Part shown: positions 1 to 64,000 of the stretch, piece by piece | Layout of the letters: every line of letters starts with the position of its first letter | Numbering within the stretch: position 1 is the stretch's first letter | Assembly (NCBI RefSeq): GCF_014201195.1 | Contig: NZ_JACHDS010000001.1 | Location: 4,650,001 to 4,714,000 of the forward strand | Length of the DNA stretch: 64,000 nucleotides | Direction: 5' to 3' | DNA from: Nocardiopsis mwathae | Lineage (GTDB): Bacteria > Actinomycetota > Actinomycetes > Streptosporangiales > Streptosporangiaceae | Position numbers and translations under genes: made by a program | The notes under the pieces: generated by a model | Database searches by the model: none | What the model saw: the letters and a program-made list of their open reading frames with translations, nothing else | What the model was told of the DNA's origin: nothing

Positions 1-1230
1 CTCCGAGTCTGGCCCACTTCAGGAGGAGTCACTGCCCTGGTGGGAGAGAACAAAGCAGTTGACGGCGTGATAGGGCTGGACTCTGAAACAGGTCGAGAAG
101 TTTGGCGATATCGCATCCCCGGACGTCAAATAATTGCAAATATCTCGGGAAACGGCTCCAACATTTTCATTGAACATGAATATAGGAACCTTTTGGATAA
201 AGGCGTAAAAAATATGGAGCTAGACTCTGCGACGGGAGAAATTCTCAAAGAATTTAGCTCATCGACCGAGGAACTGAACCAGGAGAACGACTCCGAAGAT
301 GTTCTCTTTACCTCCTACGGTCAGCTATTTGCTGGTGATGGTGAGCGGGTTCTGATTAGGTCTGAGTCTGTTCCGAGATCCGATGATGGCTACGATTGGG
401 AATACAGATCCGAGAGCGGGTGCGAAGTAGACGCAACTGACAGGGATGAATTTATGAAAAGCATCCGTGTCATATCCGATGTCGTTTTGGTACCTCTCAA
501 TTGCTCCGTCCCAAAACGCTCAGACGCTACTGAGTACGATAACCCCAGCAAGGGACACCTTGTCGCGCTGGACGCAAGAGACGGACAGGTGAAGTGGGAC
601 TACACGTGGGACTCTGTTAAAGACCAAGCACGAGGACTCGCCAGTATTTCCATAGGCTCAGACGGATCCACGGTCCGTGTATATGACTACCTCCAGTATG
701 CACGTGATCAGTTCTCAGATAACCCTGTCCATTCCATTCTTGACCTTGAGACCGGAGAGCCGATTAATGAGCACATCGGACCATTTTCCGGCCCGCAGGT
801 GGTAGATTTTGATGCTTCAGTGATTGTCCTCCGAGACCAAGCCGCTTCCGCGTATTCACTAATTAGAGCCAAGAACCACGAGCTTTTGGGAAAGACGCAA
901 TCCAATTCCGAACCCCAAGATCAGACAAAGCCTACTCTTTTGAGTGAATCCCTTGTTGTTCCTTCAGTTGACCCCCAAAGCGAAGAGCACACTGCACCCC
1001 GCGCCGGTGTCGATTCTGTAACAGTTTACTCAAAAGCCAATCCTGATGAGCCGCCGACGAGCATCGAGCTTGAACCGGGATCTGTTCTGCTTCCCCAGGG
1101 TGAGGAAAGGATTATGATAAAGGCTCCTGGTGCGCTTATAGTTGGATCCAATTCCCCTTCGACGGAGAATTCAGATGGCGCACTGTACTCCAACTACCCA
1201 ACAGCCCTGATCGGCCTCGTGAACCGATGA
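1..1230 (+). CDS. PQQ-like beta-propeller protein, 5' end missing
   Basis: The reading frame is open to the first base, so the gene starts outside the window and the GTG at 40 is not its start. About 409 residues are visible. Blades of the PQQ/quinoprotein-like propeller type recur: 'VIGLDSETGREVWRYRI' near the start and 'LVALDARDGQVKWDYTW' in the middle, the usual 'dG...W' repeat. No signal peptide or anchor is visible because the N-terminus is missing. The family acts as extracytoplasmic scaffolds or sensors; the substrate cannot be told. Base composition is clearly lower in GC than the core genes of the window, with many A/T-ending codons, which suggests horizontal acquisition. The family assignment is firm, the role unknown. 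Confidence 0.8.
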   Translation, partial: LRVWPTSGGVTALVGENKAVDGVIGLDSETGREVWRYRIPGRQIIANISGNGSNIFIEHEYRNLLDKGVKNMELDSATGEILKEFSSSTEELNQENDSEDVLFTSYGQLFAGDGERVLIRSESVPRSDDGYDWEYRSESGCEVDATDRDEFMKSIRVISDVVLVPLNCSVPKRSDATEYDNPSKGHLVALDARDGQVKWDYTWDSVKDQARGLASISIGSDGSTVRVYDYLQYARDQFSDNPVHSILDLETGEPINEHIGPFSGPQVVDFDASVIVLRDQAASAYSLIRAKNHELLGKTQSNSEPQDQTKPTLLSESLVVPSVDPQSEEHTAPRAGVDSVTVYSKANPDEPPTSIELEPGSVLLPQGEERIMIKAPGALIVGSNSPSTENSDGALYSNYPTALIGLVNR

Positions 1231-1736
1231 GTGGCCAGTTGATTATCTAGCTAAATCATACGTTGGGCAGGTACTGGACCTCCATAGCAAGCGCTTCTCT
1301 AGAATTGTCCAGCCGTTCGCGACGTTCCTCGGCGGGGGTTCCATGCCGGTTGCGACATGGGCAACCTTGTCGCAACCGGCTTCGGAGCGGAATACAAGGC
1401 AATCGTGGAACCATCCTCGTTTTATCGAGAATCAATAGAACGACGCTGATGTTCCATTTCTCACATGGTGACCAGTGCGCTACTGCGGGGAATCGCCCGT
1501 AGGATAAATCGGTGCTTGGGAGGTCTGCGCGGAAGATTGGAGTGTTTTCACTCCGCTCCGCTGCGCTCTCGGTGCGTTGCTCGCCGACTCTCCAGGGAGC
1601 GTTCCGAGGAATCCGGACCGCAAAATCGGTTTCTCGGTCCTCGGTTCGCTCATCTCCTTCGCCCCGACTCGAAGATGAACTCGCAGGTCAGCGACCTCGT
1701 CGCTGATCAGCCCGAAGTCGTGGCCCAGGTCGGGAT
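1231..1736. other. Non-coding stretch with one strong hairpin
   Basis: I see no convincing gene here. The only structure is a perfect 13-bp inverted repeat at 1345-1357 and 1368-1380 (arm GCCGGTTGCGACA, 10-nt loop), about 115 bases after the propeller stop codon. No T-run follows, so it is a possible factor-independent or structural terminator rather than a classic one. Confidence 0.45.
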
Positions 1737-2297
1737 TCAGTTGCCCTCGTCGTACACATCGGTGCGTTCCCAGGCGATCTTGCTGGGGCTGACACGCGCC
1801 GTGACGAAGACGCCGGATCCGAGCGCCGACTCGTTGAAGATCTTCATCCTGTGAGGGCGGAACCGATAGAAGCGGTAGGCGCTCAGCGCCGACTCGCTGA
1901 AGTCGGGGAACCGCTCCACATACGCCGTCGCCGCCTCACCGGCGGGGGTGGGCGCCAACTCGTGGGCAGCTCCGAAGAGTTAGAGGCCGCAGTCGGACTG
2001 GCCCCATGCCTGGTGGGAGTCGTAGACCGCTACAGCCACGGTGCTGCGCATGCGCACATTGCCCGAGTGCCGTGCACGCGGGTCTGACAGCCAGACCAGG
2101 TCGAACTCGGGCGTCCAAGCGAAGTAGGCGGTGTTGATGTGGGCGCGGTCCTGCGGAGAGACCGTGGAGATCGCACACAGCCGCGAAGCATCGAGTAGCT
2201 CCCTGGCCAGTTCCGCGAGCCGTTGGCTTGCGATCGGCCGGTCCACACGCCGAATCACCAAGGCCACCACCTTCATCCCCCAACCCCGAACCTCCAA
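1737..2297 (-). pseudogene. Pyridoxamine-phosphate-oxidase-like (FMN split-barrel) gene with in-frame stop
   Basis: Two open segments (1983-2297 and 1737-1979) lie in the same frame and are separated only by a TAA at 1980-1982. Read through, the product looks like one PPOX-family flavin split-barrel protein. The first part has 'LLDASRLCAISTVS' and 'HINTAYFAWTPEFDLVWLSD', typical of the nucleotide/FMN-binding strands. The second carries the C-terminal 'FYRFRPHRMKIFNE' strand. A glutamine codon (CAA) mutated to TAA is the simplest explanation. The start could be ATG 2297, ATG 2276 or GTG 2246. Without suppression the product would be a truncated, probably inactive protein. A sequencing error is the alternative. 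Confidence 0.75.
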
Positions 2298-2800
2298 CGT
2301 AGCTGGGAACTACGTCAACGCCGGAGACCTCACCTCTGTTTTCCTGGGGTATCGCTCCGCAGACGCGATCGGCTGCGAGTGCGACGGCGACAATCCGTCC
2401 TGCGGATTCGCCACTGCCGTTCCCCTGAGTCGGGGCAATTCGGCGCGCAGCGGCTCGGCCCTTGTGGCTTCGGGGATCTGGCTGACGTCATCTGGTAGAG
2501 GGCGGCGGCCGTGATGAGTGCGCCTCCGGCCTGGATCTGGATCGTGCGGTAGCGGCGGACTGTCATGACGAATTCCCTTATGGACCAGCCGTTGGACTCC
2601 CCGATCCAGCAGAAAACGGCCAGGGCGGCGCCGCCCGCCCAGCGATCCCAGGAGAAGTCCGCGGCGGCATCATCGGGTTCGTCATTCCGATCAGCCTGGC
2701 CTAGGCTGAGGCGGACGTATGGTCCACGGAGACCGAAGGCCGTTCCGTCCCCCGGTAGGTGCACCCGTCGGAGCGTCTCTGTGTCCCATAGGATCCGGCC
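2298..2800. other. Stretch without a well-supported gene
   Basis: A minus-strand frame at 2330-2764 could encode about 144 residues, including a hydrophobic segment with 'WAGGAALAVFCWIGES'. Its C-terminal third is arginine-rich and looks like an out-of-frame reading, and I recognise no family. I leave it unassigned. Nothing else is apparent. Confidence 0.3.
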
Positions 2801-2968
2801 ATGGAGCGAAAAGGATCCGTGCTTCGAAGATCACTGGTCGCTCTGGCGGTAGCGATCGGGGTCGTCGCGGCCTTCTATTTCCTGTTTTTTATCGCGGGAT
2901 ACGTGACGGGCCTCAGCGTTGAGGCACAGACTTCGTCCTCGCTCTACTCCCCGGCAAGGAACTCCTGA
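2801..2968 (+). CDS. Small single-pass membrane protein
   Basis: This short frame of 55 residues starts at ATG 2801. After a basic N-terminus (MERKGSVLRRS) there is one hydrophobic helix of about 22 residues ending in 'AAFYFLFFIAGY', then a short polar tail. Its TGA at 2966-2968 overlaps the ATG of the next gene (ATG at 2968), so the two are probably translationally coupled. The basic start followed by one transmembrane helix fits an N-in membrane protein. No family is recognised. Confidence 0.55.
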   Translation: MERKGSVLRRSLVALAVAIGVVAAFYFLFFIAGYVTGLSVEAQTSSSLYSPARNS

Positions 2969-3483
2969 TGCCTACGGAGCCCGCAGGTGCGGACGCCCCC
3001 ATCGCGTGGGGCCTGACGGCCAATGTCGCTCCGCAGCACCACGTCGGCGATGGCGGACGCGTCCGCTCCGGAACGCGCTATTTCACGGTGGGCACCAAGG
3101 TCTGGATCTGCCCACCGCAATGGGGTGACGGCGGTGAACAGGTGATCGTGCTCGGGCGCCGACGGGGCACGCACGGGCGCAAGTGGTCGCGCGTCGTGAT
3201 GTACATCGACCGCTTCACCGCCTTCCGCGCGGCGCCGATCTACTCCCCCTCCGTGTACCGGAGACTCACGCGCCCGTGGACCCACCCGCTGTATCGGGAT
3301 GGGTCATGCGGGCACAACGACCGGGCGGCGTGGGAGAGCCCGATTCGCTACACCTGGACGCGAGAGATCGCGGAGTCCTGGGCACAGAGCCTGAACCAAC
3401 GCATTCCGCGGTGGTGGGAGGGGGAACCCGAGCCTCGGTCGGCAACGGTCCGGCGTATGGGGTGGGCGGGTGTCCGTCCATGA
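2968..3483 (+). CDS. Hypothetical protein coupled to the small membrane protein
   Basis: The 171-residue product begins at ATG 2968, overlapping the stop of the preceding gene in an ATGA-type junction. It is soluble-looking, rich in Trp, Arg and Pro, with 'YFTVGTKVWICPPQWGDGGEQVIVLGRR' split by a likely beta hairpin (YFTVGTKVWICPPQWG, then EQVIVLGRRRG). No transmembrane segment or known catalytic motif is visible. I do not recognise a family. The coupling suggests it acts with the 55-residue membrane protein, perhaps tethered to it, but that is inference. Confidence 0.6.
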   Translation: MPTEPAGADAPIAWGLTANVAPQHHVGDGGRVRSGTRYFTVGTKVWICPPQWGDGGEQVIVLGRRRGTHGRKWSRVVMYIDRFTAFRAAPIYSPSVYRRLTRPWTHPLYRDGSCGHNDRAAWESPIRYTWTREIAESWAQSLNQRIPRWWEGEPEPRSATVRRMGWAGVRP

Positions 3484-3585
3484 TCCGAGCGCCGAGCCCT
3501 CTCGCTGATGATGAGCATGGTGAACGGCGGGACGAATCGGACGGACGTGCCGCCTTTCGCCATGATCATCGCGGTGATATCACGG

Positions 3586-4389
3586 TCATTCGACGTCGAT
3601 GCGTTGAGCGCCGTGGAGCACGAGGAAGTCCACGACCACGGCGGCCACCTTCCCATCCCCGCCCCGACCGAACCACACGGGGTAGGCGCCGTCACCCCAC
3701 CCGGACGCGAACGCGATAAGGCCCGGGGATCCGTCCGGAGCCTCAAGGGTGACCGTGTCCGTCCCGTGGACCAGGATTTCGGGTCCGTCACCGCACAACA
3801 GAACCTCCCAGCCGGCTGTGCCGTCGTCCTGGTCATCGAGGATCCCGGCGAAGTGCTCCAACAGCTCGGCGTCCAAGAGGCAGCCCATACCGCCGTCCAC
3901 GCCGAATCCGAAGAAGCCGAACCCGCCGTCGTCCTCTTCCTCCGCCTCGTCCCTGGCAGGCTCGGCGCTCCGGAGGTCGCGGAGGTCCTGCCCGGGTACG
4001 AGCGCCATTTCCCAGTCGGTCACCGCGGCGTTCTGGACGGCGAGTACTGCGGCGCAGACCCGGACGTGGTCTGGGTTGCCGTTCACGTGGGCGACGGTCA
4101 ACCGCAGCGGGTACCGACCGGGAGGCACGGTCTGCACGTAGGGCGTGAAGCCCTCCGCGAACATGAGGTCCGTCGGGTCGGCTGCGATGAGGCGCCCGGT
4201 GGGTAGGTGCAGGTCGCCCTGGTCGTGGACGGCCGTCGTGAGTGTCGTGTCGGCATCGAGACGGAACCGCATGCCGCCGGAGAAGAAGGCCTCCGGATGC
4301 CGAGGTGCGGGGGAAGGAGGGCAGGGTGCTGCCACCGCTCCAGACGGGGCCGCAGGGAGATCGTCGGAGAGGGCGTCCTCGTGCGTCAT
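3586..4389 (-). CDS. DUF4241 domain-containing protein
   Basis: The 267-residue protein matches the DUF4241 family pattern: an N-terminal 'LHLPTGRLIAADP' strand, a central 'GVDGGMGCLLD' motif and a C-terminal 'IAFASGWGDGAYPVWFGR' block. The function of the family is not established; members are often found near polymorphic-toxin and immunity loci, where some may act as immunity proteins. An acidic stretch (EEEDD near residue 150) interrupts the domain. The start at ATG 4389 gives about 35 extra low-complexity residues; an internal ATG near 4275 is also possible. Family firm, role unknown. Confidence 0.75.
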   Translation of the reverse strand: MTHEDALSDDLPAAPSGAVAAPCPPSPAPRHPEAFFSGGMRFRLDADTTLTTAVHDQGDLHLPTGRLIAADPTDLMFAEGFTPYVQTVPPGRYPLRLTVAHVNGNPDHVRVCAAVLAVQNAAVTDWEMALVPGQDLRDLRSAEPARDEAEEEDDGGFGFFGFGVDGGMGCLLDAELLEHFAGILDDQDDGTAGWEVLLCGDGPEILVHGTDTVTLEAPDGSPGLIAFASGWGDGAYPVWFGRGGDGKVAAVVVDFLVLHGAQRIDVE

Positions 4390-4456
4390 AGGTCGAGAGA
4401 CTAGTTCGGCCCTGTGACACGGAGCGCGCCGGAACCGGTGTCGGCCGACCGGAACC

Positions 4457-5326
4457 CTATCTGCCTCCGTGGGAAGAAAGCTTGACCGCCGAGAACACCA
4501 GGATCGCTGCCAGAACCGGGATGAGGACCAGGTCGGGGATGACGCCGAGCAGGACGCCTCCCAGCACGGCGCCCGCCACCGAACCGCCGGCCATGACGAC
4601 GACGAAACGCAGGTTCGCGCGGAGGACCGCGAAGCTGCCGTCGCGGCTGTAGCGGGCGAAGGCCACCAGCATGGTCGGCAGCGACACCAACAGCGACAGG
4701 CTGCCCGCGGTCTTGATGTCCACCGCGAACAACAGCACGATCGTGGGAATCAGCAGCTCGCCTCCGGCCACGCCCATGATCGCCGCGACCACACCGATCC
4801 CGAACCCGGTCGCGACCCCGATGAGGATCTGGACGCCGACCGGCAGCACGAGCGTTCCCAGCGCGGTGGTGTGCGTCGCCACCAGGGCGGCGGCCATGAG
4901 CACCATCAGCACCGCCAGCACCTTGTAGAGAGTGGCACTGCGCATCCGCACCGCCCAGGCCGCTCCGGCCCAAGCACCCAGGAGGCTTCCGGCCAGCAGG
5001 TTGGCGGCCACGGGCCAGTGCGCGGCCAACTCCGGGGCGGAAACGGCCGCCATCCGGGCGGGCAGCGCGGCCAGGACAACGGCCAGGCTCATCGCCTTGT
5101 TGAGGATGACCGCGGAGAGCGCAGCGAAACCGAACAGGCCGATCAGCAGCGGTAGGCGGAACTCCGCCCCGCCCAGGCCGATCATCCCGCCCAGCACTCC
5201 CACCGCGGCACCGGCCGTGAAGGCCAGCGGTAGCGACTTCGCGCGCTGAAAGGACTGCTCGGCATCGACAGCCACGTGGACCACGCCCCAACGGTCACGA
5301 GCCATGCCCGCCCCGGGGCGGCCCAC
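4457..5326 (-). CDS. TauE/SafE-family membrane transporter
   Basis: A multi-pass membrane protein of about 280 residues with the two-fold repeat typical of the sulfite exporter TauE/SafE (DUF81) family. Each half has a glycine-rich re-entrant motif: 'GVLGGMIGLGGAEFRLPLL' near residue 45 and 'GVVAAIMGVAGGELLIP' near 185. The family exports organosulfur or sulfite-type anions; the substrate here is unknown. Several GTG codons precede the first helix, so the exact start between 5326 and about 5270 is uncertain. It stands alone on its strand, with a gap to the DUF4241 gene downstream. Confidence 0.8.
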   Translation of the reverse strand: MGRPGAGMARDRWGVVHVAVDAEQSFQRAKSLPLAFTAGAAVGVLGGMIGLGGAEFRLPLLIGLFGFAALSAVILNKAMSLAVVLAALPARMAAVSAPELAAHWPVAANLLAGSLLGAWAGAAWAVRMRSATLYKVLAVLMVLMAAALVATHTTALGTLVLPVGVQILIGVATGFGIGVVAAIMGVAGGELLIPTIVLLFAVDIKTAGSLSLLVSLPTMLVAFARYSRDGSFAVLRANLRFVVVMAGGSVAGAVLGGVLLGVIPDLVLIPVLAAILVFSAVKLSSHGGR

Positions 5327-5516
5327 CTGGAGGGAACTGTAGTAGCCCTGCCATCAGGTGCAGCCGACCAGGGCCGGTGTCGCGACGCGGGAAGCGCGCC
5401 GGGGCTTCGCCGACCTGCCGCCGACGATGCGCTGGGCCGTCTGAGAGACGTCGACGACGCTCTCGTCGTCAGCCCTGGTCGGCCTCGGACGGCCCAGCCG
5501 TTCGCTTACGGCTCGG

Positions 5517-5621
5517 CTATGCGGAAGACGCCTCGACGGCGGTGTTCTGGCCGACCACGATCTTCCAGCCGTCGTCCTGCTTGGCGATGACATAGAGCGT
5601 CACGCCGTGGGTTCTCTCCAC
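5517..5621 (-). pseudogene. C-terminal fragment of an SgcJ/EcaC-type NTF2-like gene
   Basis: The 34 codons read from GTG 5621 contain 'GVTLYVIAKQDDGWKIVVGQ', the C-terminal strand pair of SgcJ/EcaC-family (SnoaL/NTF2-like) proteins, ending with TAG at 5517-5519. There is no upstream domain: the frame is the same as that of the DUF397 gene before it and is separated from it by that gene's stop. It is therefore a remnant, probably left by a deletion that joined it to the DUF397 gene. Confidence 0.55.
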
Positions 5622-5633
5622 GGGTGCGCTCCG

Positions 5634-5831
5634 TCAGAGTTCGCGGCCCTTCACCCCGGCGAGGAACGCCTGCCATTCGACGGCGTCGAAGGCCAGTGCC
5701 CCCTTCTCAGGGTCTTTCGAGTCACGCACCGCAGCTCCGCCGGGGAGATCGGCCACCTCCACGCAGTCGCTGCGGTCGGTGTAGCTGGACGTGCGGAAGA
5801 CGAGGTCGCTGGAGTCAGGGGTCGGGTTCAA
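5634..5831 (-). CDS. DUF397 domain protein
   Basis: This 65-residue protein has the DUF397 signature: 'FRTSSYTDRSDCVEVADLPG' followed by 'AVRDSKDP' and 'FDAVEWQAFLAGV'. DUF397 proteins are small actinomycete proteins encoded next to Scr1-type XRE regulators, and some are thought to act as their partners or antagonists. It starts 10 bases after the stop of the regulator gene, so the two form an operon. Family and pairing are firm; the biochemical role is not known. Confidence 0.9.
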   Translation of the reverse strand: MNPTPDSSDLVFRTSSYTDRSDCVEVADLPGGAAVRDSKDPEKGALAFDAVEWQAFLAGVKGREL

Positions 5832-5840
5832 GGCCGCTCT

Positions 5841-6683
5841 CTAGGTGATCGTGCTGCGTAGGTACTCGATGCTGTCGTCGGCATCGAGCGCCGAGTCCAC
5901 GAGATGATCGAACAACCGCCGGTATCGGCGTACCTCCTCGGCCTCTTCGACGAAGAGGCCTTCCGTATGCATCTCCAGGTAGACGACCGAGTTCGCGGAC
6001 GCATAGTCCAAGAGCACGAACTGGCCTCTCATGCCAGCGTGTAGTCCCGCTGCGAACGGTACGACGCCGACAGTGACGTTGTTGTCCGCCTCCGCTACGT
6101 CGATGAGGTGCCGCACCTGTTCTTGCAGCACCCGCGGACTCGGCTTGAGGCGCTCGATCGCGCACGCGTCGATGACGGCTCGCAGTTCGGGGCCGTCGGG
6201 GTGGGACAGGATCTCCTGTCGCTTCCGCCGGGCTGCGACGACGCGTTCGACATCAACCGGATCCCGCAGCAGGTTCGCGGAACGGGTGAACAGCTCCACG
6301 TATTTCGGGGTCTGCAGTAGTCCGGGGATCATGATCAACTGGTACGTCGAGATGCTGGCGGCCTCGGCCTCCAGCGCCGGGAACTCATCGGGGAAGACGT
6401 CGTCGTACTTGGTCCACCAGCCCTTCTTCCCCGCTTGCCTGGTGATGCTGAGTAGGGACTCGCGCTGCCACTGGTCGTTGACGCGGTAGGTGTCCAGCAG
6501 CGCCTTGACCTCGACCACCGATGGACGCTTCCGCACCCCGGTCTCGATGTTCGAGACCTTGCCGACCGACCACTCCAGAGCACGAGCAGCATCGTCAAGG
6601 GTCATTCCCGCCGCGTGGCGCAGTCGTCGGAGCTCTTCGGAGAGTCGGCGCCGACGCACGCTGGGGCGCTGCTGTTCGATCAT
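5841..6683 (-). CDS. Scr1-family XRE transcriptional regulator
   Basis: The 280-residue protein starts with a helix-turn-helix at about residues 15-70 ('RRLRHAAGMTLDDAARAL', then 'WSVGKVSNIETG'). The long C-terminal DUF5753 (Scr1-type) domain follows, with 'GWWTKYDDVFPDEFPALE', 'IPGLLQTPKYVE' and 'GVVPFAAGLHAGMRGQFVLL'. It is co-transcribed with the DUF397 gene downstream. The divergent small-gene operon at 6893-7620 is a plausible target, because the intergenic region carries an inverted repeat and a promoter motif also found at the second such locus near 53.5 kb. The start ATG 6683 fits the family length. Confidence 0.9.
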   Translation of the reverse strand: MIEQQRPSVRRRRLSEELRRLRHAAGMTLDDAARALEWSVGKVSNIETGVRKRPSVVEVKALLDTYRVNDQWQRESLLSITRQAGKKGWWTKYDDVFPDEFPALEAEAASISTYQLIMIPGLLQTPKYVELFTRSANLLRDPVDVERVVAARRKRQEILSHPDGPELRAVIDACAIERLKPSPRVLQEQVRHLIDVAEADNNVTVGVVPFAAGLHAGMRGQFVLLDYASANSVVYLEMHTEGLFVEEAEEVRRYRRLFDHLVDSALDADDSIEYLRSTIT

Positions 6684-6766
6684 CGTCTCCCTTGCTTCTC
6701 CTGGTCTTCAGGATGTTACGGCGCTTCGCGGCAATCGGGCATCCGACTACAGACAGATCGAAATCC

Positions 6767-6828
6767 TCACAATCTGAAAAGCAAGATATTGTGAAGTACT
6801 TGAAACTCTGAAATCCTCAGGCTTCTAT
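6767..6828 (+). promoter_or_regulatory. Putative promoter and operator of the small-gene operon
   Basis: An inverted repeat TCACAAT (6767-6773) / ATTGTGA (6788-6794) lies before a candidate sigma-70-type promoter: -35 TTGAAA at 6800-6805, 17-base spacer, -10 TTCTAT at 6823-6828. The block ACTTGAAACTCTGA (6798-6811) recurs almost unchanged at 53511-53524 before the equivalent operon. 'GAAATCCTCA' also occurs twice, on either side of the inverted repeat. A shared regulator, possibly the divergent Scr1 protein, is inferred. Confidence 0.5.
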
Positions 6829-6849
6829 GGATGGTGAACTCATTTCCGT

Positions 6850-6888
6850 GCCGGACCCCGCTCATCCGGCCTGACCCCTGGAGGGGTT
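6850..6888 (+). promoter_or_regulatory. Tandem-hairpin leader overlapping the ribosome binding site
   Basis: Two small hairpins lie back to back before ATG 6893. The first has stem GCCGGA / TCCGGC (6850-6855, 6865-6870). The second has stem ACCCC / GGGGT with a TGGA loop (6874-6887), and its 3' side contains the GGAGGGG ribosome binding site. The equivalent operon at 53605 has the same arrangement. Sequestration of the ribosome binding site would lower translation unless opened. Confidence 0.5.
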
Positions 6889-6892
6889 CGCC

Positions 6893-7384
6893 ATGCGCTT
6901 GTTGTCCCTGCTCTTCCTCCCGCTCGTCCTGCTGCTGCGGGTGTTCACGCCGTCGCCCCCACGGCCTCGGGCTCGGTCGGTGGCGGCTGCCCGGCTTGCT
7001 GCGCTCACCGCAGTGCCCTGCGCCTCCTGGTCGGCGCCGCGGTCGGTCCCGGCGCGCGTGCTGCTGCCCGGCGGGGCGTCTCGGACGCGGCCCTACGCTC
7101 CGACGCCCCGCATCCCCGACTACATCGGCTTCTGCGAAGTCGCGCTGCGCCATGAGGCCCGCTGGGAGGTCACCTACGACGGCGGCGAGCTGCCCTACCG
7201 CGGTCGGCACCGCGTCCACGACGACCTCATGATCGCCTGCGCCGACCTGGTCCTTCTCGACCACGCACTCACGCGGTCCGACCCGCCCGCCTGCCCACGT
7301 CCGTACGCCGACCTCGCCCGTGACGGTGCGGGGCTGCCCCACCTCCGTGCCGCGAACACGGACTCCCCGGAGGCGACGGCATGA
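6893..7384 (+). CDS. Hypothetical protein with N-terminal membrane anchor (Scr1-associated)
   Basis: The 163-residue product begins 'MRLLSLLFLPLVLLLRVFTP', a short hydrophobic anchor or signal. A proline/arginine-rich linker follows, then a compact domain with 'DYIGFCEVALRHEARWEVTY' and 'HDDLMIACADLVLLD'. It has the same layout as the first gene of the operon at 53605: hydrophobic start, Arg/Pro linker and a C-terminal domain with an aromatic W-x-[VF]-x-Y core. No family name is known to me. Its stop overlaps the start of the next gene. The ATG is supported by the GGAGGGG site in the hairpin just upstream. Confidence 0.7.
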   Translation: MRLLSLLFLPLVLLLRVFTPSPPRPRARSVAAARLAALTAVPCASWSAPRSVPARVLLPGGASRTRPYAPTPRIPDYIGFCEVALRHEARWEVTYDGGELPYRGRHRVHDDLMIACADLVLLDHALTRSDPPACPRPYADLARDGAGLPHLRAANTDSPEATA

Positions 7385-7620
7385 CGCCGCGGTGGGGCCA
7401 TTCCCCCGAGCACGCCGACGCCCATGCCACAGCCGCCCGCTTCCAGGCCGAGCACTCGGGCACCGTCGTCTGGTTCGGCGAAACCAGCGGCCACTTCTAC
7501 GTCCTGGATCGCCTCGGCCTCCACGACTACGCCACGCTCGCCGAACTCACAGCCCACCTGCGGTGGCGCCACCGCCGTTCCCGTTCGAGATCCGCGACCG
7601 CACTTCCTCAGGCCGCCTGA
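7381..7620 (+). CDS. Small hypothetical protein (Scr1-associated)
   Basis: A 79-residue protein whose ATG overlaps the previous stop (ATGA at 7381). It contains 'AARFQAEHSGTVVWFGETSG' followed by 'HFYVLDRLGLHDYATLAELT', a likely beta-hairpin-helix fold. The second half is arginine/serine-rich. Small proteins of this kind are typical of the genes that face Scr1/DUF397 pairs. No catalytic motif is visible and no function can be assigned. Confidence 0.7.
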   Translation: MTPRWGHSPEHADAHATAARFQAEHSGTVVWFGETSGHFYVLDRLGLHDYATLAELTAHLRWRHRRSRSRSATALPQAA

Positions 7621-7890
7621 CCGCCCACGAACCCTGCCGGCCGAACCCCGTGCCCCCGCCGTTCGCCCGGTTTTCTCGGCCGCCGCTCATCAGAGGGGGA
7701 TGAGCACGCGGCCCTCCGTCCCCGGAGGACGAGGAAGCCGACCAGCGGCACTCGGCCCTCCGGGGACGGTCAATCCCCATCACCAGGCAGGTCCACCCGC
7801 GTAAGCTCACCTCGTGGAAAGGTTCGCGCCGAGGGTGCGTATCCCATCCCGTTGAAGCCTCACAGGCGATTGATCGCAACACTGGAACGG

Positions 7891-9075
7891 ATGTCCATGG
7901 AACGCGAGTTGGCCGAAGAACTAGGGACACAGGAGAGCTGAGCCCTGGAGTTCGAACGCAAGGCCAAGGACCGCGAAGCCATCCGTAAGGCGATCTGCGC
8001 GCTGGCCAACGACCTCGCCGGTGCAGGCGGTGGCGACCTTGTCATCGGAGTCAGGGATGACGGTACCGTCGACCCGGATCTCGACACATCGGACGCGGCT
8101 CTTCTTGACCTCGCCCAAATCCGTGATGAGGGCACGATCCTGGACCGTCCGTCCATGACTGTGCAGAAGGATCTGTTCCGCGGTCAGCCCGTGATCAGGA
8201 TCCACGTCGAGGCTTCACATACACCTCCCGTCCGTCTGAACGGGGTCGCGTGGGTACGCCCGGGTCCTCTCACGAAGCGCGCTTCAGCGGAGGACGAACG
8301 GATGCTCGTTGAGCGGAGGAGGAGTCGATGGCTACCCTTCGACAACCATCCGGTTCCGGGGAGCTGCACGCACGACCTCGACATGCGCCTGTTTCGCGGC
8401 ACCTACCTCCCCTCCGCTGTCGATACCCAGGTCATTGAGGAGAACGGACGCCCCGAGGAGCAGCAGCTCGCTTCCCTGAATCTCCTCTCCCCGTCCGGGG
8501 AGGCGACGGTGCTTGGTCTGATCCTCCTCGGGATGGACCCGACGCGTTTCTTCGCCGGCGCGTACACACAGTTCGTCCGATATGAGGGTGATTCTGTCGA
8601 CAGCGCTGTGATCGACGAGCAGGAGCTTCGCCTGAACGTAGTGGACACCGCCCAGCGGCTGGAAGTGCTCCTCAAGGGCCATACCCACACTCATCTCGCG
8701 AATGTGAGCGGATTCCGAGAACGCTCTCAGCCTGACTATCCGATCGCTGCCCTGCGCGAGGCGTGCATGAACGCCCTCATGCACCGGAACTATGAGTCAT
8801 CGAACGCCCCCACCCGAATCCAGTGGTTTGCGGACCGGGTGGAGGTCGCCAACCCTGGCGGCCCCTATGGCCAAGTGAAGGCGAACAACTTCGACCGGAT
8901 CAACGACTACCGAAACCCTTCTCTGGCTGGCGCGATGAAGAACCTGGGGTATGTCAACCGGTTCGGACGCGGTATCGGCCGCATGCGGGCCGAGCTTGAG
9001 CGCAACGGAAATCCTCCACCGAAATTCGACGTTAACGATAATTCGTGGGTGGTCGTGATGAGGAAGACGAAATGA
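7891..9075 (+). pseudogene. Schlafen-like (AlbA_2) ATP-binding protein gene with early stop
   Basis: From ATG 7891 the frame reads 16 codons, hits TGA at 7939-7941, then continues in the same frame to 9075. The continuation carries a full AlbA_2/Schlafen-type domain ('ALEFERKAKDREAIRKAICA', 'GGGDLVIGVRDDGTVDP') and a C-terminal HATPase_c_4 domain ('ALREACMNALMHRNY', 'RVEVANPGG', 'YVNRFGRGIGRM'). Members act as DNA-binding regulators or stand-alone ATP-binding proteins. The TGA replaces one codon just before 'ALEF'. A CTG at 7945, eight bases after AGGAGAG, could allow a non-standard restart, and ATG 8155 would drop most of the first domain. It ends in an ATGA overlap with the next gene. Confidence 0.75.
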
Positions 9076-10099
9076 CGTCCATCGCACTGTTCAACAACAA
9101 AGGAGGTGTAGGAAAGACGACCCTTGTTTATCACCTCGCCCACATGTACCAACGACAGGGCGCGAGGGTGCTTGCCGTCGACTTGGACCCGCAGTCCAAC
9201 CTCACGTCGATGTTCCTGGGCGAGGACGACTTAGCACAGCTGTGGCACGAGGAGGAACCAACATTCCAATACCAGCAAGGACTAATCCCCGCCATACGGG
9301 CAGAGAATGATGGAACCGTTGCCCAGGCCGTCAAGCCGATCATCGAAGGGACCGGCGATGTGGAGCTCATACGCCCGGTCGAAATCACGGAGAGACTTTG
9401 GCTGCTGCCCGGCGACCTCGAACTGAGCAGATTCGAGGATGATCTGTCCCAGTCGTGGGGTCTGACCTTCAAGGGAGACCCAAGGCGCTGCGGGCTACAA
9501 CCGCCTTTTATCGAATCATCCAGTCGGCCCGACGTGACGTCACCCCTGACATTGTCCTGATAGATATCGGCCCCAACCTCGGTGCGATCAACCGGGCGGC
9601 GCTGCTGTCCTCGGACACCATTCTCATGCCCCTCGCTGCGGACCTGTTCTCGCTACGCGGCCTCCGCAACCTCGGCCCGGCGCTCCGTGAGTGGCAGAGG
9701 GACTGGCAGGAGGTGGTGGCGCCCCGTATCCCGGAACAGATCGAGGCCCATGCGGGTGACGTACGACCTTTGGGATACGTCACCATGCAGCCGATCGTCC
9801 GAGTCGACCGCCCACTCGTTTCCTACCAGCGCTGGCTGGAGCGCATCCCTCTGGTATACGACCGGTGCGTTCTCGGCAACGACCCGCCCTCAGCCGCTGC
9901 GGATAACGAGATCGCGACCATACGTAATTACCGCAGCCTAATGCCACTGGCACACGACGCTCGCAAGCCCATGTTCGATCTGCGTCCTGCGGATGGCGCG
10001 ATGGGCAGCACATTGAGCTACGTCCAAACCTGCCGCAGCGAATTCGAAGAACTGACTCGAAAAATCGACGCGCGGTTGGCCGCCGTGGCCACAGAGTAA
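9072..10099 (+). pseudogene. ParA-like ATPase gene with a frameshift
   Basis: ATG 9072 overlaps the stop of the preceding gene. The first segment has the deviant Walker A 'NNKGGVGKTTLVYHLA' and 'VLAVDLDPQSNLTSMFLG'. After 'GLTFKGDP' near 9478 the frame is lost. The continuation lies in another frame: 'ALRATTAFYRIIQSA', 'DIVLIDIGPNLGAINRAALL' (Walker B region) and a C-terminal helix. One missing C in the CCC run at about 9479-9481 restores a single reading frame of about 343 codons. Intact, it would be a ParA/MinD-type ATPase acting with the ATP-binding protein upstream. It is either a pseudogene or a sequencing error in a C-run. Confidence 0.75.
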
Positions 10100-10194
10100 G
10101 ACACCCTGGTGGGCATCGGGTGGTCGCCGTTAGATGGTCGATGCGAGTTCGCTGAAACGGCTCCAGGCACGGCCGATTCCCGATCCTGCCCTTC

Positions 10195-10258
10195 CGTTGA
10201 TCTCGGCGGAGCGCACCGAATCCAGCCGATCATCCGGGGCACTCCGCCGAGATCAACG
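10195..10258. repeat. Palindromic intergenic repeat, type CGTTGATCTCGG (copy 1)
   Basis: A perfect 17-bp inverted repeat (arms 10195-10211 and 10242-10258) encloses a 30-base centre, in the gap between the ParA-like gene and the convergent MerR gene. The arm begins CGTTGATCTCGG, the same outer sequence as the 29-bp palindrome at 44172-44243. It may serve as a bidirectional terminator or be a dispersed element. Confidence 0.65.
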
Positions 10259-10284
10259 CAGGACCCGGTGACGGCACTCACGTC

Positions 10285-11121
10285 CTACTGGGGGTCGACG
10301 AGGTCGAAGAACCGTCCCATGGCCTTCCTCTGGGCGGGTGACGGCCGGTGGCCTGACATCAAGGCCTCCATGTGGAGGCCGAACGTCTCCTCGTCGATCT
10401 CGTCGTCTGCGGACTCGCTCGGCAGCTTCTCAAGGAGTGCGTCGATGTCGATTCCCCGGGCGAGTTCGGCCTCCTTGACCGCATTGCAGTACGCGGCCTG
10501 TTCGCGGGCATACTCCTCCACCCGCGGATCGTCGGGCTCGGCGTCAGCCAGGTCGTCGTAGAGCCGGACGAGCCGATCGCCCCACGTTGCCAGCCGCTCG
10601 TCGTTCTGCACCAGGCTCTGGGTGACCGCGTCAAGCGCGGCCTTGTCGGCGCCTACGACCTTTTCCAAGAGCAATGCCAATTCCAGGCCCTCACCACTGA
10701 TGCGCACGCCGCCGACCTCTGCCAAGAGCGCACGGACCTCTTCCGAAGCGCTGGCGCCGATCAGCCCCGGCGAACTCCCTGCCTCACGCAGCCGCCGGAC
10801 CGCCTCGCGCTGGGCGCGGATCTTCTCTTCCTGGCGGCTCAGCGTCCGCTCCAGCTCCCCGAGGATCTCCTCCTGCTCGTGCGCGCCCGCGATGGCATCG
10901 CCGATCTCGGGCAGGGTCAGCCCCAGCTCGGCCAGCTTGCGGATCCACAGCAGCCGCGCGATGTCGGGTAGCCGGTACACCCTGCGCCCACCGGAGTCGC
11001 GCTCGGCCTCCGGGAGCAGTCCCACCTGGTGGTAGTGCCGAATGGTGCGCGTCGACACCCCGGCCAACCGTGCCACCTGGCCGATCGCCAGCCGCTGAGT
11101 TCCAAAGTTCTCCCTGGTCAT
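10285..11121 (-). CDS. MerR-family transcriptional regulator
   Basis: The 278-residue protein has an N-terminal MerR winged helix at residues 11-80: 'LAIGQVARLAGVSTRTIRHY', 'GLLPEAERDSGGRRVYRLPD' and 'LWIRKLAELGLTLPEIGDA'. A long coiled-coil helix follows (about 85-115). The roughly 150-residue C-terminal effector domain has no cysteine metal-binding motif, so a metal sensor is unlikely and a small-molecule or light/stress sensor is more likely. A near-perfect palindrome with CTTGAC/GTCAAG arms, the usual MerR operator form, lies directly upstream at 11135-11155. Autoregulation is therefore likely. The target beyond itself is not known. Confidence 0.9.
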   Translation of the reverse strand: MTRENFGTQRLAIGQVARLAGVSTRTIRHYHQVGLLPEAERDSGGRRVYRLPDIARLLWIRKLAELGLTLPEIGDAIAGAHEQEEILGELERTLSRQEEKIRAQREAVRRLREAGSSPGLIGASASEEVRALLAEVGGVRISGEGLELALLLEKVVGADKAALDAVTQSLVQNDERLATWGDRLVRLYDDLADAEPDDPRVEEYAREQAAYCNAVKEAELARGIDIDALLEKLPSESADDEIDEETFGLHMEALMSGHRPSPAQRKAMGRFFDLVDPQ

Positions 11122-11134
11122 GCCACCAGAGAAC

Positions 11135-11155
11135 CACTTGACGCTGCGTCAAGTG
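11135..11155 (-). promoter_or_regulatory. MerR-type palindromic operator
   Basis: CACTTGACGC-T-GCGTCAAGTG is a perfect 10-bp inverted repeat with a one-base centre, 13 bases before the MerR start codon. The TTGAC element inside it can serve as a -35 box, and MerR operators typically sit between -35 and -10. It lies between divergent genes, so it could also influence the creatininase-family gene. Confidence 0.75.
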
Positions 11156-11256
11156 CAACTTCGGAATCCGAGCGCACGGGACTCGGCCCGGGGGCCCTCG
11201 GCGTCGGTAGCCTGGCCGGTTGTCGGGGCGGGTCCCGACCGGTACCGGGAGGGTTC

Positions 11257-11982
11257 ATGGACGGACATTCCAAGCAGCTGCTGCCCCTGGACACGTCGGC
11301 CGACGCCGAGCGGTATCGGGGTCGTGTGGCGCTGCTGCCCATCGGGAGCTTCGAGCAGCACGGGCCCTACCTGCCCTCGGTCACGGACACGGTGATCGCG
11401 TGCACCATCGCCGGCGAGGTCGCCGCGGCCTACGGCGTGCAGGTGCTGCCGCCGGTGACGGTGTCCTGTTCGCACGAGCACGAGGCGTGGCCGGGGACGG
11501 TGAGCATCTCCGCGGCGACCCTCGTCGCGGTCGTACGCGACATCGCCGCGTCCGTGCGGCGCTCCGGGGCGGCGGGGCTCGTGCTGGTGAACGGGCACGG
11601 CGGGAACTACGTGCTGGGAAACGTCGTCCAGGAGGCGCGGGGGACGATGGCGCTCTTCCCCGGGCTGCACGACTGGCAGGCGGCGCGGGCGGCGGCCGGT
11701 CTGGAGACCTCTCTCGACACCGACATGCACGCCGGGGAGCTGGAGACCTCCGTCCTCCTGCACGCTCACCCGGACATGGTGCGGGAGGGGTACGCGTCCG
11801 CCGACTCCGTGGCCGATGAGCGCCCGCACCTGCTCACCCTCGGGCTGGAGGCCTACACCGGCTCCGGGGTGGTGGGGCGGCCCTCGCTCGCCTCGGCTCG
11901 CAAGGGCAAGGCGGTGCTCGCCGGCCTGGTCGAATCGTTCGCGGCGTATCCGCCGCTGTTCACCGTCCCCCGATCCCGCTGA
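11257..11982 (+). CDS. Creatininase-family amidohydrolase
   Basis: The 241-residue protein starts at ATG 11257 behind GGGAGGG. It has the family's metal-binding residues: 'GSFEQHGPYLPSVTD' (Glu33, His35, Asp44), a central 'VLVNGHGGN' loop, and 'DMHAGELETS' further on. The family includes creatininase, the mycofactocin peptidase MftE and ArfB, which deformylates the GTP cyclohydrolase product in archaeal riboflavin/F420 synthesis. Here it lies beside a GTP cyclohydrolase II homologue lacking the usual tyrosine, so an ArfB-like formamide hydrolase role is a reasonable hypothesis, not proven. It converges on, and overlaps by 130 bases, the last gene of the minus-strand operon. Confidence 0.85.
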   Translation: MDGHSKQLLPLDTSADAERYRGRVALLPIGSFEQHGPYLPSVTDTVIACTIAGEVAAAYGVQVLPPVTVSCSHEHEAWPGTVSISAATLVAVVRDIAASVRRSGAAGLVLVNGHGGNYVLGNVVQEARGTMALFPGLHDWQAARAAAGLETSLDTDMHAGELETSVLLHAHPDMVREGYASADSVADERPHLLTLGLEAYTGSGVVGRPSLASARKGKAVLAGLVESFAAYPPLFTVPRSR

Positions 11983-12974
11983 GAGTCGGGGCTCTGTCGG
12001 CGGCGGCAGAGCAGTACGGCGACGCCGGGGAGGCTCGCGGCGAGGGCGAGGACGCCGTACGCCACGGCTGTGGCCAGGCCCAGCTCGGCTCCCAGCCCCG
12101 CCGCCCCGAACGCGGCCGCCGTCACGGCCTCGCGCGGCCCCCAGCCCGCCGCGTTCATCGGTACCGCCATCGCGAGCAGGGCGAGGATGGCGGGCGGAAG
12201 GAGTTCGGGCACGGTCGCCGTGCTCCCGACGGTCCACGCGGCGACGAGGAAGAGCGCCACGTGTCCGGCGAGGACGGCCGCCGACAGGAGGATGACCGGC
12301 GGTCCGGTGTCGCGGGTGAGCAGGGCGCTGCGGGCGTCGGCGAGTAGGCCCCGCACCGAGCGCCGCCAGCGCGGCGCGCCCCTCCCCCACACCCCCCATG
12401 CCGCGACCAGTGCTGCGACCGCGACCGCGATCAGGACCGCCCAGGAGATCCCGCCCGGCGCGAGCGTCGTCCCCCGCGCGGGCACACCGATCAGCAGGGC
12501 GGCGCCGGCGGCGGCCAGGACGACCTGTCCCGCCGTCCGTTCCAGGAGCACCGCCCGGACCCCGCGGCCGAGGTCGCCGGACGAGCGCCCGTGGTCCACA
12601 GCCCTGTGGACATCACCGAGCACCCCGGTCGGGAGAACCGCGTTCAGGAGCAGCGCGCGGTAGTAGTCGGCGAGCGCCCGCCCCATCCCCAGCCGCAGCC
12701 CCAGCGCACCGGCCACGAGCCGCCACCGCCACGCGCTCAGCACGGTCGTCACGGCTCCGATCGCCAGCGCGGCCAGCAGCGCGACCGCCGAGGCCGCGCC
12801 CCCGACGGCGCCGAGTGTCCCCGCCAGGGTTTGCGTGTCGAGCCGCCAGACGAGCACGAGCAGCAGCGCCACCGCGGCCAGCGCCCGCGCCCACGGCCAG
12901 AAGGCGTCGTGGGCGATGACCTCCCGCCAGGCTCTCCGGCCCGGCCGACGTCTGCTCCGAACGGCCCTTGCCAC
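11853..12974 (-). CDS. Lysylphosphatidylglycerol-synthase-TM-type (UPF0104) membrane protein
   Basis: From GTG 12974 (preceded by GGAGGGGAAACA) the product is 373 residues with about eight hydrophobic helices. The UPF0104/LPG_synthase_TM features are present: 'RALLLNAVLPTGVLGDVHRA', 'LERTAGQVVLAAAGAAL' and the glycine-rich 'AVPMNAAGWGPREAV'. Relatives are flippase-like or associated with glycolipid and hopanoid pathways. It is the last gene of the eight-gene operon, 103 bases after the methyltransferase gene. About 43 C-terminal residues are encoded over the convergent creatininase gene and look poorly conserved, so a late stop-codon loss is possible. Confidence 0.8.
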   Translation of the reverse strand: MARAVRSRRRPGRRAWREVIAHDAFWPWARALAAVALLLVLVWRLDTQTLAGTLGAVGGAASAVALLAALAIGAVTTVLSAWRWRLVAGALGLRLGMGRALADYYRALLLNAVLPTGVLGDVHRAVDHGRSSGDLGRGVRAVLLERTAGQVVLAAAGAALLIGVPARGTTLAPGGISWAVLIAVAVAALVAAWGVWGRGAPRWRRSVRGLLADARSALLTRDTGPPVILLSAAVLAGHVALFLVAAWTVGSTATVPELLPPAILALLAMAVPMNAAGWGPREAVTAAAFGAAGLGAELGLATAVAYGVLALAASLPGVAVLLCRRRQSPDSQRDRGTVNSGGYAANDSTRPASTALPLRAEASEGRPTTPEPV

Positions 12975-13077
12975 TGTTTCCCCTCCGTTCGTCGCCGGGC
13001 GCGGATCCGCCGAACACGCGGCTACGGGGAGCGCGGAGGTGCTCCGCCCATCATCCCTCGCGGATCGTCCGCACCGC

Positions 13078-13938
13078 TCACGCCCGCGCCCCATCGCCCG
13101 GCAGTACGAGCAGGTCGATGTGGTGCACCTCGGCCCGCAGCCGACCGGACGCGCATTCGTCCTGCCTCCACTCCACATACGGATGCGCCCGGGTGGAGAG
13201 TTCAGGGCGCTGCTCGACGGCCGCGGCGACCCACCCCTCCAGCCACCGCGCCGTCAGTGCGCGCCGGTCCGGGCCGAGCCGCCACGGGCTGGCGCTCGCG
13301 TGGACGCGGGCGCCCCACTGCCGGAAGGCGCGGGTCGCGGCGGCGGGTGCGTCCGGGCCGAGAAGGCGGCGGCCGTGAACCTCCCGTCGCTGATGGTCGT
13401 CGAACGCGGCGGCGATCTCGGCGTCGAGGGGGTGGCCGGGCGTCAGCGCGACCCGGCCGGCGACCGACAGGGTCAGCAGGGCGGCGCACCCGGCACCGGC
13501 CCACGCCTCGACCAGGGCGCCCAGCTCCTCCTCGGTGAGCAGGTCGAGCAGCGCGGAGGCGGTCACCAGGTCGGCGCCGATGAGGTCGGACGCGCGCAGG
13601 TCGGCGAGGTCGGCCAGGTGGGTCTCCACGGAGACGGGCGCCCCGTCCGCCGCCGCGGCCGGTGGCGTGCCGGCGGCGTGTGCGAGCAGGTCGGCATCGC
13701 GGTCGTGGAGGACCCAGTGCTGGGGGCCGGCCAGGCGCGGGGCGAGCCAGCGCGCCATCGAACCGGTGCCGCTGCCGAGGTCCCGGACGGTCAGGTGGGC
13801 GCCGCTCCCGCGCGGTGCCGCGGGGGCGAGATGCGCGCGGAGCGCAGCCACGAGCCCCGTGTCACGCGCGTCGGCGTCGGCCTCCTCGCGCAGGGCCAGC
13901 CAGTCGGCGGCGAAGCGGGGGGATCCGGGTTCGCTCAT
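13078..13938 (-). CDS. Class I SAM-dependent methyltransferase
   Basis: The 286-residue protein has a Rossmann methyltransferase core starting near residue 48: motif I 'VRDLGSGTGSMARWLAPRL', acidic 'HWVLHDRDADLL', and 'ADLVTASALLDLLTEEEL' as motif IV. The C-terminal half ('SPWRLGPDRRALTARWLEGW') is typical of small-molecule methyltransferases. Its ATG overlaps the stop of the glycosyltransferase gene (ATGA at 13935-13938). In this cluster it presumably methylates a pathway intermediate; the acceptor cannot be read from the sequence. Confidence 0.85.
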   Translation of the reverse strand: MSEPGSPRFAADWLALREEADADARDTGLVAALRAHLAPAAPRGSGAHLTVRDLGSGTGSMARWLAPRLAGPQHWVLHDRDADLLAHAAGTPPAAAADGAPVSVETHLADLADLRASDLIGADLVTASALLDLLTEEELGALVEAWAGAGCAALLTLSVAGRVALTPGHPLDAEIAAAFDDHQRREVHGRRLLGPDAPAAATRAFRQWGARVHASASPWRLGPDRRALTARWLEGWVAAAVEQRPELSTRAHPYVEWRQDECASGRLRAEVHHIDLLVLPGDGARA

Positions 13939-15047
13939 CGGGCATCCTCACATCGCGCTCGCAGGTCGGTCGGGCCGGGTATGCGGTCGAGGACCGCGGC
14001 CATGTCCCGGGCGGTGTCCGCCCAGGGCCGCAGCCTGTCCCGGCGACGCCGCGCCGCCGACCGCAGCCGGGCGCGCAGGTCGCCGTCGACGAGCCAGCTC
14101 CGCAGGGCGCCCGCCAGGGCCCGCACGTCGTTCGGTGGGACGAGGAGCCCGGGAACGGCGCCGCCGGCCGGCTGCCCGAGGGTGTCCGGCAGGGCCCCCA
14201 CCGCGCTCGCGATGACGGGTGTGCCGCGCGCCAGCGCCTCGGTCACGACCATCCCGAAGGTCTCGGCGCGGGACGGCAGCACGAGGACGTCGGATCCCGC
14301 GTAGGCGTCCCCGAGTGCCGCGCCGCCCAGGGGTCCGGCGAAGTGGATGCGTGCCTCCAGTCCGCTTCGTGCGACCTGGCCGCGGACACGCCGCGCGTAG
14401 GCCGACTCCGGCGCGGCCGGGCCGACGCACAGGCACTCCCAGCGCAGGTCGCCGACCTCGGCGAGTGCCGGTACGAGAATGTCGTGCCCCTTGCGCGGGG
14501 TCACCGACGCGACGCAGAGGAGTCGACGGCCGCCGTCCGTGCCCGGGGCGAGCGGCGCGCCGTCGGTGCCCGGCTCCACGGTGAAGATACGGCGCGCGTC
14601 CAGGCCGTGCCGCTCGACGAGGCCGCGTACGGCCCGCGGGCTCGTGGCGATGACGGCGCTCGCGGCGCGCAGGGTGTCCCGCTCGGCGCCGTCCAGCGCC
14701 GCGGCGCGCTCAGCACTCAGCCCGGTCTCGTCGGCCAGCGGCAGGTGCACCAGCACCGCGAGCCGGAGGCGAGGGGACCGCGGAACGATGACGTCCGGGA
14801 CACCGCAGGCCACCAGCCCGTCGAGGAGCACGGTGCCGCCGTCCGGCACGGCGTCGAGTACCTGCTCCAGCCGCGCCCGGGCGGCGGCGTCCGGTTCCGG
14901 CCACGCACCGGGGATCGCCGCCTCGCGCACGGGCCGCCCCCTGCGCGCGAGTTCCCGGTGGACGCGCCGGTCGAAGACGTTTCCTCCGCTGGGGGTGGCG
15001 GGGTCGTCCACACCGCCCGGCAGGACGAAGGTGGGCACCGCCGTCAT
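13935..15047 (-). CDS. GT-B (GT4-type) glycosyltransferase
   Basis: The start is ATG 15047, which overlaps the stop of the pterin-synthase-like gene (ATGA). The 370-residue product has the GT-B bi-domain layout. The N-terminal half includes '[17 protein letters not shown]' and '[16 protein letters not shown]'. The C-terminal GT4 donor-binding domain includes '[20 protein letters not shown]', '[20 protein letters not shown]' and the E-x7-E-like '[20 protein letters not shown]'. Retaining GT4 enzymes use nucleotide sugars. The acceptor here is probably the cluster product or its lipid carrier. The open frame extends far upstream over the pterin-synthase-like gene, but that part is not coding. 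Confidence 0.9.
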
Positions 15048-15442
15048 AGTGCGCGCTCGTAGCTCGCCCAGGCGACGTGCGACTCGTGGAGCGTCACCCG
15101 GAGCTCGCTCACCCCGCGGGCCTGCTCGCCCAGCGCCCCGTTGGCCACTCGTTCGGCGATGCGGTCGGCGATGGCCTTGGCCAGGAATTCCGTGGTGGTG
15201 TTGACCCCGGCGAACTCCGGCTGTTCGTCCAGGTTCCGGTAGTTGAGGTCGGCGAGGACGGCGCCGAGTTCGCGGGTGGCCCGCCCTATGTCGACCACGA
15301 TCCCGTCGCCGTCGAGTTCCGGACGGCGGAACGAGGCGTCGACGATGAAGGTGGCCCCGTGGAGGGCCTGGGCAGGTCCGAAGACCTCGCCGCGGAAGCT
15401 GTGCGCGACCATGAGGTGGTCGCGGACGGTGACGCTGAACAA
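15044..15442 (-). CDS. 6-pyruvoyl-tetrahydropterin synthase/QueD-like protein lacking catalytic residues
   Basis: The 132-residue protein has the T-fold layout of PTPS/QueD. One zinc-ligand position is present ('AHSF', His14), but the canonical HGH motif reads HGA at 28-30. The catalytic cysteine position before it is Ala ('PAQALHGA'), and the Asp-His of the relay ('LDHxxLN') is replaced in 'LNYRNLDE'. The pterin-anchoring Glu ('TLHESHVAW', Glu120) is kept. It should bind a pterin-like ligand but not catalyse the standard reaction. From memory, the Streptomyces coelicolor homologue SCO6650 has the same losses and lies near an unusual GTP cyclohydrolase II. Overlaps the glycosyltransferase by four bases. 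Confidence 0.85.
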
Positions 15443-15478
15443 GAACGGCTCTCCTTCGTGTGTGGTCGGCTGCGGCGC

Positions 15479-16474
15479 CTAGTCGTCGTCTTCGACGTAG
15501 GCGATCCGGTGGCACAGGGCCGGGATCCGGCCGTCGGCGAGGCGGGGCATGACCTCGGGCAGCCGTTCGAACGGGCTCTGCCCGGTGATCAGGGTGTCGA
15601 AGGCGGGGTCGGCGAGCAGGCGCAGGGCCAGGGCGAGCCGGTCGGCGAGCGACCTGCGGTGTCTGCGCGCCGGGGAGACCGCGCCCACCTGGCTCGCCCG
15701 GATCGCCAGGCGTCGGGAGTGGAAGGACTCCCCCAGCGGTATGCGGACCGCGCGGTCGCCGTACCAGCTGAGTTCGATGACCTCGCCTTCGTCGCCGAGC
15801 AGCGCCAGGGCCCGGGCGAGCCCCTCCTCGGTGGCGCTGGCATGGAACACCAGGTCGCAGTCGCCCTCGGCGTCCTCCGGGTGCTCGAACGCGACGCCGA
15901 GGCGTTCGGCGACGGCGGCGCGCTCGGGCTCGACGTCGACGAGCCGGACGCGCACGCCGGGGACGCCCGCCAGCAGGCGGGCGACGCAGCAGCCGACCAT
16001 GCCCGCCCCCACCACGGCGATGCGGTCGCCGACGAGCGGGCGGGCGTCCCACAGCGCGTTCACCGCCGTCTCGACCGTGCCCGCCAGTACGGCCCGCGCG
16101 GCGGGGACGGCGTCCGGGAGGGGGACCACGGCTCCGGCGGGGACGACGAACCTCGTCTGGTGGGGGTAGAGGGTGAAGACGTCGCGGCCGAGGAGGTCGT
16201 CGGGCCCGTGCTCGACGGTTCCCACGTTGAGGTATCCGTACTTGACCGGGCCGGGCAGATCCCCTTCCTGGAAGGGGGCCCGCATGGCCTCCCGCTGGTT
16301 CTCCGGGACGCCGCCGCGGAACACCAGGGCCTCGGTTCCGCGGCTGACCGCCGTGTAGCGGGTGCGCACGACCACCGTGCCGGGGGCCGGGTCCGGCAGC
16401 GGAACCGACCGGATCTCGCCGACTCCCGGGGACCGCAGCCAGAAGGCGCGTGCGGTGCGCTGCATACTCCCCAT
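15479..16474 (-). CDS. MDR-type (zinc-binding dehydrogenase-like) oxidoreductase
   Basis: ATG 16474 overlaps the preceding TGA by one base (TGATG), giving 331 residues. The protein has the medium-chain dehydrogenase layout: a GroES-like N-terminus ('TVVVRTRYTAVSRGTEALVF'), then a Rossmann fold with 'IAVVGAGMVGCCVARLLAG' near residue 150 and an acidic end of strand two ('LVDVEPERAAV', NAD preference). The catalytic-zinc Cys of classical members is absent ('YTAVSRGTE'), as is the four-Cys structural lobe. This resembles the BchC-like subgroup with 'SRGTE'. The likely reaction is an NAD-dependent alcohol/ketone interconversion on a cluster intermediate. Confidence 0.85.
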   Translation of the reverse strand: MGSMQRTARAFWLRSPGVGEIRSVPLPDPAPGTVVVRTRYTAVSRGTEALVFRGGVPENQREAMRAPFQEGDLPGPVKYGYLNVGTVEHGPDDLLGRDVFTLYPHQTRFVVPAGAVVPLPDAVPAARAVLAGTVETAVNALWDARPLVGDRIAVVGAGMVGCCVARLLAGVPGVRVRLVDVEPERAAVAERLGVAFEHPEDAEGDCDLVFHASATEEGLARALALLGDEGEVIELSWYGDRAVRIPLGESFHSRRLAIRASQVGAVSPARRHRRSLADRLALALRLLADPAFDTLITGQSPFERLPEVMPRLADGRIPALCHRIAYVEDDD

Positions 16475-17274
16475 CACCGGCCTCCGTCCGCGTCCGGGCC
16501 GGTGCCGGGCCGGGCCGCCCGCGTGCGCCACAGCCAGCCGATGTCGCGGCCGAAGGACCAGATCAGGAGCGCCAGCGCGCCGGCGACCAGTACCGCCGCG
16601 CCGGCGTCCGGCAGGGTGGCGGACGCGGCCGCGATGAGGGCGGCGGCCTGTGCCACCGCCACCGCCTTGCGCGGGGTGCTGGGCGGCAGGTCACCGTGCA
16701 GCCATGGCGCGGCCGTCGCAGCTGCCGCGAACGCGTAGCGCATCGCGCCGATCGCCAGCACCCACGGGCCGAGGTGGACGGCGACGTGCAGGCTGAGGAC
16801 CAGGATCAGGAAGGCGTCGACCTCCATGTCGAAGCGGGCGCCCAGCGTGCTCGCCGTGTCGGTGCGGCGCGCCACCAGGCCGTCGACGCCGTCGAGCACC
16901 AGGGCCACCGCGGCGAGCGCGACGACCAGGGCGAGCGCGGCCCCGTCCAGCGGCCGCCCGGCGATCTCCTCGGCGACCAGCGCCGTCACCCCGCCGACGA
17001 GGACGGCGCGGGCCAGCGTCACGCGGTCGGCCGGCCCCATCGCGCGGGGTCCGTCCCGGTACAGGGCTCGGGTGAGCAGTCCCCACACGGCCAGCGCGTA
17101 GGCCGCTCCGGCCGCCCAGCCGACGGTTCCCAGACCGACGGCCCCGGTGAGCATCGCCAGCAGCACCGGCTGGGCGGCGGCGCCGGCGGCGGGACCCGCC
17201 CACGCGGCCGCTGCCCCGCTGCGCATGGCCGCGGGCATGGGGACAGCGCGCACGTCACCGGATCCCATACGCAC
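16474..17274 (-). CDS. CDP-alcohol phosphatidyltransferase family membrane protein
   Basis: A multi-pass membrane enzyme of 266 residues with the diagnostic CDP-alcohol phosphotransferase motif D-x2-D-G-x2-A-R-x8-G-x3-D-x3-D, seen as 'DGVDGLVARRTDTASTLG' then 'ARFDMEVDAF' near residues 128-155. Such enzymes join a CMP-activated alcohol to a second alcohol. With an inositol-monophosphatase-like gene next to it, the alcohol may be an inositol or another polyol. The start is ATG 17274 or 17268, overlapping the IMPase stop by 14-20 bases. The stop overlaps the dehydrogenase start by one base. Confidence 0.85.
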   Translation of the reverse strand: MRMGSGDVRAVPMPAAMRSGAAAAWAGPAAGAAAQPVLLAMLTGAVGLGTVGWAAGAAYALAVWGLLTRALYRDGPRAMGPADRVTLARAVLVGGVTALVAEEIAGRPLDGAALALVVALAAVALVLDGVDGLVARRTDTASTLGARFDMEVDAFLILVLSLHVAVHLGPWVLAIGAMRYAFAAAATAAPWLHGDLPPSTPRKAVAVAQAAALIAAASATLPDAGAAVLVAGALALLIWSFGRDIGWLWRTRAARPGTGPDADGGR

Positions 17275-18079
17275 GTCTCACCTCCGCCATCAGGTAGGTG
17301 CGCAGCCCCGGCGCGAGGGCGATCGTCGCCGAGGAGTCCACCGAGTGCGGGCTGCCGTCGCGGTCGACGACATCCCCTCCCGCCTCTCTGACCAGCAGTA
17401 CCCCGGCCGCCGTGTCCCACGGCAGGTTGGCCAGGATGACCGTGCCGTCGAGCCTGCCGTGTGCGGTCCACGCGAGGTCGATGGCGGCCGCTCCGAGCAT
17501 GCGGACCCGGCGTACCCGCGCGCCCAGCCGGTCCAGCAGGTCGAGCCGCACCCGGTTCCGCGCCGCGGCGCCTTCCCCCACGGCGAAGTCGCCGATGGAG
17601 ACCACGGCGTCGGTGGGGGCGTCCGAACCCGGGACGTGGATGCGTTCGCCGCCGCAGAAGGCGCCCTTGCCCGCGACGGCCGTGTACTCGGCGCCGAGGA
17701 AGGGCAGGTCGATCGCCGCGAGCGCAGCCCGAGCCCCGGACACCAACCCGAGGGAGACGGCGCACAGCGGGATTCCGCAGGCGAGGTTGGCGGTGCCGTC
17801 GACCGGATCGAGCACCCACCAGGGCTGCTCGTCCGCCGTGCCCCCGCTGCGGCCGTGCTCCTCCCCGAGGAAGCCGACCTCCGGGGTCTCGCGCGCCAGG
17901 AACGAGCGAACCGCCTCCTCCACGGCGAGGTCGACGTCGGTCACGACATCGCGGTCGCCCTTGGTGCCGACCGACCGGGGGGCGTGCTCCCGCACGATCC
18001 CGCGGGCGATCGCCACGGCCTGGCGGGCGACGGGCAGCAGGTCGGCGTAGTCGGGGCCGGTGCCCGCCGGATCAGCCAC
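17255..18079 (-). CDS. Inositol-monophosphatase-family protein
   Basis: GTG 18079 gives 274 residues and overlaps the end of the cyclohydrolase gene by 8 bases. The Li+-sensitive phosphatase motifs are all present: 'DVVTDVDLAVEE', 'GFLGEEHG', the metal-binding 'WWVLDPVDGTANLACGIPLC' and 'LPWDTAAGVLLVREAGG'. These bind Mg2+ and hydrolyse sugar or inositol monophosphates. In this operon it may dephosphorylate an inositol phosphate or a ribosylamino-pyrimidine phosphate. The catalytic residues look intact. Confidence 0.9.
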   Translation of the reverse strand: MADPAGTGPDYADLLPVARQAVAIARGIVREHAPRSVGTKGDRDVVTDVDLAVEEAVRSFLARETPEVGFLGEEHGRSGGTADEQPWWVLDPVDGTANLACGIPLCAVSLGLVSGARAALAAIDLPFLGAEYTAVAGKGAFCGGERIHVPGSDAPTDAVVSIGDFAVGEGAAARNRVRLDLLDRLGARVRRVRMLGAAAIDLAWTAHGRLDGTVILANLPWDTAAGVLLVREAGGDVVDRDGSPHSVDSSATIALAPGLRTYLMAEVRRAYGIR

Positions 18080-18761
18080 GTCCGCCGCCCGTCCGGCCCG
18101 GGGCGACTCCGTCGTGCGAAGGCGCGGCGGGTGTGGTCCGCACCGCCTCGATGTGGGGGAGGTCGTGCCCGAGCCGGTCGCGCTTGGCGGTGAGGTAGGC
18201 GATGTTGCCCGGGTGCGCGGGGGCGAGGAGCGGGACCCGCTCGGCCACCCGGACCCCGTGGGCCTCCAGGGCGTCGACCTTGTCCGAGTTGTTGGACATG
18301 AGCCGCACCGAGTCGACGCCGAGGTAGCGCAGTACCCGGGCGGCCGGCCCATAGTCGCGGACGTCGACCGGCAGGCCGAGCGAGGTGGCCGAATCGATGG
18401 TGTCCAGCCCCTGCTCGTCCTGGAGGATGTGCGTGCGCACCTTGGCGACCAGCCCGATCCCGCGGCCCTCGTGGCCGCGCAGGTAGACCAGGATTCCGGA
18501 TCCCTCGCGGACGATGGTGTCCAGCGCCGACGCCAGCTGTTCACCGCACTCGCAGCGCGTCGCACCGAAGATGTCACCGGACAGGCACTCGGAATGCACC
18601 CGCACCAGCACGTCCTCGCCGCCGACGGCCGCGCCGAACACGAGCGCCATGTGTTCGTGGCCGTCGATCGGGTCGCGGAAGGCGACGGCTCGAAACATGC
18701 CGCGCCGGGTGGTCAGGTCGGACTCGGCGACATCCGTGAGACCGGTGTCCTGATCAGGCAT
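18072..18761 (-). CDS. ribA: GTP cyclohydrolase II homologue with His in place of the catalytic Tyr
   Basis: ATG 18761 (behind GGGGGGAAG) gives 229 residues. The zinc site 'HSECLSGDIFGATRCECG' (Cys59, Cys70, Cys72) and 'GHEGRGIGL' are intact. Where E. coli RibA has 'KIRAYALQD' with catalytic Tyr105, this protein has 'KVRTHILQD' (His111). From memory, a Tyr-to-Met change at this site in S. coelicolor SCO6655 stops the reaction at the formylated pyrimidine (FAPy) instead of the riboflavin precursor. There is no partner DHBP synthase domain and no other rib gene nearby, so a role outside riboflavin synthesis is likely. First gene of the eight-gene operon. Confidence 0.85.
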   Translation of the reverse strand: MPDQDTGLTDVAESDLTTRRGMFRAVAFRDPIDGHEHMALVFGAAVGGEDVLVRVHSECLSGDIFGATRCECGEQLASALDTIVREGSGILVYLRGHEGRGIGLVAKVRTHILQDEQGLDTIDSATSLGLPVDVRDYGPAARVLRYLGVDSVRLMSNNSDKVDALEAHGVRVAERVPLLAPAHPGNIAYLTAKRDRLGHDLPHIEAVRTTPAAPSHDGVAPGRTGGGRG

Positions 18762-18915
18762 CTTCCCCCCTGGGGTGTGGGATGGCCGTATGGGCGCGGG
18801 GCGGCGTGGCCATGGCCGCGCCGACGACCGCTCAGTGGTTACACGGCTCTCGGCGCTCAACCGTTCGCTGGCAAGCCGGACACACTTCTCGCCGCACTGA
18901 GTAGACTGTGATCCT

Positions 18916-18960
18916 GATATTCGAAATTTGAGACACCATATCCCAAGCCCGGAAGGTGCG
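18916..18960. promoter_or_regulatory. AT-rich divergent control region
   Basis: Between the cyclohydrolase-led operon and the tetR-like gene, a markedly AT-rich block around GATATTCGAAATTTGA (from 18916), with a central TTCGAA, contrasts with the GC-rich surroundings. TetR regulators often bind such sites between divergent genes. I cannot assign exact -35 and -10 boxes. Confidence 0.35.
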
Positions 18961-18962
18961 AC

Positions 18963-19814
18963 ATGGCCGGGGACCCCCCGATCGCGACGGGTGTGACGCG
19001 GCGACGCCGCCGGCTCACCGACCAGGAGACCGAGCAGCGTATGCTCCAGGCCGCCGTCGACCAGGTCAACAGCGCCGGGCTGACCGTCAGCCTGGAGCAC
19101 ATCAGCTTCGAGGACGTGATCCGGGACGCGGGGGTGTCGCGCAGCGCCGTCTACCGCCGCTGGCCCTACAAGGACCTGTTCTTCAGCGACCTGCTCAAGG
19201 AGCTCGCGCGCGGCACCAGCCCGGCCATCGTCGAGGAGGACCCCGAGGCCCGGCGCGCGGTCGACCGGACCATCCTCGACCGCGTGGACTGGCTGAGGAC
19301 GCCGTCGCTGCGCGTCGCGCTGGCCGCGGAGATCCTGCGCCACGGCGCCCCGGTGGAACTGCGGACCTTCCTGCACTCCCCGGAATGGCGCACCTACCTC
19401 GCGCTGCACGCGACCTTCCTGAGCCTGCCCGAGGGAGAGCTCCGCGGCGAGGTCCAGGCGGCCCTCACCGAGTCGGAGCGCAACGTCACCGCGGGGCTCG
19501 CCGCCGCCTACGAACGCGTGGCGTCCCTACTGGGCCTGCGCATGCGCCCGGAGCTGGCGAGCGGGTTCGAGACGCTGGCGACGCTCGCCAACGCCATGGT
19601 GCGCGGGCTGGTCGTGATGGCCCCGACCACCCCCGCCCTGTCCGAGGAGACGATCCAGGCCGACCTGTTCGGAGCCCCGGCCCCCGCGGAGTGGACGCTT
19701 CCCGCGCTGGCGCTCGGCGCGCTCGCCGCGTCCTTCCTCGAAGCGGACCCCGACGTCGTGTTCGACGACGACCGCATCGCGGAGGTCCGGCGCGCCCTCG
19801 CCCGCGGCGAGTGA
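18963..19814 (+). CDS. TetR/AcrR-family transcriptional regulator
   Basis: The 283-residue protein is long for the family. The N-terminal HTH spans about residues 20-70: 'TEQRMLQAAVDQVNSAGLTV', 'SFEDVIRDAGVSRSAVYRRW' and 'PYKDLFFSDLLKELA', the TetR signature. The ligand domain is all-helical. It is divergent from the GTP cyclohydrolase-led operon across a 200-base gap with an AT-rich candidate operator, so repression of that operon is the natural hypothesis. The start ATG 18963 follows GGAAGGTG. A strong terminator follows the stop. Confidence 0.9.
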   Translation: MAGDPPIATGVTRRRRRLTDQETEQRMLQAAVDQVNSAGLTVSLEHISFEDVIRDAGVSRSAVYRRWPYKDLFFSDLLKELARGTSPAIVEEDPEARRAVDRTILDRVDWLRTPSLRVALAAEILRHGAPVELRTFLHSPEWRTYLALHATFLSLPEGELRGEVQAALTESERNVTAGLAAAYERVASLLGLRMRPELASGFETLATLANAMVRGLVVMAPTTPALSEETIQADLFGAPAPAEWTLPALALGALAASFLEADPDVVFDDDRIAEVRRALARGE

Positions 19815-19815
19815 A

Positions 19816-19840
19816 GGGCCCGCCCACTGTGGGCGGGCCC
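19816..19840. terminator. Bidirectional hairpin terminator
   Basis: A perfect 11-bp GC-only stem (GGGCCCGCCCA / TGGGCGGGCCC) with a 3-base loop sits two bases after the tetR stop and eight bases from the convergent mgtC stop. It probably ends both transcripts. No T-run is present. Confidence 0.75.
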
Positions 19841-19847
19841 CGCGGGG

Positions 19848-20555
19848 CTATACGCCGACCTCCTCCATCGCCCGCCAGTGGACCGAAGACACGCCCGGTT
19901 CCAGGCTCAGGCGGCTGACCGCCTGCTCCAGGGTGGCGTCGGCGCGGCCGACGGCGGTCAGCTCGGCCTCGACCTCGACCCGGGTGCCCTCCTCGTCGAG
20001 GTCCTCGCTGTGCAGGGAGCGGAGGCGGAAACCGCCGCTGGACAGCGCCTGCAGGAGCAGCGGCCGGACGTGGGCCTCCTGGTCGCCCCGGCATACCGCG
20101 CGCAGGCGGTAGACCGTCTCGACCTCGCTGGAGGCGTTGGCCGGGCGGCTCTCGATGCGGTGGGCGATCGGGCGCAGCACCACGTTGGCCGCGACCACCG
20201 CCAGGGCACCCATGAGCGCGCCCAGGTAGAGGCCGCTGCCGGCGAGCACGCCGACGGCCGCCGCACACCAGATGGTCGCCGCGGTGTTGATGCCGCGGAC
20301 GTTGACCCCGTCCCGCAGGATCACGCCCGCGCCCAGGAACCCGATACCGGAGACCACCTGCGCGGCGATCCGGGTCGGGCTGACCTCGCCCGGGGTGTTG
20401 ACGGCGAGCAGCACGAACAGCGCCGCCCCCGTCGCCACCAGGGCGTTGGTGCGCAGCCCGGCGAGCCGCGCCCTCCACTGCCGCTCGACACCCACCAGCG
20501 CCCCCAGCACGAGTGCGCAGGCAAGGCGGAGCGCGAACTCCCAGAACTCGATCAT
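19848..20555 (-). CDS. mgtC: MgtC/SapB-family protein
   Basis: The 235-residue protein has four N-terminal membrane helices with the MgtC hallmark: 'ALVGVERQWRARLAGLRTNA', 'IGFLGAGVILRDGVNVRGIN' and 'TAATIWCAAAVG'. A cytoplasmic ACT-like C-terminal domain follows from about residue 150. MgtC proteins act under magnesium limitation and modulate ATP synthase or phosphate balance. The ATG at 20555 directly abuts the mgtE stop (TAGATG), so it is translated from the same magnesium-controlled transcript. Confidence 0.9.
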   Translation of the reverse strand: MIEFWEFALRLACALVLGALVGVERQWRARLAGLRTNALVATGAALFVLLAVNTPGEVSPTRIAAQVVSGIGFLGAGVILRDGVNVRGINTAATIWCAAAVGVLAGSGLYLGALMGALAVVAANVVLRPIAHRIESRPANASSEVETVYRLRAVCRGDQEAHVRPLLLQALSSGGFRLRSLHSEDLDEEGTRVEVEAELTAVGRADATLEQAVSRLSLEPGVSSVHWRAMEEVGV

Positions 20556-21926
20556 CTAGCCCACCCCCAGCAGCAGTGAGGCCAGCCCGAAGTAGACCGC
20601 CAGGCCGGTGAAGTCCTTGATGGTGGTGATGAACGGGTCGGCGCCGGGCGCGTGGTCCAGGCCGAGCTTGAGCATCAGCCACGGCAGTGCGAACCCGAGG
20701 AACGTCGCCAGCGTGACCGACGTGAACAGGGCGAGCCCCACCGCCACCCCCAGCATGGGGATGCCGTTGGGCGCCCCCTGCCACAGGTAGGCGATGCCGC
20801 CGCCGACCAGTGCGATGGCGAGGGCCATGGCGAGGCCGACCCGGACCTCCCGGAACAGCTGGCGGCCGAACCGGTTCGGGTCGATGTGGCCCAGCGCCAG
20901 CCCGCGGGCGAAGATCGTGGTCGACTGGGTGCCGACGTTGCCGCCCATGTCCATGACCAGCGGCACGAACACGGCGACCGCGACCACCGCCGCCAGGACG
21001 TCCTCGAAGCTGTCGATGAGCCCGCCGACCAGCAGCCCCCCGGCCAGCGTGACCATCAGGAAGGCGATGCGCACCCGCACCGGGTACCAGATGCTTCCAC
21101 TGGTCAGCCGCTCACTGCGGAGCATTTCGGTGGCGTGGGCCGGGTCGCCCATGCCCGCCTTGCGGTAGACGGTCTCGGAGGTGTCGTCGTCGATGGCGTC
21201 CATGGCGTCGTCGTAGGTGAGCGCCCCGACCAGGCGCCGCTCGGAGTCGACCACCGGGATCGCGCCGAGGTCGCGGCGCTGCAGTGCGCGCGCCGCGGGT
21301 GCGGCCGCGGACCTGGTGGGCACCGCGATGTCGCCCAGCCGCGCCAGCTCGCCGACCTCGGTGAACGGGTCCGCCTGGACCAGCTCGGCGACGCTGACCA
21401 GCCCCAGGTAGGTGCGGTCGTTCTCGGTGATGAACACCGTGGTGACGTCCTCAGGCCCCAGGCGGGAGCGGCTGATCAGGCCGAGCGTCTCCTTGACGAG
21501 CATGTGCGGGCGCACGGCGATGTACTCGGGGTTGGCCTCGCGTCCCGCGCTGCCCGCCGGGTAGGCGAGCAGGGCGCCGACGCGCTCCCGGTCGGCGTCG
21601 GACATGGCCGCCAGGAGGCGCTTGGCCACGGCGGCCGGTGCCTCGTCGACCAGCCGGGCCAGGTCGTCGGCGTCCAGGTCGGCCAGGACCGCGGCGGCCT
21701 CGGAGTCGGTCATCGCGCGCAGCAGCCGTACCTGCTCGTCGTCGGTGAGCAGGTCGAAGACCTCCATGGCCAGGTGCTTGTCCAGCAGCCGGAAGGCCAG
21801 GACGAGCTCGGTGGGCGGAAGGATCCGCAGGATCACGGCGATCTCGTCGGCGGTCGCCGTGGTCAGCGTGGTCTTGGCGCGGTCGAGGTCGCGCTCCTTG
21901 AGGCGGTCCATGAGCATGGTGTGCAT
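20556..21926 (-). CDS. mgtE: MgtE magnesium transporter/channel
   Basis: ATG 21926 behind CAGGGAGC gives 456 residues. An N-terminal MgtE_N helical domain ('LTTATADEIAVILRILPPTE', about 1-130) precedes two CBS domains (about 135-260, 'LGAIPVVDSERRLVGALTYD'). The C-terminal five-helix pore follows, with 'FVPLVMDMGGNVGTQSTTI' containing the conserved ion-selectivity region. It imports Mg2+ and is gated by cytosolic Mg2+ through the N and CBS domains. An M-box riboswitch with a terminator lies 280 bases upstream. The frame extends further upstream, but those residues are not MgtE-like. Confidence 0.95.
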   Translation of the reverse strand: MHTMLMDRLKERDLDRAKTTLTTATADEIAVILRILPPTELVLAFRLLDKHLAMEVFDLLTDDEQVRLLRAMTDSEAAAVLADLDADDLARLVDEAPAAVAKRLLAAMSDADRERVGALLAYPAGSAGREANPEYIAVRPHMLVKETLGLISRSRLGPEDVTTVFITENDRTYLGLVSVAELVQADPFTEVGELARLGDIAVPTRSAAAPAARALQRRDLGAIPVVDSERRLVGALTYDDAMDAIDDDTSETVYRKAGMGDPAHATEMLRSERLTSGSIWYPVRVRIAFLMVTLAGGLLVGGLIDSFEDVLAAVVAVAVFVPLVMDMGGNVGTQSTTIFARGLALGHIDPNRFGRQLFREVRVGLAMALAIALVGGGIAYLWQGAPNGIPMLGVAVGLALFTSVTLATFLGFALPWLMLKLGLDHAPGADPFITTIKDFTGLAVYFGLASLLLGVG

Positions 21927-22202
21927 GGTGGGCTCCCTGGGGGGTCGGGCGCGCCGCAGCACCGGGGCGCGCAGGGAGCCGCCCGCACCAAGGGGGAGCA
22001 CGATAGGGCTCCCGCTCCAGGTCAGCGGACGTCGACTCGCGGCGCACTCGGGTGAGGGCAGGCTGTGAAAGGTGGTGAGGTGGTTCGGCCCGTGGTCGTC
22101 GGGGTCGCCGAGCGGCGACTATGACCGGGCTCGTCGTCGACCGGGGTGGATGGTCGATCAGGCATCAGCCCTCACCTCCCTCGCGCCTCGTGCTCGCATA
22201 CG

Positions 22203-22230
22203 AAAAAAGACCTCCCGAGCGGGGAGGCCT
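22203..22230 (-). terminator. Intrinsic terminator of the M-box leader
   Basis: On the minus strand GGCCTCCC-CGCTC-GGGAGGTC forms an 8-bp stem (one G-T pair) followed by six T residues. It lies between the M-box aptamer and mgtE and is the expected expression platform: Mg2+-bound aptamer permits this hairpin and stops transcription before mgtE. Confidence 0.9.
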
Positions 22231-22264
22231 TCACAAGCTCACGAGAAAAGGTCGCCGGGCATGA

Positions 22265-22445
22265 GCCGACGGGTTCCCCACGTGGAGCTTTGACACTGCA
22301 CACCTAGGCGGCCGCCAGGGCGGCGCCGGTCCGCATTAAGCCGAGCCTTGATTCGGCAGGGCCTGTTCAACCCGTTGGGGTCTCTCGACCTTTCCGGGCA
22401 GCGGACGCGTACGTGCACAGGAGCCTCGCCTAACGGGACACCTGA
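22265..22445 (-). ncRNA. M-box (ykoK-type) magnesium riboswitch
   Basis: Read on the minus strand, the leader has the conserved M-box core in order: CGTTAGGCGAGGCTCCTG, then GCTGCCCGGAAA, GTCGAGAGACCCCAA, GGGTTGAACAGG, and near the 3' end GTGCAGTGTCAAAGCTCCACG. This corresponds segment by segment to the Bacillus mgtE leader. The outer helix pairs about 22434-22442 with 22271-22280. Binding of Mg2+ should favour the terminator at 22203-22230 and switch off mgtE-mgtC when magnesium is plentiful. Confidence 0.95.
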
Positions 22446-22716
22446 CATTCCAAAGTGGAGCTTACCACCTCCGGGCGGCGATGGCCACCGAAAGCCTTGG
22501 GGCGCGGGGGGTGACGTCGATAACGACGCAGGCCGGAAGGGGGCCGGTCTGGAAGGGCGCCGACGCCATGCGCAAGCGCGGCGTGTCCGCCGACCCCGCC
22601 CACCTCGCCCTGGACGGGAGCGGGCGCAAGGCTCAGCTGTACGTGGATGGTCCGTTCGCCCGAGAACAGCGGTGTTACCCTCGCAGGCCGTGACCGGATC
22701 TAGGAGGTGAAAAGCC

Positions 22717-22893
22717 GTGCGACGCAAGTACCACCTGGTGTTCGGAATGGTCGCCGCGGGACTGTCCGCGTCGATCCTGGCGGTCGACCTGCCCTACTAC
22801 GCCGTCCTGGCCACCGCGGCCGTGACGGTGCTGCTGGTGACCTGGCTGACCCTGTTCGTGCGTGAGGCCCGAGCACAGGCCGCGCAGGGCTGA
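22717..22893 (+). CDS. Small two-helix membrane protein
   Basis: A 58-residue protein starting at GTG 22717, seven bases after a full-strength AGGAGGTGA site (22702-22710) that fixes the start. It has a basic N-terminus (VRRKYHLVF), two hydrophobic segments around a central 'VDLPYY' turn, and a short polar tail. No family name comes to mind. It is divergent from the magnesium operon leader and stands alone. The ribosome binding site and the hydrophobic pattern make it a real gene. Confidence 0.75.
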   Translation: MRRKYHLVFGMVAAGLSASILAVDLPYYAVLATAAVTVLLVTWLTLFVREARAQAAQG

Positions 22894-23105
22894 CCGCCGG
22901 CGCGGTTGTTCCCTCACCCGCGCCGCCCATGGGGTCCGATCGGGCGCAGGGGCCATCTGCACGAACGGACATCTCCGGAATCCGGCACCGCCGCAAGCGG
23001 GCATCCTCGGATGCGTGCCCATGTCCGGTCCGGCAGGCGCCGGGGCGCTCGGATCGCGAAGGAAGGCCGCCCGGCGGACCGGCCGACCGGTGGTCCGCGC
23101 CCCCG

Positions 23106-23807
23106 CTACCGAGGCAGGCGGAAGTAGATCATCGGGTTGTCCGTGCCGCTGCGGACCGGGTCGTCGAGGCCGAGGTCGCGCTTGATGGCGTGGATGGCGC
23201 GGTAGGCGTCGGGGGCTTTGGCCTTGGAGGGGGTGAAGTAGGGGGTGTCCTTCTCCGCGAGCCACCTGAGGACCGCCCGGCCCTCGGTGAAGGGCAGGGC
23301 GTGCTTGCCGTGGAAGACGTCGTGGACGCTGACGGGGGTGCCAGGGGCGACGCGGGGGAAGAGGTTGTCGATGTACCAGCGGGCGAAGCGCCCGTTGTGG
23401 GCGGCGTCCACGAACAGGTACCCGATACCCTCCGGGACCGCGTCGACGTTCTCGCGGATGTCGCCCTGGTGGAACGTCCACCGGTCGGCCGACAGCTCGG
23501 CGGGGACGTTGGAGACGACGTTGTCGACGATGTCGTAGGAGTGCAGCCGACCGGTGCCGTTGTCGCGCAGCGCCGAGAGGATCCAGGTGGTGGACCATCC
23601 GTGGAAGGTGCCCAGTTCCATGACGGTCGCCGGGCGCTGCTCTCGCAGCAGCAGGTAGGTGATCTCCGCTTCGAGGTCGTCGAGCTGCGGGGTCATCTTC
23701 CCGCGCATGTCGCGGCAGAAGGCCCGCTGCTGGTCCCGCACCTTGGCCAGCGGCTCGGTGTACGTGCGGTACAGCTCGCCGAGCAGGTCGAGATCGATCC
23801 GCTTCAT
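23106..23807 (-). CDS. Class I SAM-dependent methyltransferase (Methyltransf_24 type)
   Basis: ATG 23807 behind AGGGGGT gives 233 residues. The core has motif I 'VMELGTFHGWSTTWILSALR', acidic loop 'LHSYDIVDN', 'YLFVDAAHNGRFARWYIDNL' and 'VSVHDVFHGKHALPF', the layout of the Methyltransf_24/cephalosporin hydroxylase-like group that often acts on sugars or secondary metabolites. An N-terminal helical region of about 50 residues precedes the Rossmann fold. It is isolated; no operon partner is evident. Confidence 0.85.
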   Translation of the reverse strand: MKRIDLDLLGELYRTYTEPLAKVRDQQRAFCRDMRGKMTPQLDDLEAEITYLLLREQRPATVMELGTFHGWSTTWILSALRDNGTGRLHSYDIVDNVVSNVPAELSADRWTFHQGDIRENVDAVPEGIGYLFVDAAHNGRFARWYIDNLFPRVAPGTPVSVHDVFHGKHALPFTEGRAVLRWLAEKDTPYFTPSKAKAPDAYRAIHAIKRDLGLDDPVRSGTDNPMIYFRLPR

Positions 23808-24152
23808 CGGACCCCCTAAGTCACCCGTGTGCTTCCGGCCGGGCGGTACCCCCGGCGGCCGCCCCTCCGGTGCCGCCCACCGCGAGAGACCGCGGATGAG
23901 CCCCGGTCGGCCCGATGCTATCGCCCCGCCCGGGCCGTTCACCTCAAGACACCGTGCTCAGACCGCACGCCGACGGTCCGCGGTTCTCCCGGTGGAAACG
24001 CGCCCGGCATTCCGCCGCGCTGCGGACACGTCGGGAACGGCCGCCCCCGAGTTCCGCCCTTGCGCGGCGGGTCTCCGTTTTTCGTGCCCGCGCTTCGGAC
24101 GGAACGGCGGAGGGTGTGACGGGGGGCGGGGGTGGGGGTTGCTGAGCGCTCC
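23808..24152. other. Intergenic gap without a recognised gene
   Basis: 345 GC-rich bases between the methyltransferase start and the eccD stop. No ribosome binding site plus open frame stands out, and no conspicuous inverted repeat. Confidence 0.4.
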
Positions 24153-25493
24153 CTAGGCGGCGGTGATGGAGTCGATCAGGTCGAACAGGCCCACCGCCCA
24201 GGCCACCGCGGCGCACAGGGCGATGACGACGACGATCTCCACCCCGTTGATGACGCGCCGCAGCGAGGCGCGGGGGACGTCCGCCAGACGGATCCAGCTC
24301 AGCACGGAGACCGCGACCCCGATGGCCAGGGCGATCGCCGGGATCCACGGGCCCAGGGCCGGCAGCGGCTTCATCGAGCCCATCAGCGTGATCCCCAGCC
24401 CGATCACGCCCCCCAGGCGCAGCGGCAGCACGTGGCTGATCCTGTCGAACAGCCGGGAGCGCAGGATCAGCAGCAGCGACAGCAGGGCGGCCAGCAGGAC
24501 GTCGGGCAGGCCGCGGCCCATGAAGACCAGGAGCGGGACGGCGGCCACCGCGCTGACGGCGAAGCCCAGCACCGCGCCCAGCAGCAGCCGGTCACTGGCG
24601 GTCAGGCTCTCCTCGAAGCGTTCGCCGTCGACCTGGCCGGAGTGGCGCACCTCGTAGTCCAGGCCCGACAGCCCGCCCATCGCCAACGCCATCCGGGGCA
24701 GCGCGCCCACACCGAGCACCAGCAGCACCGCCAGCGCGCGCACGCCCTGCGCACCGTCGATGAACATGCCGACGGCGCTGATGACCCCGCCCGACACGGT
24801 GACCACGGCGAGCGCCGCCAGGTAGGACAGGCCCAGCTCGTCGATCATCCAGCCGATCCCGGCGATGAGCAGCGCGCCCACGCTCCCGAAGGCCGCCAGC
24901 ACCAGGAACTGCGCGTTCGGGCTGACCACGTACACCGCGAGCATGCCGGTGGCCGCACCCCACGCGCACGCCGTCCCGAAGAGGACGTGGCCGACTCCGG
25001 CCATCTCCCGGCGGCTCGCGAACAGCACCAGTGCAAGTGTGTACAGCGCGCCGATCCCGGCGATCGCTAGGTTGCCGGGGGCAGGGCGGACGTAGGTCAT
25101 GATGCCCAGCACGACCAGCGGGCCGATGGCGGCCAGCAGCATCCCGAACGCGAACGTCGTGGAGGAGCGCCAGAACCGGGCGGTGTCGTCGATCTCGTCC
25201 TCGACGGCGCCGCGCACGTCGTCGATGTGGGCGGGGCGGCCGCGCGCGCTCACCCTGTCGAGCAACAGGACGTCGCCGTCGGCGATCCCCGCGCTCTCCA
25301 GGGACGCCTCGGGGTGGATCTCGTCGCCGTCGCCGGTGGTCAGCGTCCACCCGGCGGGCTCGGTGCCCTCGGTGTCGGGGGACACCACCCGGACCACCTG
25401 CGGGAGGAGGGTCGCCACCGGAACCGTCCCGGGAAGGGCGAGGTCGGCCCAGCGCTGCGGCCCCGTGACCGTCACCCGGCAGTATCCGCTCAC
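24153..25493 (-). CDS. eccD: Type VII secretion integral membrane protein EccD
   Basis: The 446-residue protein has the EccD layout: an N-terminal ubiquitin-like domain ('YCRVTVTGPQRWADLALPG', 'GIADGDVLLLDR', about 1-85) followed by eleven or so transmembrane helices from residue 110 on. EccD forms the membrane channel core of ESX/T7SS complexes with EccB, EccC and EccE. Here it is divergent from eccC across a 150-base gap. No eccB, eccE or mycosin gene is visible beside it. Confidence 0.9.
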   Translation of the reverse strand: MSGYCRVTVTGPQRWADLALPGTVPVATLLPQVVRVVSPDTEGTEPAGWTLTTGDGDEIHPEASLESAGIADGDVLLLDRVSARGRPAHIDDVRGAVEDEIDDTARFWRSSTTFAFGMLLAAIGPLVVLGIMTYVRPAPGNLAIAGIGALYTLALVLFASRREMAGVGHVLFGTACAWGAATGMLAVYVVSPNAQFLVLAAFGSVGALLIAGIGWMIDELGLSYLAALAVVTVSGGVISAVGMFIDGAQGVRALAVLLVLGVGALPRMALAMGGLSGLDYEVRHSGQVDGERFEESLTASDRLLLGAVLGFAVSAVAAVPLLVFMGRGLPDVLLAALLSLLLILRSRLFDRISHVLPLRLGGVIGLGITLMGSMKPLPALGPWIPAIALAIGVAVSVLSWIRLADVPRASLRRVINGVEIVVVIALCAAVAWAVGLFDLIDSITAA

Positions 25494-25644
25494 GTCCGTG
25501 TTTTCCCTCGTGATCGTGGTGGTTCGCGTGCTTTCGCGGGGGTGCCCGCCCCCAGCGCCCGATTAGGCGATTCCATCCGGTTGCGGGATCATTACCGTAG
25601 CAACCTCACACTCCTCTTTCCTCAGGTGCACCGGAGAGATCGCC

Positions 25645-28600
25645 TTGGCGACCACGCTTGTCCACCGCCCCGCACGCCACTCCGTCCCCGCCCCCGGTTC
25701 CGATCCCCTCGTCATCGCGGCGCCGCCGCAGCTGCCGGACAACCCCCCGGCCACCAGCTCCATGGCGATGATGATCATGCCGGTGATCAGCGGGTCGGGG
25801 TCGCTGCTGATGGCGATCACGATGGGCAACCGCCCGCTGTACGCGGCCGCCGCGATGCTCGTCATGCTGGCCAGCGTCGCCGTGGGCGTCACCATGTTCC
25901 TCGCCCAGTACAACGGGCCGCGCAAGCGGATCCGCGAGCAGCGCGAACGCTACCTCGACTACCTCGACCAGCTACGCGAGACCGTGCGGGACGTGGCCGC
26001 GACCCAGCGCAAGGGCAGCGCGTTCCGGCACCCGGCCCCGCACCTGCTGACCGAACCGGCGCGGCTGCCGGCCCGCCGGTGGGAGCGGCGCGCCTCCGAC
26101 CCCGACTTCCTGCACCTGCGCGCGGGCACCGGCACCCGGCCGCTGGCCCGGCCGCTGAGCCTCAAGGTGGACGCCTCCAACCCTCTGGTCGTCTACGACC
26201 CGGTGTGCCAGGGACTCGCCGACCAACTCGTCGAGCTCTACGCCCAGGTTCCCGAGGAGCCGCTGGTGGTGCCGCTGCGCGAGCTCGGCGTCGTCTCGGT
26301 CATCGGCGACCGGGCGGCGGGCCGCGCCCTGGCCCGCTCGCTCATCGCCCAGCTCGCCACCTTCTCCGCGCCCGAGGACGTCCGGGTGGGGGTCGTGCGG
26401 CACTCCCGCCTCCTGCCCGAGTGGGACTGGCTGAAATGGCTGCCGCACAACGCCCACGACGAGATCACCGACGGTCCGCTTCCGGCGCGCCTGGTCGCCG
26501 GCAACACCGTGGAGATGGCGGAGCTGCTGGCGACCGAGATCGAGCAGCGCACCATCGACATGCAGCGCCGCCGCGGGCGCCCGCCCGGCCCGGGAACACA
26601 GCGACTGGTGCTCGTCGTCGACGGCGAGTTCCAGGCGACCCTGTCGGGGCTGTCCGCCGAACCGCCCGTCACCTCCCTGGCCGACCTGGGCATCCACCTG
26701 ATCATGCTGCTGGGTGAGCGCCGCGAGGAACCCGAGCACGTCGACATGCGGCTGTACGTGGACGCCGACGGCGAGCTCAGCGAGGACACCGGGGACGGCG
26801 CCCCGTCCGGCGCGGCCCAGGGGACGGCCGGGGAGTCCGACTGCCCGCGCACCCCCCTCAAGGGGACGGCCGACCGGGCGAGCGTCGCACTGCTGACCTC
26901 GCTGTCGCGCATCCTGTCACCGATGCGGCTGGCCGCGACCGACGGCGCCGACGTCCTGCACACCACCGTCGACCTGCCGGAGATCCTCGGTGTTCCCGAC
27001 GTGGCGCAGCTCGACGCGCGGCACACCTGGCGGCCCCGCAGCACCAACGACTACCTGCGGGTCCCCATCGGCGTCGGCCCCTCGGGGAACCTGGTGCTGC
27101 TGGACCTCAAGGAGTCGGCGTTCGGCGGCATGGGCCCGCACGGCCTCGTCGTGGGCGCCACCGGGTCGGGCAAGTCGGAGATGCTGCGGACCATGGTGGC
27201 CTCCCTGGTCATCAACCACTCCCCCGACCACCTCGCGCTGCTCCTGGTCGACTTCAAGGGCGGTGCGACGTTCGCCGACACCGACCGCCTCCCGCACAGC
27301 GCCGGGCTCATCACCAACCTCGCCGACGACGACACCCTGGTCGCCCGCTTCCGCGAGGCCATGTACGGCGAGCTCACCCGCCGCCAGCAGCTCCTCAAGG
27401 ACGCCGGCAACCTACCCAACCTGCACGCCTACGAGGCGCTGCGCGAGCAGCGGCCCGACCTGGACCCGCTGCCGCACCTGCTGGTCATCATCGACGAGTT
27501 CTCCGAGCTGCTCACCGCCCACCCCGACTTCGCCGAGCTGTTCGTGGCGATCGGGCGCATCGGCCGGTCCATCGGCGTGCACCTGCTGCTGGCCACCCAG
27601 CGCCTGGAGTCCGGCAAGATCAAGGGGCTGGAGTCGCACCTGTCCTACCGCATCGGCCTGCGCACCTTCTCCGAGGCCGAGAGCCGCGAGGCCATCGGCG
27701 TGGGCGACGCCTATCACCTGCCCCCCGAACCCGGCTCGGGCTACCTCAAGGTCGACACCTCCGTCTTCGAGCGCTTCAAGGCCGCCATGGTGTCGGGGCC
27801 CTACATCCCGCCCGCGGAGGCCACCAGCGACGACGACCCGGTGCTGCCGGTGATCTCCTACAACGCGGTCGGGTCGCTGCTGGGCCTGTCCGACCTCGTG
27901 GGCGGCGACGGGGAGGAGGAGTCGGGCGGCTCCGGCTCCTCGACCCGCAGCGTGCTGCAGGTGGCGGTGGACCGGCTGGTGGCGGCCGGGGCCGAGCCGG
28001 TGCGGCCGGTGTGGCTGCCGCCGCTGCCCGCGGCGCTCACCCTGGACGCCCTGTTCGAGCGGGTGGAGAACGAGGAGGCGGCCGCAGGCGGCGACGCGGA
28101 CACCGCGAGGCGGGGCGGCGCCCGGCAGGGCGCCCCCGCCGAACCGGACCCCGCCGAGATGTGCGCCTACATCGGCCTCACCGACATCCCGCGCGAGCAG
28201 CGCCAAGAGCCGACGGGGCTCGACTTCACCGGCGCCGACAGCAACATCGTCGTGCTCGGCGGCCCGCAGACGGGCAAGTCGACGCTGCTGCGCACCATGA
28301 TCGCGAGCCTGGCCTGGCGGTACCCGCCCGGCCGGGTGGCGATCTACGCGGTCGACTTCGGCGGCGGCGGGCTGGCCGCCCTGGAGGGCCTGCCGCACGT
28401 GGCGGGCGTGGCCGGGCGGTCCGACCCCGAGCGGGTGCAGCGCATCCTCTCCGACGTGTCCAACCAGCTCGACCAGCGCGAGCAGGTGTTCCGGAGTGTG
28501 GGCCTGGACTCCCCGGCGGGGCTGCGCCGGGCGCGCGCCCAGGGGAAGGTACCCCGCGGTATCGCCGGCGACGTGTTCCTGATGATCGACGGCTGGTCGT

Positions 28601-29718
28601 CGGTGCGGGAGAACTTCGAGGACGCCGACGACGTGCTGCTCGACATCGTCACCCGCGGCCCGTCCCTGGGCGTGCACACGATCCTCACCGGCGCGGCGAG
28701 CTCGCAGATCCGCAGCAAGCTCGCGGCGTTCTTCGGCGGCCGCATCGAGCTGCGGCTGACCGACCCCTTCGATTCGGGCATCGGCCGCAAGATCGCCGAG
28801 GAGATCCCCAAGGACGTCCCCGGTCGGGCGCTGCTGTCCGACGAGAACATGGCGCACATCGCGCTGCCGCGGGTGGACGGCGTCGCCGACGACACCGACC
28901 TCGGCGAGGGCGTGCGCGACCTGGTCGCCCGGGTCGGCGAGCGGTGGACCGAGCGGGCGGTCCAGCAGGTCCGCACGCTGCCGGACCGCGTCGAGCTGGA
29001 CGAGCTGACCGGCATGCACGACGGCCCGGAGCTCATCCTCGGCATGGCGGAGCGGACGCTGGAGCCGGCGCTGCTGTCGCTGGCGGAGGAGCCGCACCTG
29101 ATGGTGTTCGGCGACCCGCAGACGGGCAAGAGCACGCTGCTGCGCGGCCTGCTGCGGCAGCTCACCCGGCGCCCGCCGGAGGAGGTCGGCATCGTGCTGG
29201 TCGACTTCAAGCGCGCCCACCTCGACGTGGTCGGCGAGGAGCACATGCTCGCCTACTGCACCGAGCCGCAGTTCACCCAGCAGATCGCCACCCAGCTGGC
29301 CGGGTCGGTCAAGGAGCGCCTGCCCGGCCCCGACATCACCCCGCAGCAGCTGCGGGAGCGCAGCTGGTGGAAGGGGCTGGAGCTGTTCGTGGTCGTCGAC
29401 GACCTCGACCTGATCAGCAACCGGCAGGGCAATCCGCTGGCGCCGCTGGCCCAGTACATCCCGCAGGGCGCCGACCTCGGCCTGCACCTGATCGTGGCCC
29501 GCCGCACGGGCGGCGCCGGCCGCGCGCTCTTCGAGCCGATCCCCCAGGCGCTGACCGACGCGGCCACCACGGGCGTCCTGTTCTCCGGCGACCGTATGGA
29601 GGGCCGCCTGGCCAACGGCGTCGCCTCCCGCCCGCTACCGCAGGGCCGCGCCCTCCTGGCCCGCCGCGGCCAGCGCCCCGAACAGCTCCAGGCCCCGTGG
29701 AGCGACCCGCCGGAGTAG
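25645..29718 (+). CDS. eccC: Type VII secretion FtsK/SpoIIIE-type ATPase EccC
   Basis: The 1357-residue protein carries an N-terminal membrane hairpin (about residues 45-85), a cytoplasmic DUF domain, then three ATPase domains. Walker A motifs are 'GATGSGKSEM' near 503, 'GGPQTGKSTLL' near 872 and 'GDPQTGKSTLL' near 1156. Matching Walker B strands are 'LLVIIDEFSELL', 'VFLMIDGWSSV' and 'LFVVVDDLDLIS'. EccCa and EccCb are fused in one chain, as in most actinomycete systems. It recognises WXG100-type substrates and powers export; candidate substrates are encoded at 54.9-58 kb. All three P-loops look intact. Confidence 0.97.
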   Translation: MATTLVHRPARHSVPAPGSDPLVIAAPPQLPDNPPATSSMAMMIMPVISGSGSLLMAITMGNRPLYAAAAMLVMLASVAVGVTMFLAQYNGPRKRIREQRERYLDYLDQLRETVRDVAATQRKGSAFRHPAPHLLTEPARLPARRWERRASDPDFLHLRAGTGTRPLARPLSLKVDASNPLVVYDPVCQGLADQLVELYAQVPEEPLVVPLRELGVVSVIGDRAAGRALARSLIAQLATFSAPEDVRVGVVRHSRLLPEWDWLKWLPHNAHDEITDGPLPARLVAGNTVEMAELLATEIEQRTIDMQRRRGRPPGPGTQRLVLVVDGEFQATLSGLSAEPPVTSLADLGIHLIMLLGERREEPEHVDMRLYVDADGELSEDTGDGAPSGAAQGTAGESDCPRTPLKGTADRASVALLTSLSRILSPMRLAATDGADVLHTTVDLPEILGVPDVAQLDARHTWRPRSTNDYLRVPIGVGPSGNLVLLDLKESAFGGMGPHGLVVGATGSGKSEMLRTMVASLVINHSPDHLALLLVDFKGGATFADTDRLPHSAGLITNLADDDTLVARFREAMYGELTRRQQLLKDAGNLPNLHAYEALREQRPDLDPLPHLLVIIDEFSELLTAHPDFAELFVAIGRIGRSIGVHLLLATQRLESGKIKGLESHLSYRIGLRTFSEAESREAIGVGDAYHLPPEPGSGYLKVDTSVFERFKAAMVSGPYIPPAEATSDDDPVLPVISYNAVGSLLGLSDLVGGDGEEESGGSGSSTRSVLQVAVDRLVAAGAEPVRPVWLPPLPAALTLDALFERVENEEAAAGGDADTARRGGARQGAPAEPDPAEMCAYIGLTDIPREQRQEPTGLDFTGADSNIVVLGGPQTGKSTLLRTMIASLAWRYPPGRVAIYAVDFGGGGLAALEGLPHVAGVAGRSDPERVQRILSDVSNQLDQREQVFRSVGLDSPAGLRRARAQGKVPRGIAGDVFLMIDGWSSVRENFEDADDVLLDIVTRGPSLGVHTILTGAASSQIRSKLAAFFGGRIELRLTDPFDSGIGRKIAEEIPKDVPGRALLSDENMAHIALPRVDGVADDTDLGEGVRDLVARVGERWTERAVQQVRTLPDRVELDELTGMHDGPELILGMAERTLEPALLSLAEEPHLMVFGDPQTGKSTLLRGLLRQLTRRPPEEVGIVLVDFKRAHLDVVGEEHMLAYCTEPQFTQQIATQLAGSVKERLPGPDITPQQLRERSWWKGLELFVVVDDLDLISNRQGNPLAPLAQYIPQGADLGLHLIVARRTGGAGRALFEPIPQALTDAATTGVLFSGDRMEGRLANGVASRPLPQGRALLARRGQRPEQLQAPWSDPPE

Positions 29719-29740
29719 GGCGCGTCGCGTCGGTCCGTGC

Positions 29741-29770
29741 ACCGGTGTCGTCCGAACGGACGACACCGGT
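29741..29770 (+). terminator. Hairpin terminator after eccC
   Basis: ACCGGTGTCGTCCG / CGGACGACACCGGT form a perfect 14-bp palindrome with a two-base AA centre, 20 bases after the eccC stop and before the ABC transporter genes. No T-run. Confidence 0.6.
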
Positions 29771-29821
29771 CGCCCCGTTCGGCGGAACCCCCGAACGCCG
29801 CCGCACGCGACCGTTGAAGGC

Positions 29822-30724
29822 ATGACAGAACACGCAGTCACCGTCCGCGGGCTCCGGAAGTCGTACGCGGGCACGGTCGCGGTCGGCGGGCTCGACCTGG
29901 ACATCGAGCGGGGCGAGGTCTTCGCGCTGCTCGGGCCCAACGGGGCGGGGAAGAGCACGGCCGTGGAGATCCTGGCGGGGTTCCGGACGCGCGACGCCGG
30001 AGAGGTCGGCGTCCTGGGCGAGGACCCGCAGCGCGCCGGGCGGGGCTGGCGCGCCCGGGTCGGGATCGTCTGGCAGAAGGACGTGGAGTCCACGCCCCTC
30101 AGCGCCCGGGCCACCCTCCGGCACTTCGCGCACTACTACCCCGACCCGCGCGACCCCGAGGAGGTCCTCGCCATGGTCGGGCTGCGGGAGAAGGCGGACA
30201 CGCCCGTCCCCGTCCTGTCCGGCGGGCAGCGCCGCAGGCTGGACGTCGCGCTCGGCATCGTCGGCCGCCCCGAGCTCCTTTTCCTCGACGAGCCGACGAC
30301 CGGGTTCGACCCCGCCGCGCGGCGAACGTTCTGGGGGCTGATCCGGTCCCTGGCCGACGACGGCACCACCATCCTGCTCACCACCCACTACCTGGACGAG
30401 GCCGAGGCGCTGGCGGACCGCGCCGCCGTCATCGCCGACGGCCGCATCGTGGCCGAGGGCGACACCGCGACCCTGGGCGGCCGGGCCACCGGCAGGTCGG
30501 CGGTCCGCTGGCGGGAGGACGGGCACCACCGGGAGGTGGAGACCGACGAGCCCACGCGCGTCGTCGGCGAGCTTGCCGACCGCTTCGGCGGCGAGGTGCC
30601 CGACCTGAACGTGCGGCGGCGGACGCTTGAGGACGTCTACCTGGAGCTGACCCGGGCCGGTTCCGCGGACGGCGCGCCGGCGGCGAGCACCGTGGCGGCG
30701 TCGCGCGAGGAGGTGTCCGCATGA
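29822..30724 (+). CDS. ABC-2-type transporter ATP-binding protein
   Basis: A 300-residue ABC ATPase: Walker A 'GPNGAGKST' near residue 38, signature 'LSGGQRRRLDVALG' near 132, Walker B 'LLFLDEPTTGF' near 153, switch His in 'TTHYLDEAEAL'. The DrrA/CcmA-like C-terminal extension is present. These couple to an ABC-2 permease to export drugs or lipids. The stop overlaps the permease ATG (ATGA at 30721). The two-component genes downstream probably control it. Confidence 0.93.
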   Translation: MTEHAVTVRGLRKSYAGTVAVGGLDLDIERGEVFALLGPNGAGKSTAVEILAGFRTRDAGEVGVLGEDPQRAGRGWRARVGIVWQKDVESTPLSARATLRHFAHYYPDPRDPEEVLAMVGLREKADTPVPVLSGGQRRRLDVALGIVGRPELLFLDEPTTGFDPAARRTFWGLIRSLADDGTTILLTTHYLDEAEALADRAAVIADGRIVAEGDTATLGGRATGRSAVRWREDGHHREVETDEPTRVVGELADRFGGEVPDLNVRRRTLEDVYLELTRAGSADGAPAASTVAASREEVSA

Positions 30725-31566
30725 CCACGCCCACGATCACCGCTGCCGAAGGGCCGCGTCCGGGTCGGCGGGTTCCCGGTGCCTGGACCGTCGGCCTGCA
30801 CCGGGGCGTGCTCGAAATCCGGTGGTTCTTCCGCGAGTGGGAGCAGGTGCTGTTCACCTTCCTGATGCCCGCGTTTCTGCTGGTCCTCTTCTCCCTGATC
30901 TTCGACGGGTTCGCCGACGCCGACGTCGACCGGGCGCAGTGGTACGTGGCGACCATCATGGCGATGGCCCTGATGTCGGTGAGCTTCCAGAGCCTGGGCA
31001 TCGCGATCGCGATCGAACGCGACAACGGGGTGCTGCGGCGGCTGCGCGGCACACCGATGCCGAAGGCCGCCTACTTCCTGGGCAAGCTGTGGCTGGTCCT
31101 GGCCACGGCCCTGGTCCAGGTCGCGGTCCTGCTGGGCATGGGGGTGGCCTCCTACGGACTGGAGCTGCCCGCGTCGGCGGCAGAGTGGTGGACGCTGCTG
31201 TGGGTCGCGGTGCTGGGCCTGACCGCCTGCGGGCTCCTCGGCATCGCGGTCAGCAGTGTCCCGCGGTCGGGCCGCGCGGCGCAGGCCGTGGTGGTCTTCC
31301 CGTTCCTGGGGCTGCAGTTCGTGTCCGGGGTGTACCTGCCGCCGTCGATGCTGCCGGATTCGGTCAACATCCTCGCCGCGGTTTTCCCGCTGAAGTGGAT
31401 GGCCGAGGGGCTGCGCGGCGTGTTCCTCCCCGAGGAGGCCGCCGCCCTGGAGTACGCGGGGGTCTGGGCCTACGACCAGATCGCGCTCGTCCTCCTCATA
31501 TGGTGCGTGGCGGGGTTCGTGCTGTGCCTGACCACCTTCCGGTGGAAGGGAAAGAACGACGGCTGA
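30721..31566 (+). CDS. ABC-2-type transporter permease
   Basis: The 281-residue permease has six hydrophobic helices and the ABC-2 pattern 'LRRLRGTPMPKAAYFLGKLW' after helix two and 'FPFLGLQFVSGVYLPPSMLP' near helix five. It is translationally coupled to the ATPase and presumably forms a 2+2 exporter. The substrate is unknown. Linked to a NarL-type two-component pair, which is a common arrangement for LnrLMN/DrrAB-like resistance pumps. Confidence 0.92.
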   Translation: MTTPTITAAEGPRPGRRVPGAWTVGLHRGVLEIRWFFREWEQVLFTFLMPAFLLVLFSLIFDGFADADVDRAQWYVATIMAMALMSVSFQSLGIAIAIERDNGVLRRLRGTPMPKAAYFLGKLWLVLATALVQVAVLLGMGVASYGLELPASAAEWWTLLWVAVLGLTACGLLGIAVSSVPRSGRAAQAVVVFPFLGLQFVSGVYLPPSMLPDSVNILAAVFPLKWMAEGLRGVFLPEEAAALEYAGVWAYDQIALVLLIWCVAGFVLCLTTFRWKGKNDG

Positions 31567-31624
31567 CGGCGGGTCGGCGTACGACATACGGCAGGGTGGA
31601 CGAGCGGGAGGAGTGGGGCGAAGA

Positions 31625-32872
31625 ATGTGGCCGCGCCGAGACAGTGCCGTTGACGGCCAGGCGGAGGCAGGGTCGTCCACACCCCCGGAACCCGGCCACC
31701 ACCGGGAGTTCCGGGGCTGGGACGCGTGCTTCACACTCGTCTATGCGGGGGCCGCCGTCCTCGGCGTGGCCGTACCGTCCGCGGGCCCGGTCTGGATGGG
31801 TCCGGTCCTGGTGGGGCTGCTCGCCCTCTGCTACGCGGTGCTCATCCGGCCCGTGGTGCTGCGCGACGACCCGACACAGGCACTCTCGCCCCGCACGGCC
31901 GCGGCGATCGTCCTGGCGGCCGCGGTGTTCCTCCCCCTGACCGGGCAGTCGCTGGTGTACTACGTCCTGCTGCTGGCGGTCATCCCGCAGTGCTTCATGC
32001 TGCTGGCGCCCGGCTGGGCGGTCGGCTGCCTGCTGGTGTTCTTCGTCGGGCTGCCGTCGGTGGTGTGGTGGCCGATCCAGGGCGAGCCGCCACTGAGCAT
32101 CCTCATCGCCGGGACCCTGATGGTCGCCTCGTCGCTGACCCTCGGGGTGTGGATCCACCAGGTGCTGGCGCGCAGCGAGGAGCGCGCCCAGCTGCTCCGG
32201 GAGCTGCACGAGAGCCAGCGCGAGATCGCCCGGCTTTCGGCGGAGCGCGGGGCCCTGGCCGAGCGGACGCGAATGGCGCGGGAAATCCACGACACCCTCG
32301 CACAGGGGTTCACCAGCATCATCACGCTGACCGAGGCCGTCCGCTGTGAACTGGACACCGACCCGGAACGGGCGCGGCGCCACGTCGACCTGGTCGCGCG
32401 GACGGCGCGGGAGAACCTCGCCGAGGCCCGCGCCCTGGTCGCAGGCCACGCACCACTGGCGGCGGGCAGCGGGTCCTTGAAGCAGGCGCTGGAGCGCATC
32501 ACGGCGCGCCTCGCCGAGGAGCTCGACATCGACGTCACCTGCGCGGTGACGGGTGAGCCGACAGCGTTCGACGCACCCCTCCAGGTCGACCTGCTGCGCG
32601 CCGCGCAGGAGTCCCTCGCCAACATCCGCAGGCACGCCGAGGCGTCCCGAGCCGAGGTCGTCCTCCGCTACGGCACCGACCGCGTCGAACTCGTCGTGCG
32701 CGACAACGGGCGCGGGTTCCGCCCCGAGGACATCGGAGCCGGCCACGGCGTGCCCGGGATGCGGCGGCGTGCCGAGGAGGCGGGCGGAACGTGCACCATC
32801 GACAGCAGGCCCGGCCACGGGACCGAGTTCCGAATGGAGATCCCCCTGATGAGAACCGGAGCCGCGCCGTGA
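31625..32872 (+). CDS. NarL-type sensor histidine kinase
   Basis: The start at ATG 31625 gives 415 residues; GTG 31613 is an alternative. Five or six N-terminal helices (about 35-170) form the sensor, then a short coiled coil leads to the HisKA_3 box 'RMAREIHDTLAQGFTSIITL' (phospho-His near 222). The HATPase domain has 'QESLANIRRHAEA' and 'DNGRGF'. It lacks a large extracellular loop, as in intramembrane-sensing kinases linked to ABC transporters. It overlaps the regulator gene by four bases (GTGA). Confidence 0.93.
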   Translation: MWPRRDSAVDGQAEAGSSTPPEPGHHREFRGWDACFTLVYAGAAVLGVAVPSAGPVWMGPVLVGLLALCYAVLIRPVVLRDDPTQALSPRTAAAIVLAAAVFLPLTGQSLVYYVLLLAVIPQCFMLLAPGWAVGCLLVFFVGLPSVVWWPIQGEPPLSILIAGTLMVASSLTLGVWIHQVLARSEERAQLLRELHESQREIARLSAERGALAERTRMAREIHDTLAQGFTSIITLTEAVRCELDTDPERARRHVDLVARTARENLAEARALVAGHAPLAAGSGSLKQALERITARLAEELDIDVTCAVTGEPTAFDAPLQVDLLRAAQESLANIRRHAEASRAEVVLRYGTDRVELVVRDNGRGFRPEDIGAGHGVPGMRRRAEEAGGTCTIDSRPGHGTEFRMEIPLMRTGAAP

Positions 32873-33501
32873 CCCGGATCCTGATCGTCGACGACCACCC
32901 CGTCGTCCGGGAGGGGCTGCACGGGATGCTCGCCGCAGAGGACGGCTTCGAGACCGTCGGCGAGGCGGCGTCCGGCGGCGAGGCACTGGCGCTGGCCGCC
33001 GTCCACCGGCCGGACGTCGTCCTCATGGACCTGCGCATGCCCGGCGGTGACGGTGTCGAGGCGACGGCACGCCTCCTGGAGCGGCACCCGCGGTGCCGCG
33101 TGCTGATCCTGACGACCTACGACACCGACACCGACATCCTCCGCGCGGTGGAAGCCGGCGCCGCGGGATACCTGCTCAAGGACGCCCCGCGCACCGAACT
33201 GACCGCCGCCATCCGCTCGGCGGCCCGCGGCGAGACGGTCCTGCCCCCGCGCGTAGCCACCCGCCTCGTCAACGGCCTCCGCGAACAGCGCGAGGCCCCC
33301 AAACTGTCAGCCCGCGAGGTCGACGTCCTCCGCCTGGCAGCAGCGGGCCGCACCAACACCGAGATCGGCCGCGAACTCCACATCAGCGCGACCACCGTCA
33401 AGACCCACCTGGTCCGCACCTTCCAAAAACTCAACGTCTCCGACCGCACCGCCGCCGTCACCGAGGCCATGAGGCACGGTTTCCTCCCCCCGCCGAGATG
33501 A
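32869..33501 (+). CDS. LuxR/NarL-type response regulator
   Basis: GTG 32869 overlaps the kinase stop and gives 210 residues. The receiver domain has 'RILIVDDHPVVREGL' and phospho-acceptor Asp in 'VVLMDLRMPGGDG' (about residue 53), with conserved Lys in 'YLLKDAPR'. The LuxR HTH is 'LSAREVDVLRLAAAGRTNTE' with 'ATTVKTHLVRTFQKL'. Forms a two-component system with the preceding kinase, probably controlling the ABC exporter two genes upstream. Confidence 0.95.
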   Translation: MTRILIVDDHPVVREGLHGMLAAEDGFETVGEAASGGEALALAAVHRPDVVLMDLRMPGGDGVEATARLLERHPRCRVLILTTYDTDTDILRAVEAGAAGYLLKDAPRTELTAAIRSAARGETVLPPRVATRLVNGLREQREAPKLSAREVDVLRLAAAGRTNTEIGRELHISATTVKTHLVRTFQKLNVSDRTAAVTEAMRHGFLPPPR

Positions 33502-33933
33502 CCTGCCCGCGGTGTGAACGCCTCACGGTCGTCGCCGCCACCCCGAAGAGGAGCGCGCAGGCGCCGATCGTCTGGAGGCCACCCTTCGAGTAGCCAGGTC
33601 CCGCGCCCCTTCTCTACCGACCCCGTGGGGCGTGCGGGACCCCGTCTGTGTTCTTCCCGGCGGTGAAGTCCTGGAATGACCTGATGTGGCCACTGAGGGC
33701 AGGCCGAGCGGTCAAAGTGCGGAGGGGCAGTTGGTGGCGGGGATGGGAGGGGGCTGCGCGTCGGGTGGGGTTCCCCGCGAGTTAGTGGGTTGTCACGGAG
33801 CACGGTCATACTGGTCTGGGGCGTTTGTTGGGTATCGGGCGCTGTCGGCAGGAAACGCCGCCGATGTGCCCGTCTCCCTCGTGGGGCGTCGAGGGTCGGA
33901 ACCGTCCCGTTCTTCGTTCGGAAAGGCGGATGT
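33502..33933 (+). other. Intergenic region with hairpin (probable terminator)
   Basis: No gene is apparent between the response regulator and the lipoprotein. At 33597-33641 GGTCCCGCGCCCC pairs with GGGGCGTGCGGGACC (two-base bulge, 17-base loop), about 95 bases after the regulator stop, a plausible terminator of the ABC/two-component operon. The lipoprotein promoter should lie in the remainder; I cannot place its boxes. Confidence 0.45.
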
Positions 33934-35043
33934 ATGCGTCGCGCGCGTGCGCTGGTCGGGATCGCGGCCGGGGTCGCTCTGCTGCTCACCAGTGCCTGTA
34001 GCGGTGCGTCCGGAACGACGGGCGGGGGCGGCGGGGGCGACTCCGAGGCCGAGGCCGAGGCGAAGCTCACCGGGCTGGCACTCCTCTTCCGCGGCTACGA
34101 CGGAGGCGACCCGGAGGAGAGCCAGGCTCTCGTGTTCGTCGACCCCGACGACGGCACCGAGAAGACGGCCATCGCGCTGCCGGAGCGGGCGCTCGATCCG
34201 ATGGTCCCCGGGATTCCCGCCTACGCGATGTTCTCCGAGGACTGGCAGTTCTTCGTCTACGCGACGCCCGACGCCACCGACCTGCAGCTGGCCCAGCTCA
34301 ACGCCGATCGGACGGCCTATGAACCGGTGTCGGCGATCACCCCGCAGGCCTCCGAGGAGTGGGGCGAGCCGCGGATCCAGGGGGACCGCATCTGGTTCTC
34401 CGCGCGGACACAGGCGCAAGGTTCTCCGCCGAGCGTGCGCGTGATGTCGGTGCCGCTGGAGGACCCGACCTCCTCCCCCAAGCAGGCCGGTCAGCTGCCC
34501 GCCGGTGAGGACGGCAAGCCCGACCCCTGGACGCTGACGCCCGACGACGCGCTGCACATCCGCGAGCAGGTGCCGATCGCGCAGATGACCGGTCAGGACG
34601 GCAGCTCGCTGACCGTCCGCAAGAACGGCGAGCACCTGATGAACGCGACCCTGACGGTCGGCGGGAAGCAGTGGCAGAGCCTGGAGTCGGCCCCTGTGTG
34701 GGGCGAGGGCGGCATCATCGTCGGCCCCGCCGCCCGAGGCCAGGCCCAGGGCCGACCCCAGGGCCAGGACGGCGGCGCGTCGGGCGGCGACGGCGGGGCG
34801 CAGCTCATCACGCTCGATGACAGCGGCCAGGGCTACACCACCACCCAGCTTCTTGCCCCGGGCGATGGCGCCGTCGTGCAGTACGCGCCCGCGCCCGACC
34901 GCGACGCGGTGCTGCTGCAGACCGACTCGACCTGGTACCGGATCGACCTGGAGGACGGCAAGGCGAGCCAGGAGGCCGACTTCCCCGTCCCGCACGACGC
35001 CTCGCTGGACGGCTACCCGCTGGTGGCGGGATGGGCGACCTGA
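33934..35043 (+). CDS. Secreted lipoprotein of unknown function
   Basis: ATG 33934, four bases after GAAAGGCGGA, gives 369 residues starting with a lipoprotein signal: basic 'MRRARALVG', hydrophobic core and lipobox 'LLTSAC' (Cys22). A Gly/Glu-rich linker follows, then a mostly beta domain reading like a degenerate propeller ('QLAQLNADRTAYEPVSAITP', 'GEPRIQGDRIWFSART', 'RIDLEDGKASQE'). A Gln/Gly-rich insert lies near residue 270. The function is unknown. It stands alone. Confidence 0.8.
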   Translation: MRRARALVGIAAGVALLLTSACSGASGTTGGGGGGDSEAEAEAKLTGLALLFRGYDGGDPEESQALVFVDPDDGTEKTAIALPERALDPMVPGIPAYAMFSEDWQFFVYATPDATDLQLAQLNADRTAYEPVSAITPQASEEWGEPRIQGDRIWFSARTQAQGSPPSVRVMSVPLEDPTSSPKQAGQLPAGEDGKPDPWTLTPDDALHIREQVPIAQMTGQDGSSLTVRKNGEHLMNATLTVGGKQWQSLESAPVWGEGGIIVGPAARGQAQGRPQGQDGGASGGDGGAQLITLDDSGQGYTTTQLLAPGDGAVVQYAPAPDRDAVLLQTDSTWYRIDLEDGKASQEADFPVPHDASLDGYPLVAGWAT

Positions 35044-35285
35044 CCGCGAACGGCCGTACGCGCCGGAGCGGCCGACACCCGCGTGGTCGCCGGAAGGGCC
35101 CTTCCCGGTAGGAGGCCGAACCGTTCGGAGCGGCCGACACCCGCACGGGCGTCCTGCGCCGTCGACCGACCCACCTGACTTCACGGGCCGCAGGCTCGGC
35201 CCGTGACCACCCCCCGCTACCCCCCGATCTTCCCCATCCCCTTATTCCGCATCGCTGTTCCGCGGTAGATCGGATTCCCCGAAGA

Positions 35286-35966
35286 ATGCAGCAGTACCCG
35301 ACCCCGCCCCGCCCCCTGCCCGCCTGGGCGCAGCCGCCCGCGGACCCGGCCGCCGCGGCCCAGGGCTACGGGGCGCAGTTCGGCCCTGTCGGCCCCGGGC
35401 GGGCGGCGCAGCAGGACCCCGCCGCCCTGCCGTCCCCGCAGCCGGTGCCGTGGCCGCCGATGGCCCCGCTTCCCGCCGTCGTGGCCCAGGAGGCCCAGCG
35501 GCGGCAGCTCGGCGACCCCGTCAGCGCCCACGCCGAGACGGCAAGCCCGTGGCGCGGCGGGGTGAACTTCCTGATCAGTCTGGTGGCGCTGGTCGCGGTC
35601 CCGGTCGTCATCGAGACGTCCGGCTACGAGACGCCCGACTTCGTACTGCGTATCCTCATGATCGCCCCGGCCGTGACGTTCCTGCTGTGGATGGCCGCGC
35701 TGAACCGGCGCCGCAAGACGGCCTACGTCTTCGAGAACGGCCTCACGGTCCGCAAGGGCGCCAAGTTCCAGTCCGTGCACTGGCAGGACGTCGTCGCGCT
35801 GAAGTACTCCTCGGGCAACAACCCCGCCGGCGACATCAAGATCTGGCTGCGCGACGGCGGCCGCGTCGACCTCCACGGCCACACCATCCCCGAGTCGGCC
35901 GCGATGTTCTCGTTGGTCCTTCGGGCCGCCGAGTACTTCGGCTGGCCGCAGAAGAAGCCGCGGTAG
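35286..35966 (+). CDS. Membrane protein with PH-like C-terminal domain
   Basis: The 226-residue protein has a Pro/Ala/Gln-rich cytoplasmic N-terminus (about 1-85), two membrane helices ('NFLISLVALVAVPVVIE' and 'ILMIAPAVTFLLWMAAL') and a C-terminal domain 'AYVFENGLTVRKGAKFQSVH' plus 'DVVALKYSSGNN'. This pattern is common in actinobacterial bPH/DUF6585-like proteins, where the domain follows a short membrane anchor. The role is not known. The 240 bases before it hold two copies of a 19-bp repeat (35064-35082, 35126-35144) and no gene. Confidence 0.7.
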   Translation: MQQYPTPPRPLPAWAQPPADPAAAAQGYGAQFGPVGPGRAAQQDPAALPSPQPVPWPPMAPLPAVVAQEAQRRQLGDPVSAHAETASPWRGGVNFLISLVALVAVPVVIETSGYETPDFVLRILMIAPAVTFLLWMAALNRRRKTAYVFENGLTVRKGAKFQSVHWQDVVALKYSSGNNPAGDIKIWLRDGGRVDLHGHTIPESAAMFSLVLRAAEYFGWPQKKPR

Positions 35967-36063
35967 CAGCCCTCCGCGCGTCCGGTGACGGCGCCGGCCC
36001 CGCCGTCACCGGACGCAGCCCCGCGGCGGCCCGCTCAACGCCCCGCCGCTGCTTCCTCCCGCG

Positions 36064-36822
36064 CTACCGGGCGACGGCGCGGCGGGCTCGGTCGACGATG
36101 TGCAGGAGGCGCCGGTGGTGGGCGCCGGGCCAGTAGACCTGGCCGCAGGGGCCGCAGCGCGAGTAGGTGTCGTAGGTGGCGCGTGTGCCCGCCATCAGCT
36201 CGTCGGTCACCTCGGCCTTGGCGACCCCGACGAGGTCGCCGTTGCAGGCCGGGCAGCGCGTCCACGGGTCCAGCGGCGGGTCGAAGCGCGCCAGGACCTC
36301 GGTCAGCTGGTCGTCGGGGTCGTCGGCGCGGACATGGGCGCCCAGCCACAGGCGGCGGCGGAACAGCAGCGCGCGGTCGCGGGTGAGCAGCACCCGCCGC
36401 TCGGTGTTGGCCAGGTCGATCAGCCGGTCGTCGGCGAAGTCGTCGGGGTAGGCGGTGTCGACGCCGACCAGGCGGAGGCGGCGGGCCAGCGTCCCCAGGT
36501 GGACGTCGAGCACGAACCGGGTCGGCGACACCGGGAGCGGCTGCGGCAGCTGGGGCGGCGCGATATCGACGACGTCGCCCGGCCGCGCGCGGTACTCGGC
36601 GCCGACCTCCCGCTCCGTCGGCCCCGGGTTTCCCCCTCCGGGGCCGTCCGGCTCCGGGCCGCACACGCGCAGCGTGCCGACCTCCGTCAGCGGAACACCG
36701 AGGGACTGCACGACGTGCCCGATGCCGGCGGTGTCGTCGTGGTCGAGCCGGACCACCCCGCCACGGTGCCGCGGGGCGAGGAAGAAGCGCAGCTCCGGGG
36801 CGAAGCGGAGCGTCAGTGTCAT
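36064..36822 (-). CDS. Mut7-C RNase-domain protein with ubiquitin-like N-terminus
   Basis: The 252-residue protein has the Mut7-C layout: an N-terminal MoaD/ubiquitin-like domain (about 1-85, 'RLDHDDTAGIGHVVQSLGVP') and the PIN-like Mut7-C domain. That domain has 'FVLDVHLGTLARRLRLVGVD', 'YPDDFADDRLIDLA', 'RVLLTRDRALLFRRRL' and a C-terminal zinc ribbon with two CxxC pairs ('RCPACNGDLV' and 'RCGPCGQVYWPGAHH'). The acidic residues suggest nuclease activity, inferred from family. It lies alone between convergent and divergent neighbours. Confidence 0.9.
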   Translation of the reverse strand: MTLTLRFAPELRFFLAPRHRGGVVRLDHDDTAGIGHVVQSLGVPLTEVGTLRVCGPEPDGPGGGNPGPTEREVGAEYRARPGDVVDIAPPQLPQPLPVSPTRFVLDVHLGTLARRLRLVGVDTAYPDDFADDRLIDLANTERRVLLTRDRALLFRRRLWLGAHVRADDPDDQLTEVLARFDPPLDPWTRCPACNGDLVGVAKAEVTDELMAGTRATYDTYSRCGPCGQVYWPGAHHRRLLHIVDRARRAVAR

Positions 36823-37005
36823 CGCCGGTCCCCTCCCCTCGCATGGTCGGTCCGAGCCTTCGCCGCCCGTCGATCGTCACCGTCGTCTCTCCTTCAGTCT
36901 GGCACCGGAGGCGTCGCGGCTTCTTGCCGACCGTTGACCGAAGTGGGGGTGTTCCTTGGTCGACGGCCGGGTCCGGGCCCGCCGCAGCCGACCTAAGCTG
37001 GCGCG

Positions 37006-37818
37006 ATGACCGACAGCTCTCCATCACCGGCCGCCGAACGGCCTGCGCAGGGCGGGTGGTCGGCCCGTGCCTGGTCCCTGGTCGTCGTGGGCTACCTGCT
37101 CGCCTTCGGGTTCTCCAGCGTGGTGGCCGTCGGCATCCTGGTCGGTTCCCCGGTCGAGATCGACCTGCCGCGCCCGGCCGCGCTCATCGTCGCCTCCTCG
37201 ACGTTCGCGCTCGGTTTCGCCGTCGCGCCTCTCGCCCACCTGCTGGCCCACCGGTGGCTGCGCCTCTCCGGCACCGAACTGGGGTTGCGCGGCGAGACGC
37301 TGTGGCGGGCCGTCGGCGCGGCGGGCGCTGCCTACCTGGCCATGAAGCTCGGTTTCGAAACGCTGTTCCTGTTCCCCGAATGGCCGACGCCGCACGCCGC
37401 GGCGGAGCCGTGGCAGGTGCTCCTCACCGAGGTCCACGGCGGCGTGGTGGAAGAACTGCTGATCCTGGCGCTGCCCATGGCCGTCATGACCCGCCTGGGC
37501 TGGGGGTGGCCGGCGCAGCTGCTGGTCCTGGTCGTGCTGCGCACACCCTTCCACCTCTACTACGGGCCCCAGGCGCTCGCGCTCACCGCGGTGTGGATGG
37601 CCGGGTTCCTGCTCGTCTACCGCCAGGTGCCGCTGGTGTGGTCGTTCATGGCCGCCCACCTCGTCTACAACCTCGCCAACTCCCCGTTCATCCCGGTGCT
37701 GATCCGCGTCGGCGCGAGCTTCGCCCTCACCGTCATCGGCGTGGTCGCCGTCGTCCGCTGGATCTCCGCCCAACGCCGCCGACGCCGGACCGGGCCCCTG
37801 CCGGGGTCACGGGCCTGA
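37006..37818 (+). CDS. CPBP-family (Abi/CAAX protease-like) membrane protein
   Basis: A 270-residue protein with about seven membrane helices. The CPBP motif is present: 'HGGVVEELLILALPM' (the paired Glu of motif 1), 'LRTPFHLYYGPQAL' (motif 2 His) and 'FMAAHLVYNLANSP' (motif 3 His). The Arg usually following the Glu pair is not at its standard place, so proteolytic activity is less certain. The family includes CAAX prenyl proteases and bacteriocin-immunity proteins. It converges with the next gene, overlapping it by 12 bases. Confidence 0.85.
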   Translation: MTDSSPSPAAERPAQGGWSARAWSLVVVGYLLAFGFSSVVAVGILVGSPVEIDLPRPAALIVASSTFALGFAVAPLAHLLAHRWLRLSGTELGLRGETLWRAVGAAGAAYLAMKLGFETLFLFPEWPTPHAAAEPWQVLLTEVHGGVVEELLILALPMAVMTRLGWGWPAQLLVLVVLRTPFHLYYGPQALALTAVWMAGFLLVYRQVPLVWSFMAAHLVYNLANSPFIPVLIRVGASFALTVIGVVAVVRWISAQRRRRRTGPLPGSRA

Positions 37819-38322
37819 CTTCCTGATCGCACGCGCCAGGGAGGCAAGGTCCCCGGCAACGTAGCGGCCGAGGAGCAGGCCGAGCGCCACCAGGAGCGCG
37901 GCGACCAGAGCGAGGACGACGGGGAGGACGGGGAAGTCCCGACCGGTCTCCACCGCGAGGATCACGCAGTGCAGTGCCAGGAGGAACGGCGCCAGCACGG
38001 CCAGCACCACGTTGAGGTTGCTGGTCTTCGTCGCTTCGTCCTCGGCCGGAAGAGGAAGGACCCGTTCGACGGCCTTCGCGAAGGCCCTGTCGATCGGCCG
38101 GTGGGCGACTATCAGGACGGTGAGCAGAACCGTAACGGCGGGGAACGACGTGGCGATCACCCACCGGGGCACTTCGGTGGCCGCGCGGTGCTCCGTGGCC
38201 TCCCGGGTCGTGCTGAGCGCCGGCAGCGCGTCCCAGGCCAGCAAACTGACCCCGAGCATCGCGATCAGGCACACCATGCTGCAGATGACACCCGTGCGGA
38301 GCGAAGGGCTGGGCACCACCAC
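37807..38322 (-). CDS. Hypothetical four-helix membrane protein
   Basis: GTG 38322, six bases after AAGGAGG, gives 171 residues. Four hydrophobic segments are visible ('SMVCLIAMLGVSLLAW', 'TSFPAVTVLLTVLIVAH', 'VVLAVLAPFLLALHCVIL', 'VLPVVLALVAALLVALGLLL') with a basic cytoplasmic loop 'HRPIDRAFAKAVERVL'. No family is recognised. Its 3' end overlaps the convergent CPBP gene by 12 bases. Confidence 0.65.
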   Translation of the reverse strand: MVVPSPSLRTGVICSMVCLIAMLGVSLLAWDALPALSTTREATEHRAATEVPRWVIATSFPAVTVLLTVLIVAHRPIDRAFAKAVERVLPLPAEDEATKTSNLNVVLAVLAPFLLALHCVILAVETGRDFPVLPVVLALVAALLVALGLLLGRYVAGDLASLARAIRKSGP

Positions 38323-39024
38323 TATCGGCCTCCTTACCGGTAGGACGTCGGTGGTAGGGACTCTAGGAGGCCGAGGAGCCGCCCGGCATCGCCCGGAGGT
38401 CGTCGAGGCGCCCCTCGCACCGTTCCCGAATGTCGCGTGCGTCCGGTGGTGGACCCGCCTACCGGATGGGCACGTCCACGATCTCGCTGGAAGCCCCCGT
38501 GGCATGGCCGGTTCCCTGCGGTCGGCGGGAGGGTTCCGGTACGGTTCCCGGTGGCCGGATCCGGCCAGGAGGGCACACGAAAAGCACGGCCGCCGCAGGG
38601 GCCGGGCGAGCCCCGGGGACGACCGCGCGAACGAGGGGATGGGAGCCGCCCCTGCCCGCGCTAGATCCACATCCACATGCTGTGGACAACAGGGGCGGCC
38701 CTCTGCCTACGACACGTACCGGCCGCGCCGCTGGTTCAATGTCGAAGACGAGGCGACGGGCGCCGCCGCCATGGTCCTCACCGGCGAGCTCGGCCGACCG
38801 CTGGACATCCACCAGGGGAAGGCCTCGCGGATCCTCACCGGACCCGCCGACGACGGCGACGGCGCGGACGCGATCGACCTCGGCGGGCGCGTGGAACCGG
38901 TGGGGCAGCGCCGCCTGTGATGCCCACCGGGGCCGGTACGGGCATCGGCATGGACGCGGACCGGCCCCGGGAAGGCTGCTCCCGGGGCCGGTCCGTGATT
39001 CCGACAGTGTGTGGGAGTGAGAGA
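38323..39024. other. Largely non-coding stretch with possible gene remnant
   Basis: I see no gene with a supported start. On the plus strand, 38700-38920 reads 'YDTYRPRRWFNVEDEATG' and 'VLTGELGRPLDIHQGKASRI' before a TGA at 38918-38920. It has coding-like composition but no initiation signal and no family I recognise, so it may be the 3' remnant of a lost gene. The remainder is featureless apart from the terminator at 38958-38994. Confidence 0.35.
38958..38994 (-). terminator. Terminator of the 2-oxoacid dehydrogenase operon
   Basis: GGACCGGCCCCGGGA / TCCCGGGGCCGGTCC form a perfect 15-bp stem with a 7-base loop, 30 bases after the stop of the E2 gene on the minus strand. No T-run, as is usual in this GC range. 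Confidence 0.75.
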
Positions 39025-40494
39025 TCAGCCCCAGGCGAGGGCCACCGTCTCCGGGTCCTCCAGCACCGCGCCGACGTCGCGCAGCACCTTCGAGCCCAGC
39101 TCGCCGTCGACGAGGCGGTGGTCGAAGGACAACGACAGCGTCGTCACCTTGCGGACCTTGAGTTTGCCCTTGTGCACCCACGGCATGTCGCGGATCTGGC
39201 CGAACGCCAGGATCGCGGCCTCGCCCGGGTTGAGGATGGGCGTGCCGGCGTCGACGCCGAAGACGCCGACGTTGGTGATGGTGATGGTGCCGCCGGTCAT
39301 GTCGGCCGGGGTGGTCCTGCCCTGCCGCGCCGTGTCGGTCAGGTTCTGCAGCTCCCGGGCGAGTTCGGGCAGCGGCTTGGCGTGGGCGTCCTTGACGTTG
39401 GGCACGACCAGGCCGCGCTCGGTCGCCGCGGCGATCCCCAGGTTCACGTAGTTCTTCACCACGATCTCCTGGGCCTGCTCGTCCCACGAGGCGTTGACCT
39501 CCGGGTGCCGCCGCACGGCGGTGAGCAGGGCGCGCGCCACCAGCAGCAGCGGGGAGACCTTGACGTCGGCGAACTCGCGGCGCTCCCGCAGCTTGCGCAC
39601 GGCCTTCATCGTCTTGGTGACGTCGACCTGAAGGAACTCGGTGACGTGCGGGGCGGTGAACGCGCTGTTCACCATCGCCGCGGCGGTGCGCTTGCGCACG
39701 CCCTTGATCGGGATGCGCTGCTCGCGCTCGCCGGCGGCCACGCCCGCGGCCGGGGCCGCGACCGCCGCAGGGGCCTCCGCCGCTGCCGGAACCGCTTCCG
39801 GCGCCGGGGCCGGAACGGCCGGAACCGCGGCCTCGCTGTGGCGGCGCACGTCCTCCCTGGTCACAGTGCCGCCGGGACCGGTGGGCGTGATCGTGCGCAG
39901 GTCCACCCCCAGGTCCTTGGCGAGCTTGCGCACCGGCGGCTTGGCCAGGACGCGCGTGGGGCCGCCGTTGAGCGGCGCCGACGACGCGGGCTGTGCGGCG
40001 GCCGCGGGCTGCGGAGGCTGCGGCGCGACCGGTGGCTGAACCTGCGGCGCCGCGGGCGCCGCCGTTCCGGCCGAAGCCGCCGGAGCCGCCGGAGCCGCCG
40101 AGGCGCCCGCGGGCTGCGGACTTCTGCGTCGGCGACGCTGCGTGGCCCCGGCCTTCTCGCCGTAGCCGACCAGCGGCTTCTCGCGCTCCTCTTCCTCCTC
40201 GGCCGCGCCCTCACCCGCCGGGGCCCGGTCCGGTGCGGCGCCGCCGCCCGTGTCGACCCGGATGATCACGGTGCCGACGTCGACCGTCGCCCCCGCCTCC
40301 ACCAGCAGCTCGGTGACGGTGCCCGCGTACGGGCTGGGCAGTTCCACGGCGGCCTTGGCGGTCTCGATCTCGCAGATCATCTGGTTGACCGTGACCTCGT
40401 CGCCGGGCTGCACGTACCACTGCAGGATCTCGGCGTCGACCAGCCCTTCGCCCACGTCGGGCAGGCGGAACTCCTGAATTCCTTGCTGACCCAT
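39025..40494 (-). CDS. 2-oxoacid dehydrogenase E2 (dihydrolipoyl acyltransferase)
   Basis: The 489-residue protein has one lipoyl domain (lipoyl-Lys47 in 'CEIETAKAAVELP'), a long Ala/Pro linker (about 85-165) and a peripheral subunit-binding domain ('VRKLAKDLGVDLRTITPTG', near 175). The catalytic domain ends with 'SFDHRLVDGELG', containing the active His (about 459) and Asp. It transfers the acyl group made by E1 to CoA. It lies 20 bases after the E1beta gene. Whether the complex is pyruvate- or branched-chain-specific cannot be settled from sequence alone; the close likeness to Streptomyces Bkd proteins favours branched-chain 2-oxoacids. Confidence 0.93.
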   Translation of the reverse strand: MGQQGIQEFRLPDVGEGLVDAEILQWYVQPGDEVTVNQMICEIETAKAAVELPSPYAGTVTELLVEAGATVDVGTVIIRVDTGGGAAPDRAPAGEGAAEEEEEREKPLVGYGEKAGATQRRRRRSPQPAGASAAPAAPAASAGTAAPAAPQVQPPVAPQPPQPAAAAQPASSAPLNGGPTRVLAKPPVRKLAKDLGVDLRTITPTGPGGTVTREDVRRHSEAAVPAVPAPAPEAVPAAAEAPAAVAAPAAGVAAGEREQRIPIKGVRKRTAAAMVNSAFTAPHVTEFLQVDVTKTMKAVRKLRERREFADVKVSPLLLVARALLTAVRRHPEVNASWDEQAQEIVVKNYVNLGIAAATERGLVVPNVKDAHAKPLPELARELQNLTDTARQGRTTPADMTGGTITITNVGVFGVDAGTPILNPGEAAILAFGQIRDMPWVHKGKLKVRKVTTLSLSFDHRLVDGELGSKVLRDVGAVLEDPETVALAWG

Positions 40495-40514
40495 TGTTCC
40501 CCTGGCTTTCCCTC

Positions 40515-41504
40515 TTAGTACGCGAACGCTCGGTCGACACCGTCAAGGACCCGGTCGAGGTCGGGCAGGTAGTGCTCCTCCAACCGCGACTGGGGGTAGG
40601 GGGTGTCGAACGCCGCGACGCGGATGACCGGGGATTCCAGGTGGTAGAAGCACTCCTCGGTGACGCGGGCCGCGAGCTCGGAGCCCAGCCCGCCGGTGAG
40701 GGGCGCCTCGTGGGTGACGATGAGGCGTCCGGTGCGCTTCACCGACTCGACGACGGTGTCGTAGTCGACGGGCGCGAGGGAGCGGAGGTCGACCACCTCG
40801 ATCGAGCGCTCCGTTTCGGCCGCGGCGGCCTGCAGGGCCGTCTTGACCATGGGGCCGTAGGCGACGAGGGTGGCGTCGGTGCCGGGGCGGGCGATGCGGG
40901 CGCCGCCCATGGGGGCGGCCGCGTGCAGCGGCGCCTCGGTGTCCACTTCGGCCTTCTCGTAGTAGCGCCGCTTGGGCTCGAAGAAGATCACCGGGTCATC
41001 GGAGGCGATGGCCTGCTGGATCATCCAGTAGGCGTCCACGGCGTTGGCCACGGTGACCGCGCGCAGCCCGGCGGTGTGCGTGAAGTACGCCTCGGGGGAC
41101 TCGCTGTGGTGCTCGACCGCGCCGATGCCGCCGCCGTAGGGGATGCGGATCACGACGGGCAGCTTCAGCTTGCCGGCCGAGCGCCGCCGCATCTTGGCGA
41201 GCTGGCTGAAGGTCTGGTTGGCGGCGGGGAAGAAGAAGCCGTCGAACTGGATCTCGCACACCGGCCGGTAGCCGCGCAGGGCCAGGCCGATGGCGGTGCC
41301 GATGATCCCGGACTCGGCCAGCGGAGTGTCGATGACCCGGTCGGCGCCGAAGTCCTTGTGCAGGCCGTCGGTGACCCGGAACACGCCGCCGAGCTTGCCG
41401 ACATCCTCGCCCATGATGAGGACCTTGGGGTCGGCCTCCATGGCGCGCCGCAGTCCCGCGTTGATGCCCTTGCCGATCGTCAGGTTGGTACTCATCTTCT
41501 TCAC
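40515..41504 (-). CDS. 2-oxoacid dehydrogenase E1 component, beta subunit
   Basis: GTG 41504 overlaps the E1alpha stop (GTGA) and gives 329 residues; ATG 41495 is close behind. Transketolase-like pyrimidine-binding domain: 'VLIMGEDVGKLGGVFRVTDG', 'DTPLAESGIIGTAIGLALRG' and 'PVVIRIPYGGGIGAVEHHSE'. The C-terminal transketolase domain is 'IEVVDLRSLAPVDYDTV' with 'LIVTHEAPLTGGLGSELAA'. It pairs with E1alpha to decarboxylate the 2-oxoacid with thiamine diphosphate. Confidence 0.95.
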   Translation of the reverse strand: MKKMSTNLTIGKGINAGLRRAMEADPKVLIMGEDVGKLGGVFRVTDGLHKDFGADRVIDTPLAESGIIGTAIGLALRGYRPVCEIQFDGFFFPAANQTFSQLAKMRRRSAGKLKLPVVIRIPYGGGIGAVEHHSESPEAYFTHTAGLRAVTVANAVDAYWMIQQAIASDDPVIFFEPKRRYYEKAEVDTEAPLHAAAPMGGARIARPGTDATLVAYGPMVKTALQAAAAETERSIEVVDLRSLAPVDYDTVVESVKRTGRLIVTHEAPLTGGLGSELAARVTEECFYHLESPVIRVAAFDTPYPQSRLEEHYLPDLDRVLDGVDRAFAY

Positions 41505-42616
41505 CGGCCCCCTTCCGCGCCGCTGTCCTCGAACGAGGCGAGGTAGTCGGCGAATTCCGCGCGCTGGCGGTCGATGTGGACGTTCGGCTCCGCGTAGACC
41601 TCGGCGAAGATGTCCAGCGGGTCGGGGTCGGACATGGTCCGGCACTCGTGGCGGACCCGCTCGGCGAGCCGGTCGGATTCGGTTTCGACCTGGGCGAAGA
41701 ACGCGTCGTCGGCGAGCCCCTCGTTCTCCAGGTAGGCGCGCATCCGCAGGATCGGGTCCTTGCGCTCCCACTCCTCCAGCTCCGCGGCGACGCGGTAGCG
41801 GCTGGGGTCGTCGTTGGTGGTGTGCGCGCCCATGCGGTAGGTGAACGCCTCGATGAGGGTGGGCCCCTGGCCCTCGCGCGCGTTGTTCAGCGCGGAGCGG
41901 GTGACGGCGAGGCAGGCCAGGACGTCGTTGCCGTCGACGCGCACGCCGGGGAAGCCAAACCCGGAGGCGCGCTTGTACAGCGGGACGCGGGACTGGCGCT
42001 CCAGCGGCTCGGAGATGGCCCACTGGTTGTTCTGGCAGAAGAAGACGACGGGGGCGTTGTTGACCGCGGCGAAGTTGAACGCCTCGTTGGTGTCGCCCTG
42101 GCTGGTGGCGCCGTCGCCGAAGTAGGAGATGACGGCGGACCCGTTCTCGCCGACGGAGCCGTCGCGCTGCACGCCCATCGCATAGCCGGTGGCGTGCAGG
42201 GCCTGGCTGCCGATGACGATGGTGTAGAGGTGGAACCCGTGCTCATTGGGGTCCCAGCCGCCGTTGGTCACGCCGCGGAACATGCCGAGCAGTTCGCGGG
42301 GCTGGATGCCGCGGCACCAGGCCACGCCGTGTTCGCGGTAGGAGGGGAAGGCCATGTCGTCCGGGCGCAGCGCGCGGCCGGAGCCGATCTGCGCCGCCTC
42401 CTGGCCGAGGAGCGAGGCCCACAGGCCGAGTTCGCCCTGGCGTTGCAGCGCCACCGCTTCCTGGTCGACCCGGCGGACCAGGACGAGGTCGCGGTAGAGC
42501 CCGCGCACTTCCTCAGGGTCGATGTCGAGCGGGTAGTCGGGGTGCTCCGTGAACACCCCCTCCGGGGTCAGGAGCTGGACCAGCTCCGGTTCCTCATGCG
42601 CGGTGTTGTCCGACAC
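41501..42616 (-). CDS. pdhA: 2-oxoacid dehydrogenase E1 component, alpha subunit
   Basis: GTG 42616 behind GAGGAGCGACAG gives 371 residues. The thiamine-diphosphate motif is 'SYFGDGATSQGDTNEAFNFA' ending at 'CQNNQWAIS', and the phosphorylation-loop-like 'TYRMGAHTTNDDPSRY' is present. N-terminal 'LVQLLTPEGVFTEHPDY' matches the actinomycete branched-chain/pyruvate E1alpha group (called bkdA in Streptomyces). First gene of E1alpha-E1beta-E2. No E3 or regulator gene is adjacent. Candidate operator repeats lie upstream at 42789-42867. Confidence 0.93.
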   Translation of the reverse strand: MSDNTAHEEPELVQLLTPEGVFTEHPDYPLDIDPEEVRGLYRDLVLVRRVDQEAVALQRQGELGLWASLLGQEAAQIGSGRALRPDDMAFPSYREHGVAWCRGIQPRELLGMFRGVTNGGWDPNEHGFHLYTIVIGSQALHATGYAMGVQRDGSVGENGSAVISYFGDGATSQGDTNEAFNFAAVNNAPVVFFCQNNQWAISEPLERQSRVPLYKRASGFGFPGVRVDGNDVLACLAVTRSALNNAREGQGPTLIEAFTYRMGAHTTNDDPSRYRVAAELEEWERKDPILRMRAYLENEGLADDAFFAQVETESDRLAERVRHECRTMSDPDPLDIFAEVYAEPNVHIDRQRAEFADYLASFEDSGAEGGR

Positions 42617-42788
42617 CTGTCGCTCCTCGGGGGTCTCGGGGCCGATCTCGCGGGGTACCGCTGGTCGGCCGGATCTCAGCCCGCTTACCCGGGGTAACGG
42701 GTATGGGCAGGCAGCCCTACCGACATCGTGACAGAACTCACCACGGTTGGCGCAAGGCCTCGTTGGCACCTTTTCGGTTGCAACCCAT

Positions 42789-42867
42789 GATGTCCGAGAA
42801 CCCGAAAAGCGCAACTACCAGGACTTCCTACCTTTCGCAAGGCCATCCGAAGAAAAATTCGGACATC
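42789..42867 (-). promoter_or_regulatory. Inverted repeat upstream of the E1alpha gene
   Basis: GATGTCCGA (42789-42797) and TCGGACATC (42859-42867) are exact inverted copies 61 bases apart, in an unusually AT-rich stretch about 170-250 bases before the E1alpha start. Spaced dyads of this kind suit a looping regulator such as an Lrp/AsnC-type protein. The binding protein is unknown. Confidence 0.4.
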
Positions 42868-42936
42868 CGACGAACCCCATCACGCCGGTCCGGCACGCCG
42901 CTCAAGTGAGTCGCCGCACCCGCGAAACGATCACCG

Positions 42937-42981
42937 AACGCACAGAGGGACGTCACTATACGTGACGTCCCTCTGTGCGTT
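42937..42981 (-). terminator. Long perfect hairpin after the sigma-factor gene
   Basis: A perfect 20-bp inverted repeat (arms 42937-42956 and 42962-42981, starting AACGCACAGAGG) with a 5-base TATAC loop lies about 50 bases past the stop of the minus-strand sigma-factor gene. It should end that transcript before the dehydrogenase operon. Confidence 0.8.
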
Positions 42982-43032
42982 ATGGGTTCGGCGGGAAGCA
43001 CCGGTCGGGAAGTTCCGGCCGGGAGGCGCGGC

Positions 43033-43644
43033 TCAGGCGGCCGCGCGCACGCCCCGCTCTCGGGCGTAGTCGGTGAGCATCTCGCGGAGCTGGCGACGGG
43101 CGCGGTGCAGCCGCGACATCACGGTGCCCAGCGGCGTCCCCATCCGGGCCGCGACCTCCTTGTAGGAGTAGCCCTCGATGTCGATGAGGTAGACGACCAT
43201 CCGGAACTCCTCGGGGAGCTCCGCCAGCGCCACGCGGATGTCGGAGTCGGGGAGGTGGTCGAGCACCTCCATCTCCGCGGAGCGGGAGCCGGTCGACGCG
43301 TGGGCGTCGGCGGCGGCGAGCTGCCAGTCCTTGATCTCGTCGGTGGAGTCCTGCCGCGGCTCGCGCTGCTTCTTGCGGTAGCCGTTGATGAAGGTGTTGG
43401 TCAGGATCCGGTAGAGCCAGGCCCGGAGGTTCGTCCCTGCCTTGAACTGGTGGAAGTTGGCGAACGCCTTGGTGAAGGTCTCCTGGACCAGGTCCTCGGC
43501 GTCGGCGGCGTTGCGCGTCATGCGCAGCGCGGTCGGGTACAGCTGGTCGGCGTACGGGGTCACGGCCGCGACGAAGTCCAGTTCCTCGTGGGTGTCCGGG
43601 GCTTCTGCGGTAGCGGCGCCGCGTTCGAGTTCGATGGTCGCCAA
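43033..43644 (-). CDS. SigR-type ECF RNA polymerase sigma factor
   Basis: The 203-residue protein has sigma region 2 ('[20 protein letters not shown]', '[20 protein letters not shown]') and region 4 ('[20 protein letters not shown]', '[20 protein letters not shown]'). The spacing and the '[10 protein letters not shown]' and '[13 protein letters not shown]' segments match Streptomyces SigR closely, the thiol-oxidative-stress sigma of the SigR/RsrA pair. However, the next gene is not an RsrA zinc anti-sigma; a terminator follows instead. The ATG at 43644 is preceded by GGGGGAGA. The paralogue with rsrA may lie elsewhere. Confidence 0.9.
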
Positions 43645-43916
43645 ATCTCCCCCTTAGAGACGACCGGATGATCGCTGCCACCCTGGTAGACGCACGGAAC
43701 GGCTAAAGTCGATGCTCCATACCGGGGTGATGAGTGTCACGAATCGGACGAAACGGTACCGCCGACAGGTAAGCGTGCGGTAAGAGGAAAGGGCCGCGGA
43801 GCCCCGCCAGCCCGGAGTGTGCGCAGGTGCCGTACGCTGATCCCGGCCCCCTCCGACCGCATCCGGAGAGGCGCCCACCCGAGCCTGTGAAGTGCGGCAC
43901 AACCGTGGAGGACCCC

Positions 43917-44159
43917 GTGGCCCGCGTCATCGTCGACGTCATGCTCAAGCCGGAGATCCTGGACCCTCAGGGCCAGGCCATCGTGGGGGCGTGCGGCCGC
44001 CTCGGCTTCGACGGCGTCACCCAGGTGCGCCAGGGCAAGCGCTTCGAGGTGGAGGTGGACGGCGAGGTCGACGACGCCAAGCTCGCCGACATCCGCCGCC
44101 TCGCCGAGACCCTGCTCGCCAACCCCGTCATCGAGGACTTCGAGCTCCGCGTCGCCTGA
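43917..44159 (+). CDS. purS: Phosphoribosylformylglycinamidine synthase subunit PurS
   Basis: GTG 43917 gives 80 residues, the standard PurS length. The fold signature is 'ARVIVDVMLKPEILDPQGQA' and 'LGFDGVTQVRQGKRFEVEVD'. PurS bridges PurQ and PurL in the FGAM synthase complex of purine synthesis. The next pathway gene, purQ, lies 900 bases on, separated by a palindromic repeat and an RsbW-like gene, so the operon is interrupted. Confidence 0.95.
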   Translation: MARVIVDVMLKPEILDPQGQAIVGACGRLGFDGVTQVRQGKRFEVEVDGEVDDAKLADIRRLAETLLANPVIEDFELRVA

Positions 44160-44171
44160 CGCCGCCACTTA

Positions 44172-44243
44172 CCTCCGTTGATCTCGGGCGTATCGACCGA
44201 GTTTCCTCCGATATTCGGTCGATACGCCCGAGATCAACGGAGG
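44172..44243. repeat. Palindromic intergenic repeat, type CGTTGATCTCGG (copy 2)
   Basis: A perfect 29-bp inverted repeat (44172-44200 and 44215-44243) with a 14-base loop, 12 bases after the purS stop. The arms start CCTCCGTTGATCTCGG; the core CGTTGATCTCGG is shared with the palindrome at 10195-10258. It could terminate transcription, but the length and recurrence suggest a dispersed element. Confidence 0.75.
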
Positions 44244-44377
44244 AGGGACCCCAACGGGTCGGGGTTCGCCCCTACAGCTCGCACATCCACCCCCTAACGG
44301 CCCGAGCGTCCCGTTTCGCCCCGTGTCCCCCGGGAAGCTTCCTCAGTAAGGGACAGGTCGGCCGTGAGGGTTGATAC

Positions 44378-44854
44378 ATGGACGAGCAATTCTCGATCAC
44401 CCTCCCCCGCCACGCATACACCGTCACCGTGATGCGGGACGTCCTCCGCACCGCGTTCCGCGTCCACGGCATCTGCGGTGACTGCGCGTTCCCCATCCTC
44501 ATCGCCGCCACCGAGGCGTGCGCCAACGCCGTCGACCACGGAGCCCCCGCACCCGACTACGAAGTCCGGCTGCGACTCCGCCCGTCGCTGTGCCTCCTGG
44601 AGGTCAGCCACACAGGACCGGAATTCCGGGCGGGCCGGGTGCCTCTTCCAGAACTCGAATGGGAGTCGGGAAGGGGCATTCTGCTGATGAGGGCCCTGAT
44701 GGACAGCGTCGCCTTCCACGCCAGCCGCTCCGGCGGCGTCACCGTCTGGATGTGCAAGCAGCTCCACCCCGCCGAGCCGTCGCGCCGCGGCGCCCGCCGA
44801 TCGGCCGCGACCATCCCCGCCTCCCGGCGCCCGCCCGAGCGCCTGCACTCCTGA
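44378..44854 (+). CDS. RsbW-like ATP-binding protein (HATPase_c_2)
   Basis: The 158-residue protein has the GHKL fold of RsbW/SpoIIAB-type anti-sigma kinases: N box '[15 protein letters not shown]', G1-like '[13 protein letters not shown]' and G2 '[16 protein letters not shown]'. The D-x-G motif of G1 is altered ('HTGPEF'), so nucleotide binding may differ. Such proteins are abundant in filamentous actinomycetes, usually without a linked sigma factor. It lies between purS and purQ, an unusual place, on the same strand. The C-terminal 30 residues are Arg/Pro-rich. Confidence 0.85.
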
Positions 44855-44920
44855 ACCCGCAGGCCTCCCGGCCGCCGGCGCGCGCGGACCGCCGACACGT
44901 GTGGCCGCCACCTTCCGCGC

Positions 44921-44956
44921 CACCCGCGACACCACCCGCGACACCACCCGCGACCC
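44921..44956. repeat. Short tandem repeat, 12-bp unit
   Basis: Three consecutive copies of CACCCGCGACAC (the last with two changes) lie in the gap between the RsbW-like gene and purQ. Non-coding, likely polymorphic by slippage. Confidence 0.7.
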
Positions 44957-45071
44957 GCCACCCCGAGAGCAGAGGTCAGCAGGTAACCTCGGGACCGGAT
45001 GCGCCGGTCGTGTCGACCTCGGTTCACCAATCGCCCGATCTCCACATCGACGATCCCTTCGGAGAGTGCCC

Positions 45072-45788
45072 ATGACAGCCCGTGTGGGCGTCGTCACCTT
45101 CCCCGGTTCCCTGGACGACACCGACGCGATGCGCGCGATCCGCATCGCCGGCGCCGAGCCCGTCGCCCTCTGGCACGACGACCACGACCTCAAGGGCGTG
45201 GACGCGGTGGTGCTGCCCGGCGGATTCTCCTACGGCGACTACCTGCGCTGCGGCGCCATCGCCCGATTCGCCCCGATCATGACCGAGCTGATCCCTGCCG
45301 CGAGGTCGGGCGCCCTGCCGGTCCTGGGCATCTGCAACGGCTTCCAGATCCTGTGCGAAAGCCACCTGCTGCCGGGCGCGCTCACCCGCAACTCCTCGCT
45401 CCGCTTCATCACCCGCGACCAGTACCTGCGCGTCGAGTCGACCGCCACCGCCTGGACCAACCGCTATACCCCGGGTGAGGAGATCCTCGTCGTCCTGAAG
45501 AGCGGGGAGGGCGCCTACGTCGCCGACGACGCCACCCTCGACGAGCTGGAGCGCACCGGCCGGGTCGTCGTCCGCTACGCCGGCGCCGCGCCCAACGGCT
45601 CGCGCCGCGACATCGCGGGCATCACCAACGAGCACGGCAACGTCGTCGGCCTGATGCCGCACCCGGAGCACGCGGTCGAGGCGCTGACCGGCCCGTCCGT
45701 CGACGGCCTGGGCTTCTTCACCTCGGTTCTCGCCCACCTCGCCGACGGCTCACCGGTGGCCGGCGCGACGGCGACCGCCGGAGGCTGA
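45072..45788 (+). CDS. purQ: Phosphoribosylformylglycinamidine synthase subunit PurQ
   Basis: ATG 45072 gives 238 residues of a class I glutamine amidotransferase. '[20 protein letters not shown]' opens the fold, the nucleophile Cys is in '[12 protein letters not shown]', and the His-Glu pair is in '[11 protein letters not shown]'. It supplies ammonia to PurL for FGAM formation. The frame is open upstream of the ATG, but the family start is here, seven bases after GGAGAGTG. Confidence 0.96.
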
Positions 45789-45824
45789 CCCGAGTACCGC
45801 AGCGACCTGGGGGAACGTTTCTCA

Positions 45825-46310
45825 ATGATGGCACTGCTTCGCTCTCGGAGGATGATGATCCTCCTGGTCGCCGTTGTCACCGTCGCCCTCGTGGCCACCG
45901 GTGCGGTGGGGCTGTTCAACGCCTTCTTCGCCCAGCAGGCCGGCGACCAGCGGGAGGCCGGCGCACCGATCCCCGCCCCCGAGATGGCGGCGCTGGGCGA
46001 CGCCCCCGACGACGCCGAGTACACCGACCTCGGCCAGCAGTGCGAGCAGCGCGAGTGCTACCGGGTCGTCGCCGTCACCCACGATGAGGCGCGCGACGGC
46101 GAGGAGGCGGTCGAGGCCGTCTACCAGCACCTCATCGACGAAGGCTGGGGCCGGATCCTCCCCGAGGGTGCCGAGGGCCCCGACGACGCCCCGCTGAGCG
46201 ACACCTACCTGACCAACGGGTCCGTCCTGGTCCAGGGCAGCACCTCTCCCTACACCCCGGGGAGCACCGCCGGCCTGGTGATCGCGCACATGCAGGATCC
46301 GCTCTCTTGA
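45825..46310 (+). CDS. Hypothetical membrane-anchored protein between purQ and purL
   Basis: The 161-residue product has an N-terminal signal-anchor ('[20 protein letters not shown]') and a small extracytoplasmic domain with a Cys pair ('[18 protein letters not shown]') that could form a disulfide. Its stop overlaps the TTG start of purL (TTGA), so it is co-translated with a housekeeping gene. No family is recognised. The domain ends with '[20 protein letters not shown]'. Confidence 0.75.
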
Positions 46311-48673
46311 CCGACGCCCACGAACCCGCCGGTCGAACACCGCACATCCCGAACGGAAACCCGATGCCCGAAGCAGCCAAGCACACCCTGCTGGACACCG
46401 TCGCCACGGCCGAGAGCACGCCGGAGAACCCGCAGCCGTACGCCGAGCTCGGCATGGCCGACGACGAGTACCAGCGCGTCCGCGACATCCTGGGCCGCCG
46501 TCCCACCGCCGCCGAGCTGGCGATCTACTCGGTCATGTGGAGCGAGCACTGCTCCTACAAGAGTTCCAAGGTGCACCTGCGGCAGTTCGGGGAGAAGGCC
46601 CCGCAGAGCGACGCACTGCTGGTCGGCATGGGTGAGAACGCGGGCGTGGTGGACGTCGGCGACGGCTACGCGGTGACGTTCAAGATCGAGTCGCACAACC
46701 ACCCCTCCTACGTCGAGCCGCACCAGGGCGCGGCCACCGGCGTCGGCGGGATCGTCCGCGACATCCTCACCATGGGCGCGCGGCCGATCGCGGTGATGGA
46801 CGCGCTGCGCTTCGGCCCGGCCGACGCCCCCGACACCCGCCGGGTGCTGCCCGGGGTGGTCTCCGGCATCTCCTTCTACGGCAACTGCCTGGGGCTGCCC
46901 AACATCGGCGGGGAGATCGGGTTCGGTGCACAGTACGCGGCCAACCCGCTGGTGAACGCGCTGTGCGTGGGCGTGATGAAGCACGAGGACATCAAGCTGG
47001 CCCAAGCGCCGGGCCCGGGGAACAAGGTCGTGCTGTTCGGGGCGACGACCGGCCCGGACGGCATCGGCGGCGCGTCGGTGCTGGCGAGCGCGACCTTCGA
47101 CGAGGAGAGCCACGCCAAGCGGCCGAGCGTGCAGGTGGGTGACCCGTTCCTGGAGAAGCTGCTGATCGAGTGCAGCCTGGAGCTGTTCGCCCAGGACCTG
47201 GTGGTCGGCATCCAGGACCTGGGGGCGGCCGGCGTCTCGTGCGCCACCACCGAGCTGGCGGCGGGCGGCACCGGCGGCATGCGGATCCAGCTGGACCGGG
47301 TCCCGCTGCGCGACCCGCGGCTCACGCCCGAAGAGATCCTGATGAGCGAGTCGCAGGAGCGCATGATGGCCATCGTCGAGCCGGGGAAGCTCGACGCGTT
47401 CATGGCGGTGTGCGCGAAGTGGAACATCCTCGCCACCGAGATCGGCGAGGTCACCGACGTCACGCCGGACGAGGCCGCGCGCGGCGGGCGGCTGGTGATG
47501 ACCTGGAACGGCGAGACCGTGGTGGACATGCCGCCGCGCACCGCCTCCGACGAGGGGCCGGTCTACCAGCGGCCGTTCGCCCGCCCGGGCAGCCAGGACG
47601 ACCTGCAGGCCGACACCCCGGCGCGGCTGGAAAAGCCCAAGACCGACGAGGAGCTGCGCGACCAGGCGCTGCGCGTGCTCGCGGCCCCGGGGGTGTGCGA
47701 CCCGAACTGGGTGACCCAGCAGTACGACCGCTACGTGCTCGGCAACACGGTGCTGGCCACACCGCACGACGGCGGCATGGTGCGGGTGACCGAGGACGGC
47801 GAGCGCGGGATCGCGCTGGCGACGGACGGCAACGGCCGGTTCACCCGCCTCGACCCTTACACGGGAACGCAGGCGGCCTACGCCGAGGCGTACCGCAACG
47901 TGTCGGCCACCGGTGCCCGCCCGCTGGCGGTGACCAACTGCCTGAACTTCGGCTCGCCGGAAGACCCGGGGGTGATGTGGCAGTTCGCCGAGTCCACCAA
48001 GGGGCTGGCGGACGCCTGCAAGCAGCTCGGCACCCCGGTGACCGGCGGCAACGTGAGCTTCTACAACCAGACGGGGGACGCGGCGATCAACCCGACGCCG
48101 GTCATCGGCGTGCTCGGCGTGATCGACGACGTCAACGACCGGCTGACCTCGGCGTTCGGTCCGGACACGGACGGCGCCAAGATCCTGCTGCTCGGCGAGA
48201 CCGCCGAGGAGCTGGGCGGGTCGGTGTGGGCCGACGTCGTCCACGGCCACCTGGGCGGGCTGCCGCCCAAGGTCGACCTGGCGGCGGAGGCCGCACTGGG
48301 CGAGGTCCTGGCGAGCGGCGCCGAGTACGGCGTCATCGCGGCCGCCCACGACCTGTCCGACGGCGGCCTGGTGGTGGCACTCGCGGAGTCGGCCCTGCGC
48401 GGCGGCACCGGCTGCCGCGTCACCCTGACCGACGACCCGTTCGTCGCACTGTTCAGCGAGTCCACGGCCCGCGCGATCGTGGTCGTCCGCCCGGACGCCG
48501 AGGCCGCGTTCACCGAACTGTGCGACCGCCACGGCGTCCCGGCGAAGGAACTCGGCACGGTCGGCGGCACGTCCCTGTCCGTCACCCACCCGGGCGGCGG
48601 CTTCGACATCGCCCTGGCCGACCTCCGCACGGCCTACGAGAGCACCCTCCCGGAGATCTTCGACGGCGAATAG
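46307..48673 (+). CDS. purL: Phosphoribosylformylglycinamidine synthase subunit PurL
   Basis: A 788-residue small-type PurL (usual length about 740-770). Characteristic blocks: '[20 protein letters not shown]', '[20 protein letters not shown]' and '[20 protein letters not shown]'. It makes FGAM from FGAR with ammonia from PurQ. The start is TTG 46307 in overlap with the previous gene or ATG 46364. The final codons (TLPEIFDGE) are notable: copies of this 3' end recur at 51.0 and 51.9 kb, marking it as a probable insertion target. Confidence 0.97.
48643..48673 (+). repeat. purL 3'-end repeat, intact copy (candidate attachment site)
   Basis: The last 31 bases of purL, including CACCCTCCCGGAGATCTTCG. 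48643-48665 (23 bases) is identical to 51020-51042, and 48645-48673 (29 bases, to the stop codon) matches 51880-51908 with two differences. The gene is left intact, as expected for a site-specific element integrating at a 3' end. Confidence 0.65.
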
Positions 48674-48694
48674 GCGTCGGTCGGTCACGGCAAT

Positions 48695-48725
48695 GGCGGG
48701 GCGGGACCACTGGTCCCGCCCCGCC
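48695..48725. terminator. Terminator after purL
   Basis: GGCGGGGCGGGACCA / TGGTCCCGCCCCGCC form a perfect 15-bp stem with a single-base centre between purL and the convergent antitoxin gene. It probably acts in both directions. Confidence 0.8.
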
Positions 48726-48746
48726 GCGCTTTCGCGGGGACGGACG

Positions 48747-49067
48747 TCAGCCGACCTTCAGCTGCTCATCCCCGAAGTCCGCAACAAGCTTGAGAGTCCC
48801 ACCCAGAGCGGTGACGTACCGGTCAAGGGACTCCCTGGTCGACACGTCCCCCTGCTCGATCTGCGAGACCCGGGCCACCGAGACGCCCATCCGCTGGGCG
48901 ACCTGCGCCTGCGTCAGGTGCCGACGCCTGCGCATCTCGGCCAACCGCCACCCCTGCGCCTCTTCCTGCAGTCGGCGAACACCGCTCTCGAACTCGTCGA
49001 CACCCCCAGCGGTCTCGATCGCACGCTCAAGGTGACCGCTGGACCGCCAACGCTGATACCCGCTCAC
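48747..49067 (-). CDS. XRE-type antitoxin (HigA-like)
   Basis: The 106-residue protein has a C-terminal Cro/C1 HTH ('RRRRHLTQAQVAQRMGVSVA', 'RVSQIEQGDVSTRESLDRYV') and an N-terminal helical toxin-contact region. Its ATG overlaps the stop of the toxin gene by four bases. Toxin-first order and the DUF891/HTH pairing fit the HigB/HigA group. It should neutralise the toxin and repress the operon through the AT-rich site at 49473-49487. Confidence 0.88.
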   Translation of the reverse strand: MSGYQRWRSSGHLERAIETAGGVDEFESGVRRLQEEAQGWRLAEMRRRRHLTQAQVAQRMGVSVARVSQIEQGDVSTRESLDRYVTALGGTLKLVADFGDEQLKVG

Positions 49068-49442
49068 GGCTCCACTTCCTTCCGGCGCTCCGCCACGTAG
49101 GTCTCATACAGCCACTCCGCCCGGGGCACTGCATCCCGATACCACCGCCGCCAGTTCCCTGCTTTGTCCCCCGCTACGAGCAGTATCGCCGAACGCCAAG
49201 GGTCGAAGACGAACAGTATGCGGATCTCGCTACGCGCCGTCGATCCGGGTCGCAGCTCCTTCATGTTGGGGATGTTCGAAGCTGTAATGGTGTCGACCAA
49301 CGGTCGACCTTCTGCCGGCCCGTTGCGCTCCAGCACCAGGATCGCCTGGTTGACGAGTCTGTGGGACTCAGGATCTGCGGCATAGAGACCGTCAAGGAAT
49401 TCCCCCCACCTCGTCAGTGAGGAAGATGTCCCACTCAGCCAA
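49064..49442 (-). pseudogene. HigB/RelE-type toxin (DUF891) with frameshift in a G run
   Basis: The body of the toxin is in one frame: 'GEFLDGLYAADPESHRLVNQ', 'NMKELRPG', 'EIRILFVFDPWRSAILLVAG' and 'GNWRRWYRDAVP'. The proper N-terminus is in another frame, starting at TTG 49442 behind AGGAGGGG: 'AEWDIFLTDEV'. The frames part at a run of six G (C at 49402-49407 on the plus strand); five G would fuse them into 'TDEVGEFLDGL', as in the family. The body frame alone is open up to ATG 49462 but with an unrelated N-terminus. A pseudogene, phase variation or a sequencing error are all possible. Confidence 0.7.
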
Positions 49443-49472
49443 TCCGCCCCTCCTGTCATCACCCACTGCTAC

Positions 49473-49487
49473 TTAAGAATATCCTAA
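49473..49487 (-). promoter_or_regulatory. AT-rich imperfect palindrome before the toxin-antitoxin operon
   Basis: TTAAGAATATCCTAA, an imperfect palindrome, lies 30 bases upstream of the toxin TTG start in otherwise GC-rich DNA. It is the likely promoter/operator for autoregulation by the XRE antitoxin. Confidence 0.5.
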
Positions 49488-49552
49488 ACCCTCGACTGTG
49501 GCTGCGCAGGGACTTCGGGATCCTCGGGCTCCCCGGTCTGAAGCGCTGGGAG

Positions 49553-49615
49553 AAGGCGGCCGCCCATGACCTGCCGGACGGCGGCCTGGCCGCAGCCTTG
49601 GCAGAGTCGGGTTGA
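49553..49615 (+). pseudogene. Internal purL fragment
   Basis: The reading 'KAAAHDLPDGGLAAALAESG' followed by TGA closely copies PurL '[20 protein letters not shown]' (PurL DNA around 48345-48402). DNA identity is clear over about 50 bases. No gene context surrounds it. It is a divergent remnant of a second purL copy, consistent with the other purL 3' remnants nearby. Confidence 0.7.
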
Positions 49616-49625
49616 GTCTCACGCC

Positions 49626-49662
49626 ACGATGGGGCCAGGAGTCGAACTCCGGGCCCCATCGT
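49626..49662 (-). terminator. Hairpin terminator after the YncE-like gene
   Basis: ACGATGGGG / CCCCATCGT with an inner GGAG/CTCC stem and a TTCGA loop (minus strand) forms a stem of about 14 bp, 35 bases past the stop of the YncE-like gene. The tip looks like a tRNA T-arm by chance. Confidence 0.6.
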
Positions 49663-49696
49663 CGTATTCGTCGGCATGCCTTCCCCGCGGGCGGTG

Positions 49697-50803
49697 TCAG
49701 TGGTCGGGGGCCGTGTGGTCCTCACCTTCGGGGACAGGCAGCCCGACCGAGCTTCCCGGCTCGACAGTGGGGGTGACGGGCGTGTAACTGATCCCGTTGG
49801 GCCGCTCGCCGACGGTTATACGCGCCACGACCTCCTTGTCGACCAGGTCGAGCACCGCGACCTCGTCGGCGTAGGTGTTGGTGATGTAGGCGTGGCGGCT
49901 CGACGGCTCGATGACGATGCCGTGCGCGCCCTGCCCCGTCTCAACGGTACTGACGACCTCGAAGCTCTCGGCGTCGATGATGGAGACGGTCGTGCCCGGA
50001 TCCTCCTCGCTGCCCTCGTTGGCGACGAGGAGGTGGCTGCCGTCAGGGGTGGCGTAGACCTGGATGGGACCGGAGCCGACCGTCACCTTGTCGACCAGCC
50101 GCTGCTCGGCGACGTCGATCCTGGCGAGGGCGTCCTCGTCCCGCAGCGTGGCGTAGGCGAACCGGCCGTCGCTAGAGAAAGCGGTCTGGACGGGGGTCTC
50201 ACCGACCTCGATGTCGGCGACACGCTCATCGGTGGCCGTGTCGATGACGCTGACCGTGCCGTCCTCGACGTTGGCCACGTACACCGACGTTCCGTCGGGG
50301 CTGGGACGGAGGCCGTGTGGATATGCACCGACCGGGATCGTCGCCACGTTGTCGCCTGTCTCGGCGTCGAGCACGGAGACGGTGCCGTCGTCGCCGTCGG
50401 TGGTGTAGACCTTTCGGCCATCAGGAGTGACGATCACGTGGGCCGGGTGGGCGCCCGTCGGGGCCGCCGCTCGGAGGTCGAGGGTCGCGGCGTCGACCGC
50501 GATGGCCTGCGAGTCGCTACCGCTCACCGCCCACACGCTTGCACCGTCGGGAGAGACCTGGACGTTGTGGGGACTTCTGATACCGGTCAGCGTCGCGACG
50601 ACCTCGTGAGTGGCGGCGTCGATCGCGGTGAGGCTGTCACTCGCCTCGTCGGCGACCCAGATGGCCCCCTCCACCATCCCCTCGTGACTCACCGGTGTGG
50701 CGTCCGGCTCCTGCTCTCCGGGGGTGAGGACCCCGATGGCGACCGCGGCCGCCGCAACCGTGGCCAGCGCGCCGGCGCCGACGATGAGTGCTCGCTTTCC
50801 CAT
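49697..50803 (-). CDS. YncE-like seven-bladed beta-propeller, secreted
   Basis: The 368-residue protein has an N-terminal signal or anchor ('MGKRALIVGAGALATVAAAA') and repeated YVTN/NHL-like blades: 'AHVIVTPDGRKVYTTDGDDG', 'GLRPSPDGTSVYVANVEDGT', 'VQTAFSSDGRFAYATLRDED' and 'GIVIEPSSRHAYITNTYADE'. Such YVTN propellers bind partners or surfaces outside the cell. The ligand is unknown. It sits between two purL-derived repeats, apparently as cargo of the inserted segment. Confidence 0.9.
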   Translation of the reverse strand: MGKRALIVGAGALATVAAAAVAIGVLTPGEQEPDATPVSHEGMVEGAIWVADEASDSLTAIDAATHEVVATLTGIRSPHNVQVSPDGASVWAVSGSDSQAIAVDAATLDLRAAAPTGAHPAHVIVTPDGRKVYTTDGDDGTVSVLDAETGDNVATIPVGAYPHGLRPSPDGTSVYVANVEDGTVSVIDTATDERVADIEVGETPVQTAFSSDGRFAYATLRDEDALARIDVAEQRLVDKVTVGSGPIQVYATPDGSHLLVANEGSEEDPGTTVSIIDAESFEVVSTVETGQGAHGIVIEPSSRHAYITNTYADEVAVLDLVDKEVVARITVGERPNGISYTPVTPTVEPGSSVGLPVPEGEDHTAPDH

Positions 50804-50999
50804 AGTGATCTAACCCCGCCCCTCAGATGACATGCTGCGACGATAGGGCGGGGGGCGCTGCCGGAACCATCACTGCAAGTCCTTGATGTACAGGACCTTA
50901 GGTTCGATGGCATCCGCCGTACCGCTCGATAGGTTGGGACGCTGGACCGGCCGCCCCAGGCGTCGGCCCTCAGCGGGATGGTCCCGGAGTGCCGACAAC

Positions 51000-51068
51000 C
51001 TGCGCACGGCTTCCGCGAACACCCTCCCGGAGATCTTCGACGAGAACCGGGCATCCATCGCCGGATAG
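51000..51068 (+). pseudogene. purL 3'-end remnant (repeat copy 2)
   Basis: The reading 'NLRTASANTLPEIFDEN' corresponds to PurL '[17 protein letters not shown]'. 51000-51042 matches purL 48623-48665 at 38 of 43 bases, with the last 23 identical. It then diverges, so the original purL stop is lost. A duplicated gene end left by an insertion at purL is the simplest explanation. A minus-strand frame over it is not believed to be a gene. Confidence 0.7.
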
Positions 51069-51148
51069 CACCGCCTTGGGAAACGTCGTCAGGATGTCGC
51101 GAAGGTCCCCGGTGTCTCAACAGCCGGGGACCTGCCGCATGAGTAGGG

Positions 51149-51757
51149 TCAGAACTGGTCGGACCCGACGGCTTCTCCGATCGGGAAGGCGTGACTGCTT
51201 GCCGCGCAGATCGTCTCCAATGCGTGGATGGGCATGTCATCCGTGCTGATGCTCACCCGCAGGATCTCCACCACCCACTCACCGGCGACATCGAGCAGGT
51301 CGGCCTCATAGGGTGTCGCGGGCCGCGCGGTCAGGGTCTCGGTGGCGTGGCTGAAGGTGTGGCCCAGGTCCTCGATCGCGGCCTGCAGCGTGGGAAGTAC
51401 GAACCCCTCACCGTCCAGTCGGGTGTTCTCTCCGACGTCCACACGGAAGTAGCTGGTGGCGATGCGCACCGGCACGTCGTTCGCCCAGAACATCTTGCGA
51501 CGGGCGATCACCGCGTTCCCCGGTTCCACCCGAAGCGCGGTGGCCACATGCTCGTTCGCGGGCTCCTGGCCGACGAACAGCATCTTCCGTGCGGAGGTGA
51601 GTCCCTGGCGTTCGGCCTCGGTCATGTACAGGGACTTGGAACCGCGGACCGTCAGCGGGGTCGGCAGGGCCCGCTCCACCAGGACCCGAGGCCGAGGCTC
51701 GACCGGCCCTGTCGGCGCCTTGTGATCAGACAGTTCGCCGGCGCCCGCCTTCTTCAT
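51149..51757 (-). CDS. GntR-type regulator reduced to its UTRA domain
   Basis: The 202-residue product is a UTRA effector-binding domain: 'LTSARKMLFVGQEPANEHVA', 'VIARRKMFWANDVPVRIATS', 'LPTLQAAIEDLGHTFSHATE' and 'EWVVEILRVSISTDDMPIHA'. The winged-helix DNA-binding domain that normally precedes it (about 70 residues) is missing, so it is probably truncated. GntR regulators of this kind are common on actinomycete integrative elements (for example KorSA-like). Directly upstream lies another truncated fragment. It could still bind ligand but not DNA. Confidence 0.7.
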   Translation of the reverse strand: MKKAGAGELSDHKAPTGPVEPRPRVLVERALPTPLTVRGSKSLYMTEAERQGLTSARKMLFVGQEPANEHVATALRVEPGNAVIARRKMFWANDVPVRIATSYFRVDVGENTRLDGEGFVLPTLQAAIEDLGHTFSHATETLTARPATPYEADLLDVAGEWVVEILRVSISTDDMPIHALETICAASSHAFPIGEAVGSDQF

Positions 51758-51762
51758 CTGGC

Positions 51763-51831
51763 TTACGCGGCCCTGGCTCGCTCCAAGGGGTCTGGAACGG
51801 CGGCTATGTCATGCAGTGTCCTGGCGTCCAC
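51763..51831 (-). pseudogene. N-terminal fragment of a small 'PDPLERARAA' helix-turn-helix-type protein
   Basis: From GTG 51831 (behind GAAGGA) 22 codons read 'DARTLHDIAAVPDPLERARAA' then TAA. The 'I-PDPLERARAA' start is typical of small actinomycete proteins whose C-terminus carries an HTH. Here the body is absent and the truncated GntR frame begins nearby, pointing to a deletion that removed the rest of this gene and the start of the next. Confidence 0.5.
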
Positions 51832-51879
51832 GGCGGTCCTTCGTTAGTAGCTGCTCCGACCGAACTTAGCCCCCACCGC

Positions 51880-51908
51880 CCTCCCAGACATCTTCGACGG
51901 CGAATAGT
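51880..51908 (+). repeat. purL 3'-end repeat, copy 3
   Basis: 29 bases ending in GACGGCGAATAG match the last 29 bases of purL (48645-48673), including the stop codon, with two differences; the reading is 'ALPDIFDGE' then stop. Upstream sequence is unrelated to purL. It marks a possible outer boundary of an inserted segment. Confidence 0.65.
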
Positions 51909-52016
51909 CCAGTGACAGCCCCCTACAACTGGTCGCCCCGGGTTGACCGGCTCCAACTGCTGGTTGAGGTCACCGACCAAGGAACCTCGGGGGTGGATGG
52001 GCTGGATGAAGACGCG

Positions 52017-52042
52017 AAGGCCCCGGCACCTGCCAGGGCCTT
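52017..52042 (-). terminator. Weak hairpin after the DUF397 genes
   Basis: AAGGCCC / GGGCCTT (7 bp) with an internal GGCA/TGCC pairing in the loop, 12 bases past the stop of the second DUF397 gene on the minus strand. Confidence 0.5.
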
Positions 52043-52053
52043 CAGCATTGGGG

Positions 52054-52257
52054 TCAGAACGCGTACTTCCGTGCTCCCCGAAGGAACGCGGCCCATTCCG
52101 CGCTGTCGAACGCCAGATGGCCAGCCTCGGGACGCTCGGAGTCCCGCACGGCGCACCCGCCCTCGGGCAAGGCTGCGACCTCGACGCACTCTCTCGCGGT
52201 CGAGCTGTACGAACTCTTGCGGAACAGAGAATTCAGGCGAGGAAAGGAGGAATCCAT
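52054..52257 (-). CDS. DUF397 domain protein
   Basis: ATG 52257 gives 67 residues with the DUF397 signature 'FRKSSYSSTARECVEVAALP', 'CAVRDSERPEAGHLAFDSAE' and 'WAAFLRG'. The frame is open to 52293, so a slightly longer form is possible. It is the last of three genes (regulator, DUF397, DUF397) on the minus strand, 25 bases after the preceding stop if the ATG is used. Probably a partner or modulator of the Scr1-type regulator; biochemical role unknown. Confidence 0.85.
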   Translation of the reverse strand: MDSSFPRLNSLFRKSSYSSTARECVEVAALPEGGCAVRDSERPEAGHLAFDSAEWAAFLRGARKYAF

Positions 52258-52282
52258 CGGGTAACCAGTCGTCGTAGACGAG

Positions 52283-52540
52283 CTACAGGTCATGTCCTGT
52301 CACCACATTGAGGAAGGCGGACCACTCAGCTGCTCCGAACGCCAGGTGCCCGTGTCTCGGGTTCTGTGAGTCGCGCACGGCCACGCCTCTGGGCAGATCT
52401 GCCACTTCGACGCAGTTGTTGGAGTTCGGGGCGCTGTGGCTGGAAGCACGGAACGCCACCTCAACGCAGTTATCTCCTCCCGAAGTGGAGTAGCTGGACT
52501 TGCGGAACGAGGGGTCCAGGGGGGTGGGGAACTTGCGCAT
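52283..52540 (-). CDS. DUF397 domain protein with duplicated N-terminal motif
   Basis: The 85-residue protein carries the DUF397 opening twice: 'FRKSSYSTSGGDNCVEVA' directly followed by 'FRASSHSAPNSNNCVEVADL', then a single remainder ('AVRDSQNPRHGHLAF', 'AAEWSAFL'). A normal DUF397 has one copy, so an internal duplication of about 18 codons has occurred. It starts 21 bases after the regulator stop. The duplicated cysteine and 'CVEV' motif may alter partner binding. Confidence 0.88.
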   Translation of the reverse strand: MRKFPTPLDPSFRKSSYSTSGGDNCVEVAFRASSHSAPNSNNCVEVADLPRGVAVRDSQNPRHGHLAFGAAEWSAFLNVVTGHDL

Positions 52541-52561
52541 CGGGTCGTCCTAGGTCTTGGG

Positions 52562-53419
52562 CTACTGCTTCAGCAGGTCCTTGAGTAGAGCGATGGACTC
52601 GTCTGGTCGAAGTGCCTGCTCGCACGCTCGGGCGAAGAGCGCGCGGTACATCGACACCTCCGCCTTTTCTTCCAGATAGGCGCCGCGCGCCACCGACTCG
52701 GTGTAGACGATCGACAGATCGAGCTCATCGTGGAAATCAAGGATGACAAACGACGGGCCGAGCACCGCGTGCAGCCCCGAGCGCAGCGGCATGACCTGGA
52801 TGGTGACGCGGTTGCCGTCGTCTTCCCCCATCGCGATGAGGTGCTCGACCTGGGGCCGGAAGACCTCAGGGAGGTTCACGAGACGCTGTAGTGCCGCTTC
52901 CTCGACGACGAACCTGGCGACCAGTGGACTGCTCCGCGTGAGAACCTTCTGCCGCCGCTGGCGCGCCTCACATTTGCGCTGCGCCTCCTCCGCCGTGAGT
53001 AGCGGAGAGTTACGCATGAGCTCCGTGATGTACTCGGGTGACTGAAGCAGCCCGGGTACGAGGCTTGGCTCGTAGCTGAACAGCTCGGATGCCTCATCTT
53101 CGAACGCGGGCAAGGCGCTGCCGAAGGCATCGTTGTATTTACTCCACCACCCCGGCTTCTTCGCGTCGCGCATGAGCTGCTCCAACGCCTCGCGCTTGGC
53201 GGGGTCGTTCACGCCGTAGGTGTCGAGCAGGGCTCTGAGGTCGGTGAGATTGCCGCGCGTCCAGCGGCCGGTCTCGATGTTGTGGACCTTCCCCTTGGAC
53301 CAATCGAGCTGTTCAGCCACCTGGTCCATCGTCAGCTGCGCGGCTTCACGCGCGCTTCGTAGTTCCCGGGCCAGCTGCCGCTTCCCCACTGTCGGCATCA
53401 CCGGCTGACGTGCGGCCAT
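52562..53419 (-). CDS. Scr1-family XRE transcriptional regulator
   Basis: ATG 53419 behind GGGAGAGCG gives 285 residues; the longer upstream frame is not family-like. HTH at about 18-72: 'RELRSAREAAQLTMDQVAEQ' and 'LDWSKGKVHNIETGRW'. The DUF5753 domain has 'PGWWSKYNDAFGSALPAFED', 'EPSLVPGLLQSPEYI' and 'QVMPLRSGLHAVLGPSFVIL'. It is followed by two DUF397 genes and faces a three-gene operon, the same architecture as at 5.6-7.6 kb. Control of the divergent promoter is inferred from the shared ACTTGAAA/CTCTGA motif. Confidence 0.92.
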   Translation of the reverse strand: MAARQPVMPTVGKRQLARELRSAREAAQLTMDQVAEQLDWSKGKVHNIETGRWTRGNLTDLRALLDTYGVNDPAKREALEQLMRDAKKPGWWSKYNDAFGSALPAFEDEASELFSYEPSLVPGLLQSPEYITELMRNSPLLTAEEAQRKCEARQRRQKVLTRSSPLVARFVVEEAALQRLVNLPEVFRPQVEHLIAMGEDDGNRVTIQVMPLRSGLHAVLGPSFVILDFHDELDLSIVYTESVARGAYLEEKAEVSMYRALFARACEQALRPDESIALLKDLLKQ

Positions 53420-53510
53420 CACGCTCTCCCAACCTGCCTGTTCGCGTCGTGTCGATCGTAGACCGTGCGAACCAGGTATGAATACGACATAAATGACGTT
53501 TCTTTTTCTG

Positions 53511-53542
53511 ACTTGAAAACTCTGACGTTCACAGTTCATTAT
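53511..53542 (+). promoter_or_regulatory. Promoter/operator matching that of the first Scr1 locus
   Basis: ACTTGAAAACTCTGAC (53511-53526) is the near-identical counterpart of ACTTGAAACTCTGA at 6798. TTGAAA (53513-53518) as -35 with TCATTA or CATTAT (53536-53542) as -10 gives a 17-18 base spacer. The CTCTGA part lies in the spacer, where a repressor could block polymerase. Confidence 0.5.
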
Positions 53543-53559
53543 GCAGTTACCCAAGTTCC

Positions 53560-53600
53560 AGGTCGTCTCCGGCAGGCGACCTAACCCCTTCGGAGGGGTT
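53560..53600 (+). promoter_or_regulatory. Tandem-hairpin leader overlapping the ribosome binding site
   Basis: Hairpin one: AGGTCG / CGACCT (53560-53565, 53577-53582). Hairpin two starts at the next base: AACCCC / GGGGTT (53583-53588, 53595-53600) with a TTCGGA loop; the GGAGGGG site lies in the loop and 3' arm. Five bases later comes ATG 53605. The same two-hairpin layout precedes ATG 6893. Confidence 0.55.
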
Positions 53601-53604
53601 TCAC

Positions 53605-54093
53605 ATGCGAACCTTGATGTATCTGCTCGTCCCCCTAGCGGTACTCCTGCTGCGGCTCGCCGACCGCGAACCTGTCCCGACCGGGCGACACGCGGCCACC
53701 GGGAAGACCCCTGCCCCGAGCACCGATGCCGCCCAGCCATCGCCGCCGCGCCAACCCGGCCCACGTCGCGAAAGGCCGGTGCGGCGCATCCCGGACCGGG
53801 ATGCCTTCTACCGGCTCGCCGAGTACTCCCGGCACGCCTCGCGCTGGAACTTCCGCTACGACCATGACGCCCTGGCCGCCTACACCGCGACGCACCGCGT
53901 CAACCCCGACGTCACGGTCGCCGCGTCCAGCGTCGCGGCCCTGGCCGACCTGCTCGGCGACATCGACGTCCCAAGCCACGTCCGCCGCTACCAGCTCGAC
54001 CCCCGCGACCGACGCATGGCGGAACAGGAACGGGCCGAGCTCGACCTCCTCGTCAGCGCCTCCCCCGGCGCGGGAGCGGGGGCGGGCCGATGA
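53605..54093 (+). CDS. Hypothetical protein with N-terminal membrane anchor (Scr1-associated)
   Basis: The 162-residue protein starts 'MRTLMYLLVPLAVLLLRLAD', a hydrophobic anchor. An Arg/Pro-rich linker (about 25-60) and a domain with 'RLAEYSRHASRWNFRYDHDA' and 'VAASSVAALADLLGDIDVPS' follow. It is the positional and structural counterpart of the gene at 6893, with the same start, linker and leader hairpins but low sequence identity in the domain. The stop overlaps the next start (ATGA). Function unknown; possibly membrane-tethered. Confidence 0.7.
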   Translation: MRTLMYLLVPLAVLLLRLADREPVPTGRHAATGKTPAPSTDAAQPSPPRQPGPRRERPVRRIPDRDAFYRLAEYSRHASRWNFRYDHDALAAYTATHRVNPDVTVAASSVAALADLLGDIDVPSHVRRYQLDPRDRRMAEQERAELDLLVSASPGAGAGAGR

Positions 54094-54329
54094 GCACCAC
54101 CTTCGACATCCACGACCTCGACCCCGACGAGATGAACATCGTCGACAGCGCCGACGGCCGCGAGGTCTTCATCGAGCTCGGCGACCGCACCCGCTTCGCC
54201 GTCCCCACCACCGGCCCGGGAGCGGTCCGGGGTGCCGCGGCGATGCAGCGGCTCAGCGACCTCGCGCACGAGGCCTTCCACCGCGCCACCTGGCGCGCCA
54301 TCGCCGACGCCACGGGAGGTGACACGTGA
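54090..54329 (+). CDS. Small acidic hypothetical protein (Scr1-associated)
   Basis: A 79-residue acidic protein ('FDIHDLDPDEMNIVDSADGR', 'EVFIELGDRTRFAVPTTGPG', 'AAMQRLSDLAHEAFHRATWR'): a beta hairpin followed by a helix. Its ATG overlaps the previous stop and its stop overlaps the next start, so the three genes form one translationally coupled unit. No family is recognised. Confidence 0.7.
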   Translation: MSTTFDIHDLDPDEMNIVDSADGREVFIELGDRTRFAVPTTGPGAVRGAAAMQRLSDLAHEAFHRATWRAIADATGGDT

Positions 54330-54532
54330 TGCTCCAGCGCGCCCCCGCCCACCTCGAACCGGTCTTCATCCAGGCACGGGAACGCGCCTCTGCTAGCGGC
54401 TACACGCTGACCTGGTACCGCACCCCCGACGGCTGGCGCTACATCCTCACGAACCCGACGACCGGGTTCAAGCGCACCTACCGCTACCTCGCCCAGGTCC
54501 AGCAGCGACTCCATCGGGCCGACGCCCGCTGA
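54326..54532 (+). CDS. Small hypothetical protein (Scr1-associated)
   Basis: A 68-residue basic protein with 'ARERASASGYTLTWYRTPDG' and 'WRYILTNPTTGFKRTYRYLA', which reads as a three-stranded sheet plus helix. It overlaps the previous stop by four bases. There is no counterpart gene at the first Scr1 locus, which has only two small genes. No function can be assigned. Confidence 0.65.
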   Translation: MMLQRAPAHLEPVFIQARERASASGYTLTWYRTPDGWRYILTNPTTGFKRTYRYLAQVQQRLHRADAR

Positions 54533-54663
54533 ACCACCCCGGAAGGTCGCCCGGTCCCGCGGAGGGGTCGGGGCCGGGCGGCCCACTTGACCGATACCCG
54601 GCTTTCGAGGCCAGGACCGCCCCCACGCGCACGGGAAAACGCATTCCCCTCCCCGACCCCCGA

Positions 54664-54721
54664 TGATCATGGGATCCAGTCCGGCGAAACGGACACGACC
54701 GGATGCCAGCCCATGATCATC
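54664..54721. repeat. 58-bp palindromic repeat (copy A)
   Basis: Arms GATGATCATGGG (54662-54673) and CCCATGATCATC (54710-54721) are exact inverted copies. The element aligns without gaps over 58 bases with 59551-59608, sharing the internal AACGGACACGA, and with 59815-59872 in reverse orientation. It lies in a 350-base gap with no gene, before the type VII cargo genes. Confidence 0.75.
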
Positions 54722-54882
54722 GCACTGGAGCACCGACCGGTCCCGCCCTCGCCCTCTCCCCCCTGTCCGGTTGCGGTCATCACACCCTCACCGTCTGCCA
54801 TGTGTCACTCCACCCCGATAAGCTCACCGAGTTCATCCCATGACACGACGTTTCCCAGCGCGGAGAAGGGAGACCGAAGCCC

Positions 54883-55224
54883 ATGAGCACATGGGACATC
54901 AACCCCGACGGCGTCAACGCGGTACTGAAGCAGGTGTTCAACCACGCAGGCGGCGAGGACGGCACCGGCGGACTCGCCGGCACCCTGACCGACACGGGCG
55001 AACACATGACCAACGCGGCCAAGCACGCCAACAGCTTCCCGGTCAACACCGCCCTCGCCGAGTTCGCCGACCACTTCCAAGGCCCGCTGGAGAACATGAC
55101 CGCCAAAACCGCCAGCGCCATCGACGGATGCGCCACCGCCACCCGCGCCTACACCAACGGCAACCTCGAGATGGCCGCCGAGGCGCAGAAGAACGCCGGA
55201 ACCGTCACCGACCCCGACCTGTAG
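54883..55224 (+). CDS. WXG100/ESX-like small protein (DUF6507-type)
   Basis: The 113-residue protein begins 'MSTWDINPDGVNAVLKQVFN' and is otherwise all-helical, with a central 'GGLAGTLTDTGEHMTNAAKH' and a second helix 'FADHFQGPLENMTAKTASAI'. A helix-turn-helix hairpin of this size directly before a large toxin-like gene is typical of ESX-type secretion partners. It lacks a clear WXG; 'FPV' and the turn region are in its place. It probably forms a heterodimer with the N-terminus of the next protein for EccC-dependent export. Confidence 0.75.
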   Translation: MSTWDINPDGVNAVLKQVFNHAGGEDGTGGLAGTLTDTGEHMTNAAKHANSFPVNTALAEFADHFQGPLENMTAKTASAIDGCATATRAYTNGNLEMAAEAQKNAGTVTDPDL

Positions 55225-55282
55225 GCCTCCCCCGCACCCCCCGTCACCTCCGGCCAGCGGACACCAGCGAGAACGGAACAGC

Positions 55283-57958
55283 GTGAGCGACGAGCCGCTG
55301 ATCGACCCCGACGCCATCTTCATCCCCGACGCTTCCCCCGAAGAGCTGGAGTCCACCGCCGCCCAGCTCATCCAGGACGGCAAGGACGTCGCCCAGGCCG
55401 GCCAGGACATCAAGTCCTCCTGGCAGTCCCTGGCCGGGGTGTACTCCGCGCCCGAGTCCGACGAGCTCCTATCCGCGATCAACCCCGTCGCGACCACCGG
55501 CGACGAGTTCTCCGACGCCATGGGCAAAGTCGGCGAGGCACTGCAGGACTTCGCCGAAAAAGCCGGAAAGATCAAGAAGAAGCTCCTCAGCCTGCAGTCA
55601 GAGGCCCGGCTCTTCATCACCAACGTCGCCTCCCAGGAGGACTGGCGCTCCGAGCCCGACAACGTCACCAAGCACAACGACCTCATCGACCAGGTCGGCT
55701 CGCAGACCGTGGCCTACCAGGACGCCGAGCGGGAGTGCGCCAACAAGATCACCAGCGTGTTCGGCGGCACCACCTTCGTCCCGCAGGGCGGCACCCAGTG
55801 CAGACCCGGCGAAGTCGCCTACGGCGCGGGATTCTGGGCCCTCGGCGAGGACACCCCCACCCCCTGGGGCACCCCTCAAGAGGTGGACCACCCCTGGTAC
55901 ATCGACGCATGGGACGGCACGGTCGACATCGCTGCGGGGGTCGGCGAGTTCGCGGGCGGGGCCACCGGGTTCTACGGCCACAACGGATGGGCCATCACCC
56001 CTTGGGGGCAGGCCGAGAACCGGGGCTACTTCGGCTGGGACCTCGCCCAGGGCGTCAGCAGTCTCGTGGGCTACCGCTTAGAGGCACATGCGGACATGAG
56101 CCTGTCCATCGAGAGCACCTCGTGGGGCGAGGCCGGAGACGCCTGGGTAGAGGTGGGGCACTCGATCGTCCCGTGGCGCGAATGGGACGACCGGCCCGGC
56201 TACGTGATCACACAGGGCGGGATCAACATCGCGCTGACCGCCCTCGGCGGCGTAGGCGCTGTCAAGGCCGCCATCCAGGGCGCGAAGGGCGCATCTGCCG
56301 CGGCCCGCGCCGCGCGCGCCGCCGAGGAAGTCGCCGGGGCCGCCAGGCACGGGCACCCTGGCGCACTTGGACTGGCCGGCCAGGTCGGCCGCGCCCCGGC
56401 GGGCGCGGGCGCTCTGCCCACCGCAGGCGAGATCCTCACAACCCCGAGCCTGTGGGGTCCCGCAGCCCAGGGCGCGTTCAAGAATCTCCTGAAAGACGCT
56501 CTGGGGCTGAGCCACAACCAGCCCTCCGTACCCAACCCGGGCCACCACTCCTTCGACGGCGGCCGCGCCCCGGCCACCGGGTCTGCTCCCGACACGCATG
56601 CGGGGCAAGGACACGGCCAGCCCGGATCGAACGCCGGTTCCGCCGCGGGCAGCAGCGCCCACCATGCTCCGGCCCACACCGGCTCCGGTAGCCGGGCGCC
56701 CAACGACACATCGGCCGCTCCCCACACGCCCCAGCACGCGGGCCACGCGTCCGGGGATCCGACCACCAGCCAGATCCAGCGCGAGCTCGACCTTCTCGAG
56801 GAGCGCATCCAGAGACACAACGGCGACATCGACCGCGCCCTCGACGAGCACATCCGCGACCGCCAACCCCAACTCGTCGGCGCCGGAGCAACGGCTCGCC
56901 ACGGAGACACGAGCCCAATGGCTTCGTCCGGCGATGGCGGCCGGTTCTCCGCCGACTCCGACGCACCACGACCTCCAGGCCGCTGGGGCCCCAACTCCGA
57001 CCACTCATTCACTGGCGGTTCATCGGGAACACCACTGGTCGAAGGGGACGGCGGCCGAGGTGGAGGTGGCGCGCCCCACCACGGACATGGCTCTGGGCCA
57101 AGTGCCGGGGGCCGTGGCCATGGCGAGGACGGTATTGGGGACGGGAGGCCGGGCACGGCGGTTAGCCCCGATAATGAGAAGGCGCTAAAGAAGGCCGACG
57201 AACTCGAACAGAGCTTGCGCGATGCGGGCCTGACCAACGAGCAGATCGCCAGCCTGCGGGGCGACCACCCCCGTATCGGTGACGAGTGGCAGCGGGCAGC
57301 CTCAGCCGTAGGCCAGCCGTTCAACAAGACAGTAAAAAACCTACTCCATCCAGAAGCCACCCGATTCGCTTTGGAGGGAGCGAGTTCGCCACGTGAATTC
57401 GCCTATCGGTACGAGTACTACAAGGCAGTATTCGACGAAAAGGTCAGGCACCTGGAGGACACTGACCCCAGAGGACTAAGCCATAAGGGACAGTCGAGAA
57501 AGCGATCTGCTGCCGACCTCACCCTTGACATGGATGTTAGAGCACAGCTGGACGCCGACCATCGAGTCGTTCGCGAAGTCTGGGCCAATGACGCGCATGT
57601 CGACCCAAATCTACCTGAGAGCCAACGCGATCGCATGATTCGGGGGCAGGCAGGTGACATTACAATGGGGCACGAAACATCTGCCGCCTATCATGCTCGC
57701 AAGCACTACCGAGAACTCCCTGACGGCGAACGCTCAGGTGACGTTATTCGCGACTACCATGACAGCGCAGAAACAACCATCCGCGAAGGCGAACTAGTAT
57801 CGGCCAGCAACACAGGCCCCGGAGCAGAACGCCGCCTATATCACCGCAGTGTTTTCGATGAAAAAGAAGGAAAATACAGAGCACTTGAGGCGCTAGTTTT
57901 AACCAGGCCGGATGGCAAAGTTGTAATGCTAACCTACGGCACAGCCAAGGTGGCGTGA
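55283..57958 (+). CDS. Type VII-secreted polymorphic toxin-like protein
   Basis: An 891-residue modular protein. The N-terminal helical domain (about 1-160: 'ELESTAAQLIQDGKDVAQAG', 'DFAEKAGKIKKKLLSLQSEA') resembles WXG/LXG-type T7SS heads. A Gly/Trp-rich middle with an amphipathic helix bundle follows (160-380), then a Gly/Ser/His/Pro-rich linker (about 400-630). The compact C-terminal domain from about 640 has 'MGHETSAAYHARKHYRELPD' and ends 'DGKVVMLTYGTAKVA'. From about 57150 the GC content falls, as in swapped toxin tips. The tip could be an RNase of the BECR kind (His-rich motif), which is a guess. Immunity genes follow directly. Confidence 0.75.
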   Translation: MSDEPLIDPDAIFIPDASPEELESTAAQLIQDGKDVAQAGQDIKSSWQSLAGVYSAPESDELLSAINPVATTGDEFSDAMGKVGEALQDFAEKAGKIKKKLLSLQSEARLFITNVASQEDWRSEPDNVTKHNDLIDQVGSQTVAYQDAERECANKITSVFGGTTFVPQGGTQCRPGEVAYGAGFWALGEDTPTPWGTPQEVDHPWYIDAWDGTVDIAAGVGEFAGGATGFYGHNGWAITPWGQAENRGYFGWDLAQGVSSLVGYRLEAHADMSLSIESTSWGEAGDAWVEVGHSIVPWREWDDRPGYVITQGGINIALTALGGVGAVKAAIQGAKGASAAARAARAAEEVAGAARHGHPGALGLAGQVGRAPAGAGALPTAGEILTTPSLWGPAAQGAFKNLLKDALGLSHNQPSVPNPGHHSFDGGRAPATGSAPDTHAGQGHGQPGSNAGSAAGSSAHHAPAHTGSGSRAPNDTSAAPHTPQHAGHASGDPTTSQIQRELDLLEERIQRHNGDIDRALDEHIRDRQPQLVGAGATARHGDTSPMASSGDGGRFSADSDAPRPPGRWGPNSDHSFTGGSSGTPLVEGDGGRGGGGAPHHGHGSGPSAGGRGHGEDGIGDGRPGTAVSPDNEKALKKADELEQSLRDAGLTNEQIASLRGDHPRIGDEWQRAASAVGQPFNKTVKNLLHPEATRFALEGASSPREFAYRYEYYKAVFDEKVRHLEDTDPRGLSHKGQSRKRSAADLTLDMDVRAQLDADHRVVREVWANDAHVDPNLPESQRDRMIRGQAGDITMGHETSAAYHARKHYRELPDGERSGDVIRDYHDSAETTIREGELVSASNTGPGAERRLYHRSVFDEKEGKYRALEALVLTRPDGKVVMLTYGTAKVA

Positions 57959-58533
57959 TCAGAGTGAACGATATGAGCACACAAGACCGTGACGCACCCG
58001 GCCTGATGCGAGAGATCATCAGCGACCTCCAGGAGGGCGTTGATGACCCTAACTTCAAATGGGGCTCCATGCGGGCGGCCGAAAAGATCTCCAATCTCTA
58101 CTTCCTTCTAAACGGAAGCCTGCCAGACGATGAAGAAACAAACTCCTTCAAAAGGAAAGTCTCAGACCTACTCAGGAAAGGCGGGAACCCTAGCGGGCTA
58201 ACCATCCTCATCGGCGATTGCTATAGATACGCCGAACGGGGCAGACTTGATGGTTTTCACCAGGCGTGCCTATTGCGGTCGAAACTGCAAGTACTTCAGG
58301 ACGAATTTGTCGACTTGGAGGAAGTTGTTCACGAACCTGACCGAGGTGAAATCGCCGAGATCGACGAGCTTCTTGAAGAGGTATCCGACGACGCCCCTCC
58401 TGTCCCAGAGAAGGACATCCCCAATTGGCTTCCCGACTCTCACTGGTGGTGGCGGGCACCCAAGCAGCAGGACATGAGCCACGAAGAGCGCATGCGTAGG
58501 ATCTTGTACGACGAGAACGACTGGATGGGATGA
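57955..58533 (+). CDS. Probable cognate immunity protein
   Basis: The start overlaps the toxin stop (GTGA at 57955; ATG 57973 is an alternative), giving about 190 residues. It is acidic and mostly helical, of low GC like the toxin tip ('FKWGSMRAAEKISNLYFLLN', 'SKLQVLQDEFVDLEEVVHEP'). The C-terminus contains 'WLPDSHWWWRAPK', matched by 'IPPHHWWWNTAVR' at the end of the next protein. Position and composition argue for immunity to the toxin tip. No family name is known. Confidence 0.6.
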   Translation: MIRVNDMSTQDRDAPGLMREIISDLQEGVDDPNFKWGSMRAAEKISNLYFLLNGSLPDDEETNSFKRKVSDLLRKGGNPSGLTILIGDCYRYAERGRLDGFHQACLLRSKLQVLQDEFVDLEEVVHEPDRGEIAEIDELLEEVSDDAPPVPEKDIPNWLPDSHWWWRAPKQQDMSHEERMRRILYDENDWMG

Positions 58534-59489
58534 CCGTGCCTGACGACCGCTCGCCGGAGGAGATCGCCGCCCAGCGCATGCTGGCCGACCCTGATGCGAT
58601 CCGCCGACGGATGGAGGCGGACATCGCCGCGGTCGAGGCGCTCGGCCGCGGAGAGGTTCGCCTCGACCCGGCGGCCGGAGACGAGGCTGTGGCGTCGGCA
58701 GTCCGGTCGCTTGCGGACCGCATCGGCTTCGACTCGCCGATCGAAGCCGCCACGATGTCGATGCGGCATCTGCATGAACTCCCTGTCGCCGAGCGCGGCC
58801 CCGGCTCGGCCATCGAGGCCTACCTCACCGCGGCATCGCGGACCATCGCCCAAGGCCAGTTGGTGGGGAACCGGGGCTACCCCGAAGGCCACCGGTGGCT
58901 GACGTTCCACCGGACGGCCCGCGAGGCAGCCGGCATCACCGTGGCCCTGGAAGCCAGCGTCTATGTCGATGCCGATGGCTCGGTCCGGCTGTTCCACTTC
59001 CACTGGCCCACCGAGAGGCCGCAGACCCCTGTGTACGCGTTCGGGGGCACCCCAGAGCGGTACATGGACCAGGCGCTCTGTGACCTCCGCGACCACGAGA
59101 CGCCGTTCGACCGCGCGATGCTCATGCTCCTCGCCAACGCCCTCGGCGGACCGGGCACCACTGCCGGCCACGAGCAGCGCGCTGAGATCGCCGAACTCGT
59201 GGCCCAGCGTCGGGGCGAGCTCTCCGCATACGTCACGCAAGCCGAGAACTACGCCCTGGCCGTGCGGGCTGACCGCTGGTACGCCGCCTGCCTGTACCGC
59301 TCAGCGCTGGAGACCGTCTTCGAGAACTTCCTGGGCGGCGCCGGCTTCTCCCTCATCGACATGCAGGAGATCCAGGATATCGACGAAGAGCTGGACGATG
59401 CCCTGCCCGAAGTGACCGACGCGTCACCGGCCGCCGTGCCTCAGGGGATCCCTCCTCACCACTGGTGGTGGAACACCGCTGTCCGCTGA
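58530..59489 (+). CDS. Hypothetical protein sharing the HWWW tail, possible second immunity protein
   Basis: The 319-residue protein overlaps the preceding gene by four bases. It is mixed helix/strand: 'GNRGYPEGHRWLTFHRTARE', 'SVYVDADGSVRLFHFHWPTE' and 'AENYALAVRADRWYAACLYR', ending 'IPPHHWWWNTAVR'. GC content is back to the genomic level, so it is older here than the toxin tip and its neighbour. It may be a general part of the toxin locus rather than a tip-specific immunity protein. No family is recognised. Confidence 0.65.
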   Translation: MTVPDDRSPEEIAAQRMLADPDAIRRRMEADIAAVEALGRGEVRLDPAAGDEAVASAVRSLADRIGFDSPIEAATMSMRHLHELPVAERGPGSAIEAYLTAASRTIAQGQLVGNRGYPEGHRWLTFHRTAREAAGITVALEASVYVDADGSVRLFHFHWPTERPQTPVYAFGGTPERYMDQALCDLRDHETPFDRAMLMLLANALGGPGTTAGHEQRAEIAELVAQRRGELSAYVTQAENYALAVRADRWYAACLYRSALETVFENFLGGAGFSLIDMQEIQDIDEELDDALPEVTDASPAAVPQGIPPHHWWWNTAVR

Positions 59490-59550
59490 TCGCCGCCAAG
59501 GGATAGCGCCCGGGGCCGATCCAGCGATCCCCCACCTCGACAACCGCAGG

Positions 59551-59608
59551 TGACCATGGGAAACAATCGAACAAAACGGACACGATCAGAAGTAATCCCA
59601 TGATCATC
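59551..59608. repeat. 58-bp palindromic repeat (copy B)
   Basis: Starts GACCATGGGA and ends TCCCATGATCATCG; aligns without gaps to copy A (54664-54721), sharing AACGGACACGA in the centre. Lies 62 bases after the last gene of the toxin locus. Confidence 0.75.
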
Positions 59609-59814
59609 GTTGGGAACTAGGCCATAGACCTGCTGGTCGCGCTTGTCAGCTAACGGCTGGCCAATGTCCTGTGGCAGAGCAGCGGCTGCGGTGGGATGCT
59701 GGGGGCGTCTGCCATCACGCTGGTCGGCGCGGCCCCGGGGCACCCGGAAACCTTGGGCCGAGGACACCGACGACCACTCTTGCCCAGGCGTCCGAGTTTC
59801 CACAATTTCCCACC

Positions 59815-59872
59815 GATGATCATGGGATTACATCTGGCCTCGCTCGTTGAGCCGGGTTCTTTCCCATGATCA
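59815..59872. repeat. 58-bp palindromic repeat (copy C, inverted)
   Basis: Arms GATGATCATGGGA (59815-59827) and TCCCATGATCAC (59862-59873). Read on the minus strand it aligns over 58 bases with copy B, including GTAATCCCATGATCATCG, but the centre has drifted. 200 bases from copy B in the opposite orientation. Confidence 0.7.
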
Positions 59873-59905
59873 CGGAGGCAGGGGCGCTGAGGGGGATCCT
59901 CCAGA

Positions 59906-60519
59906 ATGGCGGAATTAGCCTCAGGCAGAGTAGAAACTGCGGCAAGTTCCACGAAAATCGACGAAGCAATCGCCGGTTCGATTGAATCGGGGCGAGCTGC
60001 AGAATCTGGGGGGTGATATTGGGCCGCCGGACGACTATATCTACTTCATGAAGAAAGCGGGAGCCAACCCGTTCGAGCATTTCAGCATGGAGCTCGACAT
60101 TCGCTCAGCACTCGGCGCAGTCGATGTCGCCGAGGAGATGCTCGAGGAGTCGCCGGAGTTCGAAACCTCAGACAAACCATTCGTACGCAGCTAAAACTTC
60201 GACGTTGTGTACTACCTACACAGAAGCAACCCAGGAATCCACGTTTTTAACGAGGTCGAGACAAAGAAAGTTGCCGACACATTCGCCGAGTTCCTGGAGG
60301 CTGAGTTTCTGGAAACCACGAAGAGCCCGTAGAGGGCGAGAGCCTTCTACAAGAAGCTTGATGAGGACGGGGCGCAAGTGGCACATCCGTCAAATCCAAA
60401 AAGGAGGGTTTATTGAAATAGGAACAACCGCGATACCAAAGGGCAATCGCGAGGACTGGCTGATTGGATATCCCCTATCCACTGTGAGTCTTGAGGATAT
60501 GGACAAACTAGATTCTTGA
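59906..60519 (+). pseudogene. Decayed gene of immunity-like type
   Basis: From ATG 59906 (behind GGGGGA) the frame stops after 37 codons at TGA 60017-60019. The downstream frame from 59982 reads 'DIGPPDDYIYFMKKAGANPF' and 'SALGAVDVAEEMLEESPEFE' and is broken by TAA 60192-60194 and TAG 60330-60332 with coding-like text between ('NFDVVYYLHRSNPGIHVFNE', 'TFAEFLEAEFLE'). A third frame gives 'WLIGYPLSTVSLEDMDKL' to 60519. Low GC and several lesions indicate a dead gene of about 200 codons, perhaps a former immunity gene of the adjacent toxin locus. Confidence 0.55.
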
Positions 60520-60645
60520 CATATCGACCCCTCGGGATGATAGGCGTGTTCCCGACTGGCTCCGCGAGAAAGTCCGGGCCACTGAAGGCAGCGGTGGATG
60601 AGGGATAGAATGGGCTGGTAAGCGGCCATTCGTGGAGGGGTGGGC

Positions 60646-60876
60646 ATGCGGCGCGGGCGGTTGAAGGGGCCTCTGGGGAGTCATGAGAGGCCGGCCAGTG
60701 CGCTGGGGTTCCGGATGGTCTTGGCGGTGTTCGGGGCCGGGGTGTTGCTGCTCGCTGCGGTGTTCGCGGTGGTGCTGACCGACTCGGTGCCGCTGATGGT
60801 CGTCTTCGGCGCCGGGTTCGTGGCGTCCTGCTTCAACGTGTACTGGGTGTGGCAGCGGCTGCGGCACGAGAGGTGA
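60646..60876 (+). CDS. Small two-helix membrane protein (possibly DUF6343)
   Basis: ATG 60646 behind GGAGGGG gives 76 residues: a basic head ('MRRGRLKGPLGSHERPASAL'), two hydrophobic helices ('FRMVLAVFGAGVLLLAAVFA', 'LMVVFGAGFVASCFNVYWVW') and a basic end. The pattern resembles DUF6343-type actinomycete proteins, a weak assignment. It stands just left of the substrate-binding-protein array and does not appear linked to it. Confidence 0.7.
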   Translation: MRRGRLKGPLGSHERPASALGFRMVLAVFGAGVLLLAAVFAVVLTDSVPLMVVFGAGFVASCFNVYWVWQRLRHER

Positions 60877-60904
60877 TGGCGGCAGAGCTCGACTGGTGCG
60901 GGCT

Positions 60905-61060
60905 ATCCGGGCCATCCAGACCGTCCAGGCCCGTCCATACCGTCCAGGCCCGTCCATACCGTCCGGGCCATTCACCGTCCGGGACATTCACCGTCCGGGA
61001 CATTCATACCGTCCATACCGTCCATGCCGTCCAGGCCGTCCGGCTGGTACGGGTGGACGG
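60905..61060. repeat. Degenerate CCGTCC tandem-repeat tract
   Basis: About 150 bases made mostly of CCGTCC-centred units: two copies of CCGTCCAGGCCCGTCCATA, then repeats of CCGTCCGGGACATTCA, then TACCGTCCA units. It lies in the gap after the first substrate-binding-protein gene (3' side). It is probably non-coding and prone to slippage; a terminator function is possible. Confidence 0.65.
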
Positions 61061-61099
61061 TGGGGGCGGTCCACCGCCCACCCGGGTACGGCTGCGGTA

Positions 61100-62071
61100 T
61101 CAGGCGTCGGCCGGGAGCCAGGGCTTCCAGGTGTCCGGGTTCTCCTCGATCCACGCCGCGGCGGCGTCCTCGGGGGACAGGCCGTCCTCGGCGATCATCT
61201 TGGCGACCTCGTTCTGGTCGTCGTTGGTCCACTCCCAGTTGTCGAGCAGCCGGTAGGCGGGGCTGTTCTCGTCCGCGAAGCCCTTGCGGAAGACCTTGTT
61301 GAGCTTGTAGGCCGGGTAGTCGCAGCCGATGTCCTCCGGGTCGATCTCGCACATCGACACGTACTCCGGGAACTTCACCTTCACCAGGTCCAGCTCCTCG
61401 AACGCCCACTGCGGCTCGTAGAAGTAGAAGAGGACCGGCTTCTCGTCGGCGTACAGCTTGCGGACCTTGGCGATCTGGTCCTCCTCCGAGCCCACGTACT
61501 CGATCTCCAGGTCCAGGTCGAAGTGGTTGATCATGCCCTGGTCCTGGGTGACGAACGTCGGGTCGCTGCCCAGCAGGCGGCCCGTGGTGTCGCCCGACGC
61601 GGCCGCGCCGCCCGGCGTGAAGACCTCGGTGTGCTCCTTGAGCCCCGCGACCGTGTCGATGCCCGGGTACTCATCCACCACGTACTGCGGCATGTACCAG
61701 CCGAGCGTGCCCTTGTTGCCGGTGGGTCCGCCGTCGACGACGAGCTGGTTCTCGGCGTCCCCGTACAGCTCCATCAGGTCCTCGTGGCCCCAGTTCTCCA
61801 GGATCACGTCGGCGTCGTCGGACGCCAGTTCCTGCCAGGCGGTCTGCTCGTCCACCTCCAGCAGCTCGGTCTCGTACCCGAGTTCCGTCTCCAGCAGGTG
61901 GGACACGACCGCGGCCGACGCCCGGTACCCGTCCCACCCGTTCAGTGCGATCCGCACCGTGTCGGACCCGTCCTCGGTGTCCGTGGCGGCCCCGCACGCC
62001 GAGGCGAACAGGGTTGCCGCCGAGGCGGCCGCGATCTTCGCGGCGGCGGATCCGAACATCGTGTTGCTCAT
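61100..62071 (-). CDS. Glycine-betaine-type ABC substrate-binding lipoprotein (paralogue 1)
   Basis: ATG 62071 gives 323 residues with lipobox 'LFASAC' (Cys26). The OpuAC/ProX-like type II fold has 'VRIALNGWDGYRASAAVVSH', 'DVILENWGHEDLMELYGDAE', 'FVTQDQGMINHFDLDLEIEY' and 'EKPVLFYFYEPQWAFEELDL'; the Trp/Tyr residues are typical of the quaternary-amine cage. A Cys pair ('VSMCEIDPEDIGCDYP') probably forms a disulfide. It is last of three tandem paralogues on this strand; no ABC ATPase or permease gene is in the window. Confidence 0.93.
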   Translation of the reverse strand: MSNTMFGSAAAKIAAASAATLFASACGAATDTEDGSDTVRIALNGWDGYRASAAVVSHLLETELGYETELLEVDEQTAWQELASDDADVILENWGHEDLMELYGDAENQLVVDGGPTGNKGTLGWYMPQYVVDEYPGIDTVAGLKEHTEVFTPGGAAASGDTTGRLLGSDPTFVTQDQGMINHFDLDLEIEYVGSEEDQIAKVRKLYADEKPVLFYFYEPQWAFEELDLVKVKFPEYVSMCEIDPEDIGCDYPAYKLNKVFRKGFADENSPAYRLLDNWEWTNDDQNEVAKMIAEDGLSPEDAAAAWIEENPDTWKPWLPADA

Positions 62072-62162
62072 GGTCTTCTTTGCTTCGCTAGGGGGTGCAT
62101 GACTGCGGCGGCGGGGTGGGACCCCGCCGCCGCATCCGTCCATTCTCCCCTGTTCGGAGGGG

Positions 62163-63146
62163 TCAGCCGTCCGCGGACGCGGAGGCGGGCAGCCACTGCT
62201 TCCACACGTCGGGGTTGGCCTCCACCCAGGTCCGGGCGGCATCCTCCCGGTCCATGCCCTCGTCGGCGATCATCCGGGCGACCTCGTCCTGGTCCTCGTT
62301 GGTCCAGGTCCAGTTGTCGAGCAGCTGGTAGGCGGGGCTGTTCTCGTCCGCGAAGCCCTTGCGGAAGATCTTGTTGAGCTCGTACTCGGGGTAGTCGCAG
62401 CCGACATCCTCGGGGTCGATCTCGCACATGGGCACGTAGTCGGGGAAGTCGACCTTGACCAGGTCGAGCTCCTCGTGGATCCACTGCGGCTCGTAGAAGT
62501 AGAAGAGGACGGGTTCCTTCTCGTCGTAGGCCTTGCGGACCTCTTGCAGTTGCTCCTCCTCCGAGCCCGCGTACTCGATCTCCAGGTCCATGCCGAAGTG
62601 GTTGATCATGCCCTGGTCCTGGGTGACGAACGTGGGGTCGGCGGCGAGGAAGCGGCCCATGTCGCTTCCCTGCGCGCTGGAGAAGATGTCCGCGTTGTCC
62701 TGGAGCCCCTGGTAGGTGTCGATGCCGGGGTACTGGTCCACCAGGTACTGCGGGATGTACCACCCGATGCCGCCGGAGTTGCCGTTGGGCCCGCCGTCGA
62801 CGACGAGCTGGTTCTCGGGGTCGCCGTACAGCTCCATCAGGTCCTCGTGGCCCCAGTTCTCCAGGATCACGTCGACCGAGCCGTCGGCGAGCCCGCTCCA
62901 GGAGGACTCCTCGTCGTCCTCGACCAGCTCGGTGGCCTCGCCGAGCTCGTTCTCGATCAGGTAGGAGAGCACGGCGGCGTCGGCTTCGTAGCCCACCCAC
63001 CCGTTCAGCGCGATGCGTACCTTGTCGTCGCCGTTCGGATCGCCGCCGCTGTCCGCCGATCCGCACGACACGGCGAGCAGCGCCGTGAGAGAGATGGCCG
63101 CGGTCTTCATGGCCGTCGCGGCCCGTCGGGAACTGTGAACGCTCAT
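62163..63146 (-). CDS. Glycine-betaine-type ABC substrate-binding lipoprotein (paralogue 2)
   Basis: ATG 63146 gives 327 residues with lipobox 'LLAVSC' (Cys28). It matches paralogue 1 throughout: 'VRIALNGWVGYEADAAVLSY', 'DVILENWGHEDLMELYGDPE', 'FVTQDQGMINHFGMDLEIEY', 'EPVLFYFYEPQWIHEELDLV' and the Cys pair 'VPMCEIDPEDVGCDYP'. Divergence is mainly in the signal peptide and the loops after it. It lies 91 bases upstream of paralogue 1, so the array arose by tandem duplication. Confidence 0.93.
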   Translation of the reverse strand: MSVHSSRRAATAMKTAAISLTALLAVSCGSADSGGDPNGDDKVRIALNGWVGYEADAAVLSYLIENELGEATELVEDDEESSWSGLADGSVDVILENWGHEDLMELYGDPENQLVVDGGPNGNSGGIGWYIPQYLVDQYPGIDTYQGLQDNADIFSSAQGSDMGRFLAADPTFVTQDQGMINHFGMDLEIEYAGSEEEQLQEVRKAYDEKEPVLFYFYEPQWIHEELDLVKVDFPDYVPMCEIDPEDVGCDYPEYELNKIFRKGFADENSPAYQLLDNWTWTNEDQDEVARMIADEGMDREDAARTWVEANPDVWKQWLPASASADG

Positions 63147-63371
63147 GGGGGTGTCCTGCCTCGGGGTGAGCTGAACAGGGAGGTGTCGGTGGCGCGGGGG
63201 GCGATCCGAAGCCGGGCCGGTGGGGTCCGTCCACCTCGCAGAAACGAAACGGGCGGCCCGGCGCCGCGCAGGGGTAGGCGGTGGTGCTGCTGGGGTGTGT
63301 CGGTGGCGGGACGTGCGCACGCGTCCCGCCACCGTCGGCCATTATCCGGTCACCATGTTGCAGGTGGGTGA

Positions 63372-64000
63372 CTAGTTGTCGGCGCCCTCGGGAATCCAGG
63401 ACTCCCAGACGTCCCGGTTGTCCTCGACCCACTTCTCCGCGGCCTCGTCCGCGTCCATGCCGTCCTGGGCGATCATCTCGGCGACCGCGTTCTGGTCGTC
63501 GTTGGTCCAGGTCCAGTTGTCGAGCAGCCGGTAGGCGGGGCTGTCCTCCTCCGCGAAGTCCTTGCGGAAGATCTTGTTGAGGTCGTACTCCGGGTAGCCG
63601 CAGGACACGTCGTCGGCGTCGTCCGCGCAGCCCTCGGTGTACTCGGGGAACTCGACGTGCTCCAGGTCGAGCTCGTTGTGCAGCCATTGCGGCTCGTAGA
63701 AGTAGGCGAGGAACGGCTCCTCGTCGGAGTACTTCTTGCGCATCGTGGTGATCTCGGCGGCCTCGGAGCCGGCGTAGACGATCTTCAGGTCCATGTCGAA
63801 GTGGTTGATCATGCCCTGGTCCTGGGTGACGAACGCCGGGTCGCCCGCCAGGAACTCGCCCTTGTCGCCGCTCTCCGGGGTCCTGAAGATCTCGGCGTTC
63901 TCCTTGACACCCTGGTAGGTGTTGATGTCCGGGTACTCCTCCAGCAGGTAGGAGGGCACGTACCAGCCCAGGGTCCCCTTGTTGCCGTTCGGCCCGCCGT
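63372..64000 (-). CDS. Glycine-betaine-type ABC substrate-binding protein (paralogue 3), N-terminus beyond window
   Basis: The frame runs out of the window at 64000, so the signal peptide is not seen. Visible parts equal the C-terminal two-thirds of the paralogues: 'GPNGNKGTLGWYVPSYLLEE', 'FVTQDQGMINHFDMDLKIVY', 'EPFLAYFYEPQWLHNELDLE' and a shifted Cys pair ('TEGCADDADDVSCGYP'). It is the most divergent of the three, with 'LAYFYEPQW' instead of 'LFYFYEPQW' near the ligand site. The GTG at 63959 is not the true start. Confidence 0.9.
   Translation of the reverse strand, partial: GGPNGNKGTLGWYVPSYLLEEYPDINTYQGVKENAEIFRTPESGDKGEFLAGDPAFVTQDQGMINHFDMDLKIVYAGSEAAEITTMRKKYSDEEPFLAYFYEPQWLHNELDLEHVEFPEYTEGCADDADDVSCGYPEYDLNKIFRKDFAEEDSPAYRLLDNWTWTNDDQNAVAEMIAQDGMDADEAAEKWVEDNRDVWESWIPEGADN

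Follow-up and report, generated by a model that had tools for sequence, protein, structure and literature searches.

A GTP cyclohydrolase II (GCH II) paralogue in the window, by which we mean the whole 64,000-nucleotide stretch of Nocardiopsis mwathae DNA under analysis, carries histidine in place of a catalytic tyrosine, raising the questions of what such an enzyme makes and why it is kept. Spoonamore and colleagues are said to have found in 2006 that SCO6655, a Streptomyces coelicolor protein with Met at this switch site, makes 2-amino-5-formylamino-6-ribosylamino-4(3H)-pyrimidinone 5'-phosphate (FAPy), and a Met-to-Tyr change in SCO6655 reportedly restores 2,5-diamino-6-ribosylamino-4(3H)-pyrimidinone 5'-phosphate (APy). 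The original prediction, made from this DNA alone, had read the substitution as a sign of altered chemistry rather than decay. In canonical GCH II, FAPy is an intermediate from which the same enzyme removes the formyl group (PMC9478397).

A GCH II with histidine at the switch site

The gene and its two distinguishing sites lie on the minus strand of the window:

18072..18761, minus strand: GCH II paralogue of 229 amino acids, non-Tyr type with His111 (PF00925, E=5.6e-60; aligned to 2bz0)
18429..18431, minus strand: CAC, the codon of His111, which corresponds to Tyr105 in E. coli (sequence and alignment)
18546..18587, minus strand: zinc-ligand region C59 ... C70-E-C72 (translation and conservation survey)

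The translation of the open reading frame at 18072-18761 (minus strand) contains the motif KVRTHILQDEQG, and residue 111 (H) aligns with Tyr105 of E. coli RibA in the solved structure 2bz0. Codon 18429-18431 thus bears out the claim of a Tyr-to-His change within 18396-18440, and the description of three zinc cysteines and a GHEGRGIGL loop as intact was likewise accurate: Cys59/70/72, RGHEGRGIGL (95-104), Asp133 and Arg135 are all kept in the translation and alignment.

Membership of the fold family is clear, with a PF00925 score of 202.1 bits against a cut-off of 23.3. Measured against a canonical, APy-forming RibA, the window GCH II has the three zinc cysteines and the Asp/Arg catalytic pair but carries His111 where E. 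coli has Tyr105; its score with TIGR00505, the ribA equivalog-domain model, is 195.6 bits, below the cut-off of 205.85. Both marks of the SCO6655 type are present, namely a switch site occupied by a residue other than Tyr and a cluster with a homologue of SCO6650, a 6-pyruvoyltetrahydropterin synthase (PTPS), and by switch residue and cluster, clade aside, its sequence places the window enzyme with SCO6655-type proteins. A second GCH II copy in the same genome is of the housekeeping type and has Tyr (G000:C1:2926152-2926745), which, together with the cluster context, rules out housekeeping RibA as the main role of the window GCH II.

The surrounding gene cluster

The neighbouring genes assigned to the cluster are:

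11257..11982, plus strand: creatininase-family protein, proposed FAPy formamide hydrolase (PF02633, E=3.2e-62)
11853..13178, minus strand: flippase-like membrane protein, LPG_synthase_TM (PF03706)
13078..13938, minus strand: SAM methyltransferase (PF13649)
13935..15047, minus strand: family 4 glycosyltransferase, GT4 (PF00534; conserved neighbour)
15044..15442, minus strand: PTPS homologue, SCO6650 orthologue (PDB 3d7j, E=1e-65, full length; PF01242)
15479..16531, minus strand: zinc-type alcohol dehydrogenase-like protein (conserved neighbour; family scores are weak, and the start is possibly internal)
16474..17274, minus strand: CDP-alcohol phosphatidyltransferase-like membrane protein (PF01066; conserved neighbour)
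17255..18082, minus strand: inositol monophosphatase-family (IMPase) protein (PF00459; in some clusters of the window's type, type A, only)
18963..19814, plus strand: probable regulator of TetR/AcrR type, transcribed divergently from GCH II (weak NCBIfam matches only)

The full-length match of the PTPS to SCO6650 (3d7j) makes this a cluster of the SCO6655 type; by locus numbering, SCO6655 would adjoin SCO6650 in S. coelicolor. An annotated Streptomyces fungicidicus plasmid holds the same genes, with the creatininase adjoining a Met GCH II, and the regulator at 18963-19814 is kept beside GCH II in several close relatives. The creatininase-family frame is open from 11029, the Met start at 11257 being our choice. 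Its product scores 38.9 bits with the ArfB model NF033501 (cut-off 180) and 135.3 bits with the MftE model TIGR03964 (cut-off 172), and it also falls below the cut-off of the creatininase model; MftE is the closest model, and family therefore does not give the substrate. A literature search of limited scope found nothing on the product of the cluster. By eye, the window also contains, at 24153-29718, an EccD-like membrane protein (24153-25493, minus strand) and a 1357-residue EccC/FtsK-like ATPase frame (25645-29718, plus strand), which suggests that a type VII secretion locus adjoins the cluster.

Absence of tyrosine at site 111 among relatives

When 396 actinobacterial genomes were searched by pattern, the 150 GCH II sites among the matches listed, with residues counted by eye, comprised 143 with Tyr, six with Met (all third Streptomyces copies) and one with His, the window's own. 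No His was found in the sampled housekeeping GCH II copies, and the original prediction, against which a common His in bona fide RibA enzymes would have spoken, is favoured by this predominance of Tyr. Within the cluster-encoded GCH II clade (Actinomadura, Nocardiopsis, Amycolatopsis and others), His is the usual state and Tyr never occurs; relatives more than ~64% identical to the window GCH II have His, Met, Leu or Gln, with Ile found in a later set. Met occupies the site in a second group, 52-59% identical, whose members come from Streptomyces, from Actinophytocola and from part of the genomes in the window's own family. The original prediction named Met for SCO6655, which agrees with the Met of all sampled Streptomyces cluster copies.

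Read directly from 95 distinct non-Tyr sequences, site 111 is His in 50, Met in 30, Leu in 10, Gln in four and Ile in one, and the zinc, loop and catalytic positions other than 111 are kept throughout. Pairwise dN/dS inside the non-Tyr groups is 0.08-0.22, and these retained residues and low ratios therefore argue against decay. The same ratios, together with 57 fetched loci that encode His (including some repeats of one place), rule out a sequencing or decay artefact, and the 57 loci also dispose of a mutation private to the N. mwathae genome. Flanked by zinc cysteines 70 and 72, Glu71 (codon 18549-18551) is shared by all 95 non-Tyr sequences, and 119 of the 126 sequences with Tyr carry Asp there, making Glu71 a possible second specificity residue.

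Since Met, Leu, Gln or Ile replace His in orthologues from the same cluster, His has no special standing; what matters is the absence of Tyr, not the presence of His. The original prediction of altered chemistry rather than decay is supported by purifying selection, by 111 being the sole catalytic residue changed and by a dedicated creatininase gene. No support was obtained for the idea of His as a special or new kind of catalytic residue. By analogy with SCO6655, the alteration is most likely loss of the deformylation step rather than a new reaction.

Pairing of non-Tyr GCH II with a creatininase gene

The element added here is an all-or-none pairing, observed directly, of non-Tyr GCH II with a creatininase gene, counted as close when its product is >50% identical to the window's. 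The first sample came from a PTPS gene search, blind to the GCH II residue, in 395 genomes of the class (57 positive), taking 20 kb around most PTPS matches, together with 18-kb relative loci that were found by GCH II itself and are therefore uninformative on how common His is. Here the close creatininase was present with 69 of 70 non-Tyr GCH II, one of the 69 (G476) being counted on a creatininase 16 kb away, and with 0/12 Tyr clusters and 0/12 clusters having no GCH II. Locus L156 (Leu, creatininase absent in 20 kb) was considered as an exception and rejected, as a 66% identical creatininase lies 16 kb away. The second set, another family (f37) and genus g46, was chosen after the rule was seen and leaves out 14 further g46 loci; it gave 8/9 for non-Tyr, 0/36 for Tyr and 0/15 for no GCH II.

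Taken together, in clusters sampled mainly by the PTPS gene, the two sets show the creatininase in 77/79 non-Tyr clusters, 0/48 Tyr clusters and 0/27 without GCH II (0/75 for these other clusters), in a tally that counts related loci many times. In both exceptions (L054 and L330) a contig end cuts the locus short, and several of the loci scored as having no GCH II are also short contigs. A genome-wide search of the first-sample genomes with Tyr or GCH-less clusters found no close creatininase elsewhere (best 42% identity), and the GCH II copies read in these genomes are all Tyr.

Gene order is comparable across the two states, L149 reading ...LPG-GCHII(Tyr) and L128 ...LPG-creatininase-GCHII(Met). 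Inside the creatininase-bearing lineage, L142/L150 and L169 have neither gene and retain the core cluster as well as a Tyr copy of RibBA type, a paired absence that fits a pair supplying only APy and dispensable when APy comes from elsewhere. The Tyr copies in sampled clusters are mostly of a third type (KLDAYALQD), which in Streptomyces is also present as a separate copy. Tyr and non-Tyr clusters have in common a core of PTPS, dehydrogenase, glycosyltransferase, methyltransferase, CDP-alcohol transferase and flippase. A RibD-like reductase occurs in 34/36 Tyr clusters of the second set versus four non-Tyr loci in all, and four Streptomyces loci hold Met GCH II, creatininase and RibD-like gene together; given this unevenness, the two cluster types may differ beyond how APy is made. 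Archaeal-type RibD_C reductases act on APy (cf. the name of TIGR01508), and the spread of the RibD-like gene suggests that APy is a branch point, while its unevenness also leaves room for different products.

Type A GCH II (the window's) and type B (from Streptomyces and others) each form one clade, the window GCH II falling in a well-supported clade separate from the Streptomyces/Actinophytocola type, and a single common A+B clade is neither established nor rejected (AU p=0.44). Independent evolutionary contrasts number two on supported branches and three on the best tree, the cluster tree being the result of a quick search; the trait needs three changes on this tree, so that the sign test, which is not significant, is without power.

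Proposed pathway and alternatives

In the pathway that we propose, the cluster GCH II would open the imidazole ring of GTP in a zinc-dependent reaction, with loss of pyrophosphate, and would stop at FAPy because the formate-releasing Tyr is missing, His111 being, like Met, Leu, Gln and Ile, no substitute. The creatininase-family protein would then remove the formyl group of FAPy, and the resulting APy would feed the PTPS/dehydrogenase/glycosyltransferase/methyltransferase pathway. We infer both catalytic assignments, and consider it probable that non-Tyr GCH II stops at FAPy and that the creatininase-like protein deformylates FAPy to APy. With somewhat less assurance, we lean towards a broader reading in which one widespread cluster alternates between two sources of one precursor, either a Tyr GCH II or a Tyr-less GCH II with a dedicated creatininase-family deformylase, following one ancient Tyr loss or two parallel ones; Tyr-less GCH II would then be the bacterial counterpart of archaeal GTP cyclohydrolase III.

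The presence of a RibD-like reductase in most Tyr-type clusters and its absence from most non-Tyr clusters, together with the varied substrates of creatininase family members, could instead be explained if FAPy itself were the needed intermediate, the creatininase-like protein acting later or elsewhere and Tyr-type clusters making a different product. This account is unlikely, however, in view of the core from PTPS to flippase common to both types, the four loci that combine non-Tyr GCH II, creatininase and RibD-like genes, and the existence of some clusters without GCH II and creatininase, for which Tyr-type copies at other places in the genome are the only source.

A further possibility is that His111 takes over the role of Tyr, leaving the window enzyme an ordinary APy-making GCH II; His is able to act as a proton donor, and no other residue is found as often in the window's clade. 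Nevertheless, Met, Leu, Gln or Ile stand at the site in close relatives, His occurs in none of the sampled housekeeping copies, and the creatininase accompanies His members exactly as it does Met, Leu, Gln and Ile members, all of which make such a takeover quite improbable. The Tyr-bearing housekeeping-type copy in the genome would also permit the window protein to be a decaying pseudoenzyme or a redundant RibA copy, an idea that is scarcely credible against invariant zinc and catalytic residues, dN/dS of 0.08-0.22 and a conserved cluster.

For the preferred route through FAPy and a separate deformylase, the strict pairing gives the creatininase gene a candidate function. It also yields a sequence rule for re-annotating actinobacterial 'ribA' genes (a residue other than Tyr at site 111, Glu71 and a creatininase gene within the cluster), and those that fit the rule are unlikely to serve riboflavin.

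Related cores elsewhere

The dehydrogenase-PTPS core, with glycosyltransferase and/or methyltransferase, was also seen on plasmids of Agrobacterium, Rhizobium, Methylosinus, Thiodictyon and a Rhodobacteraceae strain (L261, CP048471.1 9131-16233; L264; L266; L267; L269), each with a RibD-like gene and with no annotated creatininase nearby; the GCH II of the Agrobacterium plasmid core has Tyr. A haloarchaeal version (dehydrogenase, PTPS, GT4) on a Haloarcula sinaiiensis plasmid (L265, 1210-10332) lies near a CDP-alcohol transferase and a creatininase-family gene that is 31% identical to that of the window. Streptomyces linear plasmids (L262, L263, L270) carry, outside the cluster, a close PTPS copy (67-73% identical) with cupin, MBL-fold and, on two of three, MEKHLA-domain genes in its vicinity.

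Comparison with known systems

The window GCH II belongs to the fold family of RibBA/RibA of riboflavin biosynthesis and differs from them in a single catalytic residue; those enzymes have Tyr as the switch residue, the residue between their zinc cysteines is mostly Asp, and their gene context is another. SCO6655 shares with the window GCH II an orthologous cluster, a non-Tyr switch residue and the same creatininase in the cluster, but has Met rather than His, and the window protein is only 52-59% identical to the Streptomyces/Actinophytocola type.

BrbF of Sinorhizobium and Brucella, a creatininase-family protein assayed as a FAPy formamidase (PMC9478397), is a bacterial FAPy deformylase that we liken to the window creatininase by family only. 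Its FAPy-supplying partner is still missing (PMC9478397), and a degenerate GCH II would be one candidate kind of partner; for rhizobia themselves this finds no support, the Sinorhizobium, Rhizobium and Agrobacterium copies read all having Tyr. Although the first enzyme of the window is a modified GCH II rather than ArfA (GTP cyclohydrolase III), and its creatininase scores below the ArfB cut-off, archaeal ArfA and ArfB likewise use two proteins for the conversion of GTP to FAPy to APy that we propose for the window pair, ArfB being, as proposed for the window cluster, a second enzyme of the creatininase family.
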